Assembly: GCA_006384855.1 (NCBI GenBank) | Contig: VCJN01000275.1 | Span: 62,001 to 126,000, forward strand | DNA length: 64,000 nucleotides | Source: Tetraselmis striata | Lineage: Eukaryota > Chlorophyta > Chlorodendrophyceae > Chlorodendrales > Chlorodendraceae | Direction of reading: 5' to 3' | Shown here: one piece after another, positions 1 to 64,000 of the stretch | Numbering within the stretch: position 1 is the stretch's first letter | Layout: every line of letters begins with the position of its first letter | Program-made: the position numbers and the translations under genes | Notes under the pieces: generated by a model | What the model was told of the DNA's origin: nothing | The model's input: the letters and a program-made list of their open reading frames with translations, nothing else | Database searches by the model: none

Positions 1-1066
1 CCCGCCCGCCGCACAAGAACGCATGTGCCGACCAAGGCCGGAAGCGTGGAACCACAGGCCGCAGCGCTGGCACGCCGACATCAAATGCCGATTTGCGTCA
101 CGAACTGGACATCCGTCGGCCGGCCGGGCGGCTAGACAGGCCGGCGAGGAGGCCATGTGGGCCCGCAAGTCATTTACTCGTGGATAGGGTTGAGCACACC
201 CGACGCAATGGAGGGTCGCATGCTGGCTCGGCCCAGCACCCTGTGATGGCGGCACCGGGGCTGGCGGGGTCTCGGGAGGAGGGCTCGAGGGCAATGGGGG
301 CATCGGAGTGACGACCAAGGGCCGGTGGTGAGCCGTGGTTTAACATACTAGTCGCTGTTTAGTTAGCGACTACATCTAAGGATCGAAATATTCCGTGTGT
401 AAGCAGTAGGTGGATTATTTATTATAGCAACTATAGGCGGTCGCTAGCGCGACTGGAGCAGTACAGGTAAACCAGTACATGTACAGTACAGGTAACCTGT
501 ACTTGCAACGGACGGTACCCGGGTACCCTCGCCGTAGCAGCAGCGGGACCGTAAGGCGGCGGGGCGGTGCTCGCACCTCAATAGCGCATGCGCTACGCTA
601 CAGGGCAAGATTAGTCGCTCTGCTACTGCGCCTGCCACCGCCATGCGCTGGGCCACTTCCTCCTGCGCTGCTCCCGCTTACTGCTTCTACGAGAACCGAG
701 TCTCGTCCGGTACGTACGACGAGAAGTAGTGCTACTCTGCTGTGTCGCTACCTAAGGAAGAGCATCTTAGCAGCACATGCGCTACGCTACAGGGCAAGGT
801 TAGTCGCGCTGCTACTGCGCCTGCCACCGCCATGCGCTGGGCCACTTCCTCCTGCGCTGCTCCTGCTCACTGCTTCTAAGAGAACCGAGTCTCTTCCGGT
901 ACGTACGACGAGAATTAGTGCTACACCGCTATAAAGCTACCTAAGGCGATGACCTTATATGCCTCAGCGTCGCGACGTCTTGGTTTTCAGTGTTGTCGAG
1001 ATAACGGGAACTGGGCAGGTCTAACTCGACTGCGCCATTGTTCGCCTTCAGCAGCCACGCACGAGG
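1..1066. other. Intergenic, upstream of the NACHT-ankyrin gene
   Basis: I see no convincing gene here. It holds a 189-bp tandem duplication (listed separately) and a near-perfect inverted repeat at 484-500, where gtacaggt and acctgtac flank one base. A TATAAAG at 930-936 lies about 130 bp before the ATG at 1067. It could be a TATA box, but it falls in the second copy of the duplication and is absent from the first copy, so the promoter call is weak. Confidence 0.5.
587..946. repeat. Tandem duplication, 189-bp period, two copies
   Basis: The stretch starting catgcgctacgctacagggc at 587 recurs at 776 and stays aligned for about 170 bp, to the shared gctacctaagg at 747 and 936. The copies differ by scattered substitutions. 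The open frame at 479-934 runs through both copies and is probably not a gene. Confidence 0.85.
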
Positions 1067-4000
1067 ATGGAGGGGGCGCCGGTGTCCGGCCTCCCGCGGC
1101 GATGCAAAGAAGGAGCCGAACGCACCTTCGTGGTGAGAGAGCACAACAAGCCGTACAAGCTCAAGGCCCGAGTGGCTGGCAGCAGCGGTTGGGACGGCGC
1201 AGACTGCGAGCTGCGGCTGGTGGACGTCACCCGGCATGACGACCCCGCGGAGGAGCTGCCGGAGCAGGTGAAAGGAGACCTACGGGCGCGGGGCCACGTG
1301 ATAAGGCGGGACAGCCAGCTGGACAGGGAGTTGAAGAAGCTGCCGCTGAGCCATGCCGAGGAGGTGGAGGCGTGGCTGAGGCAGATGCTGGCGCGGCTGG
1401 GCGCCCGTGACGCGGGCTACGAGGCCAGGTACGTCGTCATCAATGAGGCGGCCAACTGGATGGACAAGAAGCTCCTGGCGCCGCTGCTGGAGGCCAACGG
1501 CCGCGATCCTGGACACAGCGGGCCGGCGGGGCACCTCCGCAGCCTGCTCTTTGATGCCAAGGTGGACGGCGAGCTGCTGCGCCCGGAGCGCATGGCGCTC
1601 TACCAGGAGTACGCCCAAGACAGAAACAACATCAAGCACAACCCTGGCTGTGAGGCCAGCACGGCAGTGGCCCTTGGATGGCTGGGCATGATCGGAAACC
1701 GCCTGCTGCACGACTGCTGCGGCACCGATGAGGCCATCCGCGAGCGGGTGCGTGCGTGCCTGGAGAGCGGGACGGCGAGCGCGGTGGAGCCGGCGGCGCC
1801 CGTGAGGATCGACCCGTGCAAACACTTTGTGGGCCGACGTTGGCTGTTCGACCACATTGGGTCTCTGCTCTCCCCGGATGCCGATACTCTGGCCCCACCG
1901 GCGGCGCTTCTGCTGGCGCCGGGAGGGTGGGGCAAGAGCGCCTTCATGGATGAGTTGTGCGTCACAGGAGGGCTACGCCTGGGCGCGCAGTACTCCGTGG
2001 TCGCCTGGCACGCCATCAAGCACGACGAGCTTAGCAGCACCTGCACCCCTGCGGCACTTGTGCAGCACCTCGCCAGCGTGCTAGAGGACCGCCTCGTGCC
2101 TTACGCGAAGCTCCGCAGCCGTCAAGACATCCGGGACCTTTTCGACGAGAAGCAGCTAGGCAACGACGGCGGCTGGACATCCCTCCTCAAGGGCGTGCTG
2201 GCTCCGCTGGCAGATCTCAAGTTGGAGGGAGAGGCCCTGGAGAGAGCTCTGGGCGGCCAGGGGCGGTGTGTCGGCGTCATCGTTGTGGACGGCCTGGATG
2301 AGGCTGTGGCGTCTCACTACAGAAGCAGTGGCGTCTTGCAGCTTGTGGCCAAGATGGGGCTGTACCTTCAGGGTGACCACATTCCCTGGCTGCGGCTGGT
2401 GTGCTCCTCCCGGCCCGGCATAAACTCTGTGGAGCGCTACATCAGCCCAGGCGTGTTCCACTTCTATGAGATCAAAACCATCATGTCCGAGGACTCAGCA
2501 AAGCAGGACCTCGTGGACTACGTGGAGGAGGAGTGCAGCTCGCCATCCTTCCCAGCCGGCAGGCTCGACACCGATGAGAGGGCAGCGCTGGTGGAGCGCG
2601 CGGCGTACAGCTTCCAGTGGCTGCGCCATGCTCTGCTACACATCAAGCGACAGCGCAGCTGGGAGGCCGGCGGCGTTGCGACACTGCCTGCAGGGGGAGT
2701 GGGAGGAATCCCCAACATGTACCTGGCAAGATTTGAGTCCGAGTTTCCTCGTGCCGACGACTGCTTTGCTTCCTTGAGGCCCACCTTTGAGGTCATTCTC
2801 GCAGCCATGCGCCCGCTGACCGTCTCCACCCTTCACCAGGTGGTGAGGCTCAGCAGAGAGACCTCACTGGTGGAGGACAGCCCCGACGGGTTCCGTGCCG
2901 AGGTGCTGGACAAAATCACCGGCTTTCTGTCACTAAGCGGCCCAGCCGACAATCCAGTGGTGGCCATCCAGCACGAGTCGCTCGCGAGCTGGCTGCAGGG
3001 AGACACCTTGCGGCGCTCTGCGGGAGGCTATGGCTGCCGTAAGGCAAACGGGCACACCCTGCTTGGGGCCTGGATGCTATGCGGGATGGAGGCCACCCCA
3101 GAGGTTGTCGCCGGGGACAAGGAGACGCTTGACCTCTCCCGCACAGTGACTCCGTGGTACTGTCCCGGGGATGACTACATCAGCCATGACCCAGTCCAGC
3201 GCCTTCACGAAACCTTCGTCCACCTCGTGGGCAGCCACATCCATGGTGGCAGCCCGGCTAGGATACAAAGTTTGTTTTCGGTCCCTGGGCGGAATGTGGC
3301 GCTGAATACGACCGGTGAGATGGGTGTGACAGCCCTGCACTTTGCAGCTCTGTTGGGCCATGTAGAGGTGGTGGAGCTGCTGCTGCGGGGCGTGGAGGGC
3401 GGCCCTGCGGCAGACATCTCCTGCACAGACATGCTTGGCAAGACAGCCCTGCACTTTGCAGCTCTGTTGGGCCATGTAGAGGTGGTGGAGCTGCTGCTGC
3501 GGGGCGTGGAGGGCGGCCCTGCGGCAGACATCTCCTGCACAGACAAGAATAGCATGACAGCCCTGCACTTCGCAGCTCAGGGCTGCCATGCGGAGGTGGT
3601 GGAGCTGCTGCTGCGGGGCGTGGAGGGCGGCCCTGCGGCAGACATCTCATGCACAGACGAGGACGGCATGACAGCCCTGCACTGGGCAGCTCGTAAGGGC
3701 CATGCGCAGATGGTGGAGCTGCTGCTGCGGGGCGTGGAGGGCGGCCCTGCGGCAGACATCTCCTGCGCAGACAAGAATGGCATGACAGCCCTGCTGTGGG
3801 GGCCCCCCTCGGCCATGCGGAGGTGGTGGAGCAGCTGCTGCGGGGCGTGGAGGGCGGCACTGCGGCAGACATCTCCTGCGCAGACGAGGATGGCATGACA
3901 GCCCTGCACTGGGCTGCTCAGGGCGGCCATGTGGCGGTGGCGAAGCTGCTGCTACGGGGCGTGGCGGGCGGCCCTGTGGCAGACATCTCCTGCAAAGACA

Positions 4001-5904
4001 AGGATGGCATGGCTGCTCTGCACGTGGCAGCCCTGATCGGCCATGCGGGGGTGGTGGAGCTGCTGCTGCGGGGCGTGGAGGGCAGCCCTGCGGCAGACAT
4101 CTCCTGCCCAGAGAATAATGGCAGGACAGCTCTGCACTGCGCAGCTCGTAAGGGCCATGCGGAGGTGGTGGAGCTGCTGCTGCGGGGCGGGGAGGGCGGC
4201 CCTGTGGCGGACATCTCCTGCAAGGACAGGGATGGCAGGACAGCCCTGCACTGCGCAGCTCAGAGGGGTCATGCGGCGGTGGTGGCACTGCTGCTGCGCG
4301 GCGTGGAGGGCGGCCCTGCGGCAGAAATCTCTTGCGTAGACAAGTATGGCAAGACAGCCCTGCACCAAGCAGCTTCTGAAGGCCATGCGGCGGTGGTGGC
4401 GCTGCTGCTGCGGGGCGTGGAGGGCGGCCCTGCGGCAGACATCTCCTGCACAGACAAGAATAGCATGACAGCCCTGCACCACGCAGCTCAGTGGGACCAT
4501 ATGAAGGTGGTGGAGCTGCTGCTGCGGGGCGCGGAGGGCGGCCCTGCGGCAGACATCTCTCGCGCCACCAATCAGGGCATGCCAGCTCTGCACTGCGCAG
4601 CCCTGAACAGCCATGCGGAGGTGGTGGAGCAGCTGCTGCGGGGCGGGGAGGGCGGCCCTGTGGCGGACATCTCCTGCAAGGACAGGGATGGCAGGACAGC
4701 CCTGCACTGCGCAGCTCAGAGGGGTCATGCGGCGGTGGTGGCACTGCTGCTGCGCGGCGTGGAGGGCGGCCCTGCGGCAGACATCTCCTGTGCAGACAAG
4801 AATGGCATGACAGCCCTGCACCAAGCTGCTTTTGGAGACCATGCGGCGGTGGTGGCACTGCTGCTGCGGGGCGGGGAGGGCGGCCCTGTGGCGGACATCT
4901 CCTGCAAGGACAGGGATGGCAGGACAGCCCTGCACTGCGCAGCTCAGAGGGGTCATGCGGCGGTGGTGGCACTGCTGCTGCGGGGCGTGGAGGGCGGCCC
5001 TGCGGCAGACATCTCCTGCGCAGACGAGGATGGCAAGACAGCCCTGCACTGGGCTGCTCAGGGCGGCCATGCGGCGGTGGCGAAGCTGCTGCTACGGGGC
5101 GTGGCGGGGGGCCCTGTGGCAGACATCTCCTGCAAAGACAAGGATGGCATGGCTGCTCTGCACGTGGCAGCCCTGATCGGCCATGCGGAGGTGGTGGAGC
5201 AGCTGCTGCGGGGCGTGGAGGGCGGCCCTGCGGCAGATATCACCTGCCAGGACAAGGAGGGCAGGACAGCCCTGCACTGGGCAGCTCTGAGGGGCCATGC
5301 GGCGGTGGTGGAGCTGCTGCTGCGGGGCGTGGCGGGCGGCCCTGCGGCAGACATTTCCCTCCCAGACAAGAGGGGCATGACAGCCCTGCACCACGCAGCT
5401 CAGTGGGACCATATGAAGGTGGTGGAGCTGCTGCTGCGGGGCGTGGAGGGCGGCCCTGCGGCAGACATCTCCTCCACGGCAAAGAATGGCTGGACAGCCC
5501 TGCACTGCGCAGCTCAGAGGGGTCATGCGGGGGTGGTGGAGCTGCTGCTGCGGGGCGCGGAGGGCGGCCCTGAGGCAGACATATCGTGCCAGGACCACAA
5601 TGGCATGACAGCCCTGCAGCTTGCTGAAACAGGGCAGCACCAGGCAGCGTCTCTTCTTCTCTCACAGCACCGGGCAGGGTTAGCTGGCAGCGCTGACAAC
5701 GGGGTGGTGACTCCATTCCCAATTGTCGTCGATGGCGCCGCCACCAGAACGGACAGCAGAGTCAACGACAGCGCCACCTGGTGGGATGGCTCCGCTCTGG
5801 CGCCCACCTCGCCCGGTGGATGGATGCTTGTGGCGAGCCTTGCCGGTGTCGGGCTGTTGGCCGTAGCGTGGCTTGCCGTCCAGCAACCTCGCAGCAGAAG
5901 GTGA
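1067..5904 (+). CDS. NACHT-type NTPase with ~21 ankyrin repeats and C-terminal membrane anchor (one frameshift)
   Basis: This is a STAND-class NTPase of NLR-like layout. Residues 1-250 are an unrecognised N-terminal domain. The NACHT core shows Walker A (APGGWGKS, about 284-291), Walker B with the typical DGLDE (about 408-412) and a sensor-like CSSRP (about 446-450). Ankyrin repeats start at about residue 751, each 38 residues (114 bp) rather than 33, with an added VEGGPAADISC segment. About 21 repeats of core TALHxAAxxGHAxVVxLLL follow. The C-terminus has one hydrophobic helix (about WMLVASLAGVGLLAVAWLAV) followed by a short basic tail, suggesting a tail anchor. The frame changes near 3797: the first frame ends at 3898 and repeats continue in the other frame from 3796. 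Against a normal repeat, one base is missing in the G-run, so this is either a real frameshift allele or a sequencing error. If joined, the protein is about 1612 residues. STAND proteins usually act as ligand-triggered switches; the ligand here is unknown. Confidence 0.85.
3326..5670 (+). repeat. Coding 114-bp ankyrin minisatellite, ~21 units
   Basis: Units of 114 bp repeat head to tail through the ankyrin part of the NACHT gene. Most divergence falls in the few codons around TALHxAAxxxH, while the LLLRGVEGGPAADISC segment is almost constant. Whole two-unit blocks recur: RDGRTALHCAAQRGHAAVV appears three times, and an identical-looking MAALHVAALIGHA unit appears at about 4010 and 5150. This points to recent unequal exchange or conversion. 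Confidence 0.9.
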
Positions 5905-8224
5905 CGCTGCCAGGTCCATCACTAGCATGAGCCAGGATTAGCAGCAGTACATTCATGGTTATTGTTTGTTTTTGATTGTGTAGTTTAGGCCGAGCTGCAG
6001 TTGGAGGTGGAGAGTTGCCGATTAGAGCAAGCAGTCCGCAGGGCAGATGGCAACAAAATTAAGGCAATTGACCGTTTGCCGCCGGAGTTCCAGGCATTTA
6101 TGAAACAGTTCCGACAATATGCAGACCGAAATGAGAAATCCCAGCGGACCGCCGCCGATTCAACCGGGGTAAAAGGGCGCTCGCTACAAAGCGGGGACAA
6201 GGCTCACAGAGTACTATGGCGCTATATGCACGGGACTCTGTAGCGCGCATTTGTGAAAGCCCTAACGTAATAATTTTTTTTTATATGCACGGGACTTCAT
6301 ATCGCATATGATGCAAAAGACTGCAACGCACGTGCCTCAATAGCGACTAGGGGCTCTGATCTTGCCTTTTTACGATCTCCGGAGGTCTGACTGGGTTGTT
6401 GCAATCTAGTCAGTGCCAGTACGCAACACAGGAAGAAGGGAAACCTATTCTTCCTTATATACAATTAGAGCCAGTTGCGGATCTCCAAGCAAGCGCTCGG
6501 CGTTTGTGCAGCCTCATCGGTCGCCCTCACGTTAGATCGACCCCCCAAATTGTCGCTTCATCAGCTTCAACGCCGCCACACTTCACCACATTTGCAAAAG
6601 GGGCAAGGCAGAGGTAGGGCAGGGGGCGTGGGTGGGGGACCCACCGACCTGCCCCGTCCTTCCCTAGAGTAGGACAAACAGCGGTAGGGACGACGTCCGG
6701 ACGAACGGGCAGTGTTTCAACGTGAACAAGTCGCCACATGCGGCTGCGTCATCACGCTGCGGCCGCCTTTTGCCCTCTCCGGCCGCCTTTTGCCCTCTCC
6801 GAACTGCGGGTGTGTCATCGTGCGAAGCCATGGTGAACACGGGCTTTCCGCGCTTTGGCAGCATATGGGTAGCGGATGGAGTCGCAGCTGGTGCAGTGCT
6901 GGCATGCATGCAGGCGCTTGAGAGACGCATTAAGGCGCCCTGCGCACCCGCAGAACTCAGCCAGGCGACACCAGTCCCAGTAATAGACAAGCCTCCAAGG
7001 CGTCAGGGGGTGAACCAGTGTGACTTGCAATCCGGGCATGAGGAGCAGCGACGCGATTGCCTTCCGGGAGCCCTTCACCAGAAACCGGGGCACCCCCAGG
7101 GGAAGGGGAAATGGGAGCTGGGTGGGTGGGGGTAACGTGAGCTGGGGTACGGCCAAGAGCGGGGCAGGAGGTGGGTAGGTTGCGAATGGAGGGGGGGGGG
7201 GTCTATGAATAGGGTAGCTGAGAGCGACAACCTCGGGCTGCCTGTCGCTGCCCATGACGGCAATGGTCTTGTGCTATCAGGAAAATTATAATGCCTCAAC
7301 TCTGAAGCCCTCGCAGCCGGTTGCATTGGCGTAGTACCACCACAGGATGCGGGAGAGGGTTAAAAGCCAACAGGCTTGGCCCAGCGAGTACTATTCATAT
7401 TTGAATGCAAGGAGTTAAGAGAACGGGTAGCATGATGGCGGTGATGACGGGTGGTGGCGGAGAAGCATTCGGGGAAGCCAGTGGGGCTCAAGCATGGGGC
7501 GAGTCTCTCGCGGACGAGAGCAGCGCCACAGCGGAGAGCATGGCGTTCCGGTCAAGTCCATCGCGCTTCTTCCTCACCAACCGGAAGCAACCACAGGGCG
7601 CCCGGTGCCATGTGCCCCGAAGCACCACAGCACGGAGGCCATGCCCAAACCTGTCGGGGCTGTGTCCTGCAGCTAACACCCGTCGACGCCCTCATGCCGC
7701 ACTTGCGTTCTGAAGTTGACGCATGGGATCGGCCCGTGCGCTGACCCTGCCATGGCGCCATCCGAACCTGTAACGTGGCTTTCGGCAATGTTGCAGGTGC
7801 CATGTGCGCATACGCCTTGTTACTCTTTCGGAGAAGCGCGCCTCCTGGGGCTGGAGCCTGGGGAGCATGTGTTCGCCTTCTTCCTGGCACTTGTGCCGGA
7901 TCTAATGAAATCCGACCCAGCCATCCCATTCATTCTCCGCTTCCAGGGCCGGGTGAGCCCGCAGAAACCCATCCCAGCGCCCAGGCACCGCCCCGCTATC
8001 CCTTTGTCACAGGGGCGGCGGCTCTGCGGTCGGCCGGTGGCGCGTCGGACCTCCCGCAGCGATGGGACGCAGCAGCGCCTTTCTCCCGCAGGGCAGGGGG
8101 GACCACCGACCCGCCGCCATCAGAGCGCGCTACAATATGTATCGTTACAGCGGGTCCCCCGCGGGGGGGGGGGGGGGGGGCGCTTGGGCTTTAGGGGGAG
8201 GAAGGGGGGGGGGGGGGGGGGGGG
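5905..8224. other. Intergenic, with small unassigned ORFs
   Basis: No gene is recognised. An open frame at 6001-6243 (+, IKAIDRLPPEFQAFMKQF...) reads like coding sequence but is short and isolated; it could be a gene or transposon fragment. The 14-mer atatgcacgggact occurs at about 6224 and 6281. A 20-bp unit (gccgccttttgccctctcc) is doubled at about 6760-6799. G-runs occur at about 7190-7201, 8164-8180 and 8207-8224; the last two directly follow the 3' end of the minus-strand kinase gene. Confidence 0.4.
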
Positions 8225-10125
8225 CTAGAGCGAGTGGTTCAGGTCGCGCGCCTCCTCGGCGGCGCGGAAGGCGTTGGGGATGTGCGCGACAAAGGGGTGC
8301 TGCAGCAGCTCCGACGCGGTGGGGCGCTGCGCGGGGTCGACGCGGAAGCAGAGGCCGAGAAAGTCGCGCGCGACGGCGGAGACGCAGTCCGGGATGGGCG
8401 GCCCCGTGGTGGTCTTGGCGATCTGGAACATGGCGGACCAGTGGCTGTCGCCCAGCTCCGGCCAGGGGTGCTTGCCCGTGAGCATCTCGATGACGGTGCA
8501 GCCGACGGACCAGATGTCCGCGCGGCGGCCGTACCCCGTGCCCTTGATCACCTCGGGCGCCATCCAGAACACACTGCCGCGGATGGACTTCATGCCGTCG
8601 GTGATGGTGGCCTCGTGGTACGCCTTGCTGGCGCCAAAGTCCGCCAGCTTGACGCGCCCGTCGCGCGTGACCAGCACGTTGCCGCCCTTGAGGTCGCGGT
8701 GGATCACCTGCGGAGGGGCCGGGGGGGGGGGGGGGGGGGGTGGGGGAGGCGTGAGCGCAGGCAGGATGGCGGGACGATGGGCAGCCTCTCGGGCAGCAGG
8801 AAGAAACGTAAATAAGTTTCGCTGGACCGGAATAAGCTCATTGCTTTTTTTATTGTGTTCCAGGATAATGCCTCGCATCGTGCAGAGAGGGAGGGGGAAA
8901 CAAGAGAGAGGGGGGATGAGGACTTTGACAGGGATATGCCTGCTGAATGATAAGTATAAGAATGCATCCGCCCTTAGCCACAGTCTTCAGCTATCATGTG
9001 CGGATGCCAGGTACAGACCCAACAACACCGGTTGCCGCGCTCGTATCCGCCGAGAAGACGGTGCGTGACCAGGCATGGGCCGCACTGCGCAGGTAAACAG
9101 GAGAACGCCCCGACCTACGCGAGCAGAGGTGCAATCCTAAAACCCTGGCATGTGCCAGTGTACAACGGGACGCCGACATGTGCGTACGCCATTGCGTTGC
9201 CTATCTACCACTCCAGGCTTTGCGGTGGAGTACATCCAGCTACACCGCAAGACAGCTGCAGTATTCAAGTAGCGCAACAAGGGAGGAATCTGAGAGAACT
9301 CCTCCATGCGGCTTTGATCTAGATCCCTGCATAATACACTACCCCCCCCCCCCCCCCCAACACACACACACACGCACACACACACACACGCACGCCGGCA
9401 GCCCTGATTGGCCCCATGCAGACCGGCAGACTGAGTTTTGGTTTCAAGCTCGTATGATGGTTTGGCGCGAACGCTCACGGCAACGCAGAGGGACGCCATG
9501 GCAGGGGCCGGCGCACTATTGTTCCCCTGGACACCAGGCATCGCATGGGGTTGCGCGGTCGTAAAGAAAGGACAGTGCCGCGAAAGGACAGTGGCGGCGG
9601 CGCTGAGCGTGCCGGCGAGCGCACCTTGCAGCCGTGGAGGTACTCCAGGCCGAGGAGGAGCTGGCGCGTGAAGTTGCGGGTGAGGTCCTCCGTGAAGGCG
9701 GAGAAGCGCTCCAGCATCTGCGCGATGGAGCCGCCGGGCACGTACTCCAGGAACATGTACATCGTGTTGGTCTTGTAGTCCATGTGCGCCGCGATGTAGC
9801 CCACGATGTGGCGGTGCTGGAAGCGGCGGTACAGCGACAGCTCGTGCTCCAGGCTCTGCAGGTGCGCGCGCTGCTCGTCGGGGTTGAGCCCGTTGCCCAC
9901 CTCCAGCGGCAGCACCTTCACCGCCATCAGCTCCCCGCTCAGCTGGTTGAGCCCCGCGTACACGCGCCCGTACGCACCCTCGCCCAGCAGCTCGCCGCGC
10001 GTCCACGCGATGTCGCCCGTGATGACCTCCACGCTCTGGTAGAACATCTGCGCCGCCTGGTGCTGTAGCGCCGCCGAGTTGACGCCCAGGCCGGACGCCA
10101 CCCGGTTGGCCGTCTCGCGCGCCAT
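8225..10125 (-). CDS. MAP3K-like (MEKK/ANP-type) Ser/Thr protein kinase, two exons
   Basis: The gene has two coding exons, 10125-9625 and 8707-8225, on the minus strand. The 917-bp intron has donor GCAAG|GTGCGC and acceptor CCGCAG|GTGATC and is in phase 0. The product is 327 residues and almost entirely kinase domain. It shows a Gly-rich loop LGEGAYGRVY (47-56), the ATP lysine in MAVKVL (K70), a probable alpha-C Glu at E95, catalytic HRDLKGGNV (D172, K174, N177), DFG at 190-192, and SVFWMAPEVI before the C-lobe. GxxxWMAPE and HRDLKGxN are typical of plant and algal MAP3Ks, which phosphorylate MAP2Ks. There are no long flanking regulatory domains, so it is shorter than most plant MAP3Ks. The ATG at 10125 is the first good start, but an upstream non-coding or coding exon cannot be excluded. 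The intron holds a C-run beside the acceptor and a G-run plus GT repeat inside. Confidence 0.9.
9343..9391. repeat. Poly-C tract followed by AC microsatellite in kinase intron
   Basis: A run of about 17 C is followed directly by an imperfect (AC)n repeat on the plus strand. On the sense strand of the kinase gene this is (GT)n followed by poly-G, well away from both splice sites. Confidence 0.85.
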
Positions 10126-11031
10126 CGGGCTGCCGACCCCCCTGCGCCGTTGTGAAGTCGGCCGAGCAGGCGGTCAGCGCGCCCGGCCCCAAGCAAGCGC
10201 CGTCCTCAAATAGAGCCGATTTGTATCTGTTTATCTATACGGCGATATACTTTGATTTGTGCCTAACAACAAGACTTCTATCATGTTTGCCACGGTGGTA
10301 ATAGCCGATGCCAGGGGTCTTGCAGGCAGGTGACCTAGCAGGTTCACACAAGCTAGCTCTGATTCTCATGGACTGCCTGAAAACACCATCCCAATTGGCC
10401 TACAATCAACCTGATGTTAGCATTCATAGGCGTTGAGATGGCATTGTTGCATGATGAATAGAGTATCTGTGAGCTCACTTTGCCGCCACCAAGTAATTAC
10501 ATATATAATATTTCCATACACTTTGCCACCAACTACTGTATATGTATATATTTATATCAAATTATATCTAGATATGTATATGTATATATGTGTTCACATA
10601 TATATATATATGTGTATATCTATGAATGTATAATCACGTCCATACATATATGCATATATATCTACATATATGTACACATATTGTGTACATATATGTACAT
10701 AAGAAAATGAATAAACAAATAAATAAAATTATTTATTTATGTAGATATATGCACACAGTAAATGTACATAGATATATACGCATATGTAAATATGTGTATA
10801 TGTACATATATATCACATATATACACATGTACACAGTTTGTGATTCAACACTTGAAGCGCCATTCTGAAGCGGGTTAGTGTAGCTTTTATGCGTAGCACC
10901 TGCCAATTACATGTGCCCTTCTATAACTTATAGGAAATGTGCAGTGGCGCCATGTGAGAGGGCAAACGGGCAGCGTTGCCGGGAGGATGGAGGGATGCGG
11001 CGGAGAGGGGGCCGGCTGGCTGGCTGGCTGC
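10126..11031. other. Intergenic with AT-rich TATG/TATA low-complexity block
   Basis: From about 10490 to 10850 the sequence is almost only A and T with tata, tatg and acat motifs (degenerate TATATG/TACATA repeats), against a very GC-rich background. The open frames in it are low-complexity Tyr/Ile strings and not credible proteins. The rest shows no gene. The 3' end of the neighbouring ankyrin gene may extend into 10.94-11.03 kb. Confidence 0.7.
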
Positions 11032-12773
11032 TCACCTGGAGTTTCCGCTGGAGGACGGTCGAAAGTTGCCGCGGAGGTGCTGGTAGCCGGCGAGGCCACC
11101 CGAGCCGGGCGGGCCGGCGAGGTCTTTGAAGGGGCTGCCGCCGGGCGCGCCCTGCATGGCGCCCACCTTGGGCGTGTTGTTGCCGGTGGGCGGCGTCGCG
11201 GCGCTGCCGGCGGAGAAGGGAGAAAAGCTGACGGAGGAGGCCGAGCCCGAGGTGGGGGAGCCAGAGGGGCTGGCGCAGCGCGGCAGAGGGGGGGCGCCAT
11301 GGTCCTGTGGTTCCGCACAAGTAGAGGCGAGGGCGTCAGCAGATACAGGGCAGACGGACGAGGACAGCATCAGCATGGCATTGAGCATGACTGCATGCCA
11401 TGGGCAGCTCAACCAGGCGCGGAATATCGGTGTTGGAGACGCATCGATGGCGCGCCGGGCGGGGCAATTAGTGAGTCGGTGAGCGGCAGCAGCACCTCAT
11501 CGCCGTCCTGAGAGGCCTCCAGCTCCTCCGCGGCCTTCTGCTCCTTAGTGGGCAGCCGCAACCGCGGCGGCGGGCTCAGGTCCTCGCTGCCCGGAGAAGT
11601 TACCCCCGCAGCTGGCGTTGCTACCGCGGCGTCGGGGCCGGTGAGGCGGCGCCCGCTGCGTGGGCGGCCGGAGCTGGAGGGCGCCCCTGCTCCTGGCGCG
11701 GTTGCAGGCGGCTCCGGCGGCCGCGTCCACGACTCGGGGATCTCAAACGACGGCATTGCACGCACACCTGCTGCAACCTGAACGGGGACAACACCAGCAA
11801 CATCAAGAAGAAGTTGAAGGCAAGAGAGTGGTATCCGTTCGAGCAAAGGAATACCGGAGCAGTGATGCGCCAGGAGCGGTCGCTCTCCAAAAGTCCCCCC
11901 TCCCTCCCCCAATACACCCCCCCCCCCCCCACCCCCCCCCCGGCCCCCCCCCCACCCCCCACCCACCCATACACACAAGTATAAAAGGGTCCTCACTGGC
12001 GCCTTGGGCGGAGTCCGGCCCTCAAGCGCCGCCAGCACCGCCTCTCCGCTCGCAAGCTCCGCCGCGGTCCGGCCGTCCTCGTTGGTGGCGGCGGGGTCCG
12101 CGCCCGCGGCCAGCAGCACCGCCGCCGTCTCCGCGTGGCCGCCCACCGCCGCGTAGTGCAGCGCTGTGTACGCCGCGCAGTCGCGCGCCTCCAGCGCCGC
12201 GCCCGCCGACAGCAGCGCGCTCACGATGCTCGCCTCCCCCCACGCCGCGGCGTGCAGCAGCGGTGCCCCCTGCGTGGCGTGCCCCACCTGCTCGCCACAA
12301 AAGCATTGGAACAGAAAGAGGGGATCCGCTCAGTCTACAGAGAGCTTTGCTGCTGCAGCGTGCCGGAGCATCATCCGCCCCCAGCCATCCCCGCCCTCCG
12401 CAACCACTCAAGCAGCCGCAAAACCGCCCCCATTGTTGCGCAATTCAGTCCGCTCGGGGGCGCCCGCCTCCCCGGACAGATGCCATTGGAGGGCACATGA
12501 CCTCACCCCCCTTCTTGCGCCATCATAACAATGCCCCAGCACATGTTGTCCACGGCTCACGTCTAGGTCCCATGGGATTCCCTCCACGTTTGCTGGCTTC
12601 AGGCCATAACAACAACAACCTCACACATGGGTACAGACAAATACACGAAAAAGCACACGCATAGTCGCTATAGGCGTGATATCTGGAGGACTCGGGTGTT
12701 TTTGAAGTGAAGTGCAGTAATAACTTCAATAACCCGCAGGTAAAGCATTACTGCACACCTTCCTCCCCCTCCC

Positions 12774-12819
<46 letters not shown>

Positions 12820-15240
12820 TGCGGATGACGTCGTGGCAATGCACTACCATCACAATATCTCAATGCTTTCCTTGCAGCTTGGTTGTCACTCTCTACCCAG
12901 CGTGCTTGTAATGGCCAGTGAAGTGACACTGCTTCCGCAGAAACATCACACAGCGGCATGCCAGCTTCCATCTCATGCCGCGTGGAGTTGTCGCAGCCGC
13001 CGGGGGAGGAGGGGAGGGGGAAGGTATGGGCGCGCACCTCCGTGTCGGCGCCGGCGCCCAGCAGCGCGGTTACCAGGCTGAGCCGCCCCAGCGCGACGGC
13101 CTCGTGCAGCGCGGTGCGGCCGGTAACGGGGTGGCGGTCGTTGATGCCGATGACGGGGCCGCGGGGACTGCCGCCGCGCAGGTTGCCGATCACCGCACCC
13201 AGCCGGCCGTCGTCCTTGCTGCGCACCGCGTCCACCAGGAACTGCGCCGGCCGGCTGGCGGGGGCCGCCTGGGGGCGCATGCAGCAGGACCGGCGGAACA
13301 AAAGGAGGAGAGGGAGAGGAATGAGCAGTTCTTGCAAGGATTGGGGATGTCCATGGAGAATTGAGGGTGTGTGACTGCTTGTGGGCCTCAATGCCCCTGA
13401 CCGGCAGGAGCAGAGATGTATGGCAGTACACAGCTGTAGGGAGGAGATCAAAGGAACGAGAGGAGTCGGGTGTGGTGCGTGGGGAAAACAGTGCCTGTGT
13501 GTGTGGGTGGGTGTGGGTGGGTGTGGATGTGGGTGTGTGTCTGTGTCAGTGTGTCTGTGTGACCCGGAAGGGGGGAGGGAGGCAAGCTCGTGCCAGCTAA
13601 TCCCGTCACACACCCCGTCCTGCCAGGCCGGCGTTTGGGGTCCTCCCTCTCCCTCACTCAATGCACACGGAAAGGGTGCCTCTTGAAGAGGGGGAGATCA
13701 GACAAACTGATGAAGGGCCTGGAGCGCCAGGTGGCTAAAGGGCATCATGCGGTCGCAACAGTGCGAGTCGCACATGCGCATCGAGCATGGCAGTAATTCC
13801 GCGCGATGGCTGGCAGCAAATGCGGTCGCATGCAATCGGCAGCCTGAGGGTTCACGCCAGGCGCAGCGCCCTCCTCCAGCGCTCAGGTGCCCCAGCTCTT
13901 TGTGACCCTACCGCTCGATGAGGGTTGGTGGGATTCTCTCCGAGAAAGAGGAGGAGGGAGGCAGGGGGGGGGGGGGGGGGGGGGGGGGATGGGCGCACCT
14001 TGGGCGAGGGCACCATGATGTCGGAGCTGGCGGAGGTTGGGCGGGGGAAGGCGGGCGGCTGGTGAAGGCGCAGCCGTGGCGGCTGCGGCGGCGGCTGCTG
14101 TGACGACTGCGGCGGGGGCTGCTCCTCGCGCGGCGTCCGCACGTACTTGCTGCGCCGGAAGCCCTCCCGGCTGGCGGAGGGCGCGTCGCTGCTTGGCGGC
14201 GACGCCTGCGGAGGGCGTGGCACCGCCACCTGGGGCCCTGCCCCCGCCTCCGGGCCCGCTGCCGCCGCCGCCTGGTAGCGCAGGCGCGAGGGCCCCGCGG
14301 AGGGGCCGCGCTCCGTGCGCGCAGAGGGGCTGCGCCGCGACGGGGGCGCCTGCCCTGCCTCCACGGTCGGGCCTGCTGGCACCGCGGCACCCGCTGCCCT
14401 GGCGGCTGCGCCCTTGGGCGAGGAGGGTGCGGAGGTGATGCGCCTCAGGGTGCGGCCACCGCCTGTACCGGCGCCACCGTCGCCACTGCCCGTCGCCTCG
14501 CCCGTCACCTGCAGTGCTGGAGCGCCACCGGCGGCGCCTCCCCGCAGCTCCCGCGAAGCCCTCTCGGCAGCCCGGCTGGCGTCGCTGCCGCTGCGCCGAT
14601 GCTCTGTGCTGCTCCGCCGCCGCCCTCCAGCTGGCCCAGCCGGTTCTGCACCTGCTGCCGCCGCGGAAGTCTCGCCCCGGCTCGAGGTGCCGCCCGCCAG
14701 CAGCGACTGGCTGAGGGGGTCACCCTCCAGCGAGGGGCGCCGGGCAGCGGCAGCCCCCCAGCCCTCGTGCTTCAGCTTGGTCAGCGAGGCGCGCGGGATG
14801 CCCTCCGCGGACTTGCGGCGCTGCGGGGAGGGGTCGCGCGAGGGGGCACGGCCGCCGTTGCCGCCACCGCTGCTGGCCGTCGTTGCCGCCGCGCTGCGCT
14901 CCGCCTCTGCCAGCTCCTTCACCGCGCCATCATAGATCTCCTGCGGGGGCAATGGTACCGTGCTATGGGGTCAGGCGGATACCCAACCGCCGCCGGATCT
15001 GATCTGTTCCCCATTCCCTGCTGCTGCTGCAGCTGCTGCTGCCTGATGCACGGCAATGTGGGTCCATGCCCCCCGCAGGCGACGGCCATGCGCGGCAAAG
15101 AGGGCGCGGCGCATTGGGCCCACCTGTGGCCGCTGCGGCCTCGGCGAGCGCGCCCTACGGCGCACGACGTCCATCCCCGCGCCACGTCCGGCGCTCGGGT
15201 TGAGCATCCTCTCCCCCAGCAGCCCGCCGCCCTCCAACAT
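11032..15240 (-). CDS. Ankyrin-repeat protein with long disordered Pro/Ser/Ala-rich regions, multi-exon
   Basis: Reading the minus strand, exons at 15240-15124, 14940-13999, 13268-13038 and 12287-11997 join in phase 0 with good sites: CCACAG|GTGGGC, CGCAG|GAG, AAG|GTGCGC, CCCAG|GCG, GAG|GTGCGC, AGCAG|GTGGGG and CCA|GTGAGG. The first two exons give 353 residues of Ser/Pro/Arg/Ala-rich, probably disordered sequence. The next two give about three ankyrin repeats: TGRTALHEAVALGRLSLV, then QGAPLLHAAAWGEASIV, then AAYTALHYAAVGGHAETA. The repeat spans the splice junction cleanly, which supports the model. Further low-complexity exons follow. One starts at about 11767 (PSFEIPESWTRPPEPP...), and one near 11.3-11.04 kb ends in GNFRPSSSGNSR and a stop, or at a strong donor CTCCAG|GTGAGC. 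Their exact joins are uncertain. The start ATG at 15240 is the first in frame. Role unknown; ankyrin repeats suggest protein binding. Confidence 0.75.
12777..12818. repeat. (TG)n microsatellite in ankyrin-gene intron
   Basis: About 21 perfect GT/TG dinucleotides lie in the intron between the two ankyrin exons (12288-13037). Confidence 0.95.
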
Positions 15241-17709
15241 CCCCCGACCCTCAGCAACTGCGGTGCGGGGAGCTACCAAGCCCAGCAAGCGCGCCCCCCG
15301 GCCTCCTCAGCCGGCCGCCATGCGCCCTGAGGTTGCCGCCGCCCTGCGCGGCCAAGGCACTAGCGCGCCATCCCCACAGGTGCGGCGTCAGCGCCCACAC
15401 CAATTGGGCACCTTTACCCCTTCCCTTCCCCCTTGCCCAAAGGGGGCTGAGCTCAGCACACTAGCAGGAAGGGCCAGGAGGAGGAGTGAATGAGGGGCCA
15501 GCTGAACGAAAGAAGCGCTCCAGGGGCGTCCGCATCAGAGGGATCGGGAGAATGCGGCCCAGGCTTGGGCAGGTTCGGGCTGAGTGCGTGTTCTTTTGGG
15601 GTTGTAGGGTGGGCGGGGCGGGGGCGGGGGAAGGAGGGGGAGGGGGCAGCAAGGGGATGAGCGCCGGGCTATCTAGCAGCAGCAGCGGTACTGGGTACGG
15701 CACTGGTAAAGCTTTGCATGTCGCGGATGAAAGGAACTTGGGGCGTCGGCCTAGGCATCAGGTGGCGCAGCTGTGGTAAATGGTTGGGTGCAGATTGCAA
15801 AGTGAACCGAGTGGACCATGAACATGAGCTAGGCTGGGCTGGGCTGGGTGGTGCTACTCGTACCTATATTGTTGGTTGGATGCTCCGCCGCTGTTACTCG
15901 TCGTATCACGTCGTAGTATCACGAGAAGCCAGGAGACCCGGAATAAAGGGGGAGAGGGGGGGAGGGGCACTACTCGCCCGGAGCAGCTCCGGCGTGTGTT
16001 ACGCAGATGGGCACCGAGCTACCGATTAAGCGCGAGCAGCCAAGCACTGGACACGAGGTGCCAGTGGGATGGGCAGTGAGTCAGACTGGCATTCCCACTG
16101 CTCGTCACTGCAGCGCTCTAGGGCAGGTTGCCCTCGACGTTGTGTAGTGATGCTGAGGAGTCGCATGCGCACTTGTCCGGCACTCGCAGTGCAGTACTTG
16201 AATTAGAACTTCAAGTCGTCGTCTCGTCGGGCTGTATATTACACCGCCAGTGCAGTAGTATGTGTGATGATTGTGATTGTCCGCAATACATGCGTAATCT
16301 ATGCATCATGATGCTGCGGGATCAATTGTCGAATAGTACCCGGATACTACTACTTAGCACCAAGCACGCGCTACAGGCCCACAGCGAGTGAAATCATAAT
16401 CATCGTACCCGGGTACAGGTAGCCACTAGTCCAAGTCCTCGTCGACGATTAGCTGGCGCAAGCAGCAGCAGCACTAGTTTTAAACTTTTTGGTTACAGGG
16501 AGAGCGTCCGGAGAATGCACGCAAAGTACTGGGGGAGGAAAAAGCCTACATTAGCACTAGTTTTCGCTAAGTTTCGCAGCAGCGTGCATCGTCGCACTGT
16601 CTCTTCGTCCCGATCGCTTTTTTGCTTTATACCGTACAGCCGAGCACACCCACAGCTGCAGCAAGCACGCATCTTGGCTGGTCCGGTGCCCCGAGATTTC
16701 TCAGGGCGACGGAGGCGCAGCATGGCTGCAGGCCGCCGCCGACAGGTGGCCTTGCCCCGGACCCATGCTCGGAGCTGGAGTTTAACGGCGGCGGCGGCGA
16801 GCGGGTTCGTGGGCTTCGGGCTGGAGCCATGGTGGGGCCGCCTCCCCGCCACGCTCCCGCCACCCCCGCCTGCCGGCGCGAATATCACTCCACTCTCACA
16901 GGGCCGCGCCGGACGCGAGCCGGTCCCAGATCATCAGCGTCCGCACGATATTGAGCCTCCGCCCTAGTCCTTTCGCCTGCGCGCGCCCAGTTGAACACGC
17001 GCTTTTGCGCCGTTCTTTAGCGCGCGCAGTGGCATACGGACAGGGAAGGCTCGTGTCTCGTTGGCCGGCAAGCTTCGGGTTGCCCACTCGACGACATTGC
17101 TGCACGATCCTTCCGCACGCGCTGGCGACGCGCAACCCCATTACGGGGGCTCGATAGTCTGTCTGGCTTTTCCGTGGGGACGAAAGGGCGGTCTCCACGC
17201 TGCCCACCTGCCTCCACCGCGGGTACACCGTGATGCCGGCGGTTCGCCCGGCCGCCCGCCCCACCTGCTGCCACACAGACGCTCAGGCCGCGATGCCTGC
17301 CGCTGCAGGGACACCCTGGTGGGTGGGAGCGATGTCACCGTGTCGAATCATGTTCGCGACAAGGGGCGTACCCGGCGTCGCGGCCTGCCGAAGGCCGGGG
17401 CCGAGGTGTGCGTGTGCGGCGTGGCGGCGGCGGCTGGCTTCCACTTGCTGCACCGTCGCCTGCGCCGCAAGGTGCGCGAACCCTGCACAGGATGCGAACG
17501 CGGCAAGGGGGTGAAAACGGATGTCGCCCGACTTGCAGCTGAGAATAACATCAGCACTTGTGAAGCGCTCAGGGCAGATGGCAGGTTCCGCTGGGGTTCA
17601 CACTGCTTCGCATTTAATTCATGTTGCCGGTATTTGCCGATTCTTTTAGTAATCCAGTCAAACAATCAGGTCCAATTCTTTGAGTCCGTAGGGGGTAGAG
17701 GGGCGTCTG
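15241..17709. other. Intergenic between divergent genes, low-confidence ORFs
   Basis: The region lies between the minus-strand ankyrin gene and the plus-strand coiled-coil gene, so it should hold both promoters. No protein is recognised. An open plus frame at 17061-17783 contains EPCTGCERGKG, loosely like a CxxCxxGxG zinc motif, but its upstream half looks random and it overlaps the next gene in another frame. A minus-strand frame at about 17490-17290 also reads plausibly. Gtacccgggtac at about 16406 resembles the motif near 525. I would not call a gene without transcript data. Confidence 0.4.
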
Positions 17710-20700
17710 ATGAGTGCCGCTGCCGCTGCTACCCCGCAACAGGGCAAGGGCGCGCTTCTTCTGGAGCCGGCAGAATCGTGTGAGCCCACAGCCGTGCTAA
17801 ACGCCGACATAGCTGCGCAAGAGGAGCCGGCGGGCGAGCCACCACAGGCGGAGCACAGCGACCGCAGCGACCTTCTGCGCTGCTACTCCTCGCCCAGCAA
17901 GACTCCACGCACGCTGAACATGCCAATGCACAGCGCCAGCCCGCCAGAGCGGCCGCCGGCCTCTGTCGAAAGGGCGTTGTTCCAGAGCGCTGGTGACTCG
18001 GGCGAGGCGCCGGCCAGGCAGCAGCAGGTGTGGGACAGCGCGGAGGGGCTGGCCTGCAGCATGAGCCGCGCCAAGGCGGCCAACAACGCGGCGATGGCCG
18101 CGCTGATCGGCTCGTGCGAGGCCTTGTGTGGCCGGCAAGGCCGGCAGCCGCTGGATGTGCCTGCGCTGCGGGCCGTGCTGTCTACTTCGCTGCGGGAGGA
18201 CAGCCTGGTGGAGGGCCTCATCGCACGGGTGCAGGCCATCGAGGACGCTCGCAGTAAGGTAGTCTTCCTCGCAGCTGCCGGGCGGTGTGCGTACAGGCGG
18301 GTGTCTGTCTGTTGCATCGCCCGTCGCGGCATGATGGCACGCGCACCCCTGCACGAGCATGCGCTCGTCATGGCTGACCTGCGCCGGCTCCCCTTCGGCC
18401 TACCCGTGCCCTCGCATGTCAGGAGACGGCCGCCACCCAAGCGGGCACGGATGCTCTGCAAAAGCGGCTCGATGCCTCACAGCAGGAAGCGGCGGACCTG
18501 CGCAACGAGGTGTGGGATGCTATCCTCTCCCATCGACCACTGTCTTGAGCTATTTACATACTTGTTCATAGCGGCTGGTACAATTGCATGCAATATGTAA
18601 CGCAAAATAGCCTCTGCCTGCCGCATTATGCTTTCGGCTGTGTTTCGGTTTCAACTGGTTTTGGGATGTTAGCCGCCAGCCATCATTGCCACCCGAAACC
18701 CGGGGTCGATCACTGCAAGGCAGGCGGCGTTCTCCTGAGCGCGCTGCCCCGTCCCCTCCCGCCGCCTCCTGCAGCTTGAGGCGGTGCACTTTGTGCAGCG
18801 CGCCGCCACGGCGGAGGTGGCGTCGCTGCAGCGGAGGGTGGCGGTGCTGGAGGGCGCGCTCGTGGAGGCGGACGCCGCAGCCCGCGGTGCGCTCGGGACG
18901 CTGGACGTGGCGCTCGATGACTTTGGCAAGCTGCAGCGGCTGTCGGCGCAGATGCACGCTCAGTCCTCTCTCCAGCAGCAGGTGTGATGCCGAGCCACAC
19001 CCGGGCAGCAGTCCTTTCTCGTGGTGTCAGTGCTGGTGTAGGCAAACTGTCCATTAATTTAGTTCTCCAGAGAGAGAAAGCCGATACATGGAGCTGTAGG
19101 TGGTTTAAGGGCATCACCGCATCCCAAATGGGCAAGCCGCACAGCCCTCATTCGAGTTCTCAATTGCTCCAGTTGCTGTCAGTGTACGAAAATTGTCTAA
19201 ATGTAAGCTGTCCATTCTGTACGCGAGACATGACATGCCAAGCGACGTGGGTCATGTTAGGCCTCGGAGACCGGCTCTGTCAACCGGCCATGGCATTTAT
19301 GGCTTGCTGTGGTGGGATGGTCCCAACTGTGCCGCAAAGGGATTGGCGTCGCTCGCTAGGCCCCCCCGGCCCGCTTTTCTCCGCTCTTCTGGTCGCTGAA
19401 TCTCCCCCCTTTCCCTCCCCTCCCGTCCTTTTGTCTTGGGCTGCCGTGCCCCGCAGGCAGCAGTGGAGGCGTGCGCCTCGGAGCATAGACTGACGATCGC
19501 CGACCTGCGCGAGCAACTGCGGGCGGCGGAGCAGCGCACGCGGAAGCAGCAAGAGCAGGTGGACCACAGTCTGACGCAGGTGGTGGGCTGCCTGCACCGC
19601 GCCGCGCCAACCAGCCGGGAGCGGTGTATGCCGCCGCTTTGCTGTCCATCGTGACATGATAGAGGGAGCGTTTGGGTGGTAAGTCAAGATGCCTTGCTGA
19701 CAACCCAGCCACGCTTCTCCAGGTGTCCGCCACGCACTCGATGAGCCGCGTGCAAAAGGAGGTGATATACCGCCTGCGGGAAGAGGTCTCTCAGCTGCAG
19801 CACGCGCAGCGCGCCGCGTGGGCTGCCGCGACAGCGCCGAGCAGCGAGCCGCGCCACGCGGAGCTTGTCGCCGCGTTGAATCATGCGATCGGCTCAGTGC
19901 GGCAGTTGGCTGGCGGCGGTGAGCCCGACGACCAGGCGGCGCTTATTGTCCAGCTGGAGTCGCAGCTGGTGGAGCTGCTAGAGCAGCAACGGAGACACAA
20001 GCTGCGGCGCTCCTTGGACGCCAAGGCCCCGGACAGGTGGCGTCCTGCCACAGTGCATCAAGTGACGATAGGGCCGAGTTAATAGTTCGTTTCTATAAGA
20101 CATTCATGTCGGGGCACAACGGACAGCATCACTGATGATTCCCATGCCGATATGTCATGGCAGGCAATCTACGCCTCTGTCAGCAGCGGACAGTGCTGGC
20201 AACGCCGCCGTTGACGACGCTGACGACGGTCTCTTTGGCTTTATGCCAGTGACCGAGATGTCGCGCATTGCCGCCCTGCTTTTGGCCGTCAGCTGCGACA
20301 CGGAGGCCGCCCGTGGTAAGCGCCCGGTACGGAGCTGCGCTCCTGCTCTGGCTGGCAACAGCCCGTCGCAGGCGGCTCGGCAGGCGGCGGAGGAGCTGGC
20401 GGGCATGTTGGCGACGTCGCGGGGGCTGGCGGAGGTCGTGGTCAAGGCGGGCGGCGTGGGGATCCTGTCTCGACGCCTGGCGTGCATTGACAGCAGCCGC
20501 GGCAGTGCGGCGGAAGGGAACGCCGAGCAGGGGCTGCGGCCCGCGCTGCTCGCCGTGCTCCGTCGTCTCGTCGACGACGGCAGTCAGGGGAGCAAGGCGC
20601 TGTCGGAGTTGGCGACGTCGGATGGGGTGCCCATCCTCACGGCGGTGCTGTCTGGCCGAGGGGCCGACGCGGACGACCGCCTCGCGGCAGCGCGCATTCT

Positions 20701-21219
20701 GTGCGCACTTTCGTCGAGGCCGTGGTGCTGGGCAGAAATGGCGTCCCAGGTGACAATCCCGACCATCGTCGGACCTGCCAAGGAATTCCTTTGCATTGCG
20801 GGGCTGTGCCAAGGGAAATCATTCGCGGAATAGACGGTCGCTGATTACGCTATTTGTGGCCCATGCAGGGCGCGACGAGGGCGCTGGTGAGCGCGCTGGA
20901 TACGGACCGGCCCGAGGACGCGGAGCTGGTGGAGCTGGCAACGCTTAGCTGCGCGCGCCTGGCGGCCGACGCGGCGAGCCTGGAGGCGATACGGCGCGCG
21001 GGTGGCCGCTGGCTGCTGGGTGCCACCGCCCGCGCGAGGACGAGCAGCGCCGCGGCGAGGGAAGCGGCCCGGTGGGTGCTGCAGGCGCTGGATGCCGAGC
21101 CGTCTGACGGCACTCGGGCGCCCTCTCTCACAATGCGTGCCCCGGAGGAGCAGGCGCCGACAGGCGCGGTATGGGTGGTAGACAGCCCCATGCGAGGTGG
21201 TAAGCAGCAGATCGTGTGA
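17710..21219 (+). CDS. Coiled-coil / armadillo-like repeat protein, seven exons
   Basis: Coding exons are 17710-18258, 18423-18509, 18775-18981, 19457-19579, 19723-20036, 20194-20749 and 20869-21219. Junctions are GT-AG and all frames agree: phase 0 everywhere except phase 2 at 20036/20194, where the acceptor GCGGACAG|T restores it. The product is about 728 residues. Residues 1-183 are partly low complexity with an Ala-rich helical end. About 184-427 is a coiled coil (TDALQKRLDASQQEAADLRNE, LREQLRAAEQRTRKQQEQ, VIYRLREEVSQLQH). After about 445 the sequence is helical with an ARM/HEAT flavour (SRIAALLLAVSCDTEAA, LAEVVVKAGGVGILSRRL, LAAARILCALSS, LVELATLSCARLAADAASL). This order resembles cytoskeletal or centriolar scaffold proteins, but no family is identified. 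It converges with RAD50. Confidence 0.8.
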
Positions 21220-22304
21220 ATAGCCGCTGTGAGACGCTCAAGACTGACGCATGTGCTTCGAAAATATCAGTGTGTGTGAAAATATGGACTATACACGCTC
21301 TGCCATTCGCCGGGTGAGAACCTAACGAAAAACATAAACATTGCGACACTGTTGCTGCGCTTGTCATGATGATGATTTGTGCGCTTGCCTTGCGCCGAGA
21401 TGTTCACGCCCCAGTGTCCAAGCCGATGCCCGAGTCCCGGTGTCCAAGCCGGCTCCCATATTTCGCAATGCCACACAGCATTATCATCCTCACCCCCGGT
21501 CCAGTTAGACCTGGGAATAAGCACCGTTTGGCCACACACCGCGCATGATCCTTTATTAGTTCCAGTAACTGTCTGTCCGCTCGGTGGGATCCACAGTTGC
21601 TTGGTCTCTCAGCAGCTGTTTGTGCCACGGTTGTGGTTGAGAGGGGGCTAGTTTTGGTCGCTGGCGGTTGTGACTGAGAGAGAGCAGACCTCAGATGTAT
21701 GCCCATCCCCTTTCCTTTCTCTTGCAGTCCCTGCTCAGCCCCTTGAATCTTGCCCTCGCCCATTGCATCCTGATAGCGTGTAGGTCTATGTAGGTTGAAG
21801 ACAGCAGAGGGTGCCAACCGGACAGCACCAGAGGTACACACCATGTGGGATAACAGTGACGCCCCTCAGCCATTCCGCCCCGTGCATTCGAGCCCTCTCG
21901 GTGCCATGCTCACATTATATGAAGGTCTCCCTGTCTACCTATCTACCTGCCAGTTGGGTAGATGCACATTGCGTGTGAATGGTGAGAGTTGCAGTCCAAG
22001 ACTACACACTTACATTGGCCGTGTCTACGGTCCAGTGCTCTCAGCCAGCCCCGTGCGAACACTGCAGAAAACGGTAGACATTGTCAAGCTGTGCCACTCT
22101 CTCACAGCCAACAGTAGTCGGCCGCTGGGTGAGTGCAGCTCGACTTGCGGGCCAGATGCCCAGGAGTTGGTGGCCATTGATGATGATGCGGCGTGTGCCT
22201 TCCCGAATACCATGAGAAGTGTGCCTTCTCGAGGGTGGTAGTTCACGGCTCATGCGGCGAGGGCGGCCTGATGGCCGGAATGGCTCTCCTTCAAGAGGCC
22301 CCGG
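21220..22304. other. Intergenic between converging 3' ends
   Basis: This 1.1-kb stretch separates the stop of the coiled-coil gene and the stop of RAD50 and should hold both 3' UTRs. The open frame at 21795-22241 has no recognisable feature. No terminator or repeat stands out. Confidence 0.5.
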
Positions 22305-25300
22305 CTAGGCCTCCACAGGCTCCGTGGAAAGATGGGAGTGCTGGCGCTCGTCCTTTGTGACCCGCCAAATGTGGTCCACATGCTCGCGGGTGCCGATCAT
22401 AGCGGCAAAGCTGGGCAGGGCGATGGACAGCGAGGGCTTGGTCAGGTTATAGATAGGGCCACAGGGCGACGCGAAAGCAGCATGCAGGGCATCCGAACAG
22501 CTGCAGCGGGGCTGTGCGCCGTCACTCAGCCTTCTGGCGCCAACTCACCGCTCATCGTGGGTGATCACCACCATCTGGAAGTTGTCCTGGTTCTCGCGGT
22601 CCTTCATCAGCCGGCGCAGGGCCTCCGCCAGGCTCGCCGAGTTGGCGGCGTCCAGGTTTGTGGTTGGCTCATCCAGAGTCAGAATGCCGCAGTTGAGGCA
22701 GAACGTTTCCGCGAGCGCGAGCCGGATGATCAAGCACGCCAAAACCTGCGTCACCGCCACCGGCCGCAGTCAGTGACGGGAAACACCACGTGTCGGGAAG
22801 GCTGTTCATGGAGAGGTGTAGTGGTGGCGGCAGGCGGGCCACCTTCTGTCCTGCACTGCACCGCCCGCGCATGTCCAGCTCGGCGTCCTGGCAGACCATG
22901 ACCACGCGGTAGTTGTATGACCGCTGCCCATCGGCATCCGACTTGATCTGCGAGGTGAGCGCACCGTGGGCGGTGAGGACACAAGCAGGCCAATGGCTGT
23001 GTCTGTAACGGAGTGGAATCGGAGCGGGAAACACAGAGAAAGGGAGAGTGCACGCTATCACGGGGTGATTGGGGGGGGGGGGAGGGGGGGACCATGATGA
23101 AATCGATGTCTTGGTTTCGGTACGTCTTTTGCCACAGCTCCTTGATGAGCTTGTTGATGTCCGCCATCTTGGTGGCGTGATAGCTCTGCAGCGCCTTTTC
23201 CAGCGCCTTGTGGTACTTGTCCAGGTCGCGGGTGGCCATCTCGGTGGTCTTCTGCTTGATCTGCTGCGAGCGGCACTTGGCGTCGATGTCCTGGTACTGC
23301 GGCTCCCTCAAGTGCAGCTGCGCGTTGGCGATGCCCTCCCGCTCGGTTTCAATGCTGCCCTTCTTCATCGACCGCTGGTCTTGCAGGTCGCCCAGGGCAC
23401 GCTTCATCCGCTCCACCTTCCCAATGAGCACCTGCTGGTCGCCTATCTGGCTCATGCGCTCTTGCAGCGACATAATCTCTCGATGGAAGTGCTCCTCTTC
23501 TGCCCTGGACCGGAGGTACTGCATTTCGTCGCGCAAATGCCGCATGGCAGCCTCGCGGCGCAGCACCTCATCGCCCTGGCTCCTGACCTGCGCTTCCGCC
23601 TCCTTGGCCCTGACCTCCAGGCTGCTGATCTGCTCCTCCAGCTCCACCACCTTGGTCTCGGACGCCTCCATCTGCCCGGCCTTCCCCGCGGTGATGTACT
23701 TGTGGATGGGATCTTCCAGCCTCATCAGGTTGTCCGCCATGCCCTGCATTAGGGTAAATAGCAGTGCGCAAAAAATGCAGCTGTCAAGTCACGCTGCGTG
23801 CAGGGATGCTAATCGCCGGGGCGTTGGGCACCCAATCGTTGTGAATTGGGTCAGGATGTCCACCAGGGAGTTAGTGGTGGCTGCCTGTTATGCAATGTAC
23901 GTGGGTGTAGTGCTAGCGTGCAGGTAACGCAGGCCGGGGTAGGGGGCACACTGCGGCGCACCCTGAAGGTCTGTAGCTCCTCTTCGAGCGCTTGCTCCTT
24001 CTGAGAGGCCGCCTTGCGCAGCTCCGCACGCTCAGAGACAAGCGCCCGCAGGCTGTTCCTCAGCGGTGCCTGGTTGCGCTCCAGCCCATTGATCTCCTCC
24101 ATCAGGGTGGCCAGCTCCAGTTCCAGCTCCTCCGCCTCCGCCTTTAGCTTCTCCTTCTCCTTGCGCTTGTTGTGCGCCTCCTGCAGCTCTCCTCGAGCGA
24201 CGTGGAGCTTGGTGTTGAGGGTGTTGATGTTCCGCGCTGCCATGGTCTGCGGGCAGAAAGCCACATGAAGTCCATTACCACTTGAGTCACAACATGCCAC
24301 TTGCGGCATGCCATCATGGCAACCATGGGTGTACGGCCTCGCGTAGCGACCGCCTGCCGTTGCATCTGGGCATCCAGGTGCGTGCTGCGCGCACCTGCTT
24401 GCTGGAGAGGTCGTCCCTCTCTGCGCGGACTCTGTCCCGATCCCGCTCTACATTCTCCAGGTCAGCGTCGACATCGGCAACGTTGCGGCTGGTCTGGGAG
24501 CCTGCCATTCTCCTCTCCAGATCCGATATCTGTGGGATGGACAATGAGGACATCAAGCAGACCACCAGGCGTGCTTCCGGCAGACACACCAGCACGGCAA
24601 GGACACAGAGACTGATGAAGGACGCATCGGCTTGTGCTGAACGGACCTCTTTCTGTAGACCGGAACACCGCTGGTGCAGGTTCTCAATGTTGGCGCCAAC
24701 GCTGTGGAGCATGTCTGTCCCGCTCTTCACGACTGCCTGCAGCTTGTCATGCTCCTCTGCCAGCATGTCAGCGCTTTGCTGGCAGGACTTGAGCTCTGAG
24801 AACAGCAGCCCTGCTCTAGACTCCAGCTCTGGGATCTCCTTGTTAATGCTCTCGTACTGAAGCCAGATTGGATGCAGCCGCGACAGCGTCTGGCACCAGC
24901 AAGGCAGGCAGCGTTCCAGGGTGTGAGCGCGCAGACTTCGAACAAAGGCAACAGCAAACCACCTTATCAGCCGCACAAATGAGTCAGCCAGAGCGTGGAG
25001 CGCATTACCTGCATGCTTTGCTTGACACCGTCCAACTTGCTCTGCCAGTTGGCGATCTTCTCAGGCAGAGCCTGGGCTATCAGTTCCTGTAGACCCATAA
25101 AAATCTCCATCAGTACGGAAGTCATGGACCCGGACCCCATGAAAAGCCGCATGTTATAAAGTTACCTGGTTATCAATGAACCCTGTAAGCGCATTTTTGT
25201 CCTCAAAGCGACGTTGGCACGTAGCGCAGCAGCTTGATTCCCTTGCTTCGCCAATGATGTCCCCTGGCAAGGCCAGCATGCACCCAATCGAAAAGCAGGC

Positions 25301-28300
25301 TCTGCGGGAGGGCATGCTTACTGGTGAGGCATCGCATAGCCTTGTCTGGGGGCAAGCGTGTGTGCCGGGATACCTATGATTTTCTGGAGGGCCAAGCATT
25401 GGGCCAGCTTATTCTCGCTGAGCTCTCTCTCGTGTGACCGCTCAGCCAACAAGCCCTCCATAGTAGCCGATTTGTCATCCAACTTGGTCCGCGACGGCAC
25501 ATCCAGGTCATCAAGCACCTGCTTGCGCAGGTCGCTGGCCTTGTTCCTCACTTGCTGCACCTGTTGGTGTGCAGCGTCATGCTTGGCCTTTGTCGAATTC
25601 ACCTTGGCCTCTGCCGTCTTACGCTCCACCCCTTTCTGCTCCGCCTCCCGTTGCTTCCGGCTGACGGTGTCCGTGAGGATGCCCTTCAAAGATTGCATAT
25701 CGGGCAGCTGGTTGAGCGACATGAACTTCAGCAGGCTCCGCTTGTTGGAGTGCATGAGGCCTTCCGCCTTTTGTTTTGCCTCCAGCATTTCCTTCTTCTT
25801 GATTCGAAGCCGGGTGGAGGACTCCGACGCCGCCTCCACGTGCTTCCGCTCCTCCCTCAGAATGCTCACTGCGCGGCCCATCTGGAAGGAGGGGCGGGAA
25901 CCAACAGGCAGAGCAAGGTCAAGGCATCGACGCAATATTTGGTGGTGCTCAGTCTAACCGCAGTCGCACAGTTGAATACCTCCGCCAGTCGCTGATCAGC
26001 GTTCGCCAGCTTTGCCTCAAACTCGTCCTCCTCCAGGCGCTTCTGGGCCTTGATCAGCTCCTGTCTTGAGCGCTCCTCCTCCTCTGCAAGCTGCTCCAGA
26101 AGCTCGTCGCTCATGTGGATTTGCCCGGCCTGCCTCTCGCGCTGCGCAAGCTGGGCTTCACGCTGCTCCCGCAGGTCCTGCTTCGATGACAAGGTCTCTG
26201 CAGCGCTGTCAATCTGGGCCTCCGTCTTGGCCAGATTCTCGGAAATTGCATTGTCCGCACTTCGGTTCTTCTCCTTCATATGCGAGAGTTCTGATGCCAG
26301 CTTCTCTGCTGTGTGCCTGATGTGGTCGCTAAACACGGCAACTGCCTGCATTGACATAAAAGAGAAAATCGAATCAAAACACCCAACCAGCCGGACACAA
26401 GGAGTGTCCGGTCAGCCCGACAAAGCACGAATTCGACCGTCAAAGCAGGGCTTTCGCGGCAGTCAGCACTGTGATCCGAGCATCACCTGCGAGTCCAACT
26501 GGCCATTGTCTGGGACGCTCGCCATCCCTGTCTTCTGTGCAAGCCCGCAGATCAGGGTGTTCCGCTCCGCAATGTTGCTCTCATGCATTTCGGCCTCTGC
26601 CTTGAGCATGGAGTGGCGCTCCACCTCCTGGCGGTGCTGCTTCTTCGAGCGCTCGATGTCCGCGAGGCACTGGTCCAGCGGCCCCTGCATCTGCTCCTTG
26701 AGCTTGCCGACCTCGTCCAGCGACGCCTGCATCTGCACTATCCGCCGCTCCATCTCCTCCACAGTCGCTTGCGGCTCGCTGCCGAGCTCCTCCAACAGTC
26801 TGGCGTTCTGCTGCCGCTTCATTTCCAGCTTTGAGCTCGCCGCGCCAATATCCTCCCCTGGCGGCAGAGGGTTCGCAAAGCGAAGTCAGATGATGATGTG
26901 GAAAGGGCCACTTTCCATTCGCAGTACAAAAAGTCTGAATGCGTTCGGACTTGTATAAATGGGCATCAGTCAATTGCATGTCAGGGTTCCTATTCCAATG
27001 TAGCACTGTTTACGCACCTCTTGAGCGGGCAGGGTCACATTGGGGTGGGTTGGCACTAGTCGCTGCTACGTTCCCAGCAGCAGATTGTGCCAAATGCCGT
27101 ATATATCAACCCAATACCAAGGTACTTCACATATCTCGCGCTAGCACGCTGTCGCGCGGCAAATTCAGGCGGGTCTCTCACCCAGGTCCGCGATGTGACT
27201 TAGCTTGTCGTCCACGCCCGCCTTCTCTGCCTCGATGACTTCCATCTGCAATCGGCGCAGAGGCTGTAAAGTCAGCAGCATTCATTCCACGCGGCAATTA
27301 GCGGGTGTAGTGGCACACGCGGCACGTTAAATGCCTCAGGAAGCATGCATGATCCTCTCAGTAGTCAGGTCGCGCACCTCCGCCTTGAGCGAATCCATGT
27401 CCTCTTGGAGCTTTGCAGCCTTGTGCTCTCCGGCAGAGATCTGAAGTGGCAATAGGTTGCTTTCAATGCAGATAAGCCCACAGCTCGCCGGCACATGGGG
27501 CTGTGCATGCTCCATGGTGCCATCCGGTATGTCGAGGGCAGGCAAGAAGGTGCCGCACCAGGTGGCGGTACCGCAGCGCCTGGTCCATGTGCGACTGCAG
27601 CGTCTCCATCTTCAGCTTCATCTCGCGCACCGCCTGGTTCTGCTCCTTCTTCAGCTTCAGAAGCGCCTCCAGCGCCTGCGCAAACGTGCCGCAGCAGGCT
27701 CTGAGCCAGTGTCATGCTAGGCGTGTAATGCATGGTGACACCTAGCATGATGTCATGCTAAGAGTGTCATGCTCGGAAATGCACAAATGCAAAGCCACAG
27801 TCCTCCCCCAACCTTGGTGTACTTGGTGGCGCTGAAGATGTCGTCAAACTTCTTCTTCAGCACAGACCCCTCGTCCAGAGGCCAGCTGCTCTCTTCCTGG
27901 TGGACAAAGATGACGTTCTCCAGGATTGCCTGGCGGGGAGGGGGCATGTTTCATCAGCAGGAACGCCCAGTGGTGCACCTGAAGGCTAGCTTAATGGGAC
28001 AGCCGCGTGCTGTTCAATGCCTGCCTCACTTTGGAAACTCCCATCAGCATCGGCACCGTACGGTCCATGTCAATGCAGCGGTAGTTTACGGCGGTTTTCT
28101 CCTTGGTGATGTGGTCGATAGTCTGGATAGTGCCGTCCAGCGTCTTATACTCCACCTTTACCTTCTTCTGCGTCAGCTGTGGACAGCAGCACATGACGCG
28201 GCTCAGCGTGAAACGCATGAGCAGCACAGGAGGTGGTCCGTGATGCTAGCGATGAGTGCCACATGCCCACATCAGCCTGCACCACTGCTGCTCACACGCG

Positions 28301-29135
28301 GTGCAGCGCTCCGCACCTGAAAGGACCTGATGGCCACAACACGCGAGCCCTGGTTCGTCTTGAAGCGCAGCTTGATCTGTGCCTTTACCTCTACCTCGTT
28401 CGCGACCTATGCGAGGCAGGCTGGTCTCAGAGCTCAAGCCCAAACAACAGCGACACCGCCAAAGCCGAGATGAGATGGGCGCCGGAATGCGCAACTCTGC
28501 AGCATTGCGCAGGCCATCCTCCGCAGCTGGCAGCTGGCTGAAATCCAGCTCGGCTGTGGCTGGGGGGGGGGGGGGGGGGGGGGGGGGGAGGGCACCTTGG
28601 GGTCGTTGATGAAGTTCTGCCCGCTGCGGCTGTTGGGGGGCAGCGACCCCGTAGTCGCCATCTTCAGGCACTCGATGATCGTCTGAAGCGCAAAGGCAAC
28701 CACATATAAGTATCTCCGCCAACGCCTTAGTTTCGCCCGCGCGCGAGCGTGTGTGTGTTTGAGGGGGGAGGGGGGAGGGGCCACCGTTTTGCCGGCGCCA
28801 TTCTGGCCGACGATGATGGTGAGCGGCTTTCCGAAGCTTATCTCGGAGGGCTGCTGGTGGTCGAAGCTGCGGATGCCCCGGATCGCGAGCTGCGGAGCAC
28901 AGTCAGCGCGGTCAGGGAGGCGTCGGTGTCGGCGGCGCTGGCAGCAGCAACAACAGCAGCGGCGGGCTGCTGCCTACCACACAGATCGGGCCGCCGTTTA
29001 CTATGTCTGGAGTCATTTAAGCGAAGTTGGTTTTTGAAAAGCGGTTGCTGAAACGGCGGTTCGGCTGCTACTGTATCCATGTAGTTAAGAGTGTCGTCCT
29101 CCAGCTGCGTGGCGTACCTTCTCAATGGTGGACAT
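22305..29135 (-). CDS. RAD50: DNA repair ATPase RAD50 (MRN/MRX complex), complete, 21 exons
   Basis: RAD50 is the SMC-like ATPase that works with MRE11 to tether and process double-strand breaks and signal through the checkpoint. Minus-strand coding exons are 29135-29118, 28889-28785, 28682-28596, 28406-28317, 28176-28030, 27929-27813, 27675-27559, 27440-27378, 27245-27182, 26857-26487, 26345-25980, 25881-25374, 25263-25166, 25086-25009, 24856-24647, 24529-24395, 24246-23962, 23743-23093, 22947-22843, 22745-22549 and 22410-22305. Every junction keeps frame and the product is 1305 residues, close to the usual ~1310. Seen in order: MSTIEK start, Walker [11 protein letters not shown]-loop region [28 protein letters not shown], long coiled coils, zinc hook CATCQRRF, return coil, signature [10 protein letters not shown], Walker [12 protein letters not shown] and VITHDER. 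The hook has Ala-Thr where most have Pro-x. The donors after exon 15 (GTCCGT) and exon 18 (GTCCCC, in a C-run) are weak, but homology fixes the joins. Confidence 0.97.
28562..28588. repeat. Poly-G tract (sense poly-C) in RAD50 intron 3
   Basis: About 27 consecutive G lie five bases past the donor of the intron after DPK (28595 downward). On the RAD50 sense strand the intron starts GTGCCCTC followed by a C-run. Runs this long are assembly- and polymerase-sensitive. Confidence 0.9.
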
Positions 29136-32100
29136 GACGGTGGTCCCGACGCAGCGCCTGCCTACCCACCCTGGCTGCGCGACGTGAAGTCAGCCGCCGT
29201 ACCTGGCGCGATGCCTCTGCCCTCCCGCTGGAGGACGAGCAGGGAATACACAAACCCGACTTACTGTGCCTAGCTTTCGCCACAGCATCATCGAGTTCAG
29301 TGTTTTCGTGACGACGATGTCGTGCAGACTGCTGACGATCCGCCGTACCCGTACGCGCAGACGTTCCAAGCGCACACCGCGCCGCCATCACTACTTACGG
29401 ACCTATGAATAAACTTTATTTTTCGTCTCCGGGACTGGGACTAGTGAAACCCTTGCAGCGGCTCTACTTACGACGGCCATTTTATTGGCAGCGAGCCAGG
29501 TACAGAAAGCCCTACTGCGTAGGCGACGCTCCGTTACAGTCAACAGGCAAAATGCCGAAGCATTCTGCATGACTAATTAGAGGCTAGTGATTAAATTTCC
29601 ACTACCACCGCTGGATCACCGTCTAAAACACTGCCATCAAAATACCCGGCACTGACCACGAAGGGTCGGCCCTACCCGTTTGGGCGTCGGCCCATTCGAG
29701 TAATGCGAGTTGGGGCAAGCAGCCCCATCCCGCGGAGGAGAGCATTTCGGGAGTGTCATACATGTGCAACAAAAAAAGCAATGTGAGGGAGAGCCCGACG
29801 CCATAATTGGAAAAAATTCCCATCCTCAGTAAAATCCAAAGCGCCGTGAAGGGAGGGAGGGACTGTAGAGCGTGGAATTTGACGTCGGCTTTTATTGTGT
29901 AGGTGCGTGTGCGTGAGTGCATAGGCGAAGGGTGAGGCGGGTGAGGCGATGAGTTGCTGGAAATAAAAAGTGATTACAAGCGTTGAGGCTCGCTGCGACA
30001 TGCGTGCCCCGAGCTCCGAGCTCCGAGCTCCGTGATCCAAGCGTGCCCCGAGCTCCCAACTCCAAGCTCGGGCGCGCGCAGCACGCTAATGATACTCATA
30101 TGCGCGTTGAGCGCATACCTGGAATATCTAAGTGACCTAGCCAATAATACTATAGCTGCATTGCCAGTCTGCAAACATCAACACTCCCCCCCAATGCCGC
30201 AGTAGGAGAAATGTAAAAACGTTGCAAGGAAAGCTTGTTCTAGTCCGCATACCGTGTATCATGTCATGATCATGCCCATGGCAGTCCTTGCATGCTTGGC
30301 TAGTGTCGCCGCGGGGCTGGCACCGGTTTTGTCATTCGTTGTCTGGCTCGGATTGGCTACGCATGGCTAAATTGTCTGGTAGTGGCTTGTTGCCTCCGCT
30401 AGTCTTGCCGCGAGGCCACGGAGATCCTAAGGAACGGATAGCCCTAGATCTGCACCACGTACACGCGATGTAACACAGTTGCAATTGGCAAGACGTAGCT
30501 TTTCACCAATGCTAGATGTAAATGCGTGTATGTCCACCATATGCCATCGAATCAATTGTGCGACTACTAGGGGCGGCTAGCTCGAGGGAAGATGAGGATA
30601 TACGCCCACATGGCGGCAATTAGTTTGGCGACATGTGGCGTAGTGCAGCCTACGCACGGATTACGACCCACCCGTTCAATAATTTTGACGCATGTAGTAC
30701 TTTTGGGGGGCAATCATCGTTCGGCACTAATATAATGATGTCACATTGGCGCGATTGATCGCGCACGCAATATGCGTTTCGGCCGGTCACAGGGTGGGCG
30801 CATGCAAGCCAACATACAACACCAACCGACACGTCTCAGACGCACTGCCTTGTGAACGCCATGGCGCCTGCCCCCGAGCTTCTACCTGTCCAGCCCGCTT
30901 CTTTATAGCTTGAGCCCCCTAATTCGACTGCCAGGGGCCCGCTGCTGCCCGCGGACGACAAAGCTCGCTCGGTGTTGCGATTAACCGAATAGCCGCGCGT
31001 TCGCCTCGCCGCCCCTCACTCGGACGAAGGGAAAGTCTCTCTTGAGACTCCCCCCTTTCGAACAGCAGCCCCCCGGGGGCTGAGGACGTCCGTGGGGAGC
31101 CTAGCGGTATAGGTCAAGCCGAAAAACTGATGGCGGAGGCCCTAGGAGCACCCTTTCTACTGTTAGTAGTGGTAATAATTCAGGCGTCAGCGAACCGCCG
31201 ACGCCTCCTGCGCAACATGCGGCGCTGACACCCGCCACGCGACATCCCCCCCCCCCCCCACCCCCCGCCTCCCCTAGCGTAACCTTGGTCATGCACTTCT
31301 GCTCCCGCTGCGGGGTGCTCTGCGTAGCCAGTCGCGCGGCCGGCTAGTGGCCATCCTGCTAGCGTTGGCTGTGGTGCATTTCGCCTTGATCGGCCGGCGG
31401 TCGCGAGTTAGCGAATGACGGGGCAACGGCAGTGGCCGTGGCCATGGCCGTTGTCAACACGCTACGACTCGCCCAACGGGCGGGAATGCACTCGTTTAGT
31501 GCCTCGCTAGACGTGGCGAGCAGGTGATATCTGTCTCGGGTGCAAGCGCCGCTGCGGGACGGTGGCGAATTCAACACTCGCAAGATGGAGGGGCGACAAT
31601 ATTTGAAACGGCGGTGCTCGATTATTTATAGACAAAGCATGTACGCATCTTAACGTGCATGCCCCGGAAATTACCCCACTTTATATACTAAATAGTACAT
31701 CAGGTTTGTACAGCCACCTGCAGCCGATTGAGTAGGGATGCCCCACCCTACCTCTACAGTGAACCACCAGTACTTGACGATAGTGTGAAGAGCGCCAGCT
31801 GCGGTGGCGGCCTGATGCGCGGCGGCTTTAGACAACTGTATTGTACTGTCACAGTGTTGGCGGCACACAGTCGCTGCATGCACAGTCGATGCTGCCACCA
31901 TAACAACGCAAGCCTCGCCGCCATGGCGGAACCCGCTCAGCGCTGCTGCTATGGAATGCACTGCGTAGTTGCCGCCAGAGGAGAGCCCGGCGGGCCAGAG
32001 CTGAAAGAGTGTGGTGTAGCGGGTTGCACCACAATGCTACACCACGTGCGGCGTCGTGTGCTAGGGGGAATACATTTCCCGTCGAAGCACAGTGATGTGC

Positions 32101-32491
32101 TACTGGGTAGAAAGGGTGCATCCCACGGATGGCAACCCCCATCCCTCTATGCGCTGGGGTGCTGTTTGATGTAACACAAGAAAGGGTTCCCAGGTATTTT
32201 AAGGACAGTCGCTCGCCCCACCACAAGTATATCCGTCTGTCACTACCTTCACAGTGAAAATCCTACCCCTGTAGTGAACATTTCATGTAGAGGTAGGCTG
32301 CCGGAAGGCTACAGTGAATTTCAATCATGCATTAGAGTCTAGTTTTGCCAAAAAGAGTGCAGAGGCTATTTTACACGGAAAAGCGCCATGGCTAGGAACT
32401 AAGGTTCACCGAAAGGGGAGGGGATGTCGGAGGAGGAGCCCGCAGGGCGGAGGCGGAAAACGGGAGGGCGCTGCCGAAGGCAGCGAGCTGC
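29136..32491. other. Intergenic, no supported gene
   Basis: This is the RAD50 upstream region and beyond. A short repeat of gagctccga/gagctccaa appears at about 30009-30070. A C-run sits at about 31247-31259. The plus frame at 31728-32174 contains CCYGMHC...ECGVAGCTTMLHH, which loosely recalls a Cys/His cluster of transposon proteins, but it is short and unsupported. AATAAA-rich and AT-rich patches alternate with GC-rich sequence, as in decayed repeats. Confidence 0.4.
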
Positions 32492-32686
32492 AAGATGGCA
32501 GACGAGCTGCTGCTGGCTGTCCTAAGTAGCTGCCCGGCCGGGAGCGCAGGGCTTGCATGCAATGGGGCAGCCCGTACCAAAACCCGATGGTAACAGTTAC
32601 TTAACCGCTTGAAACCACTAACAGACCGTATGGGTCGCACTAGGACAGTTTAAATCCGTTAGGAAACCCCATAAACACGTTTAGAT
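32492..32686 (+). repeat. Direct repeat, copy A (195 bp)
   Basis: It starts aagatggcagacgagctg and ends cacgtttagat, and matches 34592-34781 with about 90% identity by eye. It is flanked by a second short direct repeat (ttcaatcatgcattagagtc at about 32320 and its variant at about 32690), so this locus has a nested repeat structure. Confidence 0.85.
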
Positions 32687-34591
32687 AATTTCAATTATGC
32701 ATTCGAGTCTGGTTTGGCCAGTTTACTCGCAGTTCGTTTATTACGACTGCGAGCGTAGGCAGTCGGCAGGCATGCCGACCAGACGAAGGTGGAAGATGTC
32801 TTGAGTTGTATTAGGGGTCTCGCGCCGAGAGGTCCTCGATCGAGGCGCAGACGCATCAGGCTCGGACGGGGGATGTTGACGCCGGCATGGCATAGGCCGG
32901 ACGTGTCGCGGAATTAAGGCGCCGTCTCCCGACGGCGCCCTATAGCATTGGCCGCGCGCTATGGTGGCGTGCGGCACGAGCCGGAACTGCAGGCCAATAG
33001 AAGCAGGGGTAGAAGTGCCGCAGTTGGCGACGAGCGCCCAGCAAAGCAGCGGCACATGCACAAATAGAACGACTACAACCGCGCGCACGAACGCGCGAGC
33101 GCGCCGCGTACAGCCAGGTGAAGTACTTGTACCCTAGTACGTTGTACCCGACGCGATGGTAACTCTGCACATGTATTAGCGATGCACGTTACAAGGGGTG
33201 GAGACGCAACAACGCGCGATAACAGCGATGCAATGCTGCTGCCATCACCAGCGGTGGTTGTTTCACCCTCTTGCGCGAACGACGGCGGGTGAAACGCACA
33301 ACGCTGAGGGGCGCGGGAACGTGGGACACTGTGTGGTCGTATCGTACCGGCTCTTAGGTGTGTTAGGGTCGGTTGTCGGCGACGTAAGTTGTCGCAAAAG
33401 ACCCGCCGACTCGGTAAGCTGTCGCCGTGGGCCTTTCTTCGCGGAGAGCGGTGAGCCGGCCGCCGCTGCTGCACCAGCGACGGGTGCTGACCACCCCACA
33501 AAGCGCAGGCTTAGGATGATGCCACGAAACCACTCGTCGCGTTAGGTGGCGGAGCTGTCCCCCGGCGGGCAGCTCGTGTTGTCACATATGAGTTGCCATG
33601 ACGTCGGAAGCGGGTTGGCCGGCGTAGAGGCCCTTGTAGCCTATTCCGGCCCGTAACGATGCCAATGATGTCGGGGCGAGGGTGACGACGAGGCGGCCGC
33701 TGCTGCTGCACCAGCGACGGTCGCCGAAGTCCCAAACCCATAGTTGGCCAAGGGTAGTTTCGTACACCACGAGACACCAAGCACGCCAAGTGGTAGAGCT
33801 GCCCCCCGGCGGGCAGCTGCATGTTGTCGTGGTCCTTGTGACGACGATGTTGCAGTAGGAGGCGTCGGGACGAGCCGCACAAACGCCTCCCACTGCGACC
33901 ACAACAAACGTTGCTGAAGCATGATTGAGGCGAGGGAAACGAGCCCTCTCAAAACACCGGCGCGTGAGCGGCGCCACCCCCATAACATGCCAATTACGCG
34001 GGTAGTTGCGGAAAACCACAGCATGTAACAAGGTTGATGCCACGACACCATGTTGCGAGGACACGCGGACCGGGTTGCAGTGTCCCGCGGGACAACAAAT
34101 GGTCGCCCCGACGACACGGACGTCCTCCTCCGTCCGCACCGATTTGTTGCGGTGGGTGTAGTTGTCGTCCTTGACAACCGTGACGAGCAGCGGCCACGGT
34201 GCCGAGCGCGTCCACCTCACCTAAACCTCAAGAGTTGAATACTGCGAGAGGGCGCTCCACTGCGAGAGCCCCGAAGGCCTGTCCTTCGACTCAACTTCGG
34301 GTGTTTAGGTTTAACCCCCCCACCCCCCCAAAGGGGACCCTCCAGCTCCAATCCCTTTCCGTGCGCATCGCTGCCCGAAAAGGTCTCAGCTGCAAAGCCA
34401 GGGCAAAAACGGAAAACGACCTTACTTGGGCGCACGAGTAGATAGGGAAAACCACATTACCGAGGGGTTGTCTGTCGCTGCCTGATGTTGTAACGCATGT
34501 GCGCGGCACGACGACTCGCTACCGGGTGGATGAACCCCGGTGCGGACTTACTATTCAGCCTCAGTGACCCGCGCGCGCACAAGTACGCTAG
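32687..34591. other. Interval between the direct repeats; internally repetitive, no credible gene
   Basis: Two related segments of about 90-100 bp lie about 250 bp apart: gctgctgcaccagcgacgg at 33462 and 33704, then ccccggcgggcagct at about 33558 and 33810. The longest frame (33582-34220, minus) runs through these repeats and has no recognisable domain. At 34217-34330 there is a GC-rich stretch ending in a C-run. Confidence 0.5.
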
Positions 34592-34781
34592 AAGATGGCA
34601 GACGAGCTGTTGTTGGCTGTCCTAAGTAGCTGCCCGGCCGGGATGGCAGGGCTCGCGGGCGATGGGGCAGCCCGTACCACGATGGTAACAGTTACTTCAC
34701 CGCTTGAAACCACTAACAGACCGTACGGGGCGCACTAAGACAGTTTACATCCGTTAGGAAACCCCATAAACACGTTTAGAT
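34592..34781 (+). repeat. Direct repeat, copy B (190 bp)
   Basis: This is the second copy of the 195-bp repeat at 32492, same orientation, 2.1 kb away. It is followed by two copies of a cccctatagtgaac motif; a related cccctgtagtgaac lies upstream of copy A at about 32263. It could be a terminal direct repeat of a small non-autonomous LTR-like element or simply two copies of a dispersed repeat. It lacks clear TG...CA ends. Confidence 0.85.
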
Positions 34782-34982
34782 CATACCCCCATAGTGAACC
34801 TACCCCTATAGTGAACACAGAGGGGGGGGGGGGGGGGGGGGGGGCGTCGGGGGGGGTTTACCATAGCGATAGTGTCACTGTAATGATATATCATCCCGCG
34901 GTAATGGTACCCGTACACTACTATGCCAATGATATTCTGCAGGACAGGTTACACAAAAGCTCAAGTGTGCCGCGCAGCTATA

Positions 34983-35115
34983 CATATGTTAAGATTCATG
35001 TGTACTGCCCATGTGTACATGGAGCGGTCCATGTGGACATGGGGCCTCCATTGACCCATGTCTATATGGCCCGTACTATGTACACATGGAGTCCATGTGC
35101 ACACAGGTCGTTGGC
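34983..35115 (+). repeat. Left terminal inverted repeat of the DNA transposon
   Basis: It begins catatgttaagattcatg. The reverse complement of 38625-38760 aligns across its whole length with roughly 85% identity. The repeat is built largely of palindromic CCATGTGTACATGG-type words that continue past it to about 35235. Confidence 0.85.
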
Positions 35116-35370
35116 TGACCCATGTGTACATGGATTGCCCTCGACAAATGCCCATGTACACACGAACCGGCCCATGTACGCATAAAGCGCGGTACTTGGA
35201 CCATTCACACATGGGTCCTCACTATCCAGCCCATGTGTGATATGATTAATTTTTCATCCGCATTTAAAAGCAGGATTAATCCGATTTGAATTAAGTTCAA
35301 ATTAAGTAGCAGATGCTATTAATTTTGAATTAGAGTGAAATTTAAAGAGAGACTTCAGTTGAATTTCATT

Positions 35371-38241
35371 TTATTCTAGAATTGAGTTCATTACACGGAC
35401 TGGGGTGGCAGCTACCTCAACGCTAGTGCCAGCACCATGGTCCTCGATGTTCTGACAGCAGTTGTTATCATGGTGACATCTAGAGTTGCATTCCTAGCAG
35501 CTTTGCGGCAACTGCAAACGATGGTGGCATACGGTCCTTTACATGTGCATTTGATCGTTCCTTGGCCCCCAAATAGTGGCGCAAATCTTACACCTTCTCT
35601 GCGGGAGATCTTCTTCCATGATGTTGCTTGGTCGCTCCATTTCTCCACCACACCCGCCAAGCCCACTTGCGCGGGTGCAATGTCGCGCGGGGTGCAATGC
35701 CACTGATCCATATGTCAGTGGTCTTGATAGCACCCGCGTCCACAGCCACTCGATCTATACGAATTGCGTCCTGTGACCTGCAAAATAGGGGGTTGGGGAG
35801 GGCATTTGAGAAAGAAGATGTGTGCGTCATCACAAGGACACATCAAGCATTGCATGCAATTGGCATCAGTATACAACATCAAGAGGAGCAGAACATAACT
35901 CATCTCAATCACCACGATTGTCAAGACTCTAGAGTCCACCTTGCCACGGTCCTCCTTTGCCAACGGCACTCTGACCACATCATCCACCCATGGTGTTGGG
36001 CCGGCCTTGGCAGCGGCCCGGGCACGCATTGCCGATTTACCGTAGCCTGCTTGGCATGTGTAGCTCCGCACTGAGCCCAAATTGCGCGCCGCCCGGGACT
36101 GTAGGCCAGTTGGGAGGAAGAGACTGGACTATTGTCATCAGCGGCAGCGCGTGCTTGCAAGAGGACTTGTGGAGTAGCCTCCTCCGCTGCTGCCGGAAGC
36201 ACTGGTGGCTCCTCGGGCGATCTTCGCCTCTTACGGCCACTGCCACGCGGGACGAGGCAGCTGCATTGGTGGCTGCCCTTGTCGTTTCAAGAAAGTGAGG
36301 CACCACATCTACTGTCCCAGCAACCATGCAATCGTTGATGCAGTGCCCATCATGCGTGCCACCTGCGTGCGAAACACATCAGTGACACAGGCACACCCAT
36401 GCCATAACGGGCATGCTGACAAGAATGACAGCAACAACATGTTGCATGTGCATATGACATGGTAGAAGGCCTTGCAGCGTGCTCACTGATGACCCTTGAC
36501 AAGGCCGGTTGTGCGAATAAGCATCCCAATCTTGCCGTGCCCACCATTGGGAGACTTGTTTTCATCACACCAATGTGCGATGTACACCTAAATGGTGCGG
36601 TTGAATCTTTCAATGCCGCCGTTGCTAGGGCTATGCCAAGCTCTCCTTGTTACCAATTGGCAGCCATGCCAAAGCTTCTTGGTGCTTTTTATGCCATGAT
36701 GCAATCACAACACGCACACATATATCAGACATGCACATGTACGTAAGCTGAGTAGCATGCTATTTATTACACAAGGGCCACACACCTCCTTCACCTCCTC
36801 CTCCGCGAGACCGATTCTCCTACTCGGTTGCTTGTCGGCAACACCGGAGAACTGTCTACCGTTGTCAGCTTCAAGGATGGCAGGCGGCCCAAGGAGAGAG
36901 AAGAGTAAAAACAATTTCCCTTCTATATGGTATCCTTCAACATGGATGGGGCGGGGTGATAAGATACATAGCTTAATGAAGAAAGGGGAAGGGGGAAGCA
37001 AGGGGTTGGATAGGCGCGCAAATATCTAACTAGCCCGCTACTGCGGCATACAAACCTCCTTGTTGTTAGGGATCGGAGTACAGAAGCAAACTTGATGCCG
37101 TGATCGATGTAGGTGAGCAGGCAGCGGTAGCCCTTGTATTCAGATGATTGGTAGTCGATGAGATCGATATGGCCACGGGCCCCAAACATGCCCTTGGACA
37201 ATATCGGCCGGTGACCGGCCTTAGCCTTGGCCTTAGTAATCCTGTGCTTGGCGCATGTGGCGCATGCTTCGCAGAAAAGTTTCACGACACGCCGGGGGAT
37301 GCTGCAGTACTTTCCAAGAATCATTTTGTGAAGCTTCTTAAGCTGCATCGTGTGATGGGGGGGGGGGGGGGGGGGGGGGGGATACACTTAGTGGTGTGTA
37401 GGTAGCCAACAATGCAGTGGCAGCAAGCAGAGCAGCCTTAGGAAAGGACACCTTGGCGTTCACCCTTTATTTGAGGTGCAAATTCCGGATGTGCTCGAAG
37501 ACAGTCTCGGCGTGACTAACGAGCTTCACCTGCTCCAAAGAAACAATTATATCCCCCTTTTGGATTATCATGTCGGAATCTCCACATGTGAGGATATCGA
37601 AGTGACGCTTTGTAGCCCATGCCCGCGCTCTTTCCTGCTCGACAATCCAACAAGAAGAGCACATTGCACCTCAATACATGGTTGAGGCGCGGCGCCAAAT
37701 TATTATCGGCTCGCGGCGGCATCAAGTGGCCCATTTGCATGCCGCACCGTAGAATCGGCGCCGGCAGCGGAGCTACCTGCACAAACGAGGAAAAAGAGTT
37801 GATTGTCGGGAACTGTACTATGTAGAGGATGAGTGGGAACTTCGTCGGGCTCTGCGCGATCGATTCGGCTAAACGTCACACTAATAGAGTGTAAACACGC
37901 GAACCCTATCCGCGAGGCAAATGGCCCATATTGGGGCAACCTGCGAACAAGGCATGTCGGCGGGCCTCACCTCTCTCGTCGTTTGGTCGAAGGTACGGAG
38001 CGTTTGCATGGCTTCATTGTACTCCGCCTCTGCCAGCAACGTCTGGTTGTCTCGACATTGCGCCATATATATACTCACGAAGTCTCTTGTTGAAGGCGTT
38101 GCGATGCGCCTGCACCACGGATGGTGCCTCAACCTCGATCAACCTCGGTCGATCATCGGCCGGCCCATCCTCCGGTGCGGCAGCGCCGGCGGTAGCATCA
38201 TTATTACCCGAGGCCATAGTACCGACCAGAGCCGGCCACAT
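35371..38241 (-). pseudogene. DDE integrase-type transposase (KRBA2-like) with Cys-rich C-terminus, broken
   Basis: Minus-strand pieces appear in order. The N-terminal exon starts at ATG 38241 or 38217 and ends at a GAG|GTGAGG donor at 37971, with a frame change at the AT run near 38064-38073. A linker reads KGDIIVSLEQVKLVSHAETVFEH (37664-37467). The core exon from 37342 (acceptor GATGCAG|CTT) has KKLHKMILGKYCSIPRRVV, the zinc pair CEACATC and the first Asp in GHIDLIDYQS. Next comes GPPAILEADNGRQFSG with the second Asp (about 36867), then HSPSNGGIERFNRTI with the Glu (about 36600), followed at once by a stop. Near 35550-35440 there is CTCKG...CSCRKAARN, then after a one-base frame change CNSRCHHDNNCCQNIED, a CXC-like Cys cluster. 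The frame ends at TAA 35371-35373, overlapping AATAAA. The family is inferred from motif order; relatives have this DDE core and a similar tail. Confidence 0.75.
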
Positions 38242-38624
38242 CCGGCCCCGGAAAGGGGGATTGCGCAGCTGCGATGCGGTGCGTTACTCCGGGGACGAGC
38301 GAGCACCGCCTGCCCGCAGGGCGGTTGTATTAGCGATTGTACTTGGCCCCTGAACACAGCTCCTGCGCCGGCACGGCACCCGTCCGCAGTATGGCGGGCG
38401 ATGCAGTGCCAACCAGCACCTGCGCGTACAAAGGCCGAGTCTGGACCGCGATCCGGCGCCTGCCCGAACAACGGCCTACCCTCCACCGTGCGTCGTGGCC
38501 ATCTGCAGACGGGATTGCCAAGCGCGGCCCATTTGAACATGGGACGCGATAAACGTTTCCTGCTAACATGGGTCGACCCGTGTGTACCTGGGCCGACAAA
38601 CGGGCCATGTCCACATGTCCACAC

Positions 38625-38760
38625 GGATATTAAGATCCGGATTGCTCCATGTGTACATAGCACGGGGCCATGTGGACATGGGTCAAAGGAGGCTCCATGT
38701 CCACATGGACCGCTCCATGTACACATGGACCGCATGTCTGCATGAATCTTAACATATATA
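38625..38760 (-). repeat. Right terminal inverted repeat of the DNA transposon
   Basis: On the minus strand it reads tatatgttaagattcatg, then copies of ccatgtgtacatgg and tccatgtggacatgg in the same order as the left end. Similar words continue inward to about 38560. Confidence 0.85.
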
Positions 38761-38775
38761 CGAATACTGGTACTA

Positions 38776-41693
38776 TGCGCGCGCGTTAAAGCGCGCAAGC
38801 TGCGCAGCACAGCGCCTTAGCAAGCTACCATCGGTTGATTGGGAACTCTCCCGCGAAGGGTTGCACCGCTGGCAAGCGAGTTACCCGAGGTCGACCCGCG
38901 CGCTGCTTGTGGCTTCTGGGGTGGTAGACTCTCGGCGATTACCACACGAGCGCGATCCTTCACCCGCCTCCACATAAGTATGGGTTTGCGAATTCGATCC
39001 ACATGCCCATGCGCGGCTACACTGAGACCGTGTGCGCGTGTATCCATGTTAATCACGGTCGTACGGTGAAATGCCGCAATAGCGCAATACACCCCGCCCG
39101 TGTTGTCGTTGCTGTCAACACTTTCATTTAGGCAAATGCAGGGTCGGCCGGAAATAAAGCCTTATGGCGCTAGCGCTTCAAAACCACAAATTGCGCCACT
39201 CGTGTGCATAAATAGGCATGGGACACCACTGCCCCCGTACTCATACCACATCGCCCTTGGTATGATCACTATCCACATACACGCAGGGCATTGAAATAAG
39301 GCCATTCACGACCTGGACCAATCCCTACGTGTCGATGACGATTGGTTATGGGCAAAATCAAAGACAAAATGCGGATGTGACCGCTGCACGCGCATGCGCG
39401 GGAGAGGGTTCTCGCGGCCTCCTTGCCGTAGGGCAAAGCTTTTCTAGATTAGTGCATGGCCGCGTGCTCATAGCGCGCCATGGTGAGGCCAGTGGGACGG
39501 CAATGTCGTGCAACTTAATTCGTCGAAACTGATGGCAGAAATAATGCTGTGAAAGTGGGGATCCGGCATGGCGGCCGTGGGCATCGTTCAAGGGGGCATG
39601 TGCCAAGTATGAGTCTGTGGTCTAGGAACGAACAACACGCAACACACTGTGCGGCCACCGTGTATCAGTTTTGAGATCCACTTGGCGTAAAGATTCACAC
39701 AAGGTTTTTGTTGTTGACCACACGTGACATTGACGTTATTTTTTGTCTAGATCATTTTTTCTAAAATTCGAAACTATATGCCTGACCTCGGACGACCGTG
39801 CTGAAGCAAGAAAAAAGGTAGCACTGCTCACGTAGATTTTAGTGGTATTTATATACAAAATATCTGACGTTTGCTCTCATCAACGCACTGAGCGATTTCG
39901 CGAGTTTGAGAGTTGCACCACAAAAAGTTAGGCAACACTGCGGTGGCGATGGTATCACGCCACATCGTGCCCGGGCGCACGCCAATATGGCCCCACCCGC
40001 CCAACATAAAGTACCCTAGCCTCTGTGTTGACATGTCTTCTCGCTCACCCATGGCCATCCCACCATGCAATGGTCTATGCATGCGCATGCGCGGCGGGAC
40101 GTGAAGGGCACCAATCCCCGTTGTTGTGGGAGTACTAGAAACGCTCAGTGAGTGTGGCGCAAGTGCCACTCGTGTATGACACTTGTTGCTAGGGCCAAAG
40201 GGCTTGCTTACACCCTATGGTGATAAAGGCCGAGTATAAATGTGCAACAACTCAGGATTTCAGGTCATAAACCCTATATTCAGCTGCCCTACTATTCGTA
40301 AGCTCGGATTCGGCGACGAGAAAGGGGCCTGGGACTTATGTGGAGGGGTGAAACATGCCGCTCTTTATTAAATTTGAACTCCTGCCGGGCGACTGCGCCA
40401 AATGTCACTGTTGGGTATTTGAATATTTGAAACGATATATCGTTGCACCGCGATATCGTTGACCGCACGGCTGGGCGTGTAAGATGTAGTTGTGCGGGTG
40501 GGACGCTACGGGTAGGTTAATATAGGTTATGTACGCGCACCGCGAGCAGGGGCGCACGGAGGGCGAGGGTCGGGGTGCATTAGCGCGCATCGCGCGGTTC
40601 AGTGTCCGGCGCTCGGGAATAAGGCTGACTCTTGTATACCCGGCCTCAGCCGTAAATAATCGTACGGGTACCGGCACGAAATTTATGATTCGTTGCGACT
40701 ACAAGCCGTAGTAGTCGCTAAACACAGTCGTTCTACCAAACCGAACCGTAACCGTAAATCGCCGATATTTGCGGCTGAAGATTTGCGGCTGGCGAAAATC
40801 GGGGTCCACCCATATGTAAATCAAAATAGTACTTAGCGCTTCACATTTATGTTCTGCATAATGTAGTTACAGACGAACCGCAAATCTCCACTAGGCGGAC
40901 GCCGCCCGCCGCGCCTGCTCGCGGCACGCCCCCCCCCCCCCCCCCCCCTTGCCCACCCGGCGGCCATCCCAACGAGCGCGCAAGATGGCGCGCTGATGGC
41001 GCCATGCCGGGTCAAAAAAATGAACTTTTGAACTCTGACGACCACGTGCCGTCGTCGGCGAGGCAGTCAAACTTTCCGTCTCCAGCTCTGACCATTCGTG
41101 ACGCCCTTCTCCCACGATCCTCTAATTCACACGGCGCAGCGCCCATAATCACACACAACGCCCGTCGCCATGGCCGCCGACTCGCCCCAAGACGCGATTC
41201 ACCACGTCGAGGCCGGGCAAGTTGGCGAGTCTACCGAAGAGCTGAAGTTGGACGACCTTGTCGAAGAGGAGTATGGCAGCGGTGGTAGCGACGTTGGCAA
41301 GGGCGAAGAAGAGGATGGCGATGAGGATCTTGACGATGATGATCATGGCACGCCCGGGAGCGACGTATTCACGGTTGCGCTCCCGGGTTCCAAACCGCAT
41401 ATGCGTCGCGGCCGTCCGCAGCCGTAAATAGCCGAAATTTGCGATGTGTACGGATCCCCATATATACACGTATACATATTTACGACTGCGGTTGCGGTCG
41501 GGCGGTACAAGAAAAGGCCTAAATGCTTCTACTTCACGTCGTCATAGTAAGTACGATACTTTCTTGTGTTTGTAGTGCGCATATGTTAAAGCATTGATAT
41601 AAAACGAACTTGCAGGACCCACCCACCCCACGCTTGGGCGGGCCCGACGACCGTCCTGAGCCCTCGGAATCGCGGGCCCTTCCTCCGCCTCCA
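38776..41693. other. Intergenic / repeat-derived DNA
   Basis: No supported gene. A CGCAAAT/CCGTAAAT-type word recurs: ccgtaaatcgccgatatttg at about 40750 and ccgtaaatagccgaaatttg at about 41421. The latter closes a segment holding a C-run (about 40930-40948) and a small acidic open frame, so a short non-autonomous element is possible. An imperfect palindrome (cgatatatcgtt / gcgatatcgtt) lies at about 40433-40460. Confidence 0.4.
41170..41427 (+). CDS. Small acidic ORF, unknown (possible transposon fragment)
   Basis: An 85-residue frame starts at an ATG with gccatggcc context. Its middle is Glu/Asp/Gly-rich (EELKLDDLVEEEYGSGGSD, GEEEDGDEDLDDDD). It sits between two copies of the CCGTAAAT...TTTGCG repeat. 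Acidic N-termini are common in transposase and host proteins alike, so no function is assigned. Confidence 0.25.
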   Translation: MAADSPQDAIHHVEAGQVGESTEELKLDDLVEEEYGSGGSDVGKGEEEDGDEDLDDDDHGTPGSDVFTVALPGSKPHMRRGRPQP

Positions 41694-41698
41694 CCCCC

Positions 41699-42013
41699 TG
41701 TTGGAGTATGTGCTCTGACAGGTCCTTCTGGCAATCTACTGATACCAATATCAGTAGATGGCGTGCTGCGCGCGCGTCCGGACTTCACATCCGACCCGAG
41801 CAAGACAAGACAATAGTACTGTAGATATCGTAGATTACAGGACTAGTATCAGCACGCTGCTAGTGCGCGCGCCCCGCCCATCCTAATAGGCTCGGCCCGC
41901 GCAGCTGCTCTGCTCACTTCATTAGTCCCAGCAGCTCGAGCCCGGCTCGCTGCACCCACTGTAAGTAGCTCCGAGCACTTCCACCTTCCATCACTCATCG
42001 GTTGAGCCGTTCA
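41699..42013 (+). repeat. Copia 5' LTR (315 bp)
   Basis: It starts TGTTGGAGTATG and ends GAGCCGTTCA. It contains an inverted repeat, ctactgatac...gtatcagtag-like, at about 41738-41758. No clear TATA box is seen. Confidence 0.97.
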
Positions 42014-42025
42014 GGTTATGGGCCC
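42014..42025 (+). promoter_or_regulatory. Primer-binding site matching initiator tRNA-Met anticodon half
   Basis: The 12 bases GGTTATGGGCCC directly follow the 5' LTR. They are complementary to the conserved GGGCCCAUAACC of eukaryotic initiator tRNA-Met, which ends in the anticodon loop, not to the tRNA 3' end. Drosophila copia and yeast Ty5 prime from such internal tRNA-iMet fragments. Confidence 0.8.
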
Positions 42026-42424
42026 TCACACATTCTAGAAGTGTGCAAGTATATCTCGTCCCGGGCGAGATCCTCGAGCCTCCGAGGCCGAGTCGAGTCT
42101 CCGAGATTCGAACACAAAACTCCACTGTGCTTAGTTATTAGTTATTCAAAATTTTAGACAGACGTAGACAGAATTCGAACACCAGAGTCCTCATCTATAC
42201 CACGTTCTCTTTGGCTAGCTTGTATCCCTGGTGACTTCTGCAGCCGCAGGATATCAGCGTCAGCCGGAGCGGGGTGTGGTGTGAGTGACGCGCAACGCAC
42301 ATACAGGCACCGGAGCTGCGGAGCGGGAGGTCAGACTGACTTCCACAGTTTACTACTTGGTCTGTGACAGCTGGTTTGGCCGACAGAACGCGTTTCTCAC
42401 TGGGGCAGCTGGGACAACATCGAC

Positions 42425-45400
42425 ATGGCAGACGACTCACCCACTCGACCAGGCAACACTACTATTCCCCCGGGACTTGGCATTGCTGTCGACACTGGCA
42501 AGTCTCTTCCAGGATCTTCCGATCAACCGAGACTAGACCTAGTGGCCAGGCTAGAGCATCAGATATCTAACCTGGAGCAACGACAAGACTTCCAGCACGG
42601 AGAGATGCAGAGCGAGATGCACGCTGTCACGGATCAACTGTCTCAAAGTCAGGCCGACTTTATGGCGGAGCAACGGGACCTGATGGCTGATGTCAGACGG
42701 ATGTTTGCGTCCATGTCTCGACATACCCCGACAGCTGGACAGTCTCCGACAGCTGCGCCACCACCGCCACAGTCGCGAACCTCAGTCGATAGAGCTACCG
42801 GACGGACAGGCTACCTCGGCGTGTCCGCGCCTTATCGTGCACCCGCGAGACGCCAGACCATCAGCGCTGCGGACCTTGCGGATGGCCGCATCTGGGCCCG
42901 ACGGGGACCACAACGAGGCATCGACCAGCTGGGTAGGGCACTGAAGTTCACACCACCGATGCTCCAGAGGAGCTCAGACTTCACAACGTGGAAACATCTT
43001 TTCCTATCCTTCATCAACACTTCTGTGCCGGAGGTGATGGAACAGATGATTCTACTTGACCCGAACGATCCCAACATCGACCCACAGCTTCAATCATACC
43101 TCTATCACACGCTGGTGCAGATCGCCCAGCACCACCCGAGTGCCACCTCGGAACTCAAGAACCTCTCTCAGTCCACTGCGGTCAACCGGGGTGCGATAGC
43201 ATGGGACAATATGTGCCATCGTCTCGACAGACAGGACGTACACCACACCATGTCACTGCTCGACGAAGTGAATCGCACACTCGACAAGAACTCGACGGAG
43301 TCACTTGTCGACTTCCTCGACCGCAAATGGGAGGCTATCCAGGCATACGACGCAGCTATGGAGGTCACCGAGCAGCTCCGCGACTCCTTACTGATACCGA
43401 CAGTGCTCAATGCACTTCCCGCAAAATACGATACTATCAAGACAGTCGTCGCAGGGAATGTCGACTTACATCGGTGTACCGCGGCAGAGCTGTTCGCCGA
43501 ACTCCGTGTCCATGCCAAACTGTGTTCCACACCAGCTCCTTCAGCTCCCGCACCTTCGGTGGGTACTGCGGCATTTCTCACAGCTCAGAACCCGCCTAGG
43601 ACTGCTCGCAGGATTCACAAGTCGCCATGGTTCGGCAAGTGTGGATCTTGTGGCGAGAAGCACCTAACTAGCCAATGCACTGCGAGTGACTCGGTTATTC
43701 TGACTTTTCAGCGCGCCAAAATCAAGGCCCTGAAAATCAAGTACCCCGGAGACTCTCAGACTAAGGCGTCGACTGGTGCTGCTCTCGCGGCGTTCGAGGA
43801 CGACAACACTGCAGCTGTGACCGACCAGCCGAGCGACGACACCGACGCCGGCGACGAGCTGACCCTCGAGGAGGAGGAGATGCTTCTCAGTGGGGTGACC
43901 ACCCTTACCACTGCTCCCCCAACCCTCGTGGCATTTTTCTCAAAACTGAGTAACGCCCCAAGTGTCAGCCAGGCATGGATCGCAGACTCTGCTTGCGCTC
44001 CCCAGAATGTCACGGCACATAAATCCGACTTCGAAACATTTCGAATCGAGTCGAACAAGGGCGAACTTGGTGGCGTAGGCACCGTCATCGAGGGCAGCGG
44101 CACTGTGGCTATTAGGGCAACACTCACCTCTGGTGGCTACTGCACTTTGCGAATGCCAGCTGTTTATTGTCCATCCCTGCTCAACACGAATTCCATGGGT
44201 GTAGGCAGACTACTCAGCGTGTCATGGCTACAGAAACATCTGCCTGGTACCATTCACTTTCCGGGTGGAACTGATTATGGCACTGTGACCATGGACGCAG
44301 GAGTGGTGCGCCTGAGAGGCTACAACGGCCTTTACCTACTGGACCTCGCGCCAGCGGATGGAGCTGCTCCTACCCATGCTGGACAACAAGATAGCATTGC
44401 CATGCTTAGTGCTACAGTCAAGGACTCTGCAGTCCTGTGGCACAAGAGATTAGGCCATCCCGGCATGGGCACAGTCCAGGCACAACATCACAATGGTGTA
44501 CCTGCTGTACCTGCCTTTCCTACGGATGTAAGGAATCTCCCCTGTCATTCCTGCCTACTCAACAAAGCAACAGCCGCTATTGCCAACCGAGAGCCTACAG
44601 CCCTCCCTGATGCATGCTGCAGCCAACTCTCTGTTGACACACTGGGTCCTATCCACATCACATCACCAGGTGGCTATCGCTGGACTATCAGCATCATTTG
44701 CCGCCTATCGAGGTTTCAGTGGCACAGACATCTGAGAACCAAAGAGGCAGCAGAAGTGCTGACAGCCATGCGTTCAATGCTAAATGAGGTCAGACACTAT
44801 TACCTCAAGTACTGGGCAGAGTCCAGTGGTCCGTTTGCTCCCGAGGTCCGCTTTGATCGCGACTCCATCTTCGAGACAGATGCGATGGACGCTCTAGTAG
44901 GTGGCATCGGGGGACGTACTGAGTGGACCGCTCCGTACTACCATCATCAGCATGGCAAGATTGAGAGGCCATGGCGCACCATCAGGGACAGTGCCACTAG
45001 CATGATGGCAGACATGTCAGTGCCTAGCCGGCTGTGGGCAACCGCAATCAGCACAGCGTTCTGGCTGAAGAACCGGCGTGCTGTCACAGCGGCTGGTAAT
45101 TCGGATGGCAGACAGACACCGCTCTCTGTACTGACCAAAGGCAATGTTGATTCACATATTGACAAAGCCAGAGTCTATGGCTGCAAGGTGTTTGTCAAGG
45201 TCCCTGATGGCACTCGCAAAAAGCTAGACTCCAAGGCCTGGACTGGCATCTTTGTGGGCTACCCTGGCAGCGCACCTGGGTGGATGGTCTTGAATCCCAC
45301 CACAGGCAGGGTCACTGTCAGCGTCCATGTCCGTTTCCTCGAGAATGAGAGCGGCTTCGCTCCGGATCCACACACTGACAGCTCCATCATACTTGAGGCT

Positions 45401-47251
45401 GAGGAAGAACAGCCCACGGTGGAGATGGATCTAGATGAGCAACAAGAGCACCCAGCGCAGACAGGCATCAGTGATCAGCACAGCAGACCCATCCGGGAGA
45501 GACGACCCCCAGCTCGGTATCAGGCCATGATGGCATGCGGCAGCATCTGTTTGGACCGTGACCCATCTGACCCCCAACCAGATTATGCCAGCTATCCTCC
45601 AGACCCCAGCGGCGAGAGCAACATGCAGCAGACAGTTGCACTCTTGAGTGCTGCGGGCATACCTACACCTCGCAACTTCAAAGAGGCGATGAGCCCAGAA
45701 TTCCGCGACCTCTGGAAACCAGCCATCCACAAGGAGTATGAGGGTCTGATGGCCAACCGTACATGGGAACTAGTTGACTGCCCACCTGGTGCGACAATCC
45801 TACCCAATCAGTGGGTCTTTGTGGCCAAGGCAGCACCTGATGGCACTCTGGACAAGGCGAAAGCCAGAGCTGTTGTATGTGGCAACTACCAGAAAGATGG
45901 AGACACGTGCAAGGAAACATACGCACCTGTCATCCGCATTTCCAGTCTGCGGGTCTTCTTCACCATCGTGGCCGCCATGCAGCTCCACCTCCGGCAGCTT
46001 GATGCTGTGGCGGCGTACCTCAACGCTTCCATTCCGGCAGATGAGTATCTGTACATGCGACAGCTTCAGGGGTTTGATGATGGTTCTGGCAGAGTCTGCA
46101 GACTTCTCAAATGTCTGTATGGCCTCCGCCAGTCTGGCAGATACTGGTGCAAGCTGTTGGCCATGTGGCTAATCAGTGTCGGCTGGATCCAATGCAAGGC
46201 AGACCCATGCATCTTCATCCTACGGCAGGGAGAAATCTACGCTGCCATGGGAGTCTATGTGGACGACATGGAACTGGCTGGCAATGACGACACTTGGTTG
46301 GACAGCTTTGAAACTGACTTGCGTAATCGGTTCGTGGTCAAGAGACAACACGACCCTTGGGTTATTGGGATGTCCGTGTCCTACGATCGACCCAACCGAC
46401 GCATCACCCTCACACAGACAGCCTACATCAAGGAGATTCTGGAGAGATTCGGCATGCTTGACTGCAAGAAGTCCGACGTACCTATGGTGGCCGACTTCTG
46501 CAAACAGCCACTTACCAGTGTCTCCGAATCACCCTTGCTGGACGCTGATGGTCGGTCACAGTACGTGCGACTGATGGGCTGCCTCCTGTACGTCAGCACT
46601 TGCACTCGACCAGACATCACGACGGCCCTCAGTATCCTGGGCAGTGTTCAGAAGGAGCCACGTGTGATGCACATGACAGCGCTTAAGAAGGTGTTACGAT
46701 ACCTGAAAGGCACTATGCATCGTGGCATCACTCTGGGTGCCGACTCGACTGATAACCTGCGACTGGTCGGCTATGCAGATGCCGACTTCGCCGCCGACCT
46801 AATCCAGCGCCGATCCCGTGGTGGGTACCTGTTCCGTCTCGGAGATCACGGGGCATGCAGCTACAAGTCGGCTCTTATGCCCACGGCGACGCAGGAAACC
46901 GGTGGCGGCATTGCACAGTCGACTGTCGATGCCGAGACAGTGTCATTGGCACAGGCGATCAAAGATGGCATTCACCTCAAAATGCTCGTCTCTGAGATCC
47001 TTGGTAGTCCGGTGCAACCACTCATCATGATGGAGGACAACCAAGGGGCGATCAGCTACGCCACAAACGCCGTCATCAGTGATAGGACGAAACACATTGA
47101 TGTCAAGTGGCACTTTGTCAAAGACCATGTGGAGGCAGGCACAGTCGGGGTCAACTACATCGCCACCGACCTCAACACAGCGGACATGATGACCAAACCC
47201 CTGCCTCGACCTGCACTGGAGAAGCACGCCCGCTTTGCTATGGGCTGGTGA
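42425..47251 (+). CDS. Copia gag-pol polyprotein (1608 aa)
   Basis: One frame encodes all element proteins. A coiled N-terminus is followed by a gag region (about 165-360, FTTWKHLFLSFINTSVPEV...). The zinc knuckle CGSCGEKHLTSQC at about 406-418 has CX2CX3HX4C spacing. The aspartic protease motif is WIADSAC at about 518-524 (DSA in place of the usual DSG). The integrase has an HKRLGHP...CHSC zinc region from about 673, with catalytic D738, D813 and E847 (SVDTLGP, FDRDSIFE, HGKIERP). Reverse transcriptase spans about 1120-1370 with QLDAVAAYLNA and YVDD at about 1278-1281. RNase H has GYADADFA, STVDAETVSLAQA, EDNQGA and RTKHIDVKWHF. There is no frameshift or stop between gag and pol, so their ratio must be set another way (proteolysis or RNA processing). 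Confidence 0.97.
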   Translation: MADDSPTRPGNTTIPPGLGIAVDTGKSLPGSSDQPRLDLVARLEHQISNLEQRQDFQHGEMQSEMHAVTDQLSQSQADFMAEQRDLMADVRRMFASMSRHTPTAGQSPTAAPPPPQSRTSVDRATGRTGYLGVSAPYRAPARRQTISAADLADGRIWARRGPQRGIDQLGRALKFTPPMLQRSSDFTTWKHLFLSFINTSVPEVMEQMILLDPNDPNIDPQLQSYLYHTLVQIAQHHPSATSELKNLSQSTAVNRGAIAWDNMCHRLDRQDVHHTMSLLDEVNRTLDKNSTESLVDFLDRKWEAIQAYDAAMEVTEQLRDSLLIPTVLNALPAKYDTIKTVVAGNVDLHRCTAAELFAELRVHAKLCSTPAPSAPAPSVGTAAFLTAQNPPRTARRIHKSPWFGKCGSCGEKHLTSQCTASDSVILTFQRAKIKALKIKYPGDSQTKASTGAALAAFEDDNTAAVTDQPSDDTDAGDELTLEEEEMLLSGVTTLTTAPPTLVAFFSKLSNAPSVSQAWIADSACAPQNVTAHKSDFETFRIESNKGELGGVGTVIEGSGTVAIRATLTSGGYCTLRMPAVYCPSLLNTNSMGVGRLLSVSWLQKHLPGTIHFPGGTDYGTVTMDAGVVRLRGYNGLYLLDLAPADGAAPTHAGQQDSIAMLSATVKDSAVLWHKRLGHPGMGTVQAQHHNGVPAVPAFPTDVRNLPCHSCLLNKATAAIANREPTALPDACCSQLSVDTLGPIHITSPGGYRWTISIICRLSRFQWHRHLRTKEAAEVLTAMRSMLNEVRHYYLKYWAESSGPFAPEVRFDRDSIFETDAMDALVGGIGGRTEWTAPYYHHQHGKIERPWRTIRDSATSMMADMSVPSRLWATAISTAFWLKNRRAVTAAGNSDGRQTPLSVLTKGNVDSHIDKARVYGCKVFVKVPDGTRKKLDSKAWTGIFVGYPGSAPGWMVLNPTTGRVTVSVHVRFLENESGFAPDPHTDSSIILEAEEEQPTVEMDLDEQQEHPAQTGISDQHSRPIRERRPPARYQAMMACGSICLDRDPSDPQPDYASYPPDPSGESNMQQTVALLSAAGIPTPRNFKEAMSPEFRDLWKPAIHKEYEGLMANRTWELVDCPPGATILPNQWVFVAKAAPDGTLDKAKARAVVCGNYQKDGDTCKETYAPVIRISSLRVFFTIVAAMQLHLRQLDAVAAYLNASIPADEYLYMRQLQGFDDGSGRVCRLLKCLYGLRQSGRYWCKLLAMWLISVGWIQCKADPCIFILRQGEIYAAMGVYVDDMELAGNDDTWLDSFETDLRNRFVVKRQHDPWVIGMSVSYDRPNRRITLTQTAYIKEILERFGMLDCKKSDVPMVADFCKQPLTSVSESPLLDADGRSQYVRLMGCLLYVSTCTRPDITTALSILGSVQKEPRVMHMTALKKVLRYLKGTMHRGITLGADSTDNLRLVGYADADFAADLIQRRSRGGYLFRLGDHGACSYKSALMPTATQETGGGIAQSTVDAETVSLAQAIKDGIHLKMLVSEILGSPVQPLIMMEDNQGAISYATNAVISDRTKHIDVKWHFVKDHVEAGTVGVNYIATDLNTADMMTKPLPRPALEKHARFAMGW

Positions 47252-47311
47252 GCACACTCCGGAAGTGACGACGCCACACGGGTCCCGTTTTGGAACCCCC
47301 GGTGTACCGTC

Positions 47312-47320
47312 GAGGGGGGC
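47312..47320 (+). promoter_or_regulatory. Polypurine tract
   Basis: GAGGGGGG followed by C abuts the 3' LTR, the usual site for plus-strand priming in LTR retrotransposons. Confidence 0.7.
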
Positions 47321-47635
47321 TGTTGGAGTATGTGCTCTGACAGGTCCTTCTGGCAATCTACTGATACCAATATCAGTAGATGGCGTGCTGCGCGCGCGTC
47401 CGGACTTCACATCCGACCCGAGCAAGACAAGACAATAGTACTGTAGATATCGTAGATTACAGGACTAGTATCAGCACGCTGCTAGTGCGCGCGCCCCGCC
47501 CATCCTAATAGGCTCGGCCCGCGCAGCTGCTCTGCTCACTTCATTAGTCCCAGCAGCTCGAGCCCGGCTCGCTGCACCCACTGTAAGTAGCTCCGAGCAC
47601 TTCCACCTTCCATCACTCATCGGTTGAGCCGTTCA
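47321..47635 (+). repeat. Copia 3' LTR (315 bp)
   Basis: Same length and, by eye, same sequence as the 5' LTR; followed by the CCCCC target-site duplication. Confidence 0.97.
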
Positions 47636-47640
47636 CCCCC

Positions 47641-48474
47641 GGCTGGGGATGGGGGCGGGGATCGTGCACGGGTGGCGACTTGGTAGCCTTGGCCCCACCC
47701 ATGCTGCCACTGCCGCGGAGGAGCAGTGTGAGCTGGACACCGGCGTCTCACGTCGTTGATGGTCCGGTCAACTCCCCGTTCGCTGTTCTTTGAGCACCCT
47801 CTCCCTTCCCGTCATGTCGGCGCCTCCACATCACATTCGGCCTAGTGCCGCCATTGGAGTGGCCCGGGATGTTGTGCTGGGAAGGGAGTTCTACGTTTGG
47901 CGGAAAAGGACGCGGCCGAGCTGGCGGCGGATTTGGCGTTGGGTGGTCTGCGTCTGTTGCACGCCTGTGGCGCCCCGTTCTGGGTTGGACCCCCCCACTT
48001 CCGCTCCTTGCTCCGAGACCTCAACTTCGAAGCTCCTTTCCTGTCGGCGCCTTCACATCACATTCGGCCTAGTGCCGCTATTGGAGTGGCCCGGGATTGT
48101 GTGCTGGGGAGAGCGTCCCTACTGCGTGGAGCGGCGGCTGGCTGGTGGCGATGCCTGGTCGGTGACTACCATGGCGGTTCCCGCCTCTGTTGGCCCGTAG
48201 CTGGATTTCCTTCTGGATTTCTGTATGGATTTCTTGAATTTTGCAGCTGGCTCATGTAATCATTCATGTAAAACGAACTCTACGGGGTAGACACGGTATG
48301 TCACGACCTCCTTACCTCAAATCATCCCCGGTACTGCATAGGGGCTCCGTAAAAACAAAGTTTTCAAATGAGCGCATTAAATAATACTTTTGAGCTTATT
48401 AAGTACCCCAACCCAGAATGAAGCATTAACTATTGTGGATCTCGGTGATCCACAATACACGGATAGATCTACAC
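47641..48474. other. Non-coding stretch with 227-bp-period duplication
   Basis: The segment tgtcggcgcctccacatcac at 47815 recurs, slightly changed, at 48042, each extending about 75 bp through ggcctagtgccgc and gtggcccgggat. Overlapping open frames run through both copies in several phases, so they are not credible genes. This DNA was contiguous with 41.6 kb before the copia insertion. Confidence 0.6.
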
Positions 48475-49027
48475 TGTTGGACCCCGGGTACCCCGGTACC
48501 CCGAATCCGCTTTTTCTCTCTGTGAAATCCGCATTTTTCCAGTGAACAGCTGGCTGCCGTACATGTGCCTACCTTGGACCGTATGGCAGAAGTACGGCAC
48601 CCAGTTGTTACCAAAGCATGGCACCTAGGCATCTTTGCCAGTTGGCCTTCTTATACGGAGAGGTGTCCGTCCTAATTGACACCTAGCCGGCTGGTATAAA
48701 TTGCCAGCCTCGGCTCCTTGTAATTCAGTCAACTGCTTTTCCAGAAATATTCCGACTCACCCTTTCACTCTCGTGACAGTGCCACTCAGCCATCACCACG
48801 GCGACAACGACTACCTTTCGTCCATCGCCCACGGCTCATAGCAGCCCTTTGCCTTCCCAGTTTGCATCTCGCTTGCTGGCACTCGACGTGATTCGACGCA
48901 TGCACGCCGACTCTCGCCGACTCTCTTTCCATGAGTGACAGTGCCACTCAGCCATCACTTCGACAATCTCCCTCCGACATACACAGTGTTTAGATATACT
49001 GCCATAGGTACTGTTTCGCACCTAACA
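48475..49027 (+). repeat. Possible solo LTR
   Basis: The segment begins TGTTGGACCCCGGG, carries TATAAAT at about 48696 within ggctggtataaattgcc, and ends CACCTAACA. These are the usual LTR marks (TG...CA ends, promoter inside). A 23-bp stretch (gtgacagtgccactcagccatcac) occurs twice inside, at about 48774 and 48937. The 5-bp flanks do not match, so the borders or the call may be wrong. Confidence 0.35.
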
Positions 49028-50990
49028 ATCCGTACAGCATAAACTACGTTATCATCACCTGCCAAACCACTGGTTTAGTCATCCTCGTATCTGGGTCCGC
49101 GTCCTCGCGGCCGTGCCATGCTGGCGGAACCGGTACCTGTAGCAATCCCAAGTAGCGACTACACGGTGTGACGGTGTGACGCCTACAGGTACGCGCCAAC
49201 GCGGGGTCGATGCGCCTCCCAGCTGCGTCGCTTCATGCCGGAGCGGCCAGATGTTCGAGCTATTGTGCGACGCCACCTCCGTTTGTGACGCCCCGCTATG
49301 GCGCACTGCCTTCGGTGCGGGCCGGTTCTCGTTCGGATCGTCCAAAAGTCCAAAACTCATGCGCAAGCGCGGGGGGTTTCCGGTCAGACAATAGCAGCAG
49401 CAAACATTAAAAAAAAAAAAAAAAAGGACTATCGCCCGACTACGAGGGTTCTGTCCTCGTACATCCGGTAGATGATGAGCGCAACAGGCAGCCGAGAAAA
49501 GAGACGGACAGTTTGAGACTTTTCGACATGAGCGCCGAGTTATAAAAAAGCCGATTAGCCAGTAATTATACATGGTGTGGCCGCGTGCTTGTTGTAGCAG
49601 CCCCGCTCCATCAACTCCGTCGATTCATATGGGATACAGTAGTCGCTATAGTTTCGTGCCTCGAGATCGACAGCGACAGCAGCAGCATCAGGGCTGCGGC
49701 CCATGCGCGTGCCGTCCAGCAGACGAGAGAGGCTCATGAGCCTGCTGTACCGGTAGGTTTTCTGCGGGGCATAGGTAACCCTAAATCATCTTCCATTTTA
49801 TGTCATCCTATCAATCAGGAAGCTTCTGGATCATGACGACAGCTCTAATGACAGCACAGAATTGCGAATTTATGATACAGAGCACGTACCGGCACCTACA
49901 GCTCCGCGCTCAGCTCGCCCGTACGTTTATAATCTTTTTGCTGCTGATCCAGCGAAATAATACCGAATCTGTTGCGGAAACGCGGATAAGTATCTCCGTG
50001 ATGGTTGTCGTCGTCAGCATCGCTCGATGTGTATGGATGATGCTGGCAGTTGCTGACGCCAGAGCCGAGTAAGCCCGCGAGTTTTCCGACGTTTTTATCA
50101 CGTCCGCTCGACGAATCGATGTCTGAACTCCGAAAAAGACGGAGAATCTATCCGCCACGAAAGGATTTCATCAGACCCGCGCGACGCGCATATATCATCA
50201 TCTGCGGGCTACGTGCCCGACAAACACTGGAGTAGACTACGCGCTGTGAATCTTATTGCGCGCTCATCAGGAGGCTTCAGGGATATTAATAGTCACCCGC
50301 GCACAAACGCAGCCCATGTCCCTCCCTCCCACCCCCTTTCTCTATCAAGATGAACATGAAATAGCTACCATCGAGCAGCTGGCGTCGTCATGGACGCATC
50401 AATATGGCTCCAAACCAATCGGTGAGCCCCGCTGTTGCGAAAGCTCGCGTGCGACCGTGGCAGCTGCGCCCGGCGCGTCGCTCCGTGCCGCCCGTTAGTC
50501 TCGCCGCCCGGCGCAGGAATTGTCCACCGCGTTAACGCCGTCCGGCCGGCCAGCTCTCAGCGTCGACTCCGAGACGCTGCGTCGAGCCACGCCGAGCCGA
50601 GTTGTCCGACCCCGCTATTTGAATGCGCTAGTCGGCAGAGCTTTCTGCACGCGCACGACGTTGAACAGCATCCGTCGACAAGTCGTCGCGTCGAGTCGTC
50701 GAGTCATAGGGTCGACGAACAAGTGCTCACTACCGGATCATCTGCGTCCCTGTTGCCCGCCGGCAGACGAATTTCACCGATACTCGCAGGAAATAAATCA
50801 TGGGCCGTCTACAAGCGAAGCAACAGTCGGTGCTCCGTCCTCCGAGGTGAACCCCGCCGCGCCCACGCCACTGTTTGGCGTGTTATATTATTTCTACAAA
50901 TACTCGCATCCCTGTCCGCAATTTCTCTAGCATTGCGAGTATTCTCTCCTGCCCTCTCGGTGCTCTCGACATGATATCAGCGGTCGCCTT
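49028..50990. other. Intergenic, no supported gene
   Basis: It contains a run of 17 A at 49409-49425 and several open frames with no recognisable feature. The frames at 50256-50974 are in GC-rich sequence but look random in composition. Confidence 0.4.
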
Positions 50991-51480
50991 GAAGTTAGGG
51001 TATTTTAAAATATGCTATTATGCGTTCTCGACTGGCGTTCTCTGCCCATAGCTCCTTGATATCCCGCGTTGTCGACCAACCTCGACTCCTGCGGCTAAAA
51101 CCCTGACTGCTTACAAGTGCTACGCTATACCGACTACATGATATTGGCGATATCGGGGTCGCCTAGAAGTTAGGGTATTCGAAAATATGCCCCTGATGCG
51201 TTCTCAACGGCTGCCGTCCTCTGTGGATAGTAATGCATACCGCATTACTATCCCGTCGTTACCGACTCCTCCGGTCGAAACTTAACTGCTGCTTGTATAC
51301 TGCTGGTACTCGACATCGGCGGCGGTCATCGGCGGCCGCACAGAAGTTAGGGTATTTGAAAATTTTGCCCATTTATGCGTTCTCGACTGCCGTTCTTTGT
51401 CCATAGCGAGTACTTCCTCGATATCCCGGTATCGACTAATTTCAGCCGAAACCCTAATTGCTACTCTAGCCATAATGCCT
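50991..51480. repeat. Three-copy tandem repeat, ~176-bp period
   Basis: The word gaagttagggtatt starts copies at 50991, 51166 and 51343 (spacing 175 and 177). Each is followed by aaaatatgcc/aaaattttgcc, then atgcgttctcgactg-like sequence and gatatcccg. The copies are diverged but clearly collinear. The third is probably incomplete. Confidence 0.85.
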
Positions 51481-52980
51481 TCTGTGACCCTCTGTCGCAC
51501 TTCCTTGCCTTTCTCGCCGTTCTAAATTATCTCGCCATACATATAAAATCCGCTGCACTATATACCTTTCCGAGTCGTCGTCGCTCTCGACGCTGCTACG
51601 AGTACCTTTCGGACCGTCGCCCGACCTTCGAGAGTCGATCATGATGCAAGCACGGGCCGTCTCGGCGTCCGAATCACGGTCGCCTTTCCGATTGACAACA
51701 ATTATCGTGTAAATATATTTTAAACATTACATGGTATTATTGTTATTATTACTGTAAGTATTGATATTAGTTTTAGTATTAGTATTAGTATTGCTAGACT
51801 ATATTATTAACATTTTTTTATTACTATTAGTATTAGTTTTATTTAGTAGTATTATTATTCTGGTATTAGTGTTAGTATTAGTGTTAGTATTAGTATAAGT
51901 GTTAATATTATTGTTAATATAATTAGTAGTATTATTATCATTATTATTCTCATCCTTATTATGTCATATTATGTCATACTATTTTATATTATGTATCATT
52001 CCGGTACACATAGTGATAAAATAATATATATATATATATATATTTTTCAACTTTTGCGTACTTGCAATGCCTTCTCTGCATCCCTGTTCATTTTGAACCT
52101 GGGTTTTATGTTAACATTCGACACTGGATGCAATGTGATACCGCTTGCAGATGACACCAGACCAAGACAAGCTCCACTCCGTTGAGCCGCTGTCTGTCTT
52201 CCCCTTCCCAAGCAGACCAAGGCACAGCAACCTCCACCCGCAGTGCCACTGCGTGCCTCTGTGCACACTGAGCTGTCTGCGCAGATGATGACTCCAGCCT
52301 GATGTGGCGTCGCCACGGAGCCGACTACTGGAGTCAACAGCGTGACGAAGCTTCGCCATCCACGACAAGTGCTCCATCATTGGCAAGCTCTCATCCTGCA
52401 CCTGATGTAGCTATGCTGGGTCCCCCGTGTCCTGCTGGTTGGCTGTAGCTGTGCAGCGGCGGCGGCGGCAGCAGCGAGTCTACGGCAGTCATCGAATGTT
52501 TTCTCTCGAGGGCCAGCTTCGTACTAACTCTCAGGTTACCGCCGTTACAATGGCGAGCTGTGCAGACTCTGGGTTTTCCCTCATATGTGTTCATATGTCG
52601 CTAGATGGGCCATGTCTCTGGTGGACGGTAGCGCTCTTCATACCCGCTAGACCCAACGAGGCTCGTCCCAAGGTCTGTCCTACCGGCTTCAGGTCTGCAG
52701 CAGATTTTACATCCAGTTCGCGCGCCAGCGGCCAGTCGCCTCCGGAGTCCTCCTCCCCCCCCCCCCCCCCCCCCCCCCGCGCCCTCTTCTCCCAACCCCA
52801 ACACACAGATGCAACGCTCTAGCCAAGCAACGTAGAGGCAGCAAGCCCTAGAAGCATGAGCACCGCCCCGTCAACAGGTCCGTATCTTTTTGGGGTCATT
52901 CTCTTGGTACTCTATTGGCTCGAGATGCCTACCTTGCACCTATCTACATACCTTGCGTAATTTTGCGCTCAGTGCTGGGA
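51481..52980. other. Intergenic: TTA/TAG low-complexity block and C-run
   Basis: From about 51710 to 51960 the plus strand is a degenerate (ATT/AGT)n repeat (tattagtattagt), and (AT)n follows at about 52022-52044. A C-run lies at about 52757-52778. No gene is recognised between them. Confidence 0.6.
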
Positions 52981-55900
52981 TAGTGCGATGGGCTCGTGAC
53001 CCGCTCTTGCAGAGGTAGCCTGGCGCTTGAGGCTTTGTACGACCCAAGCCATGTCAGAGATATCGTCGCAGCATGGTTCATCCTTTGGGTACTCTTTTGG
53101 TTCGTCATGCCTGCCTAGTGTACACTTCTGTGGTTTGTGCTGGGACAGCGCGATGGGCTCGTGACCCGCTCTTGCAGAGGTAGCCTGGCGCTCGAGACTG
53201 TGTACGACCCAAGCCACGCCAGAGGTATCGTCGTAGCATGGTTCATCCTTTGGGTACTCTTTTGGTTCGTCATGCCTGCCTAGTGTGAACTTCCATGGTT
53301 TCTGCTGGGACAGCGCGATGGGCTCGTGACCCGCACTTGCAGAGGTAGCCTGGCGCTCGACGCTGTGTACGACCCAAGCCACGCCAGAGGTATCGTCGCA
53401 GCATGGTTCATCCTTTGGGTACTCTTTTAGTTTGCTTGGGTTATGCTGGGACAGCGATATGGGCTCGTGACCCGCTCTTGCAGAGGTAGCCTGGCTCTCG
53501 AGACTGTGTACAACCCAAGCCACGCCAGAGGTATCGTCGCAGCATGGTTCATCCTTTCGGTACTCTTTTGGTTCGTCATGCCTGCCTAGTGTACACTTCC
53601 GCGGTTTGTGCTGGGACAGCGCGATGGGCTCGTGACCCGCTCTTGCAGAGGTAGCCTGGCGCTCGACGCTGTGTACGACCCAAGCCACGCCAGAGGTATT
53701 GTCGCAGCATGGTTCATCCTCTAGGTACTCTTTTGGCTCTCTGCCTGCCTAGTGTACACATCCGCGGTTTGTGCTGGGACAGCGATATGGGCTCGTGACC
53801 CGCTCTTGCAGAGGTAGCCTGGCGCTCGAGGCTTTGTGCGACCCAAGCCACGCCAGAGGTATCGTCGCAGCATGGTTCATCCTTTGGGTACTCTTTTAGT
53901 TTGCTTGGGTTATGCTGGGACAGCGCGATGGGCTCGTGACCCGCTCTTGCAGAGGTAGCCTGGCGCTCGAGGCTTTGTACGACCCAAGCCACGCCAGAGG
54001 TATCGTCGCAGCATGGTTCATCCTTTCGGTACTCTTTTGGTTCGTCATGCCTGCCTAGTGTACACTTCCGTGGTTTGTGCTGGGACAGCGCGATGGGCTC
54101 GTGACCCGCTCTTGCAGAGGTAGCCTGGCGCTCGAGGCTTTGTGCGACCCAAGCCACGCCAGAGGTATCGTCGCAGCATGGTTCATCCTCTAGGTACTCT
54201 TTTGGCTCTCTGCCTGCCTAGTGTACACATCCGCGGTTTGTGCTGGGACAGCGATATGGGCTCGTGACCCGCTCTTGCAGAGGTAGCCTGGCGCTCGAGG
54301 CTTTGTGCGACCCAAGCCACGCCAGAGGTATCGTCGCAGCATGGTTCATCCTTTGGGTACTCTTTTAGTTTGCTTGGGTTATGCTGGGACAGCGCGATGG
54401 GCTCGTGACCCGCTCTTGCAGAGGTAGCCTGGCGCTCGACGCTGTGTACGACCCAAGCCACGCCAGAGGTATCGTCGCAGCCTGGTTGATCCTCTAGGTA
54501 CTCTTTTGGCTCTCTGCCTGCCTAGCGTACACTTCCGCGGTTTGTGCTGGGACAGCGCGATGGGCTCGTGAACCGCTCTTGCAGAGGTAGCCTGGCGCTC
54601 GACGCTGTGTACGACCCAAGCCACACCAGAGGTATCGTCGCAGCATGGTTCATCCTTTGGGTACTCTTTTGGTTCGTCATGCCTGCCTAGTATACACTTC
54701 GTGGTTTATGTCGGGGCAGCGCGTTGGGCTCGTGACCCGCTCTTGCAGAGGTAGCCTGGCTCTCGAGACTGTGTACGACCCAAGCCACACCAGAGGTATC
54801 GTCCCTGCCTGGTTCATCCTTTGGGTACTCTTTTGGTTTGCTATGCCTGCCTAGTATACACTTCGTGGTTTATGTCGGGGCAGCGCGTTGGGCTCGTGAC
54901 CCGCTCTTGCAGAGGTAGCCTGGCTCTCGAGACTGTGTACGACCCAAGCCACGCCAGAGGTATCGTCGCAGCATGGTTCATCCTTTGGGTACTCTTTTAG
55001 TTTGCTATGCCTGCCTAGTGTGAACTTCCATGGTTTGTGCCGGGACAGCGCGATGGGCTCGTGACCCGCTCTTGCAGAGGTAGCCTGGTGCTCGAGGCTG
55101 TGTACGACCCAAGCCACGCCAGAGGTATCGTCGCAGCATGGTTCATCCTTTGGGTACTCTTTTGGTTCGTCATGCCTGCCTAGCGTACAATTCCATGGTT
55201 TGTGCCGGGACAGCGCGATGGGCTCGTGACCCGCTCTTGCAGAGGTAGCCTGGCGCTCGACGCTGTGTACGACCCAAGCCACGCCAGAGGTATCGTCGCA
55301 GCCTGGTTGATCCTCTAGGTACTCTTTTGGCTCTCTGCCTGCCTAGCGTACACTTCCGCGGTTTGTGCTGGGACAGCGCGATGGGCTCGTGAACCGCTCT
55401 TGCAGAGGTAGCCTGGCGCTCGACGCTGTGTACGACCCAAGCCACACCAGAGGTATCGTCCCTGCCTGATTCATCCTTTGGGTACTCTTTTGGTTCGTCA
55501 TGCCTGCCTAGTATACACTTCGTGGTTTATGTCGGGGCAGCGCGTTGGGCTCGTGACCCGCTCTTGCAGAGGTAGCCTGGCTCTCGAGACTGTGTACGAC
55601 CCAAGCCACGCCAGAGGTATCGTCGCAGCATGGTTCATCCTTTCGGTACTCTTTTGGTTTGCTATGCCTGCCTAGTGTACACTTCCATGGTTTGTGCCGG
55701 GACAGCGCGATGGGCTCGTGACCCGCTCTTGCAGAGGTAGCCTGGTGCTCGAGGCTGTGTACGACCCAAGCCACGCCAGAGGTATCGTCGCAGCATGGTT
55801 CATCCTTTGGGTACTCTTTTAGTTTGCTTGGATTATGCTGGGACAGCGATATGGGCTCGTGACCCGCTCTTGCAGAGGTAGCCTAACGCTCGAGGCTTTG

Positions 55901-56570
55901 TACGACCCAAGCCACGCCAGAGGTATTGTCACAGCATGGTTCATCCTTTGGGTACTCTTTTGGTTCGTTATGCCTGCCTAGTATACACTTCGTGGTTTAT
56001 GTCGGGGCAGCGCGTTGGGCTCGTGACCCGCTCTTGCAGAGGTAGCCTGGCGCTCGACGCTGTGTACGACCCAAGCCACGCCAGAGGTATCGTCCCTGCC
56101 TGATTCATCCTTTGGGTACTCTTTTGGTTCGTCATGCCTGCCTAGTATACACTTCGTGGTTTATGCCGGGGCAGCGCGTTGGGCTCGTGACCCGCTCTTG
56201 CAGAGGTAGCCTGGTGCTCGAGGATGTGTACAACCCAAGCCACGCCAGAGGTATCGTCGCAGCATGGTTCATCCTTTGGGTACTCTTTTGGTTTGCTATG
56301 CCTGCCTAGTGTGAACTTCCATGGTTTGTGCCGGGACAGCGCGATGGGCTCGTGACCCGCTCTTGCAGAGGTAGCCTGGTGCTCGAGGCTGTGTACGACC
56401 CAAGCCACGCCAGAGGTATCGTCGCAGCATGGTTCATCCTTTGGGGACTCTTTTGGTTCGTTATGCCTGCCTAGTGTGAACTTCCATGGTTTCTGCTGGG
56501 ACAGCGCGATGGGCTTGTGACCCGCTCTTTGCAGAGGTAGCCTGGCGCTCGAGGCTTTGTACGACCCACC
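52981..56570. repeat. Satellite array, 163-165-bp unit, 23 copies
   Basis: The anchor word gcagaggtagcct occurs 23 times from 53009 to 56531. Spacing is 163-166 bp, with four 141-bp intervals caused by a 24-bp deletion (ending at 53480, 53949, 54418 and 55872). Copies are about 90% or more alike. The minus strand stays open through several units (for example 53688-52969 and 55282-54851), because the 165-bp unit is a multiple of three. The repeated peptide (AWVVHSLERQATSARAGHEP...) has no known domain. The array ends abruptly at about 56570 in a C-rich segment. Confidence 0.95.
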
Positions 56571-57241
56571 CCTCCACCCCCACCCCTATCTAGCCCCACT
56601 GGACCGCTTGTGTCGTCAACGGCTGTTCTACCTGTCGGCATCTCTTCCATGACAAACAGACTTCATGATCCACCGTATGTTCAGCGAGGTTCATCAGGTA
56701 CACCGCTGCCATCCTTCCTGTCTTCCTAGCAGTGGGGTCTTCCCGCATACTCGGCACAGGGTTTTCCTAGGGTATACACAGGGTCGACACAGGGCTCTTC
56801 AAGATCATCCTAGGCTCGATGCAAGGTCTTTTCAGGTCTTCAGACGGTCTTCTAGGGTCTACTGAGGGTCTATACATGGTCTTATGGGGTTTTGAGACGG
56901 TCTTAGGGTCCTAGGTTCTACACAGGGTCTTCTGGGTTCTACACAGGGTCGTACCAGGATCTGCACAGGGTCTACACACGCTCTCGGATGGTACGACGAC
57001 AAGCGGGGCATGTGCGCAAGCGACTGCGGAGTGGCGGTGGGCGGCGTGGCAGCAGTGAGGCAAGTGGCGGGCAAGAGCGGCGAGGGCGGCAGCTGCACCG
57101 GAGCATCTACTGGTCATGGGCGGGGGGGGAGCATGTGATCGGAGCTGAGGATCTGCACAGTCTGCGGGGACATCTGGGCGACATATCTGCGATCTTTTCT
57201 GGGGCTGGCGGGCACGTGGGTCGGCGGCAAAGAGGAAGGCG
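56571..57241. other. Intergenic with short degenerate repeats
   Basis: Between about 56755 and 56985 the words acacagggtct, ggtcttc and gggttctacacag recur many times in imperfect tandem. No gene is recognised; the minus frame reading through here is low complexity. Confidence 0.5.
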
Positions 57242-59750
57242 TTGGGGAGCGGTGGCGTGAGGGAGCGGCGGCGGCGGAGCGCAGCAGCAGTGGTGGCGGC
57301 AGGCGGTGGACACAGCGGTGGACGCAGCGGCACACAGGAACCAAGCTTTAGCATAGTCAAACCGTGGGAGCTCATCCATAGAGGACTACTGCTCGTCTTG
57401 AGAGAGGAAGCAGCAAGACTCTGGACGACAAGGTTCGCTGAGGCAGCTGGTAAGCCGCACCATCCACTGCGCCCCATCTACCCTCCTTATCTGCCTTGGC
57501 CCACCCGTCGTATTAGTAGCTTGATGCCAGCGCTAACAGCCTCGCCCCTTTCGTACACAGGTCCACAGCGCCCAGCGCCCCTTACCCCAGGTGAGCCTCC
57601 TCTTCCCCCTCCCTTCCTCCCCGGCAACCAAGACGACACCCCCCCCCCCCCCCCCCCCCCCCCATCTTCCCCCCTTGACCGCCTTTTACCCTGGTCTGCC
57701 TCCTCCCCCTCCCGTGCTCAAGGCATCGCACGCTGCCTCCCCGCAGGGCACCCCGGGCTGGCCTGGGGCAGCAACCTCTTCATCGTCAAGCGTTGCTGAC
57801 CCAGGCCAGACCCAGCCCAAGGCCAAGCTCCTCGAGGCATGTGCTCCTGGATGAGGGGGAGGGGCCGCGGCACCACTGTGGCCGGCACACGGTGGGCCCT
57901 TGCCTCCCAATCCCCAGTCGGGAAGAGAAACGGGGGGGGGATGTTCCCTTGCTGGTCTCTATCGAACAGAGTAGGCACCTCTTTGTATATGAAACAGCAT
58001 GATTGCATTACTAAATGGAACTCTATCATAACATATCAGTCACCCAATGAGTACTTTTAGGGTATAGAGTATAGGCCTTTCGGTGGAGTTGAGACGAGAT
58101 CCAACATTGCCACGGACCTACCCAGCGAGCGCCAGCCAGCCAATCTGCCTCTGTGTCCTCTTCATTCCCTCTTCCCAGCACTGACGCTGTACCGGCCGAT
58201 AGACCCCCCTCCTAACCAACAGGCACGCCTTCGAGCGAGAGTTTGGCTGGGCCAGCACCGACTGGGGCGGAACAATGGTAAACGCCACGCCACCCACAAC
58301 TCAATATCGGCATGCGCTCACCCGCCTTTCTACCTGCCGTTATGATGGGCACCTTCTTCCCATCGCTGACAGCCCCGCCCCTTTGTGCAGGTCCACAGCG
58401 CCCAGCGCCCCTCCCCCAGGTGCGCCTCCTCTCTCCCCCCTGCCTAGCAAGATGATTATCACCCCCCCCCCCCCCCCCCCCCCCCAAGGGTGACTGCCCT
58501 TACCCTGTCTGCCTCCTTCACCCAAGTGCTAAAGGCATCGCACGCTGCCTCCCCGCAGGGCACCCCGGGCTGGCCTGGGGCAGCAACCTCTTCATCGTCA
58601 AGCGTTGCTGACCCAGGCCAGACCCAGCCCAAGGCCAAGCTCCTCGAGGCATGTGCTCCTGGATGAGGGGGAGGGGCCGCGGCACCACTGTGGCCGGCAC
58701 ACGGTGAGCCCTTGCCTCCCAATCCCCAGTCCAGGCAACAGCTTCCGGCGCGACCTATATAATAATGATATGAATATACAGTATGTGTAAACGAAACAAT
58801 ATAAATTCTTCTGAATAATACTGTATAAGAGCACATGTTTAGCAGATTGCTTTGAAGCGTGGCGGGCCAGCAACGGGGGGTAGCAAAAGCATTGGAGCGA
58901 TCGCCCATGCACACAGTGTTCCAGGAAGGTGGAGAGAGGCGACAAGTGCGCGCGTCATGACCACACCGCCAGACCAAGCGACCCAACCCAGCCCAGCCAG
59001 CCAGCCGCAGCCAGTAGACCTGCCTGCATGTCCGCTCTACCCCTCTCCCCAGCACTGACGGTGCACCGGCCGATAGACCCCCCTCCTGACAGGCATGCCT
59101 TCGAGTGAGAGCTTGGCTGGGCGGGACGTCATGACTGGGGTGGTGACTCGGTGCGCCCCCCCCCCCCTTCTCCAATGCGCCGCCCCATCCCCTCACCGAA
59201 TACCACAGAGGCAACCTGGCGGTCAGCCTATCTGCGCTTCTAACTTGCCGCTTTCCCTGTGCAGGTGCCCGCTGAGGCCCATTCATCACTGCCAGGTGCA
59301 CCCCTTTTCCTGCCTTTTGGCCTCTGCTCCTTTGGCTGCTGTGATGAGTCCCGGTTTTCGATGTTGGCGGCCATCGCTGACAAGTATGTGTGCATGCTTT
59401 GCGGACAGGGACCCCGGGCTGGCCTGAGGCAGAACCTCTTCGATGACCCACTCCCTGGTGGCGTTATGTTCTGTCTCAAGCCAGACCCAGTCCAGTCCTC
59501 TCCGCCCCCGCACGGAGCGCGCACCTGGCGGCGACACGGGGAGACAAAGGCGCACGGTGAGCGGCCCAGCCCGGCTGCCAATATGCTCGGCCTCCACTCG
59601 CGCCAGTGCCACACAGCGCTGACTTTTCCCCGGCCGAAAGACCCGCCTCGTGTTGCCCCATCCCCCCAGGTTCCCAGTGCGCGCTTCGTGGGCAGAGGAC
59701 TGGACAGCGCGCCAGCGCACGAGGGGCTGATGACATGCCTGGTGACATGA
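57242..59750 (+). other. Triplicated exon-like segments, possible multi-exon gene of unknown function
   Basis: A plus-strand stretch at about 57330-57451 (VKPWELIHRGLLLVLREEAARLWTTRFAEAA) ends at a good donor, AGCTG|GTAAGC. After it, a block with two exon-like pieces occurs three times. One piece, cacag|gtccacagcgcccagcgcccc, is at about 57562 and about 58390. The other, cgcag|ggcaccccgggctggcc, is at about 57748 and 58559, with a diverged third copy at about 59410. The exon-like pieces end in GT sites (cacacg|gtgggc, cacacg|gtgagc, gcacg|gtgagc). Copies 1 and 2 are nearly identical over about 160 bp, and their spacing is about 810-830 bp. C-runs lie between the pieces (about 57642 and 58460). 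I cannot name a product, and a non-coding tandem duplication is equally possible. Confidence 0.35.
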
Positions 59751-60741
59751 CCCGGCGCGGTGTATGCTGGCAGGTGACGCCCTGCCCCACGCTCATCCGT
59801 TCCCGCTGATGCTTGCTTGCTGTGGCGCTGGGCCGATGCTGACTATGTGCTGCTGTGTGCTGGGCGCAGGGTCTTTCGAGGTGATGGTGGGCGATGTATC
59901 AAAAGTCTCGACAGCAGCCAAGCTTTGCTCAATGCATGATGATGGCGCGGTCTAGCCTGTGGGATGTGCGGCAGTTGCAGCGTGTTAAGCAGGATGGCAA
60001 AATCTGTAACTAATTGTATCACTTCTGAATCATCAAGCAAAGGAAACTTGCCATCGCTTGTGCGTGCACTCCTGCTTTACTGATAATCATGCATTGCCTC
60101 ATGGTGCTCACACAGCATCATCAGCCATATGCACTGACACCTATTCACATTGCCGTGGTACATCATAGCACCATTGATGGCAGCCCATTGATAGCAGCCC
60201 ATGGCGATCGTGCATTGCCACACGCTAACCTGCATTCCCTTCATGTCGCAACTGCCATATCATATCATGCAACACCATCGTGGTGGTGGTGGCTGCCATG
60301 CATTGCTGTCATCCTGCGTTGGCGCCATATTACCTTGCATGTTCCCACGGCATAGATCTCCCACATCAAGCTGTCAGCTATCATGCTTTTGCCTCGCAGC
60401 ATGTCACGTCCACATGTATGGATGATGTCCTTAAGTCCTCGCGGCTGGAGCATGTTCTCCCTTATTGGTACATCCATATTTCAATGATTCAGAGCTCTAG
60501 CAGTCACGCAATCTTCAGAGAAAGATCCGGCCTGCCGAGCCATGTCCATTTTCACTGCTTTCAGTGTGCTGAATTTTCTACAGCAGCTTGCGACTGCAGC
60601 TATGCAACCATTGTGTGCAGGATTATGGTGCTCGCTGCAACAGGGGCGACATGCAAACCAGCAAACTTTATATCGCCAGCGTCACCATCGGCAAACCACG
60701 TGCTCGCCACTGCTGCCCTTGCTGTAAATGTATATAGCCGA
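59751..60741. other. Intergenic, no supported gene
   Basis: Sequence is of mixed composition with many CATG/TGCC words and no recognisable open frame or RNA. Confidence 0.4.
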
Positions 60742-61418
60742 TCACTTCCCCTTGACCCGCTTGACTTTGGGTGGGGCCCTGCGTGCCGCGGGCTCCCGCT
60801 TGCTACGCACCGGGGTGCCCGCCGGCACATCCGGGCTATCGGTGTCGCAATAGTCGAAGTCGTCGTAGCCCTGTCACAGGTCCACCGGCGCGGCTGCCTT
60901 CGCGGGTGGGAGGGGCTCCAAGGGCTTCGCCTCGCCGGAAATCGCCTGTTGCCGCCAAACATCACAAAACGCAGTGATCTGAGAACGGCCACCGTTTTAA
61001 ATATTTCAATATTGATAATCTCGCTGGCAGACACGGAGCTGTGCGGCGCGATTATCGTCAGCGCTGGGTAACTAGCGGGTGGCGCTGATCCATAAATATG
61101 TACATGACACGGTGATCGGGATGGGCAAGCAGCCAGGCGGGCTGTCGTCACCACCTTGCAGATGAAATAGCAGTACGGGGTGGTGGGCTTGTTGAACAGG
61201 CAGCCGCGCTGGCGCGCGCTCTGTGTGAGCGACCCCCGATCCTGTTCTTGCTGCAGCGAGCGCGCGTTGCTGCCGTCCACCAGCATGCTGGCCCGTGCGC
61301 TCGTGAGGCCCACGTTGACCTTCGCGCCGCCGCCACGAAGCCGATGCCGCTGCCCGCGCGGCAAAGCCCTTTGGCGCGAACTGCGGAGAACACCGCCATG
61401 TTCTTCCTGCGTTAGCAT
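60742..61418 (-). CDS. Small unrecognised gene, at least two exons
   Basis: The first exon runs from ATG 61418 to 61155 (88 codons) and ends ...NKPTTPYCYFICK at a donor AAG|GTGGTG. The last exon is 60870-60742 (acceptor CTGTGACAG|GGC) and encodes GYDDFDYCDTDSPDVPAGTP, then a basic tail ending KVKRVKGK and TGA. Both are in phase 0. The piece just upstream (ISGEAKPLEPLPPAKAAAPVDL, then TGA) is open in the same frame, so it could be a middle exon or an exon cut by a stop. The protein would be about 130 residues with an acidic then strongly basic C-terminus, as in nuclear proteins. No family recognised. Confidence 0.45.
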
Positions 61419-61849
61419 CCAACACTGCGACTATTCGTCAATAGGTTGAATCTATTTACAATAAAATAAGAAGTTATTTGTTCCAAATGACCGAAAGTGT
61501 GACCACGACGACCACGACCTATGACGACGACGACGTCGGATTTCGGGTTTATTTCGCCTTGTTTGTTTTAAAATCTAAAGTTGCTGAATAGTATTCTTAC
61601 GTTGTCTGTCGGTTTTCCGAAAGCAACTTGTTTTGGCGGTTTTGAACAAGACACACGCTGGTGTGCAAGTCGGAAACCGTCATAGTGACGTGTCAATATG
61701 GATTGACAATGTATGTATGCTTGTCCATTATCATTCCATATTTAATTCGTAACGGTGTACTTCGTTATCATTCCGTATTTTATTCTTCATTCCTATTATA
61801 GTTTCCATATGCAATTATGTAGTGTTCCTTTCTATTAGGATTATTATGT

Positions 61850-61881
<32 letters not shown>

Positions 61882-62614
61882 GATATATGTGTATATATAC
61901 CCTGTAATAGATGATAGTCGCTACATATAAATCTTGGAGTGGCTCACGTAGTGCGACTGCAGAATGATGACAGCTCCTGCTACACCCGGATTCCCTATAT
62001 GAGATATAGCACCTGTAGTCATTAGGTAGGTAGAGCGGCGATGATAAATGCAGTATACTAGCTACTCAAGCAAGACTGAATGAGGGAAGACCAGAAACTG
62101 CGCGAACGAGGTGGTTTAGTATTATTACGACGGCAGTGACGCAGGCCATCCGCCCCGCCATTTTTTATTATTTCATTATATTCATCTCGATGTATGGCGC
62201 GGGGATGACGACTACGCCGGCAGGGTTTCAGAGCCACTAGCCCTGCTGATTTTTACAGCTCCGAAACCATGTGTTCATGTCTGCTGCCGCAGGTGTACGG
62301 TAGTAGACAAGGCCGGCCCGCCTCGGCCAGGCTGGGTGGGTAGAGAACGCCAGAAGGAGGGAACAGCAGTTGATGTGAATCGTACATTTCAGGTAGGAGC
62401 TTCTTGAATGCTAGATATTCTGGCAATGCAATGTGGAAAGCTGCCTTCTGGTATAGATAGTAGTCAGGCAGTCGGAATTCGTCCAATAAGACTATAAAAT
62501 TGCGAATGTGCTGTCCGAGTGTGCTGACGTCACCTAGTAGCACGGCAAAGACAGTGGCTGCGGATGCTAGGCGTACACGGCTCCTCCTTGTCCTATTGTG
62601 TAGCTCCATGGAGG
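61419..62614. other. Intergenic, AT-rich with TA/TG microsatellite
   Basis: A (TA)n-(TG)n microsatellite lies at about 61849-61900. The minus frame at 62253-62609 has no recognisable feature and lies just downstream of the next gene, probably in its 3' UTR or beyond. Confidence 0.5.
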
Positions 62615-64000
62615 CTACATGGAACAGCAGTTGGGTGGCTCTTGCCTCGGGCCTGTCTCAGCCACACCGCGCAGCTGGTCTGCGGCTTCCCTCAACGTGC
62701 GGAATTCAACCTGCAGCCTGTCCGCCACACGATTGGACACCGCGACGGCCATCTCCTGCATCTGGCGATCCCGCAGCTCCGCATGCTCCCCATCCTCATT
62801 GACCACACCCGGTAGTGTCCGGCTGTCAGGCATGACTGCACCAAGGGGCTCCCCGATGGCTTCAAGCATGGCAATCTTCCTCTTGAGCGCGTCGTTCTCT
62901 TCCATGAGCCGCTTCTCTCTGGCCCGGGCAGCGCCCAGCAGCTCATGCTGCCCCTCAACCACCCGCTGCTGCACCTGGCTGCTCATCCCCATCAGCCGGC
63001 GCCCCTGGACCTCGAAGTCTGCCTTGTGCTTGGGGAGCACCCACGCAGACTCCCCGGCAGCGAACGCAGACCGCCCGCACCAGCCCCGTCCGCTTCCGCC
63101 AGTACGGGCCATGCGGAGATTGGTCGAAAATTGCCGCGAGCTCCCCCATCGTCCGCTTCACCAGGGCCTGCTGCTTGGAGTCGCCGGGCTGAGCGCCGTG
63201 ATCTGCCGAGAATTGTACTACCCCGGAGATCCGCTCCTCCAAGCCTTCCAGAGCCTCCTCAGCGGGACCGTCCATCTTGCTTGTCAGCCACTCCTTGGTC
63301 TCCTCGAATAGACCGCCGCCCGTGAGGGCATCCAGCTGCGACTCGAGCATGCCCATCACGTCCGGCACAGGCACACCCGCGAGCCGCCCTGCGCCTGCAG
63401 CCAGCTTCAGCACGGTGATGCCCACCTTCAGGTACGGGGCTGCCTTCTTCACCCATTCCCTGGCAAAGACCAGGCCGAAGCCCTTGCCAAAGTTGGTGTC
63501 CGCGAGGCTGAAGGTGATCGGGTCGACAAAGAAGATGTTCACCTCCTGCCCCATCCAGCCACCTGGGCGCAGGAGGCTCTTCCAGCGGCTGAGCCCGGTG
63601 TCGGGCGGGACCATGCACAAGAGGCCCGGGAAGTCCTTCGCGTCATCAAGCAGGTGGTGCAGCATGCTGGCTTGCGCGTTGAGCTTCTGCAGCATGGAGT
63701 CCATCTGGGCGTGGACGCCAGCGATTCCCACCCATGACTTCCCGCCGCGTCTCGCGCTGCTCCTGCCGCATGGCAGATACGTAGGTGTCCAGGCGCGCGA
63801 TGTCCGCAGACGTGGTGCCGTGGAAGAAGCCGTGCTTCAGAACATCCGACATGCCATTTGGGAACGCCGCCGCACGCTCGCCCGGGTCGCCGGCAAGCAG
63901 CTTCTCAAGCAGGTCCCGCAGCGGTTCCCGGCCTGGCGCATCCATGCCTGCCTCCGTCAAACAGTCGTCCCGCTTCCACTGATCCCAGCTCGCCAGTTTG
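62615..64000 (-). CDS. Protein-kinase C-lobe fused to an unnamed domain; 3' part only, two frame breaks
   Basis: The gene enters from beyond the right edge and ends at TAG 62615-62617. The visible start reads KLASWDQWKRDD, then LRDLLEKLLAGDPGERAAAFPNGMSDVLKHGFF. This matches the end of a protein-kinase domain (last helix with the conserved Arg, then vlxHxfF). About 20 residues later comes a Met/Gln-rich coil, then a conserved-looking block: DFPGLLCMVPPD, EVNIFFVDPITFSLAD, FAREWVKKAAPYLKVGITVLKLAAGAGRLAGVPVPD, and SAWVLPKHKADFE. The C-terminus is coiled coil (EKRLMEENDALKRKIAMLEAI). The frame shifts by one base near 63732 and again near 63070-63090, each with one extra base (or two missing). 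The gene is thus a pseudogene, an assembly error or a mis-split allele. The unnamed block resembles regions seen after kinase or NTPase modules in algal multidomain proteins; that is recollection, not proof. Confidence 0.65.

Follow-up and report, generated by a model that had tools for sequence, protein, structure and literature searches.

The presence of inverted repeats around an integrase of the Gypsy type raises the question of whether a locus holds a DNA transposon or the remnant of a retrotransposon, and, if it is a transposon, to which superfamily it belongs and how its copies spread. Such a locus lies in the stretch of 64,000 nucleotides analyzed here, which is referred to as the window. 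A preliminary description, made from the sequence of the window, had proposed a Ginger/KRBA2-like DNA transposon of a probable green alga. The present analysis indicates that the window very probably holds a decayed and internally deleted copy of a Ginger2/Tdd-type element of such a host, and the family of this copy is called family A.

Boundaries and Terminal Repeats of the Window Copy

The window copy is 3768 bp long (34987..38754), and its broken transposase gene lies on the minus strand. The element had first been placed at 34978..38775; an element bounded by terminal inverted repeats (TIRs) is indeed present there, whereas its exact ends lie slightly further inside, at 34987 (TGTTAAGAT) and 38754 (ATCTTAACA). 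In the same way, the inverted repeats reported at both ends are real, but their length, given earlier as about 135 bp, is 105 bp for the left TIR (34987..35091, plus strand) and 110 bp for the right TIR (38645..38754, minus strand) by local alignment of the two ends. This alignment scores 74, whereas none of 200 first-order resamplings exceeds 13.5. The inverted arms consist of 64 nt that match at 94% and an outer 20 nt that match at 95%. Both TIRs carry palindromes similar to CCATGTGTACATGG. Allowing up to two mismatches, this palindrome has 11 matches in the window, of which seven are located in the TIRs, three within about 230 bp of an element end on the inner side of the TIRs, and one at 62267; three shuffled windows contained no match. 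The element is flanked by CATA on the left (34983..34986) and TATA on the right (38755..38758), which differ by one mismatch. A full family A element measures about 4.5 kb, and the window copy is internally shortened relative to it. Comparison with L039, a full-length copy, places the internal deletion site at 36550..36553, where 495 and 261 bases of L039 are absent. Long poly-G runs are found just outside the element (34820-34848) and inside it (37357-37385).

Full-Length Copies and Target Sites

The preliminary description suggested that the genome be searched for further copies and that the target-site duplication (TSD) be defined. This search was productive: at least 18 full-length family A copies of 4428-4541 bp, with both ends set exactly, are present in the same genome. 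The copies were selected by their likeness to the left end of the window element. Twenty loci were fetched, and L056, in which the 3' end was not found, and L058, of which only a part matched, were excluded. All 18 copies run from TGTTAAGA to TCTTAACA with the terminus TGTTA, and their TIRs are about 165 bp long (165/166 bp in the four full-length copies that were aligned). The identity among the 18 copies is 93.9-99.7%, and that of each copy to its nearest relative is 96.0-99.7%. The window copy is 87.5-89.1% identical to them.

The insertions are accompanied by 4-bp TSDs, mainly TATA. Perfect duplications were found in 14 of the 18 copies, and the remaining four are one base off. TATA is duplicated in 10 of the 18 copies, while CATA, GATA, CGTA, and TATG are each duplicated in one copy. 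All 10 TATA sites, as read from their flanks, correspond to RTATAY over six bases. Part of the agreement between the two flanks is expected because of the preference for TATA; the decisive cases are the CATA, GATA, CGTA, and TATG duplications together with an empty site, which is described below. A genome search with the left end gave 40 scored places among 225 candidates, which is a lower bound and counts the place in the window as well as the two ends of a single copy. A search with the transposase exon gave at least 148 matches, several per copy. It had been pointed out earlier that inverted repeats occurring elsewhere apart from the transposase would speak against such an element. However, a fragment of the transposase lies no more than 5 kb inward of 37 of the 40 scored TIR places (of 225 candidates), and the repeats and the gene thus occur together.

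Structure of the Transposase Gene

The four motifs from which a Gypsy-type integrase on one strand had been recognized are all found on the minus strand, in the expected order: CEACATCAK (37247-37273), HIDLIDYQ (37148-37171), EADNGRQF (36849-36872), and GGIERFN (36600-36620). The strand and the order were described correctly, but the motifs belong to separate exons or shifted frames and not to one open reading frame. The exon model of family A was obtained by three-frame reading of L039 and comparison over the copies, with GT-AG borders. It spans exons 1-5 and 7-9, with approximate ends for exons 5 and 7, and exon 6 lies outside the model. In the reverse-complemented L039 element, exons 1-5 are located at 534-767, 1147-1299, 1404-1682, 1803-1892, and 2038-about 2184, and exons 7-9 at about 2806-3042, about 3132-3581, and 3704-4090. 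L059 (C109), which was taken as a divergent relative for exon definition, was rejected as too similar at the DNA level.

Remnants of these exons are found on the minus strand of the window. Exon 1 (37971..38217) contains the start of the transposase and is frameshifted. Exon 2 (37452..37607) carries the H..H half of the H2C2 finger, assigned by the Pfam match of spliced L039 to Integrase_H2C2, and has one stop. Exon 3 (37056..37342) contains the CxxC motif and the first catalytic D (HIDLID), and its length is 8 bases off that of L039. The second catalytic D (EADNGRQF) is located in exon 4 (36846..36937), which is frameshifted, and the catalytic E (GGIERFN) in exon 5 (36553..36695), which has one stop. 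Exon 7 (36446..36550) is truncated by the internal deletion. Exon 8 (35904..36360) corresponds to GDVVRVPL..DRGKVD of the full copies, and exon 9 (35383..35777) to the C-terminal Cys-rich region CTCKGP..CSCRK.

When exons 2-5 of L039 were spliced, Pfam returned Integrase_H2C2 (E 0.0057) and then rve (E 8.3e-4), in that order, and all family A Pfam scores are under the curated cut-offs. The catalytic spacing of the family A core is D58D34E. A PDB search with the L039 core alone gave one match, to a non-integrase chain. The transposase of full copies is composed of an H2C2 finger, a DDE integrase core, a GDxV..DRGKVD segment, and a Cys-rich C terminus. The DRGKVD and Cys-rich C-terminal segments may resemble KRBA2/SCAND3-type proteins.

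A Sister Family and a Nested Insertion

A second family, family B, was seen at L060 and L061 on contig C39. It is 58% identical to family A over H2C2 and DDE and shares the TGTTAAGA terminus with it, and its transposase seems less damaged. In both families, short palindromes arranged in arrays make up the ends, CCATGTGTACATGG in family A and CCTGTGTACACAGG in family B. The B copy L060 matches exons 2, 3, 4, 5, 7, 8, and 9 of family A with best-piece identities of 50, 60, 66, 54, 50, 49, and 58%, respectively. Because these seven exons match in order, the comparison supports the exon model of family A. Judging from its open frames, the fifth exon of family B appears to extend to FHSAIQQ, and the following exon appears to include PYVAVFG. 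The Integrase_H2C2 match of family B has an E value of 1.8e-5 and scores 25.2 bits, where the cut-off is 25.5. In a PDB search with family B, 16 of 17 matches were integrases (one labelled Gag-Pro-Pol), with a best E of 0.016. A profile of families A and B together returned RSV integrase first (E 0.062), with many cAMP-kinase chains at similar E values.

The two families meet at L050, where a family A copy inserted in the target GTATAC interrupts a B-type palindrome array with the outer ends TATA-TGTTAAGACCC and TCTTAACA-TATA. The interrupted B-type element, located at 2546-7666 of L050, is short and has TATA duplications. Minus the A insert it would measure about 654 bp, and it is likely a non-autonomous derivative of family B. 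The joined flanks of L050 have 90-97% matches at 40 scored places, from which they differ in length by about 3 bases, and the outer end is assigned to family B because one of these 40 matches lies at C39. The 25-base junction with a single TATA, which represents the empty site, occurs 35 times in the genome with no mismatch when one base is left free, and 32 of these 35 occurrences carry the base of L050 at the free position. When one mismatch is allowed, 67 occurrences are found, compared with none for a reversed control. Both a B-type end (among the 40 places) and a stop-free last-exon match are present on eleven contigs, usually with a spacing of 2-3 kb (3.9 kb at C39). This pairing suggests that family B has many copies, most of which are probably internally shortened.

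Spread of Broken Copies

Premature stops are shared among the full-length copies of family A. In the DDE core, TAA directly follows IDLIDY in 9 of the 18 copies, and TAA is found three codons further on in four others. In the last exon, 16 of the 18 copies have TGA, and the other two have a deletion at the same codon. Polymorphism in the exons of the 18 copies is 120/615, 119/615, and 124/616 at the three codon positions (0.195, 0.193, and 0.201), and the non-exon values are 0.234, 0.196, and 0.217. The shared polymorphic exon sites number 59, 53, and 49 by codon position and the private ones 61, 66, and 75; the private changes show at most a slight third-position excess. The shared premature stops, together with polymorphism that is blind to codon position, indicate that the 18 copies have spread at full length but without coding capacity. 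L046 and L051, which form the closest pair (99.68% identical), lie on different contigs with different flanks and a TATA duplication each. Because both members carry TAA at separate insertion sites, it can be concluded that copies moved after the gene was lost.

Alternatively, the A copies may be autonomous, and the shared stops may not be real stops, owing to recoding or to mis-set exon borders. The splice borders are based on GT-AG fit and on comparison with one B copy, which leaves room for this explanation, and so do the exon differences between the window copy and L039 (49/576, 66/573, and 71/574 by codon position), whose pattern is a weak trace of older constraint. In contrast, the codon that reads TGA in the last exon of 16 copies is TGG in the window copy and encodes W in the B copy at C39. 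The TAA codons of the core differ from lineage to lineage, and polymorphism varies little among the three codon positions and comes near the non-exon rates. Autonomy of the A copies is therefore unlikely.

Non-coding full-length copies, which are favored here, are presumably mobilized in trans. A stop-free last-exon match was found at other A-like loci, for example C2333, C2455, C1384, and C2008, and less broken A copies may exist. In the proposed mechanism, the transposase would bind the palindrome arrays at the element ends and remove the element as DNA, after which the ends would be joined 4 bp apart into RTATAY. The full-length A copies would be moved in trans by the transposase of a less broken A copy or by that of the sister family B.

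Relationship to Known Integrase-Like Elements

According to PMC2836005, Ginger2/Tdd elements have TGTNR termini, RTATAY targets, a 4-bp TSD (5 bp in TDD-4/5), and H2C2 and DDE domains, with neither YPYY nor GPY/F. Its table gives sizes of 2.8-6.7 kb and TIRs of 45-297 bp, and the members, which include TDD-4, TDD-5, and Ginger2-1_NV, come from animals, a fungus, and Dictyostelium. The present element shares the TGTNR ends, the long TIRs, the 4-bp TSD in RTATAY, and the H2C2 and DDE domains, and its size is in this range. YPYY is absent from every frame of L039, the window copy, and L060, and no GPY/F was found at the expected place within the family A exon model (exons 1-5 and 7-9). By these sequence features, some of which score below cut-off, the element fits the Ginger2 type as defined in PMC2836005, and the Ginger-like assignment proposed at first can be made more precise as Ginger2/Tdd. 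It differs from the published members in its palindrome-array ends and in its probable green algal host. In addition, its gene contains several introns and encodes a Cys-rich segment at the C terminus; the relevant passages of PMC2836005 describe neither feature for Ginger2.

Four other assignments were considered. It is very unlikely that the element belongs to Ginger1, which is characterized by CCGG/CCGT targets, GPY/F, YPYY, and OTU/Ulp1 (PMC2836005). The general plan of an integrase-like transposase, TIRs, TGTNR ends, and a 4-bp TSD is common to both, and one GPY string occurs in the last exon of the window copy (CKGPYATIV). However, the targets here are TATA-type, YPYY is missing as stated above, and the Pfam scans of L039, the spliced A exons, and family B gave no OTU or Ulp1 match. 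The GPY string of the window lies in the Cys-rich tail and is GPR or a variant in the other copies, and all other GPY/F strings in L039, the window copy, and L060 lie in TIRs or introns. Membership in IS3EU/GingerRoot or in another superfamily of integrase-like DNA transposons is highly improbable. These are also integrase-related DNA transposons, and GingerRoot, known from a clubmoss, is a Ginger relative reported from plants (PMC10741241, PMC10045372), but they are described with a 6-bp TSD, mostly TA..TA ends, and no HHCC motif (PMC10045372), whereas a 4-bp TSD, TG..CA ends, and an H2C2 match are found here.

It is hardly credible that the locus is left over from a Gypsy LTR retrotransposon whose integrase happens to be enclosed by an inverted repeat. 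The core is related to Gypsy integrase, with the same order of H2C2 and then DDE, and RVT_1 and rve matches are abundant in the genome. Nevertheless, 18 copies have precise TIR ends and 4-bp duplications, an empty site exists, and the ends are inverted and not direct repeats, as opposed to LTRs. The Pfam six-frame scan of one full-length copy (L039), which is blind to domains split by introns, revealed no RT or RNase H; its single match was unrelated (E 0.1), and it also missed the intron-split integrase core. Within this scope, the earlier statement that RT and LTRs are lacking agrees with the results. A Polinton/Maverick fragment can be practically dismissed, since the copies end at 4.5 kb and have TIRs and 4-bp TSDs of their own, the scanned copy (L039) revealed neither a polymerase nor a capsid domain, and Polinton integrases are without a zinc finger (PMC2836005). 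KRBA2 is listed as 'rve'-derived in PMC3257199. The viral contigs and prokaryote genomes that were scanned returned no relative.

Host and Significance

The host genome contains 63 Lhc-domain matches, many of them partial, which indicates a photosynthetic organism. One translated Lhc gene reads as what is taken to be a green-type Lhcb, in line with the probable green alga of the preliminary description. No report of Ginger2 from an alga was present among the literature matches listed, a search to which Repbase did not belong. Inside the algal genome and intron papers searched, 'Ginger' occurred only as an author name or in a GingerRoot reference. Family A adds a new family, for which priority is not claimed, to a superfamily that is already known. 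Most notable are the arrays of palindromes that form the ends in both sister families, and the spread of full-length copies in spite of a broken gene.

Together with these data, it can be tentatively hypothesized that the elements form their own Ginger2 lineage in green algae, although this is a possibility of rather low probability. Such a lineage would consist of at least two sister families with family-specific palindromic binding-site arrays on the shared TGTTAAGA terminus, and family A would spread mainly as non-coding full-length copies in trans, possibly via the B transposase. If this is true, the two families would provide a natural system for end recognition by integrase-type transposases and for cross-family hijacking. 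A Ginger2 family in a green alga would also widen the host range to the plant lineage. In PMC2836005, the possibility is discussed that Ginger2 is similar to the transposase from which the integrase of LTR retrotransposons arose, and the excision mechanism of Ginger1 is stated as unknown. With a pair of sister families that differ in their end arrays, with empty sites, and with broken copies that keep spreading, the questions of excision and integrase origin would become testable.

Other features were observed in the window. At 1025-5901, two long open frames contain numerous ankyrin repeats and perhaps belong to one host gene; the first of them contains a TANC1-like winged helix and an AAA stretch. 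An open frame of 1627 aa at 42368-47248 has Copia-type domains (RVT_2, retroviral SH3-like, and gag pre-integrase) and is perhaps a young Copia element.
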